Source of the DNA: Candidatus Yanofskyibacteriota bacterium
GTDB lineage: Bacteria > Patescibacteriota > Minisyncoccia > 2-02-FULL-40-12 > GWA2-44-9
Length of the DNA: 49,691 nucleotides
Direction of reading: 5' to 3'
Assembly (NCBI GenBank): GCA_020847715.1
Contig: JADLBM010000024.1
Coordinates: 1-49,691 of the forward strand
The position numbers and the translations under genes are program-made. Shown here one piece after another: positions 1 to 49,691 of the stretch. Position 1 is the first letter of the stretch, and each line of letters opens with the position of its first letter. The notes beneath the pieces were generated by a model. The model saw only the letters and a list, made by a program, of their open reading frames with translations. It ran no database searches and was not told the DNA's origin.

Positions 1-120
1 AGAGAAAGCTGCCGCAGAGAAAGCTGCCGCAGAGAAAGCTGCCGCAGAGAAAGCTGCCGCAGAGAAAGCTGCCGCAGAGAAAGCTGCCGCAGAGAAAGCT
101 GCCGCAGAGAAAGCTGCCGC
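1..120 (+). repeat. Perfect tandem repeat, 15-bp unit agagaaagctgccgc x8, continuing past the left edge
   Basis: Eight identical units read directly; in frame, encoding EKAAA. Confidence 0.98.
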
Positions 121-1195
121 AGAGCTGAGGCCCGAGGAGCCCAGCGCAGAACATTCTACGGAAAAGACCGCGCCCGTAGAGGTGGGGCCAAAGCCGAAGA
201 GGGAGGGGTTCCTGTCGCGTTTCTGGGAGTGGATGGAGGAGAAGCCTGCAATCGAAATCTGGCTGGACGGTCAGCGGGCAAGACCATTCGCCGCAATCAA
301 CGGATATTTTCAGGGTCGCGCCGAGGGGAAGCTCCAGCTTGCCGAGGATCGACTAAAAGAATATGAGAGGAAACTCGCCGGAGCGGGGCTATTCAAGAAG
401 ATGTGGTACGGCGAGCGGATTGTCGAGTGGCAGGAACGGGTTGCGGAGCTTACCGCAAAAGCTGAAGCGTGGAACATCTGGCGCGAAACTCATGTTGAGC
501 GGCACAGGACATTTGCGCGTGGCGTCATCGACAGATACGAACAAGAGCTCGCTCCGTATCGCGGGCTCGCACATGATTTTTCAAGTCGCATGGATGTCCA
601 GCAAAACATTCGCGTGGCGCTTGCTCAGAAGCGGGATGAGGCCATGAAGCTTCTCGTGGAGACGGAATCGGCTGGAAGGAAGGGTCGCTGGACGGTGAGG
701 CCGGATGCTCGACGCGAGGTCGACCGCATCCGAAAACAGATTGAAGAAATCAATCGGCGTATTCGCCAAGCGGAAAGGGCTGTAGAGATGAATCGTACAG
801 AGCTCGGGAGAGTTCATGCGAAGATTCGCGAAGGGGAGCTGAAGAGGGATGCGGTCGCCGCAAGCATGAAGTTCCCCGAGTTCGATGCGTTGCGCACCTA
901 TGCACGACCGAAAGAGACGGTTCCGGCGCCCGCCAGCGAGAAGATTGAGTTGCGCAAGTGGGACACGGCGAAATTTATTGAAGCGTGGAACGGCCTCGGC
1001 CTTGTGCGCATTGAAGATGAGCAAGGATTCATCACGCATGTCGAGCGAGAGCGTGAGGTGAGTGGCGCGAGCGGACTACCAACCACGGAGGAGCTTCTCG
1101 ATCTCGTATCGTCGTACATTGAGGGGGCGGGTATTTCGAAGGCGCAGAAGCAGCAACTGAAGCGAGACAAGCAATTTTTCCTTGATAACGCATAA
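2..1195 (+). CDS. Hypothetical coiled-coil protein with N-terminal (EKAAA)n repeat; 5' end lies outside the window
   Basis: The frame of ORF 182..1195 stays open to position 2 as GAG AAA GCT GCC GCA repeats; the 182 GTG is internal; long charged helical body. Confidence 0.8.
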   Translation, partial: EKAAAEKAAAEKAAAEKAAAEKAAAEKAAAEKAAAEKAAAELRPEEPSAEHSTEKTAPVEVGPKPKREGFLSRFWEWMEEKPAIEIWLDGQRARPFAAINGYFQGRAEGKLQLAEDRLKEYERKLAGAGLFKKMWYGERIVEWQERVAELTAKAEAWNIWRETHVERHRTFARGVIDRYEQELAPYRGLAHDFSSRMDVQQNIRVALAQKRDEAMKLLVETESAGRKGRWTVRPDARREVDRIRKQIEEINRRIRQAERAVEMNRTELGRVHAKIREGELKRDAVAASMKFPEFDALRTYARPKETVPAPASEKIELRKWDTAKFIEAWNGLGLVRIEDEQGFITHVEREREVSGASGLPTTEELLDLVSSYIEGAGISKAQKQQLKRDKQFFLDNA

Positions 1196-1200
1196 CCACC

Positions 1201-1560
1201 ATGGTGACGAAACGTACACAACGGAGCGCTGATACGGATGCTGGAAAACCATCGGCGCAGGATGAAGCCCGCGTTGCAGCTCTCGCGGCATTTGCCGACG
1301 GCTTAGAGCGAGACACGCTGCTCTACGGTTCCGCACTGGACGGCATGGAGCCGCAGATCGAGGCAGCAAGGGTCGCGCTTGATACCTACGGACTTGAAGC
1401 TCGGCTGAGTGCTACCGACCAGAAGGTCGCCGAAGAAGCGGATGCCATTCTTCGCGACGATCTTCAGGGGTTGGCTCAAATTGAAGCCGAAATGGACGAG
1501 GACGATGGTCGTGAGAGTGCCGTCTTGGCGAAAGACCGGCAGGAACCTCCGCATGCGTAA
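1201..1560 (+). CDS. Hypothetical protein
   Basis: 119-aa ORF, ATG, 5 nt after the previous stop. Confidence 0.6.
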   Translation: MVTKRTQRSADTDAGKPSAQDEARVAALAAFADGLERDTLLYGSALDGMEPQIEAARVALDTYGLEARLSATDQKVAEEADAILRDDLQGLAQIEAEMDEDDGRESAVLAKDRQEPPHA

Positions 1561-1609
1561 GGGCGTTTCGCGTTCGCAGAGGGCCCTTCCATACGGGCCC
1601 CGTTTGTGG

Positions 1610-1615
1610 TATAAT
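1610..1615 (+). promoter_or_regulatory. -10 element TATAAT for rnpB
   Basis: TATAAT about 7 nt upstream of the inferred rnpB 5' end. Confidence 0.6.
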
Positions 1616-1621
1616 GGACTC

Positions 1622-2040
1622 GTTGGTGCATGCAGGCTGTCGCCCCGTACAATCTCTTTCGAGCTGTATGGGGAGGAAAGTCCGAGCACTTCTCCTTGGA
1701 AACAAGGATAAAAAGGTAGCAGGTAACCCCTGTCTGGCGTAAGCCAAGAGGTGCGAGCAGAGACGTCCGGCCCCGAAAGGGGCGGGAGAGCGAACCCAAT
1801 GTTCTTGATCTATCAGGGACAGAGCTCAATCGCAGTCGCGGGTCCAAGACTGCGGGTGAAACGGCTAAATCCTTACCCGGGTGCAAGTACAGCGTTCTCC
1901 GACATCCCGTAAGGGATTGTCGGGGTTCGAAAAGTTCGTACGCTACAGGTGCGTGGCGACACGCATCGCAGAGAAATGACCGCCACCTGCTTTCCGGAGG
2001 AGAGCGGGCACAGAACTCGGCTTATCGCATGCATCGACCG
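1622..2040 (+). ncRNA. rnpB: RNase P RNA, bacterial type
   Basis: Hallmark gaggaaagtccgagc near the 5' end; gcagagaaatgaccgcc and acagaactcggcttat near the 3' end; terminal gcatgca pairing; ends approximate. Confidence 0.93.
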
Positions 2041-2041
2041 A

Positions 2042-2066
2042 CACCCGCCCGTAAGGGCGGGTGTCG
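2042..2066 (+). terminator. Hairpin downstream of rnpB
   Basis: cacccgcccgtaagggcgggtgt. Confidence 0.6.
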
Positions 2067-2105
2067 CGTTGAGAGGGGGTGGTATTTGTGCTAGGTTGTG
2101 GCCGC

Positions 2106-3497
2106 ATGAAGAAGGGGGATTTCATCTTCAATATCATACGGGTTCCCGCCGATTTCCTGATGCTTATCGCGGGAGGTGTTTTAACGTACCTCGTGCGTAC
2201 CGAGATTCTCGACCAGTGGCGTCCGGTACTCTTTGGACCGCAGCTCCCGTTCGACCGCTTTTTTGGTCTTATTCTCGCGGTATCCGTGCTCTTCGTAGCG
2301 GTATATGCGGTGAGTGGGTTGTATGCGATGAAGCTTCGGATGACCGTTCCGCAGGAGGCGGTTCGTATTATGGTGGCATCCAGCGCGGCGATGATGGTGG
2401 TCATTTTGGCGATTTTCGTGCGCGCGGAAGCGTTCAACTCCCGCTTCTTGGTCCTTGGGTACTGGGCCATGGCCATTGGCGCTGTTCTGACCGGACGTCT
2501 GTTGATGCGCATCATCTATCGACGGCTGACCGTGCGCTACGATCTGGGGGCGCACCGTGTTCTGCTCATTGGGAACGACGATGTTGCTGCGCGGCTCGCG
2601 CATACAATGCGTTCCGACCCTTCGCTCGGCTATCGCGTGGTGCGCACACTCACCGATCCCGATATCGCCGCAGTTGTGGCGATTATTGAGGATCCTGGCG
2701 TCCAAGAGGTCATCTTGGCGTCACCGGAGTATCCGGCGGAGCGTATTGTGCAGCTTGTTGAGTTGTGCCATGAGCGGCATGTGATGTTCAAATTCGTCCC
2801 GAACATCTACCGCACCCTGACGACGCACTACGATGTCGACTCCATCGGGCACATCCCACTCATCCAGCTCCGCAGGACGGCCCTCGACGGGTGGGGCCGA
2901 GTATTCAAGCGAGCGACGGATATCGTCGGGAGTATTGGTGCGCTTGTGGCGCTTGCGCCCGTATTCGCGGTTGTTGCGTTCGCCATCAAGTGGGAGACTG
3001 AGGGGCCGGTGTTCGTACGTCTCAGGCGCATGAGCAGGAGTCGAGAGTTCGACCTCCTGAAGTTCCGTTCGATGATCAACAATGCGCACGAGTTGAACGG
3101 GTATCTTCGTGCGCTGGGAAACGACCGGCGTGATGGCGGGCCGCTATGGAAAATGAAACATGACCCTCGAGTGACGGGTGTCGGGCGGGTTATTCGCAAG
3201 TACCGAATCGATGAGTTCCCGCAGTTCTGGAATGTACTGCGCGGCGACATGAGCCTCGTCGGCCCGCGACCCCACCAACCTGACGAGATAGCGAAGTACG
3301 AGCGGCACCACCGCCGCGTGCTTGCCATCAAGTCGGGAGCGACGGGGATGGTGCAGTCGTCAGGCGCGAGCGATATGCCGTTCGAGGAGGAGGTTGCGCT
3401 CGATACGTTCTACATCGAGAATTGGTCGTGGTGGCTCGATGCGCGCATTATCGCGAAGACGGTGGTACGACTATTCAGAGATCGTTCAGCGGTGTAG
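2106..3497 (+). CDS. Exopolysaccharide biosynthesis polyprenyl glycosylphosphotransferase (bacterial sugar transferase)
   Basis: Multi-TM N-terminus; C-terminal KRATDIVGS...EGPVFVRLRRMSR...KFRSM...RKYRIDEFPQFWNVLRGDMSLVGPRP. Confidence 0.93.
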   Translation: MKKGDFIFNIIRVPADFLMLIAGGVLTYLVRTEILDQWRPVLFGPQLPFDRFFGLILAVSVLFVAVYAVSGLYAMKLRMTVPQEAVRIMVASSAAMMVVILAIFVRAEAFNSRFLVLGYWAMAIGAVLTGRLLMRIIYRRLTVRYDLGAHRVLLIGNDDVAARLAHTMRSDPSLGYRVVRTLTDPDIAAVVAIIEDPGVQEVILASPEYPAERIVQLVELCHERHVMFKFVPNIYRTLTTHYDVDSIGHIPLIQLRRTALDGWGRVFKRATDIVGSIGALVALAPVFAVVAFAIKWETEGPVFVRLRRMSRSREFDLLKFRSMINNAHELNGYLRALGNDRRDGGPLWKMKHDPRVTGVGRVIRKYRIDEFPQFWNVLRGDMSLVGPRPHQPDEIAKYERHHRRVLAIKSGATGMVQSSGASDMPFEEEVALDTFYIENWSWWLDARIIAKTVVRLFRDRSAV

Positions 3498-3506
3498 CGT
3501 GTTCCC

Positions 3507-4592
3507 ATGAAGCTCGCCATCATCCACGAATATTTGAATCAGTACGGAGGGGCCGAGCGCGTACTGCAGGTGCTGCTCGCGATGTTCCCGCGCGCACCTA
3601 TCTATACGACGCTGTACGACCGTGGACTCACGGGCGGCGTCTTCGAAGGGCGGACGATTCGCACCTCGTTCATCCAGCATCTTCCGTTGGCGCGCCGATG
3701 GCACCATCTGTATTCACCGCTCATGCCGCTCGCGGTCGAAGGATTCGATACGCGAGCATTCGATACGGTGCTCTCGGTGTCGGCGTCGTTCGCGAAAGGA
3801 GTGCTGACCGCTCCGGGGACGCGGCATATTTGCTACTGCCTCACGCCGCCACGATTTCTATGGGACGACAGCCAGCGGTTCGTCCAACGGTTCGGGTATC
3901 CGTTGCCTATCGGAAAGCTCGCTCCGCTGGCGCTTTCGTATTTGCGGGTATGGGATGTGCAAGCCGCTCAGCGTGTCGACCAGTGGGTTGCCATTTCTGA
4001 TTATGTGCGGAGACGCATCGGGAAGTACTACGGGAAGGACGCGACGGTAGTGTATCCTCCCGTGAATGTCTCGAAGTTTACCGTGAGCCACGCGTCGGGG
4101 GACTATTGGCTGATGGTCGGTCGTTTGGTGGCATACAAAAACTTCGATCTTGCCATTCAAGCGTTCAACCGTCTCGGGTGGCCACTGAAAATCGTCGGGA
4201 CTGGTGTGGAGGAGCGTCGACTGCGGGCGCTTGCGGGGCCAACGATTGAGTTTCTGGGGTCCGTCTCGGACGAGCGGCTCAATGAGCTGTACGGGAACGC
4301 GCGAGCGCTCCTCTTTCCGCAAGAGGAAGATTTCGGCATTGTACCGCTGGAGGCGATGGCGGCCGGTCGGCCGGTCATTGCGTTTCGCGGTGGGGGAGCG
4401 AAGGAGACCATCATCGATCGCATTACGGGAGTGTTTTTCGAGGAGCAGACGGTCGAAGATCTCATGGCCGCTGTCGATCGTTCAAGTCGTATGAAGTGGC
4501 TTCCGACCGTATGCCGCGGACAGGCCGAGCGTTTTGATATTCCTGTGTTTCAGAAGAAAATGGAAGCCGTACTCGCGAACAATCGGTACTAG
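3507..4592 (+). CDS. Glycosyltransferase family 4
   Basis: MKLAIIHEYLNQYGGAERVL...; PQEEDFGIVPLEAMAAGRPVIAFRGGGAKETI. Confidence 0.92.
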   Translation: MKLAIIHEYLNQYGGAERVLQVLLAMFPRAPIYTTLYDRGLTGGVFEGRTIRTSFIQHLPLARRWHHLYSPLMPLAVEGFDTRAFDTVLSVSASFAKGVLTAPGTRHICYCLTPPRFLWDDSQRFVQRFGYPLPIGKLAPLALSYLRVWDVQAAQRVDQWVAISDYVRRRIGKYYGKDATVVYPPVNVSKFTVSHASGDYWLMVGRLVAYKNFDLAIQAFNRLGWPLKIVGTGVEERRLRALAGPTIEFLGSVSDERLNELYGNARALLFPQEEDFGIVPLEAMAAGRPVIAFRGGGAKETIIDRITGVFFEEQTVEDLMAAVDRSSRMKWLPTVCRGQAERFDIPVFQKKMEAVLANNRY

Positions 4593-4595
4593 ACC

Positions 4596-5747
4596 ATGGT
4601 CATCGGCATCGATATCCGAGTGTTGGGGACGGGGCGCGTGAGCGGCATCGAAGAGTATACCGAGCAGCTGCTCGCACATCTGCTCCCACTCGACGGCTCG
4701 GTGCAGTGGAAGCTGTTTTTTGCCGGCAGACATCAGCTCGCACGCAGGCCGTGGATGGACCTGCCGAATGTCTCCCTCTACGATGCGCGCACCTCGAATC
4801 GCGTGTTGTGGGCGAGGACATGGCTTACCGGCCGGCCGCATCTAGATCGTCTCGTGGGCGGAGCAGATGCATTCTTCTTTCCGCACTTCCTCCTCGGAGA
4901 ACTCTCATCGGATTGTCGACGGGTTATGACGTGGCACGATCTCTCGTATGAGCGCATGCCCTACCTGCTGTCGTGGCATCGGCGACGGTGGCACGATGTA
5001 CAGATGCGGCCCCGAACGCACGCGCGGGCATCAGATCGCGTAATCGCGGTGTCTCAGGCGACCGCGGACGATTTGGTGCAGCTCTATGGTATTCCGCAGG
5101 AGCGGATATCCGTGGTGCACTCCGGCATCGATCCACAGCTCCGCCGTGCAAGCGAGCAGGACATCGCGAGGTGGAGAGAGCGCCATGGAATTGTGAACCC
5201 GTTCATTCTCGCGCTTGGCACGCGAGAGCCACGGAAGAATTTGCCAGCGCTTGTGCGCGCGTGGGATGCGCTTCGGCGGCGAGGCGATATGCGGAGAGTT
5301 GACCTCGTGCTTGTCGGGCAGGATGGCTGGCTCGAGGGTCCGCTGTATGAGGCAATCCGCACCTCGAAGGATCCTCATCGCGTCCGTTTCGTCGGACCCA
5401 TTGATGCACAGGACCGCGCATGCGCGCTTTCAGCCGCCTCCGTGCTCGCATACCCGTCGCTGTTGGAGGGGTTCGGATTTCCTCCGCTGGAGGCGATGGC
5501 ATGCGGAACACCGGTGGTTGCCTCTGCAACGTCGTCGCTCATTGAGGTGGTAGGGGATGCGGGTATCCTCGTCGATCCGTATCGGGTCGACGGTCTCGCG
5601 GGAGCCCTTGAGGCTGTGCTCCAAGACGCCGGACTTCGTTCGCGGATGGCCGCAAAAGGGTATGAGCGCGCCGCACGGTTCACATGGAGCACGGCTGCTG
5701 AGCGGACGCTTGCGGTGTTGCGCTCGGTGGCGGAGAGCACGACGTAG
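4596..5747 (+). CDS. Glycosyltransferase family 4/1
   Basis: [11 protein letters not shown]...; [25 protein letters not shown]. Confidence 0.92.
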
Positions 5748-5769
5748 CGGCGTGGTATACTGGATAGGT

Positions 5770-7869
5770 ATGCCCCGTCGTCTCACCGACGTTGTTTCGG
5801 ATGATATCGTGCGCGAGCTTAAAGGCGCGCTGTTGACGAGCGAGGACGCTCCTGCGCGCATGGTTCCCGTCGATGCGTTTTCCCGCTCCCGACGCTCACC
5901 GGTCGTATCTCTGCCGGGTCACAATTCCGGAGGTCAGTGGAAGGCGGTCCTGAGCCTTGCGCCGTGGTTTCTTGGTGCTGGTGTGGTTATCGTTGGGCTT
6001 CTCTATATCAGTCAGTACGGCATGAGCGTAAAGGGGCGGGTGGTCCAGCAGGGGAGCGCTGCCATTGGATATCTGGTGAGTGCGAAGGACAGTATGGAGC
6101 GCCTCGATGTGGAGCGAGCGCACGACGACCTTCAGCGTGCGCGGGATGCATTTGATGGAGCTGGTCAGGAGCTCGACATACTCGGACCCGCGTTTACGGG
6201 TTTCTTGGCGCGCGTGCCAGGGTTCTCGTCGTTGCGTGTCGGGCAGGATCTCCTTAACGCCGGACGGCTGCTCTCTGACGCGGGCATTGCGCTCTCTGAC
6301 GCATTGGGTGCGATGTCGAACACCGGAGGGCTCTTGGATGAGAAGGGGACCGGGCGCACCACATTTGGTGAGGTGTTCCTCCCGCTCCAGGAGGGACTTG
6401 CTCGCGCACGGGATGACATCGATCGCGCGCAGCAGCTCCTTGCGGGCATCGACGATGCAGAAGTTCCGGAAGGTCAGCGCGAGCAATTCACCGCGTTGAA
6501 AGATCGGCTCCCCGCACTTCGCGCGCTTGTTGATCGCGGCGCCGCCGCGACGGTATTCCTTTCGCGACTGACGGGGACCGATCGCCCGCAGCGATATCTT
6601 GTCCTCTTTTCGAACTCGAGCGAGCTTCGACCGACGGGGGGATTTCCGGGGAGTTACGGCATTCTGACATTCGAGAACGGGAAGGTGAAAGATTTTCGCG
6701 CCGATGATGTATACAATCCTGACGGACAGATTAAAGATCTCATCGTGCCGCCCCTCCAGCTACAGCACATCACTCCGAGCTGGGGGATGCGTGATGCCGG
6801 ATGGTGGGCGGACTGGCCAACATCTGCGAAGAAGACGATGGCGTACTGGGAGCGTGGCGGAGGCGCCGCGGTTGATGGCGTGCTTAGCATCAAGCCCGAT
6901 GTGCTCGCCGGCATTCTCGCAATCACCGGACCCATCTCGATGCCGGCGTATGATCTCGTGCTGACTGCGGAGAACGCGCTTCCCATGCTTCAGCTGGAAG
7001 TGGAGAGTAAGAAGACGGCTCAGCCGAAGCAAATCATCGTTGATCTCGCTCCGCTCATCCTTGACCGTTTGGCACGCGCCCCCGCGGCGCAGTGGGGGAA
7101 GATTCTCGTTCTCTTTAAGGAGGCGCTCGATGCGCGCGATGTGATGATGTATTTCGACAACGATGCGCTCGAGAAGTTTGTTGTCGCCGAAGGATGGGAC
7201 GGCTCAGTGCGGGATACGGGCGGCGACTATCTCATGGTCAATATTGCGAATGTGAAAGGAGCAAAGAGTGATGCGGTCACCAATACTTCAGCCAAGCTTG
7301 AAAGCTGGCTTGAGGACGGCGCTATGGTGCACCGGCTCACGCTCACGCGGCGGCACAATGGTGGCGCAAGCGACTACGGGTTCTACAACAAGCCGAACCA
7401 TTCATGGGTGCGCGTGCTGGTTCCCAGCGGTGCGGTGCTTCGCGGTATCACCGGCAATGAACAGCCGGCATACCGACCGCTCCTGAACTACGCGACCGAG
7501 AAAACCGCGCTCCGCGACGGCGACCTCCAGAAGCTCGAAGATACCTACCGGGAGGGGGCTGGTGGTGCGACGCTGTTCGAGGAATCGGGGAAGACCGGAT
7601 TCGGATTTTGGATGTCAGTGGATCCTGGAACAACAGGTTCCGTCCAGCTCGAGTATGTTGTCCCCGCGAAGTTTGTGTCCAGCGACTACACGCTGTACCT
7701 CCAGCGTCAGCCTGGGCTCGATTTCAGCGATGTCGAGGTGACCATCCAGAAAACGGGCGGCGTGAGCGTGAAGCACGCTGAGCCTGCCATGATTGAGTGG
7801 CCGGATTCGTGGCGCCTCCACACCACGCTTCCGCGCGACCTCACGCTCTCCGCGAAGATTGCGCGCTAG
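5770..7869 (+). CDS. DUF4012 domain membrane protein
   Basis: TM helix, then [32 protein letters not shown]; start chosen at ATG 8 nt after TATACT. Confidence 0.88.
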
Positions 7870-7938
7870 AGGAGATTTTGGAGTGCGGACGCAAGTCCTT
7901 TTTCTGTGCGGAAAAACGTGGTATAGTGCGGAACTGTT

Positions 7939-9735
7939 ATGGCTCAAGAGATACGGAATTTTTGTATTATCGCGCATATCGACCACGGAAAGTCCACGCT
8001 TGCGGACCGTTTTTTGGAGCTGACCGATACCGTCCAGAAGCGGCAGATGAAGGAGCAGTACCTGGACACGATGGACTTGGAGCGTGAGCGTGGCATTACC
8101 ATCAAGCTTCAGCCGGTCCGCATGCACTACGCGCTCGACGGCGTTGACTACGAACTCAACCTCATCGATACGCCGGGGCATGTGGACTTTTCCTACGAAG
8201 TCTCGCGCTCGCTTGCCGCTGTTGAGGGCGCCATCCTGCTGGTGGATGCCACCAAGGGCGTGCAAGCGCAGACGCTTGCGAACCTCCATTTGGCCCAGCG
8301 GCAAGGCCTCACCATTATTCCTGCGGTGAACAAAGTGGATATGGCGAACGCGCGCACTGCGCAGGTGAAAGAGGAGCTGTCGTATTTACTGGGTGTGGAG
8401 GAATCGGAGATTCTGGAAATCTCGGGAAAGACCGGACACAACGTGCAGCAGCTGCTCGAGCGCGTCATCCGGAAGGTGCCGGCGCCTTCGGAGCGGTGGC
8501 ATGACACATGGACGCGGGCCATCATTTTCGACTCGACCTTCGACGCGTACAAAGGCGTCATCGCCTTCGTGCGTATCGTGTCCGGTTCCATTCGGCAGAA
8601 CGACAAAATCATGGCGTGGGCGACCCGCGGCCGCGCCGATGCGCTGGAGGTTGGCTACTTCGCACCGCGACTGGTTGCGGCAAAACAGTTGAACGCGGGA
8701 CAAATTGGCTATGTGGCAACCGGACTGAAGGACCCGGGAGAGATTCGCGTCGGCGACACGCTCACGCTCGCAGGCACCGACCCGGCGGCATTTGAGCCGC
8801 TCCCGGGGTATCGCGAGATGCGCCCGATGGTGTTCGCGAGCTTCTTTCCCGAGAACGGCGAGCAGTACGACGAGCTGAAAGACGCACTCGGAAAGCTGAA
8901 GCTCACTGATGCGGCCTTGCAGTACGAGCCGGAGTCGTCGGCTGGATTGGGAAGAGGATTCCGCCTCGGATTCTTGGGGATGCTTCACGTGGAGATTGTG
9001 ACCGAACGGCTGAGTCGGGAGTTCGGCTTGAAGCTCATCGTGACGACGCCTTCCGTGCAGTACGACGTGCTGATGAGCGACGGAACAACCGAGTATGTTA
9101 GGTCCGCCGCGCTCCTGCCCGATCCGTCACGGTGGAGTCAGATTGCCGAGCCCATCGTTTCGCTTGAGATTATTCTTCCGGCGACCTATCTGGGTGCGGT
9201 GATGGAGCTTGTCGCGACCATCCGGAACACCTATGTCGCGACTGAATACATCGGAACCGAGACGGCGGTGCTGAAATACACCGTGCCGCTCTCGGAGATC
9301 GTGACCGAGTTCTACGACCACCTCAAGTCGGTCTCGCAGGGGTATGCGTCGATGAGCTATGAGCCGGCCGGAGTTCAGGTGCACGATCTGGTCCGACTCG
9401 ATATTCTGGTCGCAGGAGAGCTGGTCGAGCCGTTTTCTCGTATTGTTCCTCGCGAGCAGGCGCAGTACATCGGGCGTGCTATGGTGACGAAGTTGAAAGA
9501 GGTTCTGCCGAAGCAGTGGTTCGAGGTCACCCTGCAGGCCGCGCTGGGTGGGAAGATTATTGCCCGCGAGACCATTAGCGCACTACGGAAAGATGTGACC
9601 GGATACCTGTATGGCGGTGATGTGACGCGGAAAATGAAGCTCTTGAAGAAGCAGTCGGAGGGGAAGAAGCGCATGAAAGCCGAGGGGCGGGTTCAAATCC
9701 CACACGATGTGTTCCTGAAGATGCTGAAGAAGTAG
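7939..9735 (+). CDS. lepA: Elongation factor 4 (LepA)
   Basis: RNFCIIAHIDHGKSTLADR...; LepA C-terminal domain; 598 aa. Confidence 0.98.
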   Translation: MAQEIRNFCIIAHIDHGKSTLADRFLELTDTVQKRQMKEQYLDTMDLERERGITIKLQPVRMHYALDGVDYELNLIDTPGHVDFSYEVSRSLAAVEGAILLVDATKGVQAQTLANLHLAQRQGLTIIPAVNKVDMANARTAQVKEELSYLLGVEESEILEISGKTGHNVQQLLERVIRKVPAPSERWHDTWTRAIIFDSTFDAYKGVIAFVRIVSGSIRQNDKIMAWATRGRADALEVGYFAPRLVAAKQLNAGQIGYVATGLKDPGEIRVGDTLTLAGTDPAAFEPLPGYREMRPMVFASFFPENGEQYDELKDALGKLKLTDAALQYEPESSAGLGRGFRLGFLGMLHVEIVTERLSREFGLKLIVTTPSVQYDVLMSDGTTEYVRSAALLPDPSRWSQIAEPIVSLEIILPATYLGAVMELVATIRNTYVATEYIGTETAVLKYTVPLSEIVTEFYDHLKSVSQGYASMSYEPAGVQVHDLVRLDILVAGELVEPFSRIVPREQAQYIGRAMVTKLKEVLPKQWFEVTLQAALGGKIIARETISALRKDVTGYLYGGDVTRKMKLLKKQSEGKKRMKAEGRVQIPHDVFLKMLKK

Positions 9736-9744
9736 GGTATACTT

Positions 9745-9846
9745 CTAGCCGAGGAGCGGAATAAGGAGGAAGACGACCATGCTCGCGATCGTCACGAGCG
9801 CAATAGCGATGGAAATGAAGCGTTTTGTCTTGTCTTCGATGATCAT
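9745..9846 (-). CDS. Putative 33-aa single-TM protein
   Basis: Reverse strand ATG..TAG encodes MIIEDKTKRFISIAIALVTIASMVVFLLIPLLG; below the ORF-track size cutoff. Confidence 0.55.
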   Translation of the reverse strand: MIIEDKTKRFISIAIALVTIASMVVFLLIPLLG

Positions 9847-9891
9847 AGCATCGGAAGTGTATCGTGCCGGCCGGTACAGAGCAACCCCACT

Positions 9892-10263
9892 ATGCATCCT
9901 ATCGTACGGTCAAAAATAGCGACAGGTGCGCTGGTTCTTCTCGCAGGATGGTTCCTGATGTTGGCATTTGCGGCGGGAATGCGGCGGCACACCGCGGAAG
10001 GCGAGTTGCAGGGTCTGCAGCAGCGCATTGAGGACACGCAACGAGAAAACGCACGGCTTGCCGACGAGGTCGAGCGGATGCGGCGCCCGCAGTGGCTGGC
10101 TCTTTTGGCGCGGCAGCGTCTCAACTACCGGCAGCCCGGAGAGACCGTGGTGTTCGTGTACAAATCAGAGAAATCCGGTACAATAGTCGCGCCGCAACCC
10201 GCTCCTGACGATAGGCTGCGATGGCGTATCTGGTGGGACTGGTTGATCGGAAGCGGAAAGTAG
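9892..10263 (+). CDS. Septum formation initiator (FtsB/DivIC-like)
   Basis: TM helix plus coiled coil RIEDTQRENARLADEVERM; ARQRLNYRQPGETVVFV. Confidence 0.75.
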   Translation: MHPIVRSKIATGALVLLAGWFLMLAFAAGMRRHTAEGELQGLQQRIEDTQRENARLADEVERMRRPQWLALLARQRLNYRQPGETVVFVYKSEKSGTIVAPQPAPDDRLRWRIWWDWLIGSGK

Positions 10264-10288
10264 GGAAAGGCGGGCCTGCCCGCCGAAG

Positions 10289-10359
10289 GCGGGATTCGTA
10301 TAGTGGTAATACGTGACCTTCCCAAGGTTAAGACACGGGTTCGATTCCCGTATCCCGCT
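10289..10359 (+). tRNA. tRNA-Gly (CCC)
   Basis: GCGGGAT/ATCCCGC acceptor, loop TTCCCAA, T-loop GTTCGATTC; no encoded CCA. Confidence 0.95.
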
Positions 10360-10361
10360 CA

Positions 10362-10399
10362 GCAACCAAAAAGAGCCTACATGGGCTCTTTTTGGTTGC
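10362..10399 (+). terminator. Intrinsic terminator after tRNA-Gly, possibly bidirectional
   Basis: gcaaccaaaaagagcc-tacat-gggctctttttggttgc. Confidence 0.85.
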
Positions 10400-10411
10400 A
10401 GGGTAGAGAGT

Positions 10412-10557
10412 ATACGGGAATCGAACGGCCGGAGCGGTGCGCCCGCAGGAGCGGGCGCCGTGAGGCCCGGTCCTGAGGCGGAACCGCGCGACTGGCGGGG
10501 TTCCGACCGAAGGCGATTCCCAGAGTCGAAATGGCCGGAAGGATACGGGAATCGAAC
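10412..10557. repeat. tRNA-Gly-derived repeat pair: two copies of atacgggaatcgaac (10412-10426 and 10543-10557), both inverted relative to the tRNA T-arm
   Basis: Exact 15-mers, reverse complement of 10339-10353. Confidence 0.85.
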
Positions 10558-10598
10558 AGGGACTTGCTCAACGGGGGAGCCTTGATACAATGGAACCC

Positions 10599-10742
10599 AT
10601 GAAAAACTTTTTAATTAGCATCGGTGCGATCGTGGTGCTCGTCGTTGCGGGGTTCGCGTTTTCTGCCAACGCGGATGATACCAGCTCCGATGTGGCGCCC
10701 ACGCCGACGCCGACGACGGATGCAGGCGTTATTCACCGCTAG
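10599..10742 (+). CDS. Small 47-aa secreted or membrane-anchored protein
   Basis: MKNFLISIGAIVVLVVAGFAFSANADDTSSDVAPTPTPTTDAGVIHR; TACAAT 7 nt before the ATG; terminator follows. Confidence 0.65.
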   Translation: MKNFLISIGAIVVLVVAGFAFSANADDTSSDVAPTPTPTTDAGVIHR

Positions 10743-10753
10743 GAAGCACTCCA

Positions 10754-10786
10754 CAGAAACCCCTCTCGCGAGGGGTTTCTGTTTTT
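10754..10786 (+). terminator. Intrinsic terminator
   Basis: agaaacccctctcgcgaggggtttctgttttt. Confidence 0.9.
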
Positions 10787-10815
10787 AATACGACAAGATC
10801 GTGGGTGTGATTTTA

Positions 10816-10844
10816 TTGATATTCCGCCGATTTGGTGCTATAGT
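10816..10844 (+). promoter_or_regulatory. Sigma70-type promoter for tRNA-Thr/prfB
   Basis: TTGATA - 17 nt - TATAGT, about 15 nt upstream of the tRNA 5' end. Confidence 0.8.
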
Positions 10845-10859
10845 TCGTGCTGCGCGTAC

Positions 10860-10932
10860 GCCACCTTAGCTCAGTTGGTAGAGCAACGCTTTCGTAAAGC
10901 GGAGGTCCCCAGTTCGAATCTGGGAGGTGGCT
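10860..10932 (+). tRNA. tRNA-Thr (CGT)
   Basis: GCCACCT/AGGTGGC acceptor, loop TTCGTAA, GTTCGAATC. Confidence 0.95.
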
Positions 10933-10936
10933 CAGA

Positions 10937-11659
10937 ATGTTTACCTACGTCCCCAACAAGGTCCTGTTGTCGGTGTACGCCGGAGAGGGTGGCGTGGACG
11001 CGCAGGACTGGGCGTCGATGCTGCGCCGGATGTATATGCGCTACGCCGCCGCTCAAGGGTGGGATTTTCGCGTGCTCGACGAGTCGCTGGGCGAACAGCG
11101 CGGCATCAAGAGCGCACAGTGTGAGGTGGTCGGGACCGATGTGTATGCTAAACTGAAAGGGGAGGCAGGAGTGCACCGTCTCGTGCGTAAGTCGCCGTTC
11201 AACGCACAGGGAAAGCGCATGACGTCCTTCGCGCTCATTCAGGTGCTTCCCGAGATTCCCGCCCACGAGCTCAAGCTCAATCCGACCGACCTCGAGTTCG
11301 ATACATTCCGTTCATCCGGAAAAGGTGGCCAGAACGTCAACAAGGTTGAAACGGCCGTTCGCGTACGGCACCTGCCTACCGGCATTGCGGTTGCCGTGCA
11401 AACGGAGCGGTCGCAGGCCCAAAACAAAGAGAAGGCGCTTCAGCTGTTGGCGTCCATTCTCGCCCAGCGCATGGAAGAATCAAAGGCGAGCGATCTTTCG
11501 CAGTTGAAGCCGGAGCTCAAGAGTGGCGGCATCGATCGGGGAAGTCAGATTCGCTCCTATGTGTTGGACGATCATTTCGTGAAAGACCATCGGACAGGAG
11601 CGAAGTCGTCGCAGCCTGAGAAGGTGCTCGACGGCGATCTCTCTAAATTCATTCAATAA
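10937..11659 (+). CDS. prfB: Peptide chain release factor 2, lacking N-terminal domain 1
   Basis: [20 protein letters not shown] (SPF), [13 protein letters not shown] (GGQ), [12 protein letters not shown]; 240 aa. Confidence 0.93.
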
Positions 11660-11677
11660 TTTCTCGTAACGCTAGCA

Positions 11678-12361
11678 ATGATCGAACTCAAGAACATTTC
11701 CACCGTGTACGACGACAGCTTCGTCGCTCTGCACGAGATCAATCTCGAGATTAAAGACGGCGAGTTGGTGTCCATTGTTGGCCCTGCCGGAGCTGGGAAG
11801 AGCACGCTCCTTCGCTTACTGACACGCGAGCTTCGTCCGACGGATGGCGAGGTTGTCATTGACGGCGTGAATCTTGCGTCGCTCTCTAGCGACGACATCC
11901 CACTGCTTCGCAGGAAGATCGGCACCATTTTCCAAGACTTCAAGCTGCTCACCGGAAAGAACGCGTTCGAAAATGTGGCATTCGCGCTTGAGGTGGTTGG
12001 CGCATCTACCGCGCGTATTCAGGAAGATGTTCCGAAGGCGTTGGAGATTGTCGGCCTTGCCGACAAGGCCGTGAACTTCCCGCACCAGCTTTCCGGTGGC
12101 GAGAAGCAGCGCCTTGCCATCGCCCGCGCACTCATCCATCGCCCGCGCATTATTCTTGCTGACGAGCCCACTGGAAACCTCGACCTCATCAACAGCCACG
12201 ACGTGATACAATTGCTCCAGAAGATTAACGAGCTGGGCACTACCGTGGTGCTGGTCACGCATAATCGCGAGATTGTTGATGCGCTGAGTCGCCGCGTTGT
12301 GACCATGGAGAAGGGGAAGATCGTGCGCGACCAAACAGAGAACGGGAAATACATCATTTAG
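11678..12361 (+). CDS. ftsE: Cell division ATP-binding protein FtsE
   Basis: ABC ATPase GPAGAGKST, LSGGEKQRLAIARAL, ILADEPTGNLD; next to ftsX. Confidence 0.95.
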   Translation: MIELKNISTVYDDSFVALHEINLEIKDGELVSIVGPAGAGKSTLLRLLTRELRPTDGEVVIDGVNLASLSSDDIPLLRRKIGTIFQDFKLLTGKNAFENVAFALEVVGASTARIQEDVPKALEIVGLADKAVNFPHQLSGGEKQRLAIARALIHRPRIILADEPTGNLDLINSHDVIQLLQKINELGTTVVLVTHNREIVDALSRRVVTMEKGKIVRDQTENGKYII

Positions 12362-12369
12362 ACCTGCAT

Positions 12370-13281
12370 ATGCTGAAAGAAAAACTTCTTCGCGTCATTG
12401 TCTCGGGTTGGACGAACTTCCGACGGAACAGCTATGTTTCTTTCGGCACAACCGGCGTCATGGCTCTCGTGCTCCTCATGTTCCTCGGACTTATCGCTGC
12501 GAACTTCTTGTCTGGCGTGCTTGTCTCGGGACTGGAGAGCAAGGTGGATGTAAGTGTCTATTTCAAGACCGAGGCGTCCGACGATGCCATCCGCGCCGTG
12601 AAGGCCGACTTGGAGTCGTTGAATACCGTACGCTCAGTACAGTATGTGAGTCGCGAGGAGGCGCTTGCCATGTTCCGCGAGCGGCACGCGCAGGACGCGC
12701 TCATTCAGGAGTCTTTGGCAGAGCTCGAGGCGAACCCCCTGCAGTCATCGCTCAACATTAAGGCGTCTGACACGAGTCAGTACGCCTCCATCGTGAGCTT
12801 CCTGGAGACCAACAAGCAGCGCACCGCTATCGACAAGATCAACTACTACGAGAACGAGGCGGTTATCGGGCGTGTCCAGCGCATCGCGCAGTCCACGCAG
12901 GAAGGGGGCTTGGTTGCGACGCTCGTGCTCGCGGTCATTGCGGTGCTGGTTGCATTCAACACCATTCGGCTCACTATCTACAATCAGAAATCCGAGATTG
13001 AGATTATGCGTCTCGTCGGCGGCTCGAACTGGTACATCCGCGCACCATACCTCATCGAGGGTTCGCTCTATGGCATATTTGCTGGACTCCTCGCACTCGC
13101 GGTGTTCTTTGTTGCCGCGGCGAGCGTATCACCGAAGGTTGCACTTCTGATGCCGGGGGTTTCGCTCATCGGGTATGTGGGAGGGAACGCTCCGCAGATT
13201 ACACTGCTGGTGCTTGCATCCGGAGTAGGCCTTGGCGTGGTCTCCTCCCTCATCGCCATTCGCCGCTTCCTACGGGTGTAG
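12370..13281 (+). CDS. ftsX: Cell division protein FtsX
   Basis: TM topology, YFKTEASDDAIRAVKADLE, YVSREEALAMFRE. Confidence 0.93.
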   Translation: MLKEKLLRVIVSGWTNFRRNSYVSFGTTGVMALVLLMFLGLIAANFLSGVLVSGLESKVDVSVYFKTEASDDAIRAVKADLESLNTVRSVQYVSREEALAMFRERHAQDALIQESLAELEANPLQSSLNIKASDTSQYASIVSFLETNKQRTAIDKINYYENEAVIGRVQRIAQSTQEGGLVATLVLAVIAVLVAFNTIRLTIYNQKSEIEIMRLVGGSNWYIRAPYLIEGSLYGIFAGLLALAVFFVAAASVSPKVALLMPGVSLIGYVGGNAPQITLLVLASGVGLGVVSSLIAIRRFLRV

Positions 13282-13336
13282 CGGTGGTCTGCCGTATTGC
13301 GCAAAGGCCGTTTTCAGTGTATAGTGCTTACGCTTT

Positions 13337-13407
13337 TGCGGGGTCGTCTAATGGTAGGACGTCAGGTTCTGGCCCTGAAAATTCTGGTTCGAGTCCAGCC
13401 CCCGCAG
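13337..13407 (+). tRNA. tRNA-Gln (CTG)
   Basis: TGCGGGG/CCCCGCA acceptor, loop TTCTGGC, TTCGAGTC; TATAGT upstream at 13320. Confidence 0.93.
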
Positions 13408-13606
13408 CACATACAAAACATCCCCACGCGGGGATGTTTTGTATGTGCTGCTAGGTGGAGCATCGCGCATGTGCGCGATGCGTCTGGATGAGAAGTCCGG
13501 AGCGATGTATCGTCAGCGGACGATACCGCGAGGGCCGGAGCCGTGAGGCAAAGCGGAGCGACGGCGACGCTTTAACCGACGGTGAGTCCAGCCCCCGCAG
13601 CACATA
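13391..13606 (+). repeat. 23-bp direct repeat of the tRNA-Gln 3' end: gagtccagcccccgcagcacata at 13391-13413 and 13584-13606
   Basis: Exact copies, 193 bp offset. Confidence 0.95.
13408..13447 (+). terminator. Intrinsic terminator after tRNA-Gln
   Basis: cacatacaaaacatccccacgcggggatgttttgtatgtg. Confidence 0.8.
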
Positions 13607-13637
13607 AAAGAAACGCCCATATGGGCGTTTCTTTTTA
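13606..13637 (+). terminator. Intrinsic terminator
   Basis: aaagaaacgcccatatgggcgtttcttttt. Confidence 0.85.
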
Positions 13638-13665
13638 ACCGATGCCGGAGTAGGATTGGTATACT

Positions 13666-13908
13666 ATGGCAAACACCTACTGCGAGAGTTGCATGATGCC
13701 GTTCGTAAAAGACCCAGGACCGCGGGAGTCGGAGCGATACTGCAGTTTGTGTTTTAAGAACGGGAAGCTTTGTTACGAGGGAAGTGACCTCAAGGAGTTC
13801 CAGCGCGTCTGCTACGAGAGCATGGTGCGGAGGGGGACGAACAAATTTATGGCGCGACTGTATACATTCATGATCCGTTTCGCGCCTCGTTGGAAGAATC
13901 GCCGCTAA
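13666..13908 (+). CDS. Putative zinc-ribbon protein
   Basis: CESCMMPF...YCSLCFKNGKLCYEG, resembles the 'putative zinc ribbon' family. Confidence 0.75.
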   Translation: MANTYCESCMMPFVKDPGPRESERYCSLCFKNGKLCYEGSDLKEFQRVCYESMVRRGTNKFMARLYTFMIRFAPRWKNRR

Positions 13909-13938
13909 CCTGATAGAGTGCGCACGGAGGTTGCTCGG

Positions 13939-14475
13939 ATGCGATACTTCATCGGATATTTGATTGAGGGAGCCGCGGGTGCGTGGCACCGTGAGCTTGC
14001 ACGCCGCCTTTCGGAGCTATTCGGTACGCGGAAGCCGTACGAGAAGGTTCCGCCGCACATCACGCTTGTTCCTCCGTTCGATACGGACGACATCGAGAGA
14101 GTAGAGGTGGTGGTCGGCGAGCTGTTGCGACAACGAAAGAGTCCCGATGCATTCCGCATGACCGGATTCGACCGCTTCGGTGAGCGGGTCGCCTTCGTCG
14201 ACATCAGGGTCGAGGAGGCCGCATACCGAGTGGTCGAAGATTTGCGGACGCGCATTCGTGGGGTCGTGGCTTCGGCGTCGGGGGAGCCGGCGTATCCGTG
14301 GCGCCCCCACGCGACGCTTGCCGACCAGATGACCCCAGAGGTGATGGCGAGCGTCTGGGAGTACCTGCAGCATGTCCAAAAACCGAGCTTCTCGTTGCCG
14401 TTTACTGTAGTGACGCTCTTTCGGAAGACTGACGGCGTATGGGTTCCAGAGAAGTCTTTCCCGTTCGGCGCCTAA
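13939..14475 (+). CDS. 2'-5' RNA ligase family protein
   Basis: Two H-x-T motifs: PPHITLVPPF and WRPHATLA; GGAGG 8 nt before the ATG. Confidence 0.85.
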   Translation: MRYFIGYLIEGAAGAWHRELARRLSELFGTRKPYEKVPPHITLVPPFDTDDIERVEVVVGELLRQRKSPDAFRMTGFDRFGERVAFVDIRVEEAAYRVVEDLRTRIRGVVASASGEPAYPWRPHATLADQMTPEVMASVWEYLQHVQKPSFSLPFTVVTLFRKTDGVWVPEKSFPFGA

Positions 14476-14490
14476 CGGCGCCGTTTTCAT

Positions 14491-14524
14491 AAAAAGACCG
14501 CACAGGAGATTGTGCGGTCGTCGG
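14491..14524 (-). terminator. Terminator for the 14527-15090 gene
   Basis: gaccgcacaatctcctgtgcggtcttttt on the minus strand. Confidence 0.8.
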
Positions 14525-14526
14525 CG

Positions 14527-15090
14527 CTAGCAGAACTCCTTCTTGAGTTGGTAGGTGGATTCCTCGGGCATGCCGGCGTCGGAGGTGACGGGATCTCCGG
14601 GTCCTATTGCGATGCGTGTCTTGGAGTGCTCGACGAGCTTGAAGTAGGTCGGGATGTGCGGCCGCCGGCTGTGTTCGTCGGAGTGCCACAGATCCTTTTT
14701 CCGATTGTTCTCGATCCACATGTTGTGGGGTGTGGTTCGTCGCCACACATGGAGGAGTGCCGTTCCTCGTTGGAGAGAGCGGACGACCCCAGAACCGCCG
14801 ACGAGCTTTCGGAGGTCGCGGAGCATGTGTTCGCGGAAGCTTGGTTCCAGGATGCCGTGCAGGCGGTACAACTCGTCGTAGTAGACGAGCCGGCCGCGCT
14901 TCGTGAGGCGGATGGGAGTGAAGAATGTCTCCACCCCATGGCGCCGGCTCACGATGAAGCGCTTTGTGTCGACCCAGCCGTGCTCGTGGCACTGGTTGAC
15001 CGTTACGGGACCCACGCCTTTGATGGGTGGCTTGTCGTGCCATGCTCCGTCGAGTAGGGAGCGGAGCAGTGCGAACTCTCGATTGTTCAT
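14527..15090 (-). CDS. Hypothetical protein
   Basis: MNNREFALLRSLLDGAWHDKPPIKG...; aaggaggccgctcATG; own terminator. Confidence 0.75.
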   Translation of the reverse strand: MNNREFALLRSLLDGAWHDKPPIKGVGPVTVNQCHEHGWVDTKRFIVSRRHGVETFFTPIRLTKRGRLVYYDELYRLHGILEPSFREHMLRDLRKLVGGSGVVRSLQRGTALLHVWRRTTPHNMWIENNRKKDLWHSDEHSRRPHIPTYFKLVEHSKTRIAIGPGDPVTSDAGMPEESTYQLKKEFC

Positions 15091-15275
15091 GAGCGGCCTC
15101 CTTGGAGGAGACAACGGGTTTTACCATGCCACGCCGTTAGCGGCAATAGCTCGGCACCTTCCTGTACATCTGGCAGAAATACCCGTATGCTTACGCGGCA
15201 AAACATATTCCGTGAAGTATCGTCGAGCTTCTCCAATATCCCTTTGCATGACGGGAAACCAATTACATATACACT

Positions 15276-15488
15276 ATGAGCACAGGAAACATCAAAACGA
15301 TCGTTGACGGGAAGGATTTCGGATTCATCGCACCGGATGGTCAGAAGCCTGGCGACAAGGACCTGTTCTTCCACAAGGAATCGCTGGTCGATGTCACGCT
15401 GGAAGAGCTGAAGGCGGGGGACAAGGTCTCGTTCGATGTCGAGGCTGCGGAAAAGGGGCCTCGCGCGGTGAATGTGAAGCGCGCGTAA
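15276..15488 (+). CDS. Cold-shock-domain protein
   Basis: GNIKTIVDGKDFGFIAPD...KDLFFHKESL...GDKVSFDVEAAEKGPRAVNV. Confidence 0.9.
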   Translation: MSTGNIKTIVDGKDFGFIAPDGQKPGDKDLFFHKESLVDVTLEELKAGDKVSFDVEAAEKGPRAVNVKRA

Positions 15489-15496
15489 GTCGAGAA

Positions 15497-15538
15497 AAAG
15501 TACCAGAAACCCGCCATGAGGCGGGTTTCTGGTACTTT
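15497..15538 (+). terminator. Intrinsic terminator
   Basis: aaagtaccagaaacccgccatgaggcgggtttctggtacttt. Confidence 0.85.
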
Positions 15539-15586
15539 GACCCCACGCGGGGGATGATGTATGAATGGGCAAGGGAGGTCTGAATA

Positions 15587-15802
15587 ATGAAGGCGAATGG
15601 AGTTGGGCTGGTGCCCGAACCGGGGGATGAAGTGTACACCCCCGCTGGGAGGGCGCGGGTCATCGAGGTTCAGGAGAGTCCGCATAGCCACGGCGTCGTC
15701 CACTTTGTCCGTGTCGGGTCGGGCCTTGGCCGTAGCTACAACTGGGAGCAATATCTTGCCGCTCAGCAGGACCGCCTGAAGCGGCGATTCGGAGGGGTGT
15801 GA
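15587..15802 (+). CDS. Hypothetical protein
   Basis: gggaggtctgaataATG; stop overlaps the next start. Confidence 0.7.
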   Translation: MKANGVGLVPEPGDEVYTPAGRARVIEVQESPHSHGVVHFVRVGSGLGRSYNWEQYLAAQQDRLKRRFGGV

Positions 15803-16134
15803 TGCCTCAGCGTGTCGACGAGAAGAGCTGGCAGTATGCGGGGCGCATGGTAGACCTCGCGGACCGCATGATCGGGCTGGTGCGGGGCGAGCGCAGACAT
15901 GCTCCGGTATGGTATCTCGCCGAAGTTGCCCAGAGACTCGGCGAGCCGGAGGAGGATGTTCGCGCTGCCTGCAGGAGCTTTCGGTTTACAGCGGAGTTCC
16001 ATGTGCGGGGCACGGTGCTCTTCGCGAAGAGCCAAGAAGAGATCCTCGATGATCTGGACTGGTCTCTTGGGACCGGTTACTACGGGCAGGGCTGTGTGTT
16101 CCGCCCCGCCAAGGAGAAGACCGCAAACCAGTGA
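15802..16134 (+). CDS. Hypothetical protein
   Basis: ATG overlaps the previous TGA; MPQRVDEKSWQYAGRMVDLADRMIGLV. Confidence 0.7.
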   Translation: MPQRVDEKSWQYAGRMVDLADRMIGLVRGERRHAPVWYLAEVAQRLGEPEEDVRAACRSFRFTAEFHVRGTVLFAKSQEEILDDLDWSLGTGYYGQGCVFRPAKEKTANQ

Positions 16135-16199
16135 CGGCAAGCCCTGCATGCGCGGGGCTTTTTCATATCATGGGCGTGCTGGTGTGGTATACTTGGGGC

Positions 16200-16502
16200 A
16201 TGGCGTACCGCGCATTGTTGGAGTACATCCGCTCCGCGAAGACCTGCGGCGCATCGGATATCGAGATTACCGAGCAGCTGCACAAAGCCGGATGGTATCG
16301 CGTCGACATTCAGGATGCCCTTGATCTCTACCGACGCCTTATTGCTCGCGAGGAGGCAATGCGGTGCGATGTCGCGCCAACAGCTCCTGCGCCGAGCGTT
16401 ACCGAGCGACTGATTCCGCGCCACTACGACCCGCAGCTCATTGCGATTGCGGCAATCTCATTCGCACTCGGGTTCATCGGATACCTCGTGCTTGCGAACT
16501 AG
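16200..16502 (+). CDS. Small membrane protein with N-terminal 'AGW' helical domain
   Basis: TATACT 6 nt before the ATG; LLEYIRSAK...HKAGWYRVDIQDAL; C-terminal TM. Confidence 0.7.
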   Translation: MAYRALLEYIRSAKTCGASDIEITEQLHKAGWYRVDIQDALDLYRRLIAREEAMRCDVAPTAPAPSVTERLIPRHYDPQLIAIAAISFALGFIGYLVLAN

Positions 16503-16508
16503 CTTCCC

Positions 16509-17477
16509 ATGAAGCTCTGGCATGTTCCGGCGCTTGTCGCACTCTTGGCCCTCGCTGCGGGGGTCGTTGTCGCGTATCCGCCTCCGTCTCGCGGCTCAGT
16601 GTCGATACCTTCCATACCGCATTCCCGTCCAACGCTCCTCTTCGTGGGCGACATTATGCTCTCTCGATCGGTGGGTGAGCGCATGGCCGCCCTGAATGAT
16701 TGGCAGTGGCCGTTCGGTGGCATCGCGTCGGTCACGCAGTCGGCGAATGTGGCGTTCGCAAACCTCGAGACGACTATTTCTGAGCGGGGCGTGAAGGGCG
16801 GGTGTGGATACTGCTTCCGCGCCGATCCGCGTGCTCTGGAGGGATTGAGCGCAGCGGGATTTGATGTGCTCTCGGTGGCGAACAATCACATGTGGGACTA
16901 TGGTCCGGATGCATTTGCGGACACCCTTCAGTATCTCGCGGTAAACAATATCAGCAGTGTTGGCGGAGGACGCACTCTTGCGGAAGCGCAGGGGCCGGTC
17001 ATGCGAACCGCGGGCGATGTGCGGGTGGCGTATCTTGCATATACCGACCTGCTTCCGGCGTCCGCGTGTGCAACGGTGGAGCGTGCAGGAGTGAATTGTT
17101 TCGATGATGCGCGTATGCGAGCTGATATTGCACGGGCCCGCGGGATGGCGGATGTGGTTGTGGTGTCATTCCACACGGGCACGGAGTACAAGCCTGAGCA
17201 CAACATGGTTCAAGAGCGTATCTACCACGCGGCGGTCGATGCCGGTGCCGATCTGGTCATCGGGCACCACCCGCATGTCGTGCAGGATATGGAGCAGTAC
17301 CGAACGGGATGGATCGTGTACAGCTTGGGCAACTTCGTGTTCGACCAAACGTTCTCTGTCGCGACGATGCAAGGGGCGATGCTCGAGGTGGTGCTTCAGG
17401 ATAAAGCCGTGGCCTCAGTCCAGCTCATCCCCGTGACACTCTCTCGGGACTACCGCGTCAGCCCTGTTGTGCGGTAG
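16509..17477 (+). CDS. CapA family metallophosphatase-like protein
   Basis: LLFVGDIMLSRSVG, ANLETTIS, DVLSVANNHMWDYG, VIGHHPHVVQ. Confidence 0.92.
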   Translation: MKLWHVPALVALLALAAGVVVAYPPPSRGSVSIPSIPHSRPTLLFVGDIMLSRSVGERMAALNDWQWPFGGIASVTQSANVAFANLETTISERGVKGGCGYCFRADPRALEGLSAAGFDVLSVANNHMWDYGPDAFADTLQYLAVNNISSVGGGRTLAEAQGPVMRTAGDVRVAYLAYTDLLPASACATVERAGVNCFDDARMRADIARARGMADVVVVSFHTGTEYKPEHNMVQERIYHAAVDAGADLVIGHHPHVVQDMEQYRTGWIVYSLGNFVFDQTFSVATMQGAMLEVVLQDKAVASVQLIPVTLSRDYRVSPVVR

Positions 17478-17486
17478 GATAGGAGC

Positions 17487-18704
17487 ATGACGCCACGACC
17501 CGATTCTCTTTTCGACGGCATCCCTGAGGCGGCATTCTCCGTGTCCGAGTTCTTGGATGTTACCAACGAGCTTCTGGGTGCGCGCGATGTGGTCGTACAG
17601 GGTGAGGTTGTCGGAGCGAAATCCCATCCGACGGGGTTTTATTTTTCATTGAAGGATACTACAGCGCCCGCGCTCATGGACTGCTACATGAGTCCCTATG
17701 CGTATCGCGGGTCCGGGCTCACGCTCGAGGACGGGATGCTTGTGAGGGTCGGCGGTATTGCATCGGTCTACAAGCCGAAGGGGCGATTCAGCTTTCGGGT
17801 AGAAACGCTTCAGCTTGCGGGGGAGGGGTCGCTGAAGAAAGCGTACGAGGCGCTCAAGAAGAAGCTCTCGGAGGAGGGTCTCTTCGAGCGGAAGCGACCT
17901 CTTCCGGAATTCGTGACTCGCATCGGGCTTATTACATCCCGCACGGGAGCGGTCATCGACGATTTTCGCACCAACCTCGCGCGGCTGGGGATGCGCGTGC
18001 TTCACTACGATGTGCGCGTCGAGGGGGCGCAAGCGGTTGGGCAGATTCGGCAGGCGCTCGAATGGTTCAACGCGCATGCCGACCGTATCGATGTGTTGGT
18101 GCTCATCCGTGGCGGCGGCTCGCTCGAAGACCTTCAACCGTTCAATGACGAGTGGGTCGTGCGCGGCGTGTTTGGCTCGCGGGTGCCAACCATCGTGAGT
18201 ATCGGCCATGACCGCGATGTGCCGCTTGCACAGATGGCAGCAGACGCTTCCGGCTCAACGCCGACCGCGACCGCCCACATCATCAACGACACGTGGTCTC
18301 CGCTGACCCAACGGCTTCCACGAATCGCTCAACAACTCGCATACGCGTACGATGGTGCCCTGACCGGCGTGCGCGCCGATGTGGATGCCCTGCAGCAGCG
18401 GTGCGCGGTGCACGCGGGGCGTATCGTGAATCACGGGCGCTTGCTCGAGCAGCGGCTGCGGCATGGCTGTGAACGCATTGGTGCGCGTATCGCGCAGCTC
18501 AAAGAGACAATTACCAACTATGCGCGGCACATGGATGCTGCAAGTCCGGAGCGACTGCTTCGTCTCGGGTACAGCATTGTAACCGATGATGTCGGCGCTG
18601 TGGTGCGCGGGGTGGGACAGCTGCGGCATGGGCAGGTCGTCCACACGCGGCTCGCCAGCGGCACTTTCGCGGCGGAAGTAAAAGAGCTACGATCTGAATC
18701 ATGA
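17487..18704 (+). CDS. xseA: Exodeoxyribonuclease VII large subunit
   Basis: FSVSEFLDVTNELL, GLITSRTGAVIDDF, VLIRGGGSLEDLQPFNDE. Confidence 0.96.
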   Translation: MTPRPDSLFDGIPEAAFSVSEFLDVTNELLGARDVVVQGEVVGAKSHPTGFYFSLKDTTAPALMDCYMSPYAYRGSGLTLEDGMLVRVGGIASVYKPKGRFSFRVETLQLAGEGSLKKAYEALKKKLSEEGLFERKRPLPEFVTRIGLITSRTGAVIDDFRTNLARLGMRVLHYDVRVEGAQAVGQIRQALEWFNAHADRIDVLVLIRGGGSLEDLQPFNDEWVVRGVFGSRVPTIVSIGHDRDVPLAQMAADASGSTPTATAHIINDTWSPLTQRLPRIAQQLAYAYDGALTGVRADVDALQQRCAVHAGRIVNHGRLLEQRLRHGCERIGARIAQLKETITNYARHMDAASPERLLRLGYSIVTDDVGAVVRGVGQLRHGQVVHTRLASGTFAAEVKELRSES

Positions 18705-18838
18705 ATACCGACACATCTGATGCGAACACCGCGCAACGCATCCTTGAGTTTTGGCTCGCGGAAAAGATTCGAGCGTTCAAGGAGGCGGTAGCAAAGCTTA
18801 AGGAATCCGAGTCATCGTCCGACCATGTCGAGTCTTGA
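18701..18838 (+). CDS. Small 45-aa hypothetical protein
   Basis: ATGA overlap with xseA; MNTDTSDANTAQRILEFWLAEKIRAFKEAVAKLKESESSSDHVES; TACGAT 7 nt upstream. Confidence 0.5.
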   Translation: MNTDTSDANTAQRILEFWLAEKIRAFKEAVAKLKESESSSDHVES

Positions 18839-19577
18839 ACGCCCTCCTATTCCCGAGCCTGCGCATGAGCGTATGGCCCATGACCCATACGCCGTTGTTG
18901 CGGCGGCGTATACAGAGGTCGCTCAAGTGGAGCGGGATCCTTGGCTTCGCGCAAAGATAGGCAGACTTGGAAGGAAGCTTCGCGTTGCGGCGACGCTGTG
19001 CATGCTTGGGCTTGTGGGGAGTATGGGTGCAGACGGGCGGCAGGGAGCGTTGTCACCAGCCAATTCTGTTGCGGTGGAGCAGAGCGCAGAATCCGTCGAA
19101 GGCGTTATTCCTCCGGCTATCCCATCTCCTGAGACTATTGTGGAGACATTGTTCACGGGTGAGCAGCAGACGGTACTGGTGGGGAGGGGGACGTGGGAGA
19201 TCTCAATCAGTACCGACGGCATGCATACCGAGACGGTAGAGCGATGGCGTTCCATCGGGAAGAGAGTGCGAGATGCGATGCTCCGGAATGCCCCGAAGCT
19301 TTCCGAGCGTCAGATTGAAGCGCTGGAGGAGGCGAGTCGAGAAGGCGGAGCGCCTGCGGTTCTCATGCCCGCTATCGCCGCTGGAGGAGCCGAGCTTGAT
19401 CGGATAGCTGATGAATTTGATGACGAGGACGACCCGTTGCTCCAGTTCTTCGGCGAGATTGAAGTGATGCAACAGAGCAGTCTTACGCCGGCTGAGCGTG
19501 CTGAGGCGATTGCCGGGGTCGTCGCTCATGCGCAGGCGCTTGGCATAACGATGACATGGACCCCAGACGAACGATAA
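18825..19577 (+). CDS. Hypothetical protein with one hydrophobic segment
   Basis: 250-aa ORF overlapping the previous small ORF. Confidence 0.65.
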   Translation: MSSLERPPIPEPAHERMAHDPYAVVAAAYTEVAQVERDPWLRAKIGRLGRKLRVAATLCMLGLVGSMGADGRQGALSPANSVAVEQSAESVEGVIPPAIPSPETIVETLFTGEQQTVLVGRGTWEISISTDGMHTETVERWRSIGKRVRDAMLRNAPKLSERQIEALEEASREGGAPAVLMPAIAAGGAELDRIADEFDDEDDPLLQFFGEIEVMQQSSLTPAERAEAIAGVVAHAQALGITMTWTPDER

Positions 19578-19591
19578 CGATACATACCCAC

Positions 19592-19798
19592 ATGACGACC
19601 AAGAAAAAAGAAACCATCTCCGACTCCCTAGAACAGCTGGAGCGCATCGTGCAGTGGCTCGATGAGCAGGAGCGTGTTGACGTTGAGGAGGGGCTCACAA
19701 AAGTCCGCGAAGGCGCGGCGCTTGTGAAAGAGCTCCGTTCGCGACTCAAGGAAGTCGAAAACGAATTTGAAGAGGTCAAAAAGGAGTTGGAGGCATGA
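19592..19798 (+). CDS. xseB: Exodeoxyribonuclease VII small subunit
   Basis: SLEQLERIVQWLDEQERVDVEEGLTKVREGAALVKEL matches XseB architecture; near xseA. Confidence 0.75.
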   Translation: MTTKKKETISDSLEQLERIVQWLDEQERVDVEEGLTKVREGAALVKELRSRLKEVENEFEEVKKELEA

Positions 19799-20505
19799 AG
19801 AAGATTCACCGATTTATTGGGGCGTGGCCGTTGGGGCTCGGTACGCTTCGTATCGACGATGGAGCGCTGGCGCATCAGCTCCGGACGGTGCTGAAATTGG
19901 AGGCGGGGGAGACCATCCTCATTGGTGACGGTTCCGGCAGGGAAGCGCAGTGCCGTATCCTCCGGTATGACCACGACGCGGTCATCGTTGAGGGGATGTC
20001 CCTCGGGCAAAATGCCAACGAGCTTCCTGGACATACCACGCTTTACTGTGCCGTTCTGAAGGCGGATCATTTCGAGCTCGCCGCGCAGAAGGCGACCGAA
20101 GTCGGCATTTCTGAGATTGTTCCTATCATCACAGCGCGGACGGTGAAACTAAGTCTCCGTCGTGAGCGCGTGGAAAAAGTGGTGCGGGAGGCTGCTGAAC
20201 AGGCGGGGCGGGGGCTTATTCCGGCAGTGCGTGACGCTATACCGCTGGATCATGCACTGACCGAGGCAAGCCGCAACGATGTAAACTTTTTGTTCGACCC
20301 GTCGGGCGCGCCGTTTGCGGGCGCGGCGAAGAATGTGCGGCGTGCGGGCATCTGGATAGGTCCCGAGGGTGGGTGGGATGAGCGGGAATTGGAGAGGGCT
20401 GGTGAGCTGGGTATGCGCACAGTGTCACTGGGAAGTCTCGTATTTCGCGCTGAGACGGCCGTTATCGTGGCAACCTATCTCGTTGCCAATTCGCTGAAAT
20501 CGTGA
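19795..20505 (+). CDS. rsmE: 16S rRNA m3U1498 methyltransferase
   Basis: HQLRTVLKLEAGE, KATEVGISEIVPI, WIGPEGGWDERELE, GSLVFRAETA. Confidence 0.93.
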   Translation: MKKIHRFIGAWPLGLGTLRIDDGALAHQLRTVLKLEAGETILIGDGSGREAQCRILRYDHDAVIVEGMSLGQNANELPGHTTLYCAVLKADHFELAAQKATEVGISEIVPIITARTVKLSLRRERVEKVVREAAEQAGRGLIPAVRDAIPLDHALTEASRNDVNFLFDPSGAPFAGAAKNVRRAGIWIGPEGGWDERELERAGELGMRTVSLGSLVFRAETAVIVATYLVANSLKS

Positions 20506-20518
20506 TATCGTAGGGCCT

Positions 20519-20803
20519 ATGTTCGTCAATCTCAAAGGAAGAAAGCTCTATCGCTCGCCCGCCGATGGCGTACTTTTTGGTGTCGCATCAGGTCTTGCGA
20601 GGTATCTGGATGTAGATGCGGTATTCGTCCGCCTGCTCTGGCTGGTACTTGGTGTCATCGCACATGTATGGCCCGCGATCGTTGTGTATGCGTTGTCAGT
20701 GTTCCTCATTCCGGTTGATCCGGCGCAGGAAACCGTTGCGCGTTCTCAGGAGCCAAAGGATGTGACGCCGGAAGCCGGCATGGACAATTCGCAGAATATG
20801 TAA
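20519..20803 (+). CDS. PspC domain protein
   Basis: KLYRSPADGVLFGVASGLARYLDVDAVFVRLLWL; TATCGT 7 nt before the ATG. Confidence 0.9.
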   Translation: MFVNLKGRKLYRSPADGVLFGVASGLARYLDVDAVFVRLLWLVLGVIAHVWPAIVVYALSVFLIPVDPAQETVARSQEPKDVTPEAGMDNSQNM

Positions 20804-20807
20804 GAAC

Positions 20808-20828
20808 AGCCCCGCCAATGGCGGGGCT
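20808..20828. terminator. Terminator hairpin between convergent genes
   Basis: agccccgccaatggcggggct. Confidence 0.65.
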
Positions 20829-20839
20829 TGTGGTGCGGG

Positions 20840-21064
20840 CTACTCAGATTCCGCAGTGCGCAGCGGCGCGAGCGGCTGGTGGGAGAGATAGTCGTGCATG
20901 GTTTCCGCGACTTCCTGCGAGAACGCCTGCAGCAGGCCGGGGATGGGCGTATTGGCGTTGCTTTCCAGCACCCGATTGGCCAGCTGTTCGGCGGCGGCCA
21001 TGATGATGCGACGCACATGGTCTCGCTCGGTGAATGATGGATGGACGCAGCAGGGAGATGTCAT
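20840..21064 (-). CDS. Hypothetical protein
   Basis: aaggagggcttcgATG; MTSPCCVHPSFTERDHVRRIIMAAAEQLANRV... Confidence 0.65.
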   Translation of the reverse strand: MTSPCCVHPSFTERDHVRRIIMAAAEQLANRVLESNANTPIPGLLQAFSQEVAETMHDYLSHQPLAPLRTAESE

Positions 21065-21099
21065 CGAAGCCCTCCTTGGGAAGATGCGACGATATAAAT

Positions 21100-21738
21100 A
21101 TGACATATAAAGAAGAAAAAGTCAAAAGAGCAGCAGCGCTCCTGATGGGGCTGAAGAAGCTGTTCCCGAAGGCAGGTATGATGCTTCGATACCGCACGCC
21201 ATGGGAGTGCATGGTGGCGGTACAGCTCTCGGCGCAGTGTACTGATAAAAAAGTGAACGAAGTGACCGCTACGCTGTTCAAGAAGTACCGCACGCTCGAC
21301 GACTATCTTCGAGCGAGACCGCGAGATTTTGAAAAAGACATTTATCAGACCGGCTTTTACCGAAACAAGGCGAAGAACATTCTCGCTGCGGCAAAGATGG
21401 TGAAGGTGAAATGGCATGGTACGCTGCCGCGTACCATGGAAGAGATGCTCACTATTCCGGGCGTTGCTCGGAAGACCGCGAATGTCGTGCTCGGGAATGT
21501 GTACGGAGTTGTCGAGGGTATTGCGGTCGACACGCATGTCGGGCGGCTGGCTCGGCAGTGGGGACTGACGCGCCATACCGATTCGAAAAAGATCGAGCGC
21601 GATCTGATGGAGCTTTTCCCGAAGCGTGAATGGTTCGCGCTGACCTACCGGATAATCGAATACGGACGCGCGTACTCGCCGGCACGGAAAAAAGACCATT
21701 CGGACGAACCGCTCGCGTCGTTCTATCGGACCCGCTGA
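21100..21738 (+). CDS. nth: Endonuclease III-like HhH-GPD glycosylase lacking Fe-S cysteines
   Basis: LSAQCTDKKVN, IPGVARKTANVVL (Lys), VDTHVGRL (Asp); no C-terminal cysteines. Confidence 0.9.
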   Translation: MTYKEEKVKRAAALLMGLKKLFPKAGMMLRYRTPWECMVAVQLSAQCTDKKVNEVTATLFKKYRTLDDYLRARPRDFEKDIYQTGFYRNKAKNILAAAKMVKVKWHGTLPRTMEEMLTIPGVARKTANVVLGNVYGVVEGIAVDTHVGRLARQWGLTRHTDSKKIERDLMELFPKREWFALTYRIIEYGRAYSPARKKDHSDEPLASFYRTR

Positions 21739-21763
21739 GCGAGGGTCGTGGTACAATGCTGGC

Positions 21764-22750
21764 ATGGAGCCAACGCCAGCGACCGGACGCGAGCGAGCGC
21801 ACGCAGAAACCTTCGGCATCGAGCCGTGGGTGTTCAGTCGTGATGTTCCGGAAACCATTCAAACGCTCGCGCCCGCACTCCGCCAATTCGAGGAGGAGCG
21901 GGGGAGCGATGATGAGATCCTCGAGCAGTTTACCAGCGTGTACCGTCCGGAGAAAATCAAAGCGGATCTTGCGGAGGTGCACCGCCGTGAGAAGGCGTTC
22001 GAGGCGAGCGATGATCGGGATGCTCGCATGAACCTTTTGTATGCCACCGTGCTGGAGCTTATCGTGCAGGATGCGAGTCACGAATGGTTTCCTGATTGCA
22101 CCATTTGGCGTGCTACGAAATTCGATGACTATTGCCGCGGGACGGACCTGTTTATGGATATTCCGGGGCCGGGCGGAGAACCGCTGACGCTTGCGGTTGA
22201 TGTCACTTGTAGTCGAGCGAGGACGTCCAAGAAATTGCGTGACACCATGCAGGAGTTCCGAAGCGGTCGCTTCCATACCGTCGAATACTTCGTATCGGAT
22301 ACTGATGATGCCCGCGCGCGAGGAAGAGTGTCGATGCCCCGTGTTGTGCTGGGAGCTTCGTATCATGCCATTACGCGGGCGGCGCGAGTGTACGGGCAGT
22401 GGCGACGCCACGCCGCCGTGGGTTCCGGGTACACCAAAGCGGAAGCTCTCGAACGGTTGCGATACAGCGACATCGGCGGCCAACTCTACGAGCAGTTGAT
22501 TCATCAAGTGCAGGCCGCATACGAATGTATCAAGGAGCTTCTCGATTCCACGCAGGATAAGAACGGAACCCGAGCCGATTTTTTACGCATGAGGGGACAG
22601 TATCTCTTTTCCGTCCAGCGAAGTCTCGAGGAGCGGTATCGGGCGTGGGAGAAGTCACGGAACACATACATCGAGCATCACAAAGACATTGCCCCCGAGC
22701 TCGCGGTGCCGAGCAATAGCGTCCTCGATGTGATCATGCACGAGGCGTAA
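21764..22750 (+). CDS. Hypothetical protein, possible PD-(D/E)xK-like core
   Basis: TACAAT 6 nt before the ATG; GTDLFMDIPGPGGEPLTLAVDVTCSRARTSKK. Confidence 0.6.
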   Translation: MEPTPATGRERAHAETFGIEPWVFSRDVPETIQTLAPALRQFEEERGSDDEILEQFTSVYRPEKIKADLAEVHRREKAFEASDDRDARMNLLYATVLELIVQDASHEWFPDCTIWRATKFDDYCRGTDLFMDIPGPGGEPLTLAVDVTCSRARTSKKLRDTMQEFRSGRFHTVEYFVSDTDDARARGRVSMPRVVLGASYHAITRAARVYGQWRRHAAVGSGYTKAEALERLRYSDIGGQLYEQLIHQVQAAYECIKELLDSTQDKNGTRADFLRMRGQYLFSVQRSLEERYRAWEKSRNTYIEHHKDIAPELAVPSNSVLDVIMHEA

Positions 22751-22751
22751 C

Positions 22752-23561
22752 ATGACGGATGCCGCCTTTCGAAAACTTGTTCTCAGCTATTGGAGGCTGC
22801 GCGGCCGGCATGACTTACCATGGCGGAAGCACATCAATCCATATCGCGTTCTTGTCAGCGAGGTTATGCTCCAGCAGACACAGGTACCAAGGGTTATCGA
22901 GAAGTATCAGGAGTTTCTCCGTGCGTTTCCGTCGTTTCGCGCGCTTGCAATCGCCTCGACGGCGGGCGTGTTAAAGGTGTGGCAGGGCTTGGGGTATAAC
23001 CGTCGAGCGTTGATGCTGCAGCGGTGTGCGCAGGAAGTTACGTGTGAGTATGGTGGGACACTACCTGCGGACTACAAAACCCTCCAAACGCTTCCGGGTA
23101 TCGGACCGTACACCGCGGGCGCTGTGCTGGCCTTCGCATTCGATATTCCGCACCCGATGATAGAGACGAATATCCGTCGCGTCTACATTCATCACTTCTT
23201 TAGCGGTCGCAAAGAGGTCGCTGATGCCGAGATCCTGCCATTGGTGGAGCGCCATCTTGGGCGGATTGCCTCTGCCCGCGACTGGTACGGCGCACTCATG
23301 GATTACGGTACGTATCTTGCGCAAACGATTCCCAATCCAAATCGGCGGAGTCGGCACCATGTTCGGCAGGCATCATTTGCCGGGTCAATGCGCCAGATTC
23401 GCGGTTCTGTCATCAGGGCATTGCTCGAAGGAAAGCGATTCACGCCCGACCAGCTCGCGCGACGCGTTGCCGATCCGCGCCTTCCTGCGGTGCTGGACGC
23501 ATTGGAGCGCGAGGGTTTTGTGTCCCGTGTCCACGGCCGACTGCAGGTGCATGAGGGGTGA
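22752..23561 (+). CDS. MutY-like A/G-specific adenine glycosylase lacking Fe-S cysteines
   Basis: LPWRKHINPYRVLVSEVMLQQTQV, LPGIGPYTAGAVLAFAF, IETNIRRVYIHHFF, FAGSMRQIRG. Confidence 0.88.
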   Translation: MTDAAFRKLVLSYWRLRGRHDLPWRKHINPYRVLVSEVMLQQTQVPRVIEKYQEFLRAFPSFRALAIASTAGVLKVWQGLGYNRRALMLQRCAQEVTCEYGGTLPADYKTLQTLPGIGPYTAGAVLAFAFDIPHPMIETNIRRVYIHHFFSGRKEVADAEILPLVERHLGRIASARDWYGALMDYGTYLAQTIPNPNRRSRHHVRQASFAGSMRQIRGSVIRALLEGKRFTPDQLARRVADPRLPAVLDALEREGFVSRVHGRLQVHEG

Positions 23562-23614
23562 CCGTGTGTATAACGCCGTCTCGGGTAATGTCGGCATACG
23601 GTATACTAAGAGAT

Positions 23615-24286
23615 ATGTCGCATGCTGAGCTCGTCGCGTATATCCAAGAACAGACCCAGCAGGGTGTGAGCGCTCAGGCGCTGCGCGAGGCGCTCATGGG
23701 GGCGGGGTGGCACGAGCGCGATATTGAGAACGCACTGCACGATGTCGCCGCCGGTCTCCATCCGGCGACGCCGGGGGCGTCCATCCACGAAGATCTTGCA
23801 CAGGTGCGCGGTATGGTGGCGCATCTTGCCTCTCGAGTGCAGGGCATTGAAGCGGCGCTAGCGTCCGTTGCCTCACTGCCGATGCAGCGGGAGATTTCCG
23901 AGCAGGTGCTCCTTCCGAGCGTACCCGTGCGGCGCTGGCCGGGTCGCGTGTTTATGGCGCTGGTAGGCGCCGGCGTCACTGTGCTCGTTTCGATGTTCGG
24001 TGCTGGACTCCAACGGCAGGGGTCTCTTGCCTCTCTTGATGCGATGATCCTTGGGGGTGCGATTGCTGTGCTGGGCATCGTGGTGAGCGTTGTCGCGATG
24101 CGGCACCGCCTTGCAAAGACCGCCACATTCTTCGCCGCCGGTTCGCTCTCGCTTGGCGCAGTCGCGGTGTTTTCCGCATGGCGAACGCATGGATTCCTCG
24201 AGTGGACCGTCGCGCTGGCGCTCGGCCTTCTCCTTGCAGTGCTCGCAGTCGTTCTCGGCGCGTGGATAGACCGCCTCTCTCGGTGA
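23615..24286 (+). CDS. Membrane protein with N-terminal 'AGW' helical domain
   Basis: TATACT 7 nt before the ATG; LVAYIQEQT...MGAGWHERDIENAL; 4 or more TM segments. Confidence 0.75.
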   Translation: MSHAELVAYIQEQTQQGVSAQALREALMGAGWHERDIENALHDVAAGLHPATPGASIHEDLAQVRGMVAHLASRVQGIEAALASVASLPMQREISEQVLLPSVPVRRWPGRVFMALVGAGVTVLVSMFGAGLQRQGSLASLDAMILGGAIAVLGIVVSVVAMRHRLAKTATFFAAGSLSLGAVAVFSAWRTHGFLEWTVALALGLLLAVLAVVLGAWIDRLSR

Positions 24287-24306
24287 TGATGCTATACTGA
24301 AGCAGT

Positions 24307-25089
24307 ATGGCGCTTTCTATTGCTCGATCGGTCGCATGGCTTCGTGGGGCTAAGGGGCGCGCTCGTCGTATGGTGGTGCACGCGCTTCGGGTGAGCGTGT
24401 TGGTGGCAACCGCCGTAGCGTTGGTCGGGCCGCTGACCTACGACGAACATGCGCATGCGGCGCTCAACGGAGCCGCGCTTCGATGGTCGTGGTGGGGCGA
24501 CCAGCTTCTTGGTTTCGATATGACCGCTCCGCGGCAGAATCTTTTCTCGTTGGTGCGAGACCTCGACCGAGTCGTCGTAATTGTCGATCATGGGAACACG
24601 CACCGCTCCCTCATGCTGGGCGTTGCGAATTTCATTTCACACGGGGGGATGCGCACGGTTGGCGATGTTGTGCGCTGGTTCGACATTCCGCTGACAGCCC
24701 GACAGGCGCGGATGCTGCAGTTGTGTCGCACGCTCGATGCCCTTCGTGAAGGGGAGCAGCTTGTTGTGCAAGCAGACCCATATCAGTACGGGGTGGCATC
24801 GTGGTATGGTCCCGGGTTTCACGGACGACTTGCGGCATCGGGCGAAATCTACAACATGTATGCTCGCACTGCGGCGCACCGCACGCTTCCACTTCAGTCG
24901 GTGGTGCGTGTCGTGAGTCAACGGACCGGACGGAGCACGGTGGTGCGCATCAACGATCGCGGTCCCTATGTGGACGGGCGCATCATCGACATGAGCTACG
25001 ACTCGAAGCAGTCGATGGGGATGGGCGACCTCGCCGCCGTCTACCTTGAGCGCATCGATCCGACGGCGCTCAAGGGCGAGTGTCCTTAG
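24307..25089 (+). CDS. RlpA-like double-psi beta-barrel protein
   Basis: YGVASWYGPGFHGRLAASGEIYN...VVRINDRGPYVDGRIIDMSYDS; TATACT 8 nt before the ATG. Confidence 0.88.
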   Translation: MALSIARSVAWLRGAKGRARRMVVHALRVSVLVATAVALVGPLTYDEHAHAALNGAALRWSWWGDQLLGFDMTAPRQNLFSLVRDLDRVVVIVDHGNTHRSLMLGVANFISHGGMRTVGDVVRWFDIPLTARQARMLQLCRTLDALREGEQLVVQADPYQYGVASWYGPGFHGRLAASGEIYNMYARTAAHRTLPLQSVVRVVSQRTGRSTVVRINDRGPYVDGRIIDMSYDSKQSMGMGDLAAVYLERIDPTALKGECP

Positions 25090-25844
25090 GCTTTCAGTCG
25101 AAAAATGATGAACTGCGGAATCTTCTGGTGCGCGAGCCAGAAGTTTTTCTTTTTCGCCTTTGCCGTATCAGTCGGGAGCGGCTCGATGATATCGAGGATG
25201 GTGCAGCCGGAGTTGCGGATGTCTTGCCAGAGTGCGCTGAACGGACGGTGCCAGAACGAAACGGGGATCCTATTGAAGAATACCTCATTGAGCTGACGGG
25301 GGGTTAGGTAGTCCCCATGAATCTCGGCGTCCTCTTTACCCCACAGCTCATACGACAATCGGTAGCTGAAATGATCTTTCTCGCGCGTTTTTTCCATGCC
25401 CCACTTTACGGGGTGGTGGACCGAGAGCAGAATCTCACTTCCTTGCGTAAGACACGCGCGGATCCTTCGGAGCGAGTCGGTCCACGAGGGGAGGTAGTGA
25501 AAGACGAGACTGGAGTATGCGAAATCAAAGGAGTCGGGAGGGTATGCGAGGTGCTCTGCGTCGCCGACCTCGAATGTGATGTCCTGCCACGTTGCGCGGG
25601 CAATCTCGATGAGGCCCGCAGAGCGGTCGATGCCGGTGACGGCGGCCGCTCCGCGATCCTTCAGGGTGCGGCATTCTTCGCCGCTCCCGCAGCCGATGCA
25701 GAGTACGCGCTTTCCGGTGAGGTCGGGAAGCGATGCGTACATCGCAGGCTTCTCGATATACTCATGGGACATGTTCTCTCCGCTGCGCGCTTGCCGCGCC
25801 CACGCATCGGCATGGCGAGAGAATGTATCGCGGTCGTCGCTCAT
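25086..25844 (-). CDS. Class I SAM-dependent methyltransferase
   Basis: KRVLCIGCGSGEECRTLKDRGAAAVTGIDRSAGLI. Confidence 0.92.
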   Translation of the reverse strand: MSDDRDTFSRHADAWARQARSGENMSHEYIEKPAMYASLPDLTGKRVLCIGCGSGEECRTLKDRGAAAVTGIDRSAGLIEIARATWQDITFEVGDAEHLAYPPDSFDFAYSSLVFHYLPSWTDSLRRIRACLTQGSEILLSVHHPVKWGMEKTREKDHFSYRLSYELWGKEDAEIHGDYLTPRQLNEVFFNRIPVSFWHRPFSALWQDIRNSGCTILDIIEPLPTDTAKAKKKNFWLAHQKIPQFIIFRLKA

Positions 25845-26425
25845 TTCTTTGCGAGAAGCTGGAGTGCTTTCCGGACGCGATCGCCGAGGTCGGCGGCATC
25901 CTTGACCTGCTTGAGTGCCTCTTTGGCCTGCGTTTGTGTGTAGCCGAGCGATACGAGCGCTTCTTGCGCCTGCGCTTCCATGTCGAGTGCCCCCAAGTCG
26001 GTTCCGGTGGCGTCGATGTAGTCGAGTTTGCCCTGCAGTTCAACGACGAGTCGTTGGGCAGTCTTCAGGCCGAGGCCGGATATTTTGCGGAGTGCCTGCG
26101 GGTCTTCGCCCGCGACGGCCTCCTTCAGGTGGCGTGGTTCGACGGTGCTCAGCACTTGGAGCGCGGTCTTTGGGCCAAGTCCGCTCACGGAGGTAAGGAG
26201 GCGGAAGAGCTCCAGATCTTCGGTGCGGGTGAAGCCGTAAAGGTCGAAGGTGCCCTCGCGCATGTTCAATTTCGAGTACACGAACACCTTGACGCCCTCT
26301 TGATTCTCTGATAAACTGGCCAGTATTTTCGGGAGCAGTGTGATGGGGTACCCTATACCCCCTGCGGCCACGATAGCCTGCTTTTCGCCGATATGGACGA
26401 CCGTTCCTTCGATGTAGCCGATCAT
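25841..26425 (-). CDS. ruvA: Holliday junction helicase subunit RuvA
   Basis: MIGYIEGTVVHIGEKQAIVAAGGIGY, LTSVSGLGPKTALQVLS, KISGLGLKTAQRLVVEL. Confidence 0.95.
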   Translation of the reverse strand: MIGYIEGTVVHIGEKQAIVAAGGIGYPITLLPKILASLSENQEGVKVFVYSKLNMREGTFDLYGFTRTEDLELFRLLTSVSGLGPKTALQVLSTVEPRHLKEAVAGEDPQALRKISGLGLKTAQRLVVELQGKLDYIDATGTDLGALDMEAQAQEALVSLGYTQTQAKEALKQVKDAADLGDRVRKALQLLAKK

Positions 26426-26456
26426 AGATAGGGAAACGATACCACATTCTTCCGCC

Positions 26457-28478
26457 ATGGCCACGTTCAAACTCGCATCAACATTCCAGCCGGCGGGCGA
26501 CCAGCCTGAGGCCATTGAAAAGCTCACGAGTGGGCTGAAGCGTGGCGCGAAGAATCAGGTGCTCCTCGGCGTTACCGGAAGCGGGAAGACCTACACGATG
26601 GCGAATGTCATCGCAAGCTACGGGCGGCCGACCCTTATCATCTCGCACAACAAGACGCTTGCCGCACAGCTGTACCGCGAGTTCAAGGAGTTCTTCCCGA
26701 ATAACGCAGTGCACTACTTTGTCTCGTATTTCGATTACTACCAGCCAGAGGCATACCTGCCATCGAGCGACACATTTATCGAGAAGGACTCCAAGGTGAA
26801 CGAAGAGATTGACCGCCTGCGGCATGCCGCGACGCAGGCACTCATGAGTCGTGATGACGTTATTATCATTGCGTCGGTGTCGTGTATCTACAACCTTGGC
26901 AACCCGGAAGACTACCGGCAAATGGGCCTGGAGCTGTTCGAGGGGAAGAAGTTGTCGTCCAGCGAGCTAGTACGGCACCTGACGCGCCTGCAGTACGGAC
27001 ACGAGATTGAGCTCAAGCGTGCATGCTTCCGAAAGACGCACGACGAGGTGGAGATTGTGAGTCCGTCCGCGACCGAGGTGCGACGCATTAAGTTCAAGGG
27101 CGACAAGATTGTGAGTATGTCGCTCGCGGACATTGAAGACCCCGAGGAGCTGGAGACCGGTAATCCGCGGTTCGAGAAGGTCGTCGAGACTACCATTTTC
27201 CCTGCAAAGTACTGGACCACGACCGATGCGAAGGTGGCGCTTGCAGCGGAGAACATCAAGAGCGAGCTCGAGAAGCATTTGAAGACGCTCAAGAAGCGAA
27301 AGAAGTTCGACGAATTGGCGCGTCTGCGTGAGCGTACACTCTATGATTTGGACATGATGCGACAGACGGGCTACTGCTTCGGTATCGAAAACTACTCGCG
27401 CCACCTCGACTTCCGCAAGCCAGGCCAGCCTCCGTTCACGCTCGTGGACTACTTCAAGAGTAAAGGGGAATTCCTCACTATCATCGATGAGTCGCACATC
27501 TCGCTCCCGCAGCTACAGGGGATGTTCAATGGTGACCACGCCCGCAAGACGACACTGGTCGAATACGGATGGCGCTTGCCGTCGGCTATCGACAACCGTC
27601 CGCTGCGGTTCGACGAGTTCAAGAAGCTTTTGCAGAAGACTATCTATGTGTCGGCAACGCCGGGGGCGTACGAGCTGAAGGTGGCGGGGAAGACGAATAT
27701 TACCGAGCAGGTCGTGCGGCCGACGGGGCTTTTGGACCCGACGGTCGAGATTCATCCGACCGAGGACCAGATTGAGCACCTGCTCGAGCAGATTCATCTC
27801 CGCATTGGCGCAGGGGAGCGCGTCATCGTGACGACGCTGACCAAGCGTATGGCGGAAGATTTGGCGGAGCACCTTGCCGCGAACGGCATCAAGGTGAACT
27901 ATTTGCACTCCGAGATTAAAACGCTCGACCGTCTGAAGATTCTGAAGGACTTCCGGCTCGGCCATCACGAAGTACTGGTGGGGGTCAACTTGCTTCGAGA
28001 GGGGCTGGATATGCCCGAGGTGTCGCTCATCGCCATTATGGACGCCGACAAAGAGGGATTCCTTCGCAACACGACGACGCTTATTCAGACGATGGGCCGT
28101 GCAGCGCGCAATGAGAATGGACATGTCATTCTGTATGCCGACAAGGCGACGCGGAGCATTCGAGCCGCCGTGGACGAGACAAATCGCCGTCGCGCGAAGC
28201 AGGAGTTGTACAACAAGGAGCGCGGCATCGTGCCGAAGACCATCAAGAAGGCCATCGGGAACAGCTTCAGCTTGCCGGTCTCGAAGACGTCATCCTCCGG
28301 AGGACGGCGGAATCGCTACGGACGGGAAGAGGAGCCCGTGTTTGTCCCGGGCGTTGGTCGCAAGGCGAATCAAATCGCGACTCTCAACAAAATGATGGAG
28401 CGCGCCATTCGGAAGCTCGACTACGAGCAGGCGCTCCTGTTGCGCGAGCAAATCCAGAAGTTGAAGCACAGTGAGTAG
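26457..28478 (+). CDS. uvrB: Excinuclease ABC subunit B
   Basis: [57 protein letters not shown]-terminal UVR motif. Confidence 0.98.
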
Positions 28479-28569
28479 CGCTCTCGTATGCTGTTCTAGT
28501 CGGTATTGTTTCCGCTCCGCGCTCCCTCCCCACTCGTGCCTCGTTCTCTGCGCTCCCGGCGGGTCCGCC

Positions 28570-28637
28570 TGCCCGTGCGGGACAGCGACGGGGAACCCGG
28601 TGCAGACACCTCCCGTCGCTGTCATACCGCACGGGCA
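28570..28637. repeat. Long imperfect palindrome (11 bp + 10 bp stems, 19-nt loop)
   Basis: tgcccgtgcgg-ga-cagcgacggg ... cccgtcgctg-tcata-ccgcacgggca. Confidence 0.9.
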
Positions 28638-28773
28638 TCGGCGCACCCTGCTCGCTGAGCGTTCACTCGGGCTATCTCGCGGGGAGGGAGCCGCTGCGCT
28701 GACGCGCCCTGTGTCGCGTGTTCTGCGGAAGGTGGGGCGGGTGGCGGGGAGGTGAGTGACGGCGAACAAAAAT

Positions 28774-28794
28774 CGCCGCCCGGGAGGGGCGGCG
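28774..28794 (-). terminator. Terminator for the 28801-29265 gene
   Basis: cgccgcccctcccgggcggcg followed by attttt on the minus strand. Confidence 0.8.
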
Positions 28795-28800
28795 CGGTGA

Positions 28801-29265
28801 CTACCAGACGGCGTAGACGTCGAACTTCAGGAAGTAAGAGTCCCAGTCTTCACGAAAGACGATACGGAGCTTCCGTGCCTCAAAATACTGACAGGCTTTT
28901 CGCTGGGACTCCGAGAGCCCTGCCTCGGGGTTCAGTGCTGTGGAGGGATGAATCGCGAAGAGCTTGATGCGGCGGATGCCGGATCCTGCACGATCGAGCA
29001 TCTGCTCGCTCTTCTTGCGGATAAACTCCTCCGAGGCCGCGTCTTCACGCAAGATTCGGTACTCCAGCGGGACGACATGTTCCCGCTTGTTGCTTTTCTG
29101 CACGAGCGACCGGAGCGAACGGCGAGTGAGCTTGGCGATGTCTTCGTTCAGTCTCGCCTCACGGGCGGCGTGGGCCGCGGTCCCGTGCACGGGGCATTTG
29201 GGGTCTGTGAAACCGGGGCTTCCATTGCAGCTTGGGCCGAAACAGTGGCCGCAGGTTGGGTCCAT
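28801..29265 (-). CDS. Hypothetical protein with Cys-rich, possibly Zn-binding N-terminus
   Basis: gtggaggttgtcATG; MDPTCGHCFGPSCNGSPGFTDPKCPVHG. Confidence 0.75.
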   Translation of the reverse strand: MDPTCGHCFGPSCNGSPGFTDPKCPVHGTAAHAAREARLNEDIAKLTRRSLRSLVQKSNKREHVVPLEYRILREDAASEEFIRKKSEQMLDRAGSGIRRIKLFAIHPSTALNPEAGLSESQRKACQYFEARKLRIVFREDWDSYFLKFDVYAVW

Positions 29266-29327
29266 GACAACCTCCACTTGCAAAAAGAACGGGAATACTA
29301 TATCATCTTTGGGCATTACATCAAGCC

Positions 29328-29591
29328 ATGGCGAATACCAAATCAGCTATCAAAGCCAATCGTCAGTCCATCAAACGGCGCGCCCGCAACCTTGCCAAAA
29401 AGCAGGGCTACAAGGTCGCCGTGAAGGAGTTCCGCAAGACCGCTCCGACCAGCCCGAAGGGTGCCGCGGAGATGCTCGCCCAGCTCCAGCAGAAGCTCGA
29501 TAAGGCGGCAAAGGCGGGGGTCATTAAGAAGAACAAGGCGGCCCGGCTCAAGAGCAAGGCGGCCAAGCTTCTCGCGAAGTCCTCGAAATAA
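29328..29591 (+). CDS. rpsT: 30S ribosomal protein S20
   Basis: MANTKSAIKANRQSIKRRARNLAKK...GVIKKNKAARLKSKAAKL. Confidence 0.96.
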   Translation: MANTKSAIKANRQSIKRRARNLAKKQGYKVAVKEFRKTAPTSPKGAAEMLAQLQQKLDKAAKAGVIKKNKAARLKSKAAKLLAKSSK

Positions 29592-29593
29592 CC

Positions 29594-29617
29594 AAACGCC
29601 CCACGCGGGGCGTTTGT
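29594..29617 (+). terminator. Intrinsic terminator
   Basis: caaacgccccacgcggggcgtttg then tgttttt. Confidence 0.85.
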
Positions 29618-29659
29618 GTTTTTGGTACAAAAAGCCGGCTCTTGCGAGCCGGCGCGGGG

Positions 29660-30682
29660 CTAGAAGCCGACGACGAAGCCTCCGAAGATGTACCAGCGTT
29701 CCATCTCAGCGGTGAGCTGCACAGTGCCGTAGGGAGTTTCCGGAGAGAAACTCACCCCGTTGCTATCGAAGGCGTACCGCCCCTGAACGAAGATGCCGAG
29801 CGGGCCGTCGTCTCTGTAGTCGCTGGCCCGGATGCCGGCAATTCGGAGGTCGAGTCCCACGAAAGACTGCCAGCTGTGCGCATAGGTGACGGAGCGCTGA
29901 CCGGAATCGCTGCCGGTCTCGGTGCGGAGGTCGGCCATGCCGTTGGAAAATCCGCCAGCGAGCTCTTCGGCCACGAAGTGGGTGTACACGGAGTCCCGCT
30001 GGACGCTCCAGTGGCGGTTGCGCACTAGCGTGTACTGGACGCCCGCAACGGGGGAGAGTCCGATGAGGTGGTCGTCGAAGAGATCGACCTTCAGTGCCGC
30101 AGAGAGCGCGTGGCTGCGCATCTTGAACTCATCCTGCCGTGCGATGTATCGCCGGTCCATGCCGATGTGGAGGACCCGCGGCGGTAGGATGGCGACCTGG
30201 TCCACGCGCGTCACATTGATGAAGTCGCGGGTGTTGTCGAAGGCGAATCTCGCCTGACCTCCCATCAGGTATCCAGTCTGGAGCCAGAGGTTGCCCGAGA
30301 GGCGCGTGTCGACGCTCATGCTGAGCGCCGCCGATGGGCCATCGGTGCTGTCGGATGTCGACTGGCGTCCGTAGAGCAGGTAGGTGTCGCCGGGTTGGAT
30401 GTTGGGCCACGGGCCGCCCAGTATGTAGGCGTCGGCGTTCGCCCCCTGCGGAATGATGGGTGCTCGGGTGAACTTGTGGGACGCTTCGTCCAGCAGGCTG
30501 AAGATGGACGCTCCGCGGTTGTAGTTGAGCGTTGGGGCGGCGAAATGGGTCGCCAAGAGCGCGGACCCTCCTCCGACCGTGATGCGGACGCGAGTGTCTT
30601 TCGGCTTCTCCTGCTTCTTCTCTTCGGCCGAGAGCGGGAGAGCGAGTGCGAGCAGTGCGGCGACCAACATGCGGAAGCGCAT
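29660..30682 (-). CDS. Secreted beta-rich, outer-membrane-barrel-like hypothetical protein
   Basis: Signal peptide MRFRMLVAALLALALPLSAEE; amphipathic beta segments; C-terminus ERWYIFGGFVVGF; aaaggaactcccATG. Confidence 0.7.
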   Translation of the reverse strand: MRFRMLVAALLALALPLSAEEKKQEKPKDTRVRITVGGGSALLATHFAAPTLNYNRGASIFSLLDEASHKFTRAPIIPQGANADAYILGGPWPNIQPGDTYLLYGRQSTSDSTDGPSAALSMSVDTRLSGNLWLQTGYLMGGQARFAFDNTRDFINVTRVDQVAILPPRVLHIGMDRRYIARQDEFKMRSHALSAALKVDLFDDHLIGLSPVAGVQYTLVRNRHWSVQRDSVYTHFVAEELAGGFSNGMADLRTETGSDSGQRSVTYAHSWQSFVGLDLRIAGIRASDYRDDGPLGIFVQGRYAFDSNGVSFSPETPYGTVQLTAEMERWYIFGGFVVGF

Positions 30683-30801
30683 GGGAGTTCCTTTCCATTC
30701 GGTGCGGCGGTTGTGGGATGACGAAGAGCTTGGCAGTATTTACCACATTAGTATGAATATGTCCAGTTTTGCTCGTATGCTAAAAATCGCATGATGCGAG
30801 C

Positions 30802-31893
30802 ATGGTGATGATTGCTCATCTCGATATGGACGCGTTCTTCGCCGCCATCGAAGAGCGCGATAACCCTCGTTGGAAGGGAATGCCTATTGTGGTGGGGTCG
30901 GACCCTCAGGAGGGACGCGGACGGGGAGTGGTGAGTACCGCAAACTACGCGGCGCGTAAGTACGGCATCCGTTCTGCGCTTCCCATCAGCACCGCATGGC
31001 GGCAAGCGCAGGAGGCACTGGCAAGGGGAGGGCCCGAGACCATTTTTCTTCCCGTGAACGGTCGCCGCTACGGCGACGTATCGCATCGCATTATGGAGAT
31101 TGTCGGGGCGCATGCCGCCGCGGTCGAACAGGCGAGTGTTGACGAGGCGTATCTTGACCTTTCTCACTTGAAAGACTGGCGAGCTGCCGAGGCGGCATGT
31201 CGGCGGCTGAAGCGCGAGATTCTGCGTGCGGAACGACTGACCTGCTCTATCGGCCTCGCCGCCAATAAGCTGGTCGCGAAGATCGCATCGGACTTCCAGA
31301 AGCCGGACGGACTGACCGTTGTGCGTCCGCGCGAAGCGATACGGTTCCTCGCTCCGCTCGATGTGCGTCGCATGCCCGGCATCGGGCCGAAAGCGGAGCA
31401 GGCGCTCAAGCGGGGCGGACACAATACTATCGGCGACCTCCAGCAGCTCACGGAGGCAGACCTCTGGGGCATGTTCGGAGAATGGGGGCTGGAGCTCTAC
31501 GAAATGGTACGGGGGCATGGGGAATCCGCATTGAGCGGGGAGTGGACGCCGAAGTCAATTGGTGAGCAGGAGACATTCGACGAAGATACACTCGACAGCC
31601 GATTTATTGGCGAGCGACTTGCGGCGATGTGTGCATCGGTTGCCGCACAGGTGCGCCGCGGAGGATTTACTGGATTTCGTCGGGTTGTGCTGACGGTGAG
31701 GTTCGCTGATTTTCGTACGGTCACTCGGAGTCACATGCTACCAATGTTGGAGCACACCGCGGGTACTTTGAAGACGGAGGCGCTTCGGCTGTTGCTTCCA
31801 TTCTTCGACCGTCGGGAAAATCCTCGGCGGAGCGCGCTTCGTCTCGTGGGTGTTCGTGTCGAGGAGCTCGAAGAAAAACCCCGCCGCGCTTAG
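30802..31893 (+). CDS. dinB: DNA polymerase IV
   Basis: IAHLDMDAFFAAIEERDNP, EQASVDEAYLDLS, SIGLAANKLVAKIASDFQKPDG. Confidence 0.96.
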   Translation: MVMIAHLDMDAFFAAIEERDNPRWKGMPIVVGSDPQEGRGRGVVSTANYAARKYGIRSALPISTAWRQAQEALARGGPETIFLPVNGRRYGDVSHRIMEIVGAHAAAVEQASVDEAYLDLSHLKDWRAAEAACRRLKREILRAERLTCSIGLAANKLVAKIASDFQKPDGLTVVRPREAIRFLAPLDVRRMPGIGPKAEQALKRGGHNTIGDLQQLTEADLWGMFGEWGLELYEMVRGHGESALSGEWTPKSIGEQETFDEDTLDSRFIGERLAAMCASVAAQVRRGGFTGFRRVVLTVRFADFRTVTRSHMLPMLEHTAGTLKTEALRLLLPFFDRRENPRRSALRLVGVRVEELEEKPRRA

Positions 31894-32054
31894 CGATGGG
31901 GTTTGTGCGCCTTTTGGCGCTCTTCAAAATGCTCCTGATTCGCCGTCTTAATTGCCTCGAGATTGGCGTTGACCTTGCGGACCTCATCGAGGAGTTGGCG
32001 CAGGAGGACGTTCGTTTTGTCCAGTTTTGCCTCGATGCATGCGGTGCCGAGCAT
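31890..32054 (-). CDS. Small coiled-coil protein
   Basis: cggaggtcccATG; MLGTACIEAKLDKTNVLLRQLLDEVRKVNANLEAIKTANQEHFEERQKAHKPHR. Confidence 0.6.
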   Translation of the reverse strand: MLGTACIEAKLDKTNVLLRQLLDEVRKVNANLEAIKTANQEHFEERQKAHKPHR

Positions 32055-32130
32055 GGGACCTCCGTTGTCTTCAGTATACCATGCCATCGGTACATTGCCC
32101 AGCCAGAAGCAGTGCGATACCATGAGGGTC

Positions 32131-33105
32131 ATGCAACGGGCGCTGGTATTCAGGAAGAGCCCTATCGTTATTGTGCGCAATTTCATTGCGCTGCAGTTTG
32201 CGTCCGCCGGACTCTACATGCTTGCGGGGTCATTGGTGTACTACGCTCGCATCTGGCGGGCACAGCCGCTCATCGGGACTATTCCGTTCGAGCTTGCACA
32301 GGCGGTGTTCGTATTTTTCGCTGAGGTCGCACTGATTCTCTACATTTTCTTCTCATGGCATCGACAGACTGTGCGGGTCTCCGGAGGTCAGCTTATCTAC
32401 GATCAAGGCATTCTGGTGCGCTCGCATACGGCGGTGCCGTTCGCTCGCATCGCGACCGTTTCATTTACGCAGAGTGTTCTCGGTCGACTCGCTCGGTATG
32501 GGACGATTGTAGTGAGGGATGCGAGCGGGGCGCTTCTGGTCCGTCTCTCGAGCATGTCGGAGCCGCAAGAATTCGTCGACCTGCTCACGGAACGCAAAGG
32601 CATTCGAACCGACGAAGACACCGAGCCGCTGCGGCTTGTTACTGAAGCCGAGCACGAACAGCTCGAGCGGAAAAGCACTCTTCGCTGGGATTTGCGAGCG
32701 GGTTCGGTCAATAAGGCGCTCGAGAAAGCCGCGCTGAAGACGGTTGCCGCATTCATGAATACAAAGGGTGGGAATCTCCTGCTTGGCGTTGATGACGAGG
32801 GCCAGGCGGTGGGCGTGCATCACGACATCGCGACGCTGGCTCGGAAGGATGTCGACGGATTTGAGAATCATTTTTCGAATCTCCTCGCCGCTATGGTGGG
32901 CCCGTCCTTCCGACAGTTCGTGACGCTCCGATCATTCACATATAACGAGAAAGCTTGTATGCTCGTGGCGGTTGCACCGGCAGACCGGCCGGTCTACCTG
33001 CGAGATCAGGAGGGTGAGGAGTTCTTCATTCGAACCGGCAACGGTACCACCTCGTTGAAGATGTCTGAGGCAAATGCTTACATCTCCACGCGGTTTTCTT
33101 CGTAA
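32131..33105 (+). CDS. Membrane protein: two TM + bacterial PH-like domain + AlbA_2 (Schlafen-type) domain
   Basis: GGQLIYDQGILVRSHTAVPFARIATVSFTQSVLGR; LKTVAAFMNTKGGNLLLGVDDEGQAVGVHHD...FFIRTGNGTTSL. Confidence 0.78.
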   Translation: MQRALVFRKSPIVIVRNFIALQFASAGLYMLAGSLVYYARIWRAQPLIGTIPFELAQAVFVFFAEVALILYIFFSWHRQTVRVSGGQLIYDQGILVRSHTAVPFARIATVSFTQSVLGRLARYGTIVVRDASGALLVRLSSMSEPQEFVDLLTERKGIRTDEDTEPLRLVTEAEHEQLERKSTLRWDLRAGSVNKALEKAALKTVAAFMNTKGGNLLLGVDDEGQAVGVHHDIATLARKDVDGFENHFSNLLAAMVGPSFRQFVTLRSFTYNEKACMLVAVAPADRPVYLRDQEGEEFFIRTGNGTTSLKMSEANAYISTRFSS

Positions 33106-33118
33106 TCACTTCACCACT

Positions 33119-33742
33119 ATGGGAACCATCAAAAGCATCGGTGTCGGAGTCGTTCTCCTCGCAGTTGTTATCGGTGTCGCGGTATGGGCGCAACGCTCCG
33201 GCGAGAATCCCGAACCGAGTGTTTCGCCAAGCCCGACCGCATCAGTATCAACCTCAACGAATAACATGCACGAAGTTACGATTAGTACGAACCTTGGAGA
33301 TATCGTATTCCAGACCTACGACGGTGACGCTCCGAAGGCGGTCGCGAATTTCATCCAGTTGGCGAGTAAGGGATTCTATGACGGAGTCATTTTCCATCGC
33401 GTCATCGAAGGCTTTATGATCCAAGGAGGAGACCCAAAGGGTACCGGTACCGGCGGGCCGGGGTATACGTTCGAGGATGAGCTGGATCCGAATACCGAAT
33501 CGGCTCGTAAGGGATATGTCCGCGGAACGGTCGCGATGGCGAATGCGGGGCCGAATACGAACGGGAGTCAGTTCTTCATTATGCATCAGGACTATCCGTT
33601 GCCGCACAACTACACCATCTTCGGTCATGTTGTGCGTGGACAGGATGTGGTGGACGCAATTGCGACCACAAAGACCGATGCGAATGACAAGCCGGTTACG
33701 CCGGTCGTGATGAAGAAGGTGACGGTGGCGGAAGTGAAGTAG
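33119..33742 (+). CDS. Membrane-anchored cyclophilin-type peptidyl-prolyl isomerase
   Basis: FYDGVIFHRVIEGFMIQGGDPKGTGTGGPGY, GSQFFIMHQ. Confidence 0.95.
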   Translation: MGTIKSIGVGVVLLAVVIGVAVWAQRSGENPEPSVSPSPTASVSTSTNNMHEVTISTNLGDIVFQTYDGDAPKAVANFIQLASKGFYDGVIFHRVIEGFMIQGGDPKGTGTGGPGYTFEDELDPNTESARKGYVRGTVAMANAGPNTNGSQFFIMHQDYPLPHNYTIFGHVVRGQDVVDAIATTKTDANDKPVTPVVMKKVTVAEVK

Positions 33743-33766
33743 GGGGCGCTCCTCAGGAGGGGGTGG

Positions 33767-34408
33767 TTGGTGCGGAAGGTGATTCTTTGCATTGCGCTTG
33801 CGGTGGCGCTCATGGCGCGCGGCTCTCGGTGGATTCCCTGCGCAGGAATGTGGATCGGGTATCATCCCGCATTTTCACTTCCGCAAAAGCATTTGCTGCT
33901 GGGGAAGCTCTGGCTGCATGGACCCGATAATGTTCCGGCCGTGTTTGTGGAGCCGGCGTCGCCGCGAATCCTGCGGGCGTACCGTGTTGTAGTGGAGCGA
34001 GCGGGGGAGTGGGGGTTTCTGGTTGTGCCGCAGCGGGTACTGCAGACTTCGGAGCTGGTACCTGAATGTCTCGGTTGCCCCGATCGCGACACCTACGCGG
34101 TCTACTCGCCGGGGGCGGAAGCGATACTGTTCGATCAGGTCTGGGTGCGTCGCATGACCGACCGAGAGCTCCTTATTCTTACGGCGCATGAGATTGGTCA
34201 TGTCGTTGACCGTCACACGGGACGGACCACGCACTGGGCGTTTCGTGAGGTGCAGGGCTACACGTCCGAGGCGTTCGCGGATTTCGTCGCTCGCTTGCTG
34301 GTGAGTCCGGAAGAGGTGACCGAGTTCAACGAGAAGTACAGCATGCAGGTGACTCGGCTTCGTGGAGAACCCGCGAAGCCGTTTCTTTTTCGTGTGAGCT
34401 CGGTATGA
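33767..34408 (+). CDS. Putative secreted zinc metallopeptidase-like protein
   Basis: Signal-like N-terminus; HExxH in LILTAHEIGHVVDRH; TTG start inferred. Confidence 0.6.
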   Translation: MVRKVILCIALAVALMARGSRWIPCAGMWIGYHPAFSLPQKHLLLGKLWLHGPDNVPAVFVEPASPRILRAYRVVVERAGEWGFLVVPQRVLQTSELVPECLGCPDRDTYAVYSPGAEAILFDQVWVRRMTDRELLILTAHEIGHVVDRHTGRTTHWAFREVQGYTSEAFADFVARLLVSPEEVTEFNEKYSMQVTRLRGEPAKPFLFRVSSV

Positions 34409-34415
34409 TGGCGGC

Positions 34416-35027
34416 ATGTTCGGGCTTGATCATGATGAGCTGCGTGTTGTACGGAGGCTCAACACGCCGGTGCGCGTGCAGAATTATCTGGAAACGCTCA
34501 GGTATAGTTTCGATGCGGGCAATGATGCGCTTCGATCGCCGCGCCGTGTGTTGCGGGAAGGGAGTGCGCATTGCATCGAGGGGGCGCTTCTTGCCGCGAC
34601 GGCGTTTTGGGTGCAGGGTGCCCGTCCGCTTCTGCTCGATCTCCGCTCGACGCCCGACGATCTCGACCATGTTGTCGCTCCGTTCCGTGCACATGGTTGT
34701 TGGGGTGCTGTCTCAAAAACAAATCATGCCGTTCTCCGGTACCGTGAGCCAATCTATCGGACCATTCGGGAGCTGGCGCTCTCGTATGTGCACGAGTATT
34801 TCCTCGATGACGGTCGTAAGACGATGCGCGATTATTCGCTTCCATTCGATCTGCGGCGGTATGGTTCGGCATGGATTACGAGCAATGATGACCTCTGGCA
34901 TATCGCCGAGGATCTCGATGACAGCCCTCACCGACTCATTCTGTCGGCCGCACAGCGGCGAGGGTTGCGGCGTGCCGACCCCGTGGAGATACGGGCTGGC
35001 AAACTGACAGTATGGCGTCGCCGGTGA
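34416..35027 (+). CDS. Transglutaminase-like protein (putative)
   Basis: TATGAT 6 nt before the ATG; EGSAHCIEGALLAAT, then DLDHVV. Confidence 0.6.
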   Translation: MFGLDHDELRVVRRLNTPVRVQNYLETLRYSFDAGNDALRSPRRVLREGSAHCIEGALLAATAFWVQGARPLLLDLRSTPDDLDHVVAPFRAHGCWGAVSKTNHAVLRYREPIYRTIRELALSYVHEYFLDDGRKTMRDYSLPFDLRRYGSAWITSNDDLWHIAEDLDDSPHRLILSAAQRRGLRRADPVEIRAGKLTVWRRR

Positions 35028-35071
35028 TATCAACAGGGACATTCCGTGCGCGCCATATATGATGAGCGCAT

Positions 35072-35536
35072 ATGAGCGTGTTCGCCGTCCATCCGGAACG
35101 ACCCTCCCGCCGCGGCCTCGTTGCCGTGCTCGCATTCGCAGCGGTCCTTGCGGGCGGCGTTCTTGCAACGCAGCAATTTCCGGATGTCTTGCCAACTGCC
35201 GCCGAGCTGAACGCGCTCCAAGCTCCTCGACTAGTCTCATCGCCCGAGCCGACCGAAACTACATTTCCCGAGCCGATTCCCGTTGATATCGAGGCGCGGA
35301 TTGTTGCGGTGTTGGTGAGCGGCGAAGGGCTTGCGCTGAAGCGTGCAGATACCGGCGAGATGGTGCAGGCATATTTCCCAGTCGGTACGACGATGCCGGT
35401 TACTGAGGGGCCGGTGCACCTTGTTGGTCGGTGGGTTGGCGTAAGTTGTGCGTACGCGAACGCTCTATTCGAAGGCCATTGTACTCCGAACATCCTCATT
35501 GATACGATTGCTGCGCTCGAGATCGTTCCGGAATAA
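35072..35536 (+). CDS. Hypothetical membrane-anchored protein
   Basis: N-terminal TM; TATGAT 8 nt before the ATG. Confidence 0.65.
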   Translation: MSVFAVHPERPSRRGLVAVLAFAAVLAGGVLATQQFPDVLPTAAELNALQAPRLVSSPEPTETTFPEPIPVDIEARIVAVLVSGEGLALKRADTGEMVQAYFPVGTTMPVTEGPVHLVGRWVGVSCAYANALFEGHCTPNILIDTIAALEIVPE

Positions 35537-35546
35537 CATCTGCACT

Positions 35547-36914
35547 ATGTTCACGCATCTCTCGACGCTGCAGCGCCGTCTTCCGTACCTCGTCGGAGGG
35601 GCGCTTGTCCTTGCCGTGTTGTGGGCGGTCGTTGTGCGAAACGATGACCGTGTTCTTGCATCTGGCATTGGTATTACGCGATACCCAAACGGCGGTGCGA
35701 TGGTGCAGATTCCCTATCAGAACGATGGGGCAGCCGGCCGCATACGCATCGCGCTAGACCTAAACAAGGACGGTGCGTTCGAAGAGAACGAGATTGTGGT
35801 GGTGTCTCCGGCGCGTCCACAGCGATATTGGAACAGCAACTACTTTTTCCGCGATGAACGGCTTGCGGGCGGGCCGGTGCGAGTTCGTGTGGCGTTCGCG
35901 GGGGCCAATGGTGAGGAATCGATCGAGCGCGAAGTTCGACCGGTCGACGATGACGCGGTGATACGCAGCTCCGATTTTAGTGGCGTGACTCAGCCCGAGC
36001 TCAGTATGCGAGAGGGGCAGACCCGAGAACGGGTCCCTGTCGCACCCGTGCCGACGGTTCCTGATAGCGGATCGTATCGTTTTGCCGATACTCCCGATCT
36101 GGTGCAACGGATTGCAGAATGCGCGCCGACTGCCGCGGCGAACTCGCTCATCTCGCTTGCTCGGGAACACGGTCAGGACGGCAAACTTCCGGCAGACTCA
36201 CTGACGATGATTGATGAGTTAAAAGGGGATATGCGGTGGACGCCCGAGAACGGCGTACTGCCAGACGACTTTGTTGCTGGAAAGAATCTCTGGGCTGCCA
36301 AGAAAGGTCTTCCGATAAAGACCGAGAAAGTTGGGAATCAGAATGGCACGACAACGCTTGAGGCTCTCGCGCGGGGCTTGCAGGCAGGAAAGGCGGCGGA
36401 ATTGCGGTTGGCGTTCGCAGAGCCGGTGCGGGGAGGATACAAGGTTGTTGGCGGCCACCTCGTGACGGTCGTCGGCGTTCATGCTGTGGACGGGAAGACC
36501 TACATCGACATCCATGACCCGAAGAGTCCGAGCGGTGTCGATACGCATCGCGTCGAAGGGAACCGGTTGACGGACTACGAGCTTTACACAGAGGGCGTGA
36601 CGGTCATGAGCTGGGGTTTCACTCAGACATGGACAGGACAAGACCTCGACCCGATGAGCGACGCCGAAGTGCGGGGCATTCGGGAGTTCGCGGGAGAGAA
36701 GAGGCGCATCAAGGCGCTGCATATCGGAGAGCGGTTCATCCCACTTGAGCAGGTGCATGTGAGTGCGGCTGATCTGTGTGATACGAGTCACTGGCACGCG
36801 AATGTTGGTGGAACGGCGCGGGATACGCAGGGGAAATTGTTTCCGGAGATCTTCGAGCACTGCGGGTACGGGAAAACAACCGATGTTCCCGTTGTGGAAA
36901 TCGATGTCCCGTAG
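35547..36914 (+). CDS. Secreted protein with C39-like papain-fold domain
   Basis: ECAPTAAANSLISLAREHG (Cys), GGHLVTVVGVHAVDGKTYIDIHDP (His). Confidence 0.65.
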   Translation: MFTHLSTLQRRLPYLVGGALVLAVLWAVVVRNDDRVLASGIGITRYPNGGAMVQIPYQNDGAAGRIRIALDLNKDGAFEENEIVVVSPARPQRYWNSNYFFRDERLAGGPVRVRVAFAGANGEESIEREVRPVDDDAVIRSSDFSGVTQPELSMREGQTRERVPVAPVPTVPDSGSYRFADTPDLVQRIAECAPTAAANSLISLAREHGQDGKLPADSLTMIDELKGDMRWTPENGVLPDDFVAGKNLWAAKKGLPIKTEKVGNQNGTTTLEALARGLQAGKAAELRLAFAEPVRGGYKVVGGHLVTVVGVHAVDGKTYIDIHDPKSPSGVDTHRVEGNRLTDYELYTEGVTVMSWGFTQTWTGQDLDPMSDAEVRGIREFAGEKRRIKALHIGERFIPLEQVHVSAADLCDTSHWHANVGGTARDTQGKLFPEIFEHCGYGKTTDVPVVEIDVP

Positions 36915-36967
36915 GTGTTACATCCGCATCTGAGCGTCGTTGGTACTCATGGTACAATGAGGAAACG

Positions 36968-37534
36968 ATGGCAGGTATGAGCGAACAAGAACTCATTCGG
37001 TTGGCGCAGTCCGGCGACGCCGGGGCATTTGGGCGTCTGTATGAGTCGTACGCCGACCCTATCTACGCTTTTATCTACTATAAGACGCATCACCGTGAGA
37101 CCGCGGAAGATTTGACCTCGCGGGTATTCATGAAGGCGCTTGAGCATATCGGTTCGCTGACGCCGGCAGAGCGGGCGTTTCGGCCGTGGATCTATACCAT
37201 TGCACGCAACGCGGTGATTGATCACTACCGGACGCGGCGGGAACATGCCGATATTTCCGATGCGTGGGACATTGCGGGAGATGATGACATCCCGCGCGAC
37301 GCTGAACTGCGTATGCGCTTGGCGACGGTGCAGGAGTATTTGAAGCAGCTCGATCCCGTCCAGCGCGACATCGTGCTCCTGCGGGTGTGGCAGGACCTTC
37401 CCTACGAGCAGATTGCCGCCATCGTTGGGAAGACGCCCGACAACTGCAAGATGATATTTTCGCGCGTGGTGCGGCGTATGCGGGCCGATCTCGCGGTGTT
37501 ACTTGCGCTAGCCCTTATCCGTTTACATCTGTGA
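36968..37534 (+). CDS. ECF-type RNA polymerase sigma factor
   Basis: RLYESYADPIYAFIYYKTHHRETAEDLTSRVFMKAL; LLRVWQDLPYEQIAAIVGKTPDNCKMIFSRVVRRMR. Confidence 0.92.
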   Translation: MAGMSEQELIRLAQSGDAGAFGRLYESYADPIYAFIYYKTHHRETAEDLTSRVFMKALEHIGSLTPAERAFRPWIYTIARNAVIDHYRTRREHADISDAWDIAGDDDIPRDAELRMRLATVQEYLKQLDPVQRDIVLLRVWQDLPYEQIAAIVGKTPDNCKMIFSRVVRRMRADLAVLLALALIRLHL

Positions 37535-37536
37535 AT

Positions 37537-39030
37537 ATGAACACCCGGTCCCACATCGAACAACTGCTTGCTGAGCTGTATGCAGCCGACCCTACACTTC
37601 GAGAGCGTGAGGGTGTATTGCGGCCGCTCCTGCAAGAGCTGCTCGCGAGCAAGCCGGATGCGGTTATGGATCCGGCGTTCCGCGAGCTTGTCCGACAGCG
37701 GCTCCTCCATCGGGCGCGCTCGGCGGCGGGTGGTCAGTTTAGCTGGTCAGCATTCTTCAATATGTCTATGAACAAATACATCTATACCGTCGGTGGTGCA
37801 GTAATCGCTATCCTGTTCGCCATTCCTATTCTCACATCGCTGACTCGTCCGACTGCTGAGTTGGCGTTCACGCCGAGCATCGAGAAGAGTTCTGCCGAGC
37901 GTGCATTCGGTTCTTTGAAAGGTTCAACCGAAAGCAGCTATGTCGGTGGGCGAGGCGGTGGAGGTGGCGGGGCGCCTGCGATTGATGTGTCGGCGACGTC
38001 TCGTCCGCAGTCGGGTGGCGGCGGCGGTGGCGTCACCATGCCAGCACCAGAGTATCTCATGCCGAAGTTTGTTTATGGCGGCGACCTTGAGCTGACGGAT
38101 GCGAAGGTCACGGTGCTGCGACGCACGAAGGGGAATCTGTCTCAGGGTGCCCTCTCGCGGCTCGTTGGCTCCTTTGATCTTGGCTCCATGCTGAATCTGA
38201 AGAGCTTTCCGGGTATGAGCGTGTGGTCGGTATCGTTGGCGCAAGACCGCGAGTACGGGTACTCCGTGTTTGTTGATTTTGCAGAGGGTGGCGTGTCGGT
38301 CATGCAGAACTGGCAGAAGTGGCCGAACCCCTATGCCGCATGCTCCGCGACGAATGCACCAAACTGCTACGAGAATCTGCGGATTCGCCAGGAACAGCTT
38401 CCGTCGGATGGCGAGGTTATTGCCGCGGCCGATGTGTTTCTTGCAGAGCACGGCATCTCGCGTGATGGGTATGGCGCACCTGAGATTATGAAAGACTGGG
38501 CAATTGCCTATGAGCGTGCGAGCTCAACGGAGCGCGCAAATTGGTACTACCCCGAGCAGGTGATGGCGGTATATCCAATGGTCATCGACGGACTCCCGGT
38601 GTACGAGGAAGGTGGTCAGAAGGCGGGCATCATGGTCGCATACGATGTGCGCGCGAAGCGCATCACCTCGGTGACCGGACTCATGACTCGTCAGTATGAG
38701 TCGTCCTCTTATGAAGGACAGACCGATGTCGCTGCGGTGCGTGCGGCGCTCGCTCGCGGATCATGGCGCGACTATGGCCAGATGGACCCGAACCTTCGCT
38801 CTGCAGAAGTTGCCGTCGGCGCTCCGCAGCGCGGTTGGATGCGCACGACCATTCCGGACTCTATCGGTATGGGAACTGAATTGCTCGTGCCGGCCCTCGT
38901 GTTTCCCATCGAGCAGGTGCCGTCGAATATCTCGATCTGGCAGCAGAGCATCGTGCTTCCGCTTGCGCGCGAGCTCTACACATCACAGAGCAACGGGCCG
39001 GTCATGCCGCTCATTGATGGTCCTCGGTAG
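37537..39030 (+). CDS. Membrane protein, candidate anti-sigma partner with Gly-rich linker and extracytoplasmic domain
   Basis: 2 nt after the sigma gene; single TM; GGRGGGGGGAPAID linker. Confidence 0.65.
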   Translation: MNTRSHIEQLLAELYAADPTLREREGVLRPLLQELLASKPDAVMDPAFRELVRQRLLHRARSAAGGQFSWSAFFNMSMNKYIYTVGGAVIAILFAIPILTSLTRPTAELAFTPSIEKSSAERAFGSLKGSTESSYVGGRGGGGGGAPAIDVSATSRPQSGGGGGGVTMPAPEYLMPKFVYGGDLELTDAKVTVLRRTKGNLSQGALSRLVGSFDLGSMLNLKSFPGMSVWSVSLAQDREYGYSVFVDFAEGGVSVMQNWQKWPNPYAACSATNAPNCYENLRIRQEQLPSDGEVIAAADVFLAEHGISRDGYGAPEIMKDWAIAYERASSTERANWYYPEQVMAVYPMVIDGLPVYEEGGQKAGIMVAYDVRAKRITSVTGLMTRQYESSSYEGQTDVAAVRAALARGSWRDYGQMDPNLRSAEVAVGAPQRGWMRTTIPDSIGMGTELLVPALVFPIEQVPSNISIWQQSIVLPLARELYTSQSNGPVMPLIDGPR

Positions 39031-39038
39031 TAGCCTGT

Positions 39039-39069
39039 GAAAACGCCCCGACACTGTCGGGGCGTTTTC
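39039..39069 (+). terminator. Intrinsic terminator
   Basis: gaaaacgccccgacactgtcggggcgttttc. Confidence 0.85.
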
Positions 39070-39112
39070 TATTCTCGACGCATTTGGTATTCCGCGATAC
39101 CATGGCGGCACG

Positions 39113-39439
39113 ATGATTACCTACGATGATTTCACAAAAGTTGAGTTGCGTGTTGCAACCGTAACTGCGGCCGAGCGCGTGGAGGGGAGTGAGAAGCTTC
39201 TGAAGCTGCAGCTGGATCTCGGAGAACTTGGTCCGCGGCAGATCGTTGCTGGCGTGGGGAAGGCGTATGCGCCGGAAGACATGGTGAACACGCAGATTGT
39301 GATTGTTGCGAATCTTGAGCCGCGCACGCTCATGGGCGTCGAGTCCAATGGCATGCTCACCGCCGCACGCGACGAGGCCGAGGTTCCCGTGCTGTTGCGA
39401 CCGCATCGGTCGGTACCGGCGGGCTCGAAGATAAACTAG
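39113..39439 (+). CDS. Stand-alone tRNA-binding (MetRS beta / EMAP-II-like) domain protein
   Basis: FTKVELRVATVTAAERVEGSEKLLKLQLDLGE...RQIVAGVGKAY...NLEPRTLMGVESNGMLTAA. Confidence 0.9.
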   Translation: MITYDDFTKVELRVATVTAAERVEGSEKLLKLQLDLGELGPRQIVAGVGKAYAPEDMVNTQIVIVANLEPRTLMGVESNGMLTAARDEAEVPVLLRPHRSVPAGSKIN

Positions 39440-39577
39440 CGCTCCTCCCGCCGGAGTCAGATGCCCTTCCGCTCCGCCATCGGCGCTCGCTTGCCGCACT
39501 GGTCATGCGCTCTACGCGAGCATCCGATGGCTGCGCTGACGAAAGATGGTTTGTGCGAACCCTATTGTCGTACGAAA

Positions 39578-39599
39578 AAGGGGAGCGTGAGCTCCCCTT
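39578..39599 (-). terminator. Terminator for the 39617-40054 gene
   Basis: aaggggagctcacgctcccctttttc on the minus strand. Confidence 0.8.
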
Positions 39600-39616
39600 G
39601 GGTGACCCTTGCCGGC

Positions 39617-40054
39617 TTATCGTTCCGGCAGGCCGTCGGAGTGACGGAAGATGACCAGAGATTCGGTGCGGACCGCTCTGAACACCTCCTTGTCGTCCAC
39701 CGCGACCTCGACGGTCGCGATGATGGTGACGCGGTGGCCGAGGAAGTGCTCTCGAACGAGCGGGAGGCTGCCTCCCAGGCCGACCCGGTACTGGTCGAAG
39801 ACGCGCGTTTCCGCGTCGATCGCGCCGAGCGCCACCTCGGGCTGGCCCTTGCCGCGCACGAACCACTCGCCCCTCTCCTCCTGCAGAAGCCCCGTGCCGC
39901 CCACCGTGATGAGGCGCGTGGCGGGCTCGACGGTCTTCGTGGCTTCGGTCGTGGTGGTGGTCGGCTCGGGGCCGGACACGACCATGAGCGGGTAGGCCAC
40001 GATGATGGCTACGAACGCCGCGACTCCGAGTCCGATCCAGACGCTGGTTCGCAT
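39617..40054 (-). CDS. Hypothetical membrane-anchored protein
   Basis: MRTSVWIGLGVAAFVAIIVAYPLMVV; aaggagagtgagcATG. Confidence 0.75.
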   Translation of the reverse strand: MRTSVWIGLGVAAFVAIIVAYPLMVVSGPEPTTTTTEATKTVEPATRLITVGGTGLLQEERGEWFVRGKGQPEVALGAIDAETRVFDQYRVGLGGSLPLVREHFLGHRVTIIATVEVAVDDKEVFRAVRTESLVIFRHSDGLPER

Positions 40055-40081
40055 GCTCACTCTCCTTGAAAGAACAAAGTC

Positions 40082-40110
40082 ATTATATCACTTTTTTATA
40101 ATAAAGTCAA
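40082..40110 (-). promoter_or_regulatory. Canonical sigma70 promoter TTGACT-N17-TATAAT
   Basis: Minus-strand ttgact ttattataaaaaagtga tataat, upstream of an SD-led ORF. Confidence 0.88.
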
Positions 40111-40130
40111 TCCCGCCAACGGCGGGATTG
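40108..40130 (-). terminator. Terminator after hisS
   Basis: caatcccgccgttggcgggattg. Confidence 0.65.
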
Positions 40131-40148
40131 ATGCTGTTGTTCGGCTGG

Positions 40149-41471
40149 TTATGCGCGCAATCGCTCGGAAAGCTCTGCGACCGGCACTTCGGTCTGCGTG
40201 CGTGCGGCCATGTCTTTGAGTTGAACAACGCCGCGCTCGCACTCGGATGCGCCCATGATGACGACAAAGGGGAATCCGCCTTTGACGGCCCACGTGAGTT
40301 GGCCCTTGAGCGTTTCTTCGTGACCAAGGTAGAGCGCGGCAGAGATACCGGAGGCGCGGAGGTCGGCAGCGATGCCGACCACGGCGGCGCGGGCGGCGGG
40401 TTCGAAGTCGAGCACTGCGACACGGGCGGGCGCAACCTCACGGTCGAGGAGGCCGAGCTCGTCAAGGGCGGCAATGAGGCGATCGATGCCAATTGAGGTG
40501 CCTACACCGGAGAGCTCCATGGGTGAGAAGCGGGAGACGAGGTTATCGTAGCGTCCGCCCGAGCAGACCGAGCCGTACTGTGGCAGTGCGAGGAGTGTGG
40601 TCTCGAACACGGTGCCCGTGTAGTAGCCGAGGCCGCGTGCGACGGCGAGGTCGAGCTCCCACGCGGAGCGGGGGATGCGGAGTGCGTCGAGGTGGCCGAT
40701 GAGTTCGCGGAGCTCGCCGATGCCCTGTTCGGATTGCATGCCGAATTTCAGGAGCGCACTCGCTTGATCGAGGAGCGCCTCCGGTGTTTCGGCTTTTAGA
40801 GCGAGGAATTCCTGAATGGCATCGATTTGCTGGGCATCGAGGCCGATCTTATCGGACAGCTCTTTTGCGACGGCATCCCAGCCTTGCTTGTCGAGTTTGT
40901 CGATGGCGCGGAGTACCTGCGGGGTGCGCTCGGCATCGAACTGGAGGAAGTCAGCAAGACCGTTGAGAACTTTGCGATTGGAGATGCGAATGCGGACGCG
41001 GTCTGACAGCCCCAACTCGGAGAATGCGGCGTACATGACCGCCACAATCTGCGCGTCAGCAAGGATGCTCTTCGCGCCGACGATATCGACATCGCACTGA
41101 ACGAACTCGCGGTACCTTCCGGCCTGTGCGTGCTCGCCGCGCCACACCTTACCGATGTGGTAGCGGAGGAACGGGAATTGGAGGTCTTGCGAGTGCGCCG
41201 CAACGAAACGGGCGAGAGGAACCGTAAGATCGAAACGCAGAGCGAGCGGTTCGTCATCGTCGGTGATACGGGCGCGGTAGATGTTTTTGGAAAAGCCTTC
41301 ATCGCCGCCGGTAAGCACCTCGGGGCGTTCCAGTGCCGGTGTGTCGATGGGGGCGAACCCGAAGCGCTCGAACACTGCCGCGATGCGATTGGTCATGCGC
41401 TGACGCATGGCGGCGTCAGCGGGGAGTGAGTCGCGGAATCCGGAGGGGGTGCGCGGGTCGATGCGGTCCAT
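40149..41471 (-). CDS. hisS: Histidyl-tRNA synthetase
   Basis: TPSGFRDSLPADAAMRQ, REFVQCDVDIVG, ARGLGYYTGTVFE, CSGGRYDNL, GTSIGIDRLI. Confidence 0.97.
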   Translation of the reverse strand: MDRIDPRTPSGFRDSLPADAAMRQRMTNRIAAVFERFGFAPIDTPALERPEVLTGGDEGFSKNIYRARITDDDEPLALRFDLTVPLARFVAAHSQDLQFPFLRYHIGKVWRGEHAQAGRYREFVQCDVDIVGAKSILADAQIVAVMYAAFSELGLSDRVRIRISNRKVLNGLADFLQFDAERTPQVLRAIDKLDKQGWDAVAKELSDKIGLDAQQIDAIQEFLALKAETPEALLDQASALLKFGMQSEQGIGELRELIGHLDALRIPRSAWELDLAVARGLGYYTGTVFETTLLALPQYGSVCSGGRYDNLVSRFSPMELSGVGTSIGIDRLIAALDELGLLDREVAPARVAVLDFEPAARAAVVGIAADLRASGISAALYLGHEETLKGQLTWAVKGGFPFVVIMGASECERGVVQLKDMAARTQTEVPVAELSERLRA

Positions 41472-41530
41472 GGCGGCAGTGTACCAAAAGGAGTGGCGTT
41501 TTGCTATGCTGGGCGGTATCCTGTTCGCAT

Positions 41531-42787
41531 ATGTCGTCGCAACGGACACACACATCACAACTCGTCGTGCTTGTCCTGACCGTCTTTCTGGACATGCTTG
41601 GCGTGAGTCTCGTGATCCCGGTCGCAGCGCCGCTGTTCCTTGGCGCTGACGGCGGGATATTCGGACCGCTTGTGTCGCTGGACTACCGCACGCTCATTCT
41701 TGGGTTTCTCTTGGGAACTGCGCCTATCGTTCAATTCTTCAGTGCGCCGCTCTTAGGTGCCTACGCTGACCGCGCCGGCCGCAAGCCGGTGCTCACGCTG
41801 TCGGTTCTCGCAACCGGTCTTGGGCATGTACTGTTTGGTATCGGTATCCTCTCTCAGCAGATATGGCTGCTCTTCTTGAGTCGTGCTTTAGCAGGTGCCG
41901 GTGCAGGGAATATCTCCGCAGCGAATTCCGCTATGGCGGATGTGAGCGATGAGACTGAGAAAGTGAGAAACTTTGGTCTTATCGGTATGGCCATCGGGCT
42001 CGGGCTCATCTTTGGGCCGTACCTTGGGGGTATGTTGTCGGATCCCGCGGTTGCCGTGTGGTTCAACTATGCGACGCCGCTCTGGATTGCCGCTGGGCTA
42101 TCTGCGCTCAACGCGCTCATCATCCAAATCTTCTTCCGTGAAACGCTGACGCAGGCGATTACAAGCCAGATGGATGTGTTGACCGGCGTGCGGAATATCG
42201 CGCGGGCATTCACGATGCCGAACATGCGCACGATGTATCTGGTCAGCCTCCTCTTCGGGTTTGGGTACAATTTCTTCACGCAATTCTTTTCGGTCTTCCT
42301 CATCGCACGCTTTCAGTTCACATCTTCCGAGATTGGCGTGCTCTTTGCCTATGTCGGGCTGTGGATCGCGCTGAGCCAGGGCCTTCTTGCGCGCTTCTTG
42401 TCACGAGTGTTCCGTCCGGCGACTATCGTGCACTGGGCTCCGCTTGCGACTGCCGTCGTGCTCCTCGTCCTTGCGGGTGTCCACAAGGTGCATACGGTCT
42501 ATGTCCTGTTGCCGGCCGTTGCCGCGTTCTATGGCCTGAATTCTCCGAATGTGACCGCGCTCATTTCGGACCTCGCGGATCGCCAATCCCAAGGTGAGGT
42601 TCTCGGAATAAATCAGTCTATGTCGGCGCTGAGCTTTGGTATTCCGCCTATCATTGCGGGCATCGTCTCGTCCGTGAATGTTGCCATGCCGCTTGTTCTC
42701 GCGGCAGTCTTCATGCTTATTGCGTGGTTTATCTTCGTGAGGTTTCACTACCGACGGAGTCACCCGCTTTTCCACGAAGTGGCGTAG
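41531..42787 (+). CDS. MFS transporter
   Basis: 12-TM-like hydrophobicity; GAYADRAGRKPVL motif. Confidence 0.9.
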   Translation: MSSQRTHTSQLVVLVLTVFLDMLGVSLVIPVAAPLFLGADGGIFGPLVSLDYRTLILGFLLGTAPIVQFFSAPLLGAYADRAGRKPVLTLSVLATGLGHVLFGIGILSQQIWLLFLSRALAGAGAGNISAANSAMADVSDETEKVRNFGLIGMAIGLGLIFGPYLGGMLSDPAVAVWFNYATPLWIAAGLSALNALIIQIFFRETLTQAITSQMDVLTGVRNIARAFTMPNMRTMYLVSLLFGFGYNFFTQFFSVFLIARFQFTSSEIGVLFAYVGLWIALSQGLLARFLSRVFRPATIVHWAPLATAVVLLVLAGVHKVHTVYVLLPAVAAFYGLNSPNVTALISDLADRQSQGEVLGINQSMSALSFGIPPIIAGIVSSVNVAMPLVLAAVFMLIAWFIFVRFHYRRSHPLFHEVA

Positions 42788-42811
42788 CATTGACCTTCGT
42801 ATATATAAAAA

Positions 42812-42830
42812 CCCCGGCGCAGTGCCGGGG
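42812..42830 (-). terminator. Terminator hairpin
   Basis: ccccggcactgcgccggggtttttatat on the minus strand. Confidence 0.7.
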
Positions 42831-42981
42831 CGGATCGTCGATGACCGACTTGCGGTGGTTTGGGGGCGTTTCCGCTCGCCGTCCTCATCGAGGCATCCTG
42901 CCGGAGCATGGCACATGAATGCTTTAATGTCAAAAAATCCCCGCATATGCCGAGGGTGTGGCATGGGCGGGGAGGGGCGGC

Positions 42982-43410
42982 TCAATTGAGGAACTCCGGA
43001 GGAATGGGAATCTCGAGTGGTGTCGGAGAGCCTGTCGGCGCAGGCGTTGGGGTTGGCGATGATGCCGGAGCTGGTGCCGTTGCAGCGCTTACAGCGGTTG
43101 CGACCTTCGCATCGATTCTCTGTTGGGCGTTTCCGAACGCGGCGGCTGACTTCGGCCATACGGCACGCGAGGTACCGAGGAGTAAGAGTACGGCTCCTGC
43201 AGTGAGGATCAGGGTGCCCGTGTAGCGAGCCGTGTTGGCGCGCAGCCACGCGCCAAGCGGAGCGAATGTGAATCCTCCGAGCAGGTACCAGAATGCAGGC
43301 TTGATTTCGACGGTGATGAGGTCGAATCGCAACACTGTTGCGATGAGGATGAGTGCGATGAGAAGAGCGCAGGAACCGGCTTTGATGATTGCAACGAACA
43401 GTGGCTTCAT
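42982..43410 (-). CDS. Hypothetical membrane protein, Pro/Thr/Ser-rich C-terminus
   Basis: Several TM segments; aaggagtgacgtATG. Confidence 0.7.
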   Translation of the reverse strand: MKPLFVAIIKAGSCALLIALILIATVLRFDLITVEIKPAFWYLLGGFTFAPLGAWLRANTARYTGTLILTAGAVLLLLGTSRAVWPKSAAAFGNAQQRIDAKVATAVSAATAPAPASSPTPTPAPTGSPTPLEIPIPPEFLN

Positions 43411-43413
43411 ACG

Positions 43414-44031
43414 TCACTCCTTGCGGGTGGTCCATGGCCAGAGCGTTTCTGCGGCGCCCTGACACGCATTGTCGACGACTGTACGGATACGCGTCGCCAG
43501 TGACGGCGTCGCAGTGTGAGCGGGTGAGACGATGGAGAGGACGAGGCGCTGGTGCTCATGCGGGAGCCCGGCGAGAACTGCGAGCTCCGTTGCGGTTGCA
43601 CGGAGGATGTAGTCACGGAGCCGCCGCTGCTCCTGCGGGTCGAGCGACCCATAGAATGCGAGCAGTCGTGTGCGTGGTTCATCGCCCAGCTCCCACAGTG
43701 GAGCGGGCCGGCGCTCGTTCTCCGCGGATCGGGTCGGTTCATTCGAGCGAATGTGCTCGATGATGCGCTTCACCTCCTCGCGGATGCCGTCTTCGGCCAC
43801 CTCGCGAACGTAGTTCCCAATCGGACCGGTTGGACCGAAGCGCTGTTGCGCGAGGCGGGAGGCGACGAGGCTGATGGCGCTGATGGCGAGCTGGGCTGCC
43901 CGATTATCGGGAAGGATTCGTTGCTGGAGGAGTTGATGGAGGCGGTCGTAGCCGCTGCCGGGGACGTCGAGGGCGATGGTGCTGACGTCGGCCGCGATGT
44001 CGGACGAAAACTGAGACCACGAAACGGACAT
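43414..44031 (-). CDS. Hypothetical protein
   Basis: MSVSWSQFSSDIAADVSTIALDVPGSGYDRLHQLL; caggagaaacctATG. Confidence 0.7.
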   Translation of the reverse strand: MSVSWSQFSSDIAADVSTIALDVPGSGYDRLHQLLQQRILPDNRAAQLAISAISLVASRLAQQRFGPTGPIGNYVREVAEDGIREEVKRIIEHIRSNEPTRSAENERRPAPLWELGDEPRTRLLAFYGSLDPQEQRRLRDYILRATATELAVLAGLPHEHQRLVLSIVSPAHTATPSLATRIRTVVDNACQGAAETLWPWTTRKE

Positions 44032-44107
44032 AGGTTTCTCCTGAGAGTTCGGTTGTCAAAGCAACCGTTGCTGGGCTTAGAATAACACATTATTAGTATG
44101 AATGTCA

Positions 44108-44150
44108 ATCCTCTAGTATACCGCATGTGGTATGCGGTATACTAGAGGAT
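44108..44150. promoter_or_regulatory. Perfect 19-bp inverted repeat (5-nt spacer) containing the peroxiredoxin promoter
   Basis: atcctctagtataccgcat-gtggt-atgcggtatactagaggat, immediately followed by ATG. Confidence 0.93.
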
Positions 44151-44678
44151 ATGATCAAGATCGGAGCGCCGGCGCCCGCATTCAGCGGGATCACCGCATA
44201 CCAAGCAGGAGAATTCGTGAAAGTGAGTCTTGCTGATTACGCAGGAAAGTGGGCTGTTCTCTTTTTCTATCCTCGCGACTTCACGTTCATTTGCCCGACG
44301 GAAATTCGTGAGTTCGCGAGATTGCAGAGTGCGTTCACTGAGTGTGGGTGCGCTGTTGTTGGCGCGAGCACTGATAGCGAATATAGTCACAAGGCGTGGT
44401 TCGAGCGCGACCTTCCGGAGGTGGCATTTCCCATTCTCGCGGATACAGCACACTCCGTTTCCGCCGCATATGATGTGCTGGGAGCGGATGGCGCGAGTCA
44501 GCGGGGGACATTCATCATCGATCCGGACGGTGTTGTACGCTGGGCCGTCGTGTCCGACAATTCTGTCGGGCGCTCAGTGGGGGAGACCGTCCGCGCGCTC
44601 AAGGCGTTGCAGACCGGCGCGTTGTGTCCGGTCGAATGGGAGCCGGGACAGGAGTTCGTCGGAGGGTCAAAGAAATAA
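44151..44678 (+). CDS. Peroxiredoxin (AhpC/TSA)
   Basis: FFYPRDFTFICPTEIREFARL, GASTDSEYSHKAW, resolving-Cys region GALCPVEWEPG. Confidence 0.95.
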   Translation: MIKIGAPAPAFSGITAYQAGEFVKVSLADYAGKWAVLFFYPRDFTFICPTEIREFARLQSAFTECGCAVVGASTDSEYSHKAWFERDLPEVAFPILADTAHSVSAAYDVLGADGASQRGTFIIDPDGVVRWAVVSDNSVGRSVGETVRALKALQTGALCPVEWEPGQEFVGGSKK

Positions 44679-44690
44679 CATTCTCTACGT

Positions 44691-45614
44691 ATGGATAACT
44701 CGAATACGACAGCGCGCGATGTGTTCATGTACCTTCTCGTGGTTGTGACGCTTGCGATGAGTGCGGTCAATGTGGGGACGCTGCTGTTCCAGTATGTGAA
44801 TCTCTACATTCCCGATGTCACCATGCAGGCGTGCAGCGGAACGTGGTGTCAGAGTGCGATTCGCTGGTCTCTTTCGGCGCTCATCGTAGTGTTTCCGGTG
44901 CTTGTGTGGGTGTGGAGGTTTCTCCAGCGCGATGTCGCCGCTCATCCTGAGAAGGCGAACGCACGAGTGCGCCGCTGGCTTCTGCACCTCATGCTCTTTG
45001 TGGCGGGCGGGGTGCTGATCGGTGATGCGGTGTCGCTTATCTATAGCTGGCTCCAAGGGGATCTCACCATTCAGTTCCTTCTGAAGGTCCTCATTGTGCT
45101 GTATGTGGCTGGGACCGTCTTCTACTACTTCCTGCGCGCGCTCAATCCTGCGCATCCGGGATATGCCCGCGCCGTCGGACGCATCGCGATTGGAGTGGTA
45201 TGTGCCGCGCTGATTGTCGGGTTTATCGCATCCGGTTCTCCGTTCGCGGTGCGCGACCAGCGCATTGATGAGCAGCGCGTGGCGGGTCTGCAGGAATTGC
45301 AGAACTATCTCGTGATGAACTACTGGCAATCTAAGGGGGAGCTTCCGACGACGCTTGACGCGCTCCGTGATCCGCTGTCTGGATTCGTACCTCCCGTCGA
45401 CCCCCAGAGCAAGCAGCCGTACGAGTATGCCCGCACCGGAGCGCGCTCATTTATGCTGTGCGCCACATTCACGACGAAGAGCGACGGCGCAACGCCGGAG
45501 TATCAGTACCCACTCGATACCATGAAGTCCTCATGGGCTCATGATGCGGGCCGTGTCTGTTTTGAGCGGACGATTGATCCTGAGCTCTATCCGGTCCGGC
45601 CGGTTACACGGTAG
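44691..45614 (+). CDS. DUF5671-like membrane protein
   Basis: DVFMYLLVVVTLAMSAVNVGTLLFQYVNLYIPD; four or five TM segments. Confidence 0.75.
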   Translation: MDNSNTTARDVFMYLLVVVTLAMSAVNVGTLLFQYVNLYIPDVTMQACSGTWCQSAIRWSLSALIVVFPVLVWVWRFLQRDVAAHPEKANARVRRWLLHLMLFVAGGVLIGDAVSLIYSWLQGDLTIQFLLKVLIVLYVAGTVFYYFLRALNPAHPGYARAVGRIAIGVVCAALIVGFIASGSPFAVRDQRIDEQRVAGLQELQNYLVMNYWQSKGELPTTLDALRDPLSGFVPPVDPQSKQPYEYARTGARSFMLCATFTTKSDGATPEYQYPLDTMKSSWAHDAGRVCFERTIDPELYPVRPVTR

Positions 45615-45616
45615 CT

Positions 45617-46234
45617 ATGAAGAAGCCAGTAGTACTGTCCGGTGCGCTGTTCGCGCTGGTGCTCATCACCGGTGCGATGATCTATGCCCGACAGCACTCG
45701 GGTGCAACAAAGGCGGCATCATATGTGAATGCGCTCTTCGATGTTGCTACGCCGACGCCGACATTTGGGAAAATTGCTCTGCAGAATGTCGACGATATCG
45801 TGAAGCGAGTACAAACCCCAACCCCAGAGTTGGCTGAGCCGGCTGGAGAAGTCCGTACGCTTGAAGGCGGTCTTCAGGTGCAGGATATTGTTGTGGGCAC
45901 CGGCGCGGAAGCCACAACGGGGTCTCGTGTGACCGTTCACTACACCGGTTGGCATATCACTGCAGGGGAGGGGGGTTCGCTTCGGCAGGGAGGGAAGTTC
46001 GATAGCTCGCGTGATCGTGGTAACCCATTTACGCTCACGCTCGGACAGGGCGAGGTTATTCGTGGCTGGGATATCGGCCTGCTTGGTATGAGGGCAGGCG
46101 GAAAGCGCATGCTCGTGATTCCGCCGGCATTAGCATATGGCGCGCAGGGGGCGGGGGAGACGATAGCGCCCAATGAGACCCTTCTCTTCGAAGTGGAGCT
46201 GCTCTCGGCTACTGCCAAGACCGCACGTCCGTGA
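45617..46234 (+). CDS. FKBP-type peptidyl-prolyl isomerase, membrane-anchored
   Basis: SRVTVHYTGWH...GKFDSSRDRGNPFTLTLGQGEVIRGWDIGLLGMRAGGKRMLVIPPALAYG. Confidence 0.95.
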   Translation: MKKPVVLSGALFALVLITGAMIYARQHSGATKAASYVNALFDVATPTPTFGKIALQNVDDIVKRVQTPTPELAEPAGEVRTLEGGLQVQDIVVGTGAEATTGSRVTVHYTGWHITAGEGGSLRQGGKFDSSRDRGNPFTLTLGQGEVIRGWDIGLLGMRAGGKRMLVIPPALAYGAQGAGETIAPNETLLFEVELLSATAKTARP

Positions 46235-46258
46235 TATATTGACACAATGTCAATATAT
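46234..46258. repeat. 11-bp perfect inverted repeat, 3-nt spacer
   Basis: atatattgaca-caa-tgtcaatatat. Confidence 0.9.
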
Positions 46259-46582
46259 GGTGGTAGGGTAGTAAACGTTGATAAGCTGTGGATAACTTTT
46301 TCGCGCCTCTGGCGGTAGGGGCCCCTCTTGTTCCTCGGGATGTTTCGCGGGCCTCGTTGCATGATGCCGTTGGCCGAACGGGTGACTGGAATGTCGCGCC
46401 CGGAGTTCGAATGCTGGAAGAGTGATACGCTCCTCCCTTCTCTCCCCTGCTAGCGGAGAAAAAATGTTTCCCACACGAGGCTCCCCGTTCTGTGCGGACC
46501 GAAGAGCATCTTAATGTCGCATAATGTAAACCCTCGGGGGAGCGCTTTGCTTTTTCCTTTGTAAGCTTGTATCGTATGCGCC

Positions 46583-47332
46583 ATGAATTCCGGTTCCGTA
46601 TGGAAGATGGTCGGACTGGTGACCCTCGTCATCCTTGTCGCCTATTCGCTCTGGTATCTTGAGCGCACTCCCTCTCATCGGTTGGCATCGCTCATGGGCA
46701 TCTCGGTGACCGTATCCGATCTCGATGCTCGCCTGAACTCCCCTTCGCCTTCCGCGACCGTCGCTCCAGCATCCGGAAGCGCCCTTGGCGCGGTTGCTGT
46801 CCAGACATTTTCGGGCTCCGTATTGATTCGTCAGGGCGCTGGAACTGCCGTCTCTTCTGACGGTCTCGTGCTGACGACAAGCGCTACGGCTCCGTACGGG
46901 TCTGGCTCATTCGTCTATCAGGTGGCAACTCCGCGGGGCCAGCTCCTTCGCGCGAAGCGCGTCGCGGGTGATCGCACGAGTGGCCTGACGCTTCTGAAGG
47001 TCGATACGACCGATATGTCGGCAGTTGTTTTTGAGCGGGCACCCGACATGCACGCCGGCTCTCTACTGTCAGCGCTTTCTTCTCGAGTCGCCGTCGCTCG
47101 TTTTGTGGCGGAGCGGCTTCCGGTTTGGGTCGTTTCGTGGTCGGATGCCGATGATTCAGTGGTGCTCTCCCTGGATAGGGTTTATGGTGCGCGCATGCAT
47201 GGTGCGCGACTTCTGGATGAGTCAGGACGGTCCATTGGCCTGTTGCGGTGGGGTGCACAGCCGAGCATCATCGGTGCGGATGTGATCAACGCATTTCTGG
47301 AGCAGTATCTTGCGAACGAGGATACCCCATGA
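46583..47332 (+). CDS. Membrane-anchored trypsin/HtrA-like protein with degenerate catalytic residues
   Basis: FSGSVLIRQGAGTAVSSDGLVLTTSATA; DRTSGLTLLKVD; HGARLLDESGRSIGLL. Confidence 0.6.
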   Translation: MNSGSVWKMVGLVTLVILVAYSLWYLERTPSHRLASLMGISVTVSDLDARLNSPSPSATVAPASGSALGAVAVQTFSGSVLIRQGAGTAVSSDGLVLTTSATAPYGSGSFVYQVATPRGQLLRAKRVAGDRTSGLTLLKVDTTDMSAVVFERAPDMHAGSLLSALSSRVAVARFVAERLPVWVVSWSDADDSVVLSLDRVYGARMHGARLLDESGRSIGLLRWGAQPSIIGADVINAFLEQYLANEDTP

Positions 47333-47910
47333 CGAGCACACGAAACGCTATTGAGCGATACGCAATCCGCGCTGTTGTTGCCCTTGCGGCCGCATCATCG
47401 CAGAGCGAAGAACCTGAAGTGACTATTCAGATGCGCGAGGATGCCGCACATCTTATGACGCTCTGTATTGCGGGAGACACCGTACTGCGCGCTGAAGGGC
47501 GACAGTGGTGCGACGATACAACCGGATTCCTCCAGCGGTGGCGTACTCACGGGGTACTCTCGGAGCAGGCGGCGCTTTCTGCCGCTACTGCAGTGCTTCG
47601 TCTGCGTTTGGTGCTGGCTCGTTCCGATGGAGTGACGATTGCTTCGGAGAAGAAAGTTCAGGAAAAAAAGGTCATTGCCTCGCCGGTGGTGAAGCGACCA
47701 CAGCCACAGCCGGAAGTTGAGGGAAGTCAGAAGCGTGTTCTCGCATACATTTTTGAACATCCGGCTGTTCGCACGGGGACGCTTGTTGCCGCACTTACGC
47801 CGAGTATCTCGTCTCGTACCGTAAAGCGGTGCGTGAAAGAGCTCGTGGCCTCCGGTTTGATACGGCGAGCGGAGCTTCCAGATGGAGGAGTGGCGTATAC
47901 GGCGAATTGA
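47329..47910 (+). CDS. Hypothetical protein with C-terminal winged-helix-like domain
   Basis: ATGA overlap; KRVLAYIFEHPAVRTGTLVAAL...SSRTVKRCVKELVASGLIRRAELPDGGVAY. Confidence 0.6.
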   Translation: MTSTRNAIERYAIRAVVALAAASSQSEEPEVTIQMREDAAHLMTLCIAGDTVLRAEGRQWCDDTTGFLQRWRTHGVLSEQAALSAATAVLRLRLVLARSDGVTIASEKKVQEKKVIASPVVKRPQPQPEVEGSQKRVLAYIFEHPAVRTGTLVAALTPSISSRTVKRCVKELVASGLIRRAELPDGGVAYTAN

Positions 47911-47934
47911 CACCCAAGTTTCGTCTGCTATAAG
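47907..47934 (+). promoter_or_regulatory. Sigma70-type promoter TTGACA-N16-TATAAG
   Basis: ttgaca cccaagtttcgtctgc tataag. Confidence 0.75.
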
Positions 47935-47942
47935 TTGCGCAG

Positions 47943-48040
47943 GTATGCGGACTCATACCCTGCCATGACCGTTTCCGTTGGCCGTAATCCCTCCTCGGCT
48001 CACGGAAACATCAGTCATGGCAGGATATGAACTCGCATAC
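47943..48040 (+). ncRNA. Structured leader or candidate small RNA: 27-nt imperfect stem plus 7-bp inner stem, CCUCCU loop
   Basis: Arms 47943-47969/48014-48040 (23 of 27 complementary) and 47972-47978/48002-48008; directly downstream of a strong promoter. Confidence 0.65.
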
Positions 48041-48045
48041 GGAAC

Positions 48046-49005
48046 ATGACGCCGGTGAAATCAGTACTCATGGGAATCTCCGCCGGTGTCATTGTGTACT
48101 TTTTGGCCCCTCATATCGGGGGAGTTGCCGTTCGGGATAATGAGTCAATGGGCGGTGCCATCATTGCCGAGCAGGTGACACCGACCGTGTCACCTAGTGC
48201 CAAGCAGGTGACACGAGGTGCCACGAGTGGTGACACGAAGATGTCACCTGGTGCCACGATGGTGACACGGTCGGTGTCACCTAGTGTTAGCGTGGTGCCA
48301 AGCGTGACACCATCGGTGACACCACGATTGGCAACACCGGCGCCATTGCAAAGCAATACGCCAGCACCAACGCCTTCTCCCTCGCGCCCTCCCGTGACAC
48401 CAGCCCCTTCCCCGACCCCCTCCCCGACTTCTTCTCCTACCCCTTCTCCTCTTCCCTCTGCTACCCCAACCCCCTCCCCAACTTCCCCTCCTGTTGTCGC
48501 GATTGTCATTAACGAGGTTGCGTGGGCTGGCACCAGTGCCAATGCATCCGACGAGTGGTTCGAGCTTTATAATCCGAGCAGTGCTACGGTGGCGCTGGAT
48601 GGATGGAAGCTTGTGGATGGACAGGGAAAAACCATCATTTCCCTCTCCGGATCAATTGCCGCGGGTGACTACTATCTTGTGGAGCGTACTGACGATGCCG
48701 CCGTATCCGATATCACTGCGAATGTGTTCGGCCCGTTCGGTGGCTCGGGCTTCGTGAACGCTGGAAGGGATATCGCGTTACAAAATGAGTCCGGTGTCGT
48801 TGTAGATTCGGTGTCCTGCGGGACCGGTTGGTTCGCGGGTGATCTTGCCACGAAGGCGACCATGGAGCGGGTTCAGGCGTCTGTTTCGGGCAACGATGCA
48901 GCGAATTGGAAGACGAACACGGGTGCTGTGACCTCGGGAACGGATGCCGCGGGGAGCCCAATTCTGGGGACTCCGGCCTACCGGAACAGTGTTGCCGAGG
49001 CGTAG
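48046..49005 (+). CDS. Lamin-tail-domain (LTD) protein with signal/TM segment and Pro/Ser/Thr-rich linker
   Basis: [59 protein letters not shown]. Confidence 0.85.
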
Positions 49006-49031
49006 AGGCTGTTTTATCCACAATTTCGCTA

Positions 49032-49059
49032 TTGTTGCCGGTTCGGGTTCAGATATAAT
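49032..49059 (+). promoter_or_regulatory. Promoter-like TTGTTG-N16-TATAAT
   Basis: attgttgccggttcgggttcagatataat. Confidence 0.55.
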
Positions 49060-49065
49060 GGCTTT

Positions 49066-49330
49066 GATTACCCGGTTCGTTGCACGAAGCGTAGTTTTGG
49101 TAGATGCAAGAAAAGGTTGACTTTCCTTGTATATCTGCTAGCATACAGACTACCGCTCGCAGGCAGTGGACTGCGGTACAGTTCCCTTCAAATCCCTTGA
49201 CAGACTACGAAAAAAGCCGTTTTGGCTCGTTTTCTGCGTCTGTGTCAAGGAGTGCCCCGCTTGAGCGATCCATCTCAGGAAGCTATCGATATGGCCATAG
49301 CTTCTCGAGATGGATAGCCCAGGAAAGGAC
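49066..49330 (+). ncRNA. Structured non-coding region (candidate ncRNA or long leader)
   Basis: Hairpins 49195-49250 and 49268-49315; no convincing ORF of significant length; promoter-like sequence upstream. Confidence 0.4.
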
Positions 49331-49648
49331 GTTGAAAACACAGGAGTGAATGAAAACAATGTTGCATACGGTTGCATGACTGAAGAGGAAGCGTAAGTAA
49401 TCCCATTTGTCACCAGAACGAGTCTTGGAGTCGACACAGTGCAGATCTCGGTGCTTCTTTGGTCGAAATAAGAAAGACCCGGGACCGTGCGTCTGGGCGC
49501 GCGGCTGCATGGTGGTACAAGATTCAAGTCCCGTGTGCGAAAGCCCGTGGGACGATAATGTCAGTGCGGTATTAACCCCTCTTCTCCCTTCGCCCGTCAC
49601 CCGCAAAGGTGACGATACGACGGATCGAGACGAGGTTCACCTTAGATA

Positions 49649-49691
49649 ATGTCTAACACTACCAAGGGTATTCTCCAGCGCACGCTGGCTA
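49649..49691 (+). CDS. 5' end of a CDS truncated by the window (MSNTTKGILQRTLA...)
   Basis: ATG preceded by AT-rich tagata; open to the right edge. Confidence 0.5.
   Translation, partial: MSNTTKGILQRTLA

Follow-up and report, generated by a model that had tools for sequence, protein, structure and literature searches.

A -10-like hexamer close before the start codon is read as a signature of leaderless bacterial genes (PMC3160421). In the leaderless 'TA-like' promoters, which carry TANNNT (PMC3160421; PMC3898074), the -10 hexamer ends 5-11 nt before the ATG, there is no -35 element and a Shine-Dalgarno sequence is not needed. Symmetric -10 elements on both strands characterize the bidirectional promoters of Warman and Grainger (PMC12825309, PMC10268837), defined by divergent starts that are 7-25 bp apart and by reciprocal overlap of the -10 elements (PMC10268837). 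The type-2 operators of CsoR are G-tract pseudopalindromes (TAC-N9-GTA) with the published consensus ATATACCCCTNAGGGGTATAT (PMC3902906). Finally, a single template-switch event has been reported to generate a perfect hairpin (PMC8794818), and in such quasipalindrome mutations (PMC8794818, PMC7202029) one arm looks as if the reverse complement of its partner had been written over it, leaving a perfect stem.

We describe here a perfect palindrome that adjoins a peroxiredoxin gene in the window, by which we mean the whole analysed stretch of 49,691 nucleotides. The putative promoter in its right arm resembles the TA-like class in the position of its -10 hexamer, in having no -35 and in its apparent independence of a Shine-Dalgarno sequence, but the consensus here is GGTATACT with a TGn extension, and the peroxiredoxin promoter is accompanied by an exact inverted copy of itself. 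As in bidirectional promoters, symmetric -10 elements face both ways; however, the predicted starts are about 43 bp apart and the -10 elements do not overlap, which places the locus outside that definition. With the CsoR operators it shares the AGTATAC...GTATACT palindrome overlapping a -10 just before an ATG, yet its arms measure 19 rather than 9-12, the span 44115-44143 is longer and has no G-tract, and the gene that follows encodes a peroxiredoxin and not a repressor, in a genome in which no CsoR was found. The overwritten appearance of one arm resembles that of a template-switch product, although in this case the ancestor is not reconstructable from the two available relatives.

Geometry and chance expectation of the palindrome

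The palindrome occupies positions 44108-44150 and consists of a left arm, ATCCTCTAGTATACCGCAT (44108-44126), a 5-nt spacer, GTGGT (44127-44131), and a right arm, ATGCGGTATACTAGAGGAT (44132-44150). The arms are complementary at 19 of 19 positions (19+5+19 bp), and the final base lies directly 5' of the peroxiredoxin ATG at 44151. TATACT is found at 44138-44143, 7 nt upstream of this ATG, and its mirror image AGTATA at 44115-44120, with 17 nt between the two. This is the arrangement that the earlier note had described, namely a perfect 19-bp hyphenated palindrome with the spacer gtggt that ends at the ATG and carries TATACT in one arm and its mirror in the other, and every element of that description holds. 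The gene itself (44151-44678, plus strand) encodes a 175-aa 2-Cys-type peroxiredoxin, AhpC/TSA (Pfam PF00578, E 8.7e-37, with relatives in the PDB), with its cysteines in FTFICPTE and LCPVEW; identity is 84% in the genus-mate G002 and 76% in the other.

Genome-wide counts were made on all 26 contigs (687 kb) of a fragmented assembly that is 94% complete. Under an independent-base model, perfect 19-bp arms with a spacer of 0-20 nt are expected 8e-5 times per 687-kb genome and 6e-6 times per window. The 19+5+19 palindrome is real and not a product of chance. In the whole genome there are 88 perfect inverted repeats in which each arm measures at least 12, and most of the long ones are terminator-like, with G+C-rich cores. 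Five have arms of at least 19, and the other four of these resemble G+C-cored terminators. Among these 88, only the palindrome at 44108-44150 directly adjoins an ATG with its final base. A genome-wide search did not find its arms elsewhere as a palindrome, and a mobile or repeated element was rejected on this basis. An intrinsic terminator was also rejected, because the stem lacks a U-tract; no terminator-like site was found in the region, in agreement with what had been claimed before.

The right arm as a predicted leaderless promoter

Within the right arm lies GGTATACT (44136-44143, plus strand), which is the -10 element at 44138-44143 with its upstream GG. This motif is present in 48 copies in the genome where about 14 are expected, an enrichment of 3.5x, and 29 of the 48 copies are located 3-12 nt upstream of an ORF of at least 60 codons that begins with ATG. 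The equivalent proportion for the reversed control, TCATATGG, is 1 of 11. The distance from GGTATACT to the ATG is mostly 5-11 nt and peaks sharply at 6-8 nt. Counts of the pattern GGTATACT-N5-9-ATG are 26, 21 and 16 for the three genomes of the genus, as compared with 0, 1 and 1 for the reversed-pattern controls. A logo derived from 62 TATACT/TATAAT sites at that distance from the ATG reads T-G-G-TATACT, with no -35 visible. In having a -10-like hexamer that precedes the start codon by about 5-12 nt, the peroxiredoxin gene belongs to a genome-wide class. The enrichment of GGTATACT, its short distance to the ATG and the lack of a -35 make it most likely that the peroxiredoxin mRNA is leaderless. 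This assignment, like every promoter assignment in this work, is computational. By these statistics the right arm, with a -10 score of 13.0 bits, reads as an ordinary core promoter of the leaderless, -35-less, extended -10 type. The suggestion that it serves as the peroxiredoxin promoter is thus borne out, and the genome-wide behavior of GGTATACT allows its type to be named.

In the library searched, no paper on leaderless promoters was found for this group of small-genome bacteria; for this group the analysis adds a core-promoter consensus obtained by computation, TGG-TATACT without a -35 and with the start at the ATG. The 15-mer GCGGTATACTAGAGG, the core of the peroxiredoxin promoter, recurs identically upstream of a leaderless gene (C8:31991) and of a prepilin gene (C22:56377); a repeated element was considered for these copies and rejected, since the 15-mer is promoter sequence. 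CTAGAGG is strongly avoided genome-wide, with 15 occurrences found and 90 expected, yet GCGGTATACTAGAGG promoters account for 4 of these 15.

The mRNA start is most likely at 44150 or 44151, as predicted from the promoter type, which puts the palindrome upstream of the start; therefore it would not be transcribed into the peroxiredoxin mRNA. This bears directly on the idea that read-through RNA carries the 19-bp stem and that the resulting hairpin hides the peroxiredoxin start or ends transcription. The predicted stem is indeed very stable (-51.8 kcal/mol for 111 nt, z -7.0), but a leaderless promoter leaves it outside the mRNA, no U-tract follows it, and the upstream neighbour runs in the opposite direction, so that little read-through is expected. 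We consider a role as an RNA hairpin highly improbable.

The left arm and the divergent gene

Read on the minus strand, the left arm reproduces the core promoter of the right arm exactly, with a mirror-image GGTATACT at 44115-44122 that also scores 13.0 bits, and from it a minus-strand start near 44107-44108 can be predicted. The gene that such a start would face (43414-44031, minus strand) encodes a 205-aa helical protein and is the divergent neighbour of the peroxiredoxin gene in all three genus members, with 56% and 36% identity in the genus-mates. Searches of Pfam, NCBIfam and the PDB found no match for the protein, and its AlphaFold model is of low confidence (pLDDT 50). The divergent gene was considered as a possible regulator and rejected, for it has no family and no PDB match and the model is too poor to search.

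This gene appears to possess a promoter of its own on the minus strand (44079-44108), consisting of TTGACA (44108-44103), an interval of 18 nt and TATTCT (44084-44079) with TG before the -10. No other sigma70-type site was found in the region, and TTGACA-18-TATT is present at the matching position in G002 and G001. The gene has a Shine-Dalgarno sequence, AGGAG (44038-44042, minus strand), and is leadered, unlike the peroxiredoxin gene. The promoter nearest to the divergent ATG (44031) is this -35/-10 pair at 44108-44079 and not the TATACT mirror. Since the separate promoter and Shine-Dalgarno sequence are in place, and the promoter is present in both genus-mates as well, the left arm is not required for the divergent gene. 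An inverted repeat, ACATT-N9-AATGT, lies between the -35 and the -10 of the divergent gene and is more perfect in G002 (ACATTAAacgacTTAATGT, L133).

The earlier note had proposed a symmetric divergent promoter/operator. If both arms acted as promoters, the right arm would be used for the peroxiredoxin and the left arm for the 205-aa gene, and the two would be coupled. True divergent leaderless pairs, with mirrored -10 elements and an ATG on each side, do occur in the class (G149, G185, G306, G368), and one is present in the same genome, where leaderless promoters at C8:55845 (minus) and C8:55890 (plus) have mirrored GGTATACT motifs and an ATG on both sides. The left-arm -10 is identical to that of the right arm, and to this extent the proposal stands: the arm is competent in sequence. 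However, the divergent gene has the separate promoter and Shine-Dalgarno sequence described above, the left-arm start would be about 76 nt before its ATG, and the mirrored -10 is absent from G002, where the corresponding sequence scores 1.8 bits. The divergent gene could use the left arm but would not depend on it, and we regard coupled use of both arms as distinctly unlikely. In the divergent leaderless pairs of the class, the mirrored -10 elements share one short intergenic stretch (G149 L186/L199, G185 L187/L200, G306 L185/L198, G368 L184/L197).

Origin and possible function of the mirror copy

Comparison with the genus-mates sheds some light on the symmetry. The left arm plus loop is 35% identical to G002 and the right arm 68%; outside the arms the values are 77% for the divergent promoter, 66% for the 5' UTR and 80% for the coding start. 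In G002, CTATACTAG is kept before the ATG in the right arm (10.9 bits), and the counterpart of the left arm is a poor -10, with 1.8 bits versus 13 bits here. The differences from G002 cluster in the left arm and loop (35% versus 66-80% around them); this comparison is unpolarised, there being two close relatives and no outgroup near enough. G002 has an imperfect inverted repeat, CCTAGCATCGCG..CGCTATACTAGG, matched at 10 of 12 positions, and that of G001 is shorter and also imperfect (7 of 8). The scores of these repeats are reached by 7 and 8 of 95 leaderless promoters, respectively, and that of the G002 repeat by 31 of 2000 shuffles. The spacing between half-sites (AGTAT/AGCAT to ATACT) varies across the genus, being 19, 18 and 13 nt. 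The symmetry, as this alignment reads, is weakly present in the genus and perfect only in this species, with the differences concentrated in one arm. No comparable palindrome was seen in any of about 30 other peroxiredoxin upstream regions examined across phyla, and a palindrome conserved across phyla was rejected accordingly. The earlier reading had been made to depend on conservation in relatives, and on this point it largely fails, with only weak quasi-palindromes in the two genus-mates.

The explanation that we favor, with about even confidence, is that an ordinary leaderless promoter in the right arm has been joined by a recent, exact inverted copy of itself, made by a template switch and not needed for the peroxiredoxin gene. 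The housekeeping polymerase would recognise GGTATACT and start at or beside the A of the peroxiredoxin ATG. The copy in the left arm most likely arose when replication switched template inside a pre-existing imperfect inverted repeat. Imperfect repeats in G002 and G001 would supply the quasi-palindrome that a template switch needs, and a repeat that is perfect here and imperfect in the genus-mates, with the differences in one arm, fits copying within such a sequence. The left arm is probably unneeded for peroxiredoxin expression, and we infer that a dedicated regulator is lacking. With its full -10, the left arm may give rise to weak leftward transcripts from a start that lies upstream of the promoter of the divergent gene, and the two arms could not be occupied by polymerase simultaneously. 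As a perfect palindrome at a promoter that seems to be of recent making and not a conserved feature, the locus is a case that can be tested. Two points count against this by-product view. Quasi-palindromes surround this -10 in each of the three genus members and hint that the symmetry itself may have been kept, and in the class as a whole a mirrored -10 over a leaderless start is often the operator of a repressor that presumably regulates its own gene.

The latter point leads to a tentative alternative, less probable than template-switch copying but deserving weight, in which the palindrome serves as an operator. A repressor, in dimeric or tetrameric form, would bind both arms, cover the leaderless -10 and keep the peroxiredoxin off until a signal arrives. 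In a survey of 384 genomes of the class, AGTATAC-N3-30-GTATACT-N4-10-ATG was found at 24 places in 18 genomes, and the reversed control at 10. At four of the 24 places, in G009, G349, G151 and G330, a CsoR-family gene has the mirrored AGTATACCCC..GGGGTATACT over its leaderless promoter, and the G-tract palindromes there match the type-2 consensus (PMC3902906). An AbiEi-antitoxin-like regulator in G100, another of the 24 places, has the same layout, and several further places are divergent pairs of leaderless genes. Taken together, these sites suggest that regulation through a palindrome placed on a leaderless -10 is plausible for the class, and the persistence of quasi-palindromes in G002 and G001 is consistent with it. 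Nevertheless, no CsoR, Fur, Rrf2 or LysR family member was matched in this genome, the arms enclose no G-tract, the half-site distance changes across the genus, no second palindromic copy of the candidate operator was found in the genome, and perfect identity over 19 bp is more than repressors need. PF02583 (CsoR) is absent from this genome (G000), G001 and G002 and present in G009 and G013. The mirror copy may be a regulatory switch or a replication accident; the promoter itself is ordinary. The layout shown here, with a palindrome on the leaderless -10, is one also seen at CsoR-family genes elsewhere in the class, where CsoR-type operators lie directly over the leaderless -10 and ATG (L171, G009:C9:33133-33164; L183; L190; L193).

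A more specific form of the operator reading, that an undescribed peroxide- or thiol-responsive repressor covers the leaderless -10 and blocks peroxiredoxin transcription at the start codon, seems to us unlikely. If true, it would place such a repressor in minimal bacteria where the usual peroxide regulators were not found. In the 94% complete assembly there was no match to the Fur/PerR, Rrf2, LysR/OxyR or CsoR families, and none to MarR (the family of OhrR) over the cut-off. The redox regulation suggested earlier consequently gains no support, the single candidate being a 220-aa protein (window 47248-47910) whose C-terminus carries a weak MarR_2-like winged helix, below the curated cut-off. 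This protein is encoded about 2.6 kb downstream of the peroxiredoxin gene and is a possible regulator. The interval that separates the winged-helix gene from a lamin-tail-domain gene holds an inverted repeat of 27 nt (85%; window 47943-48040), whose arms are 44 nt apart.
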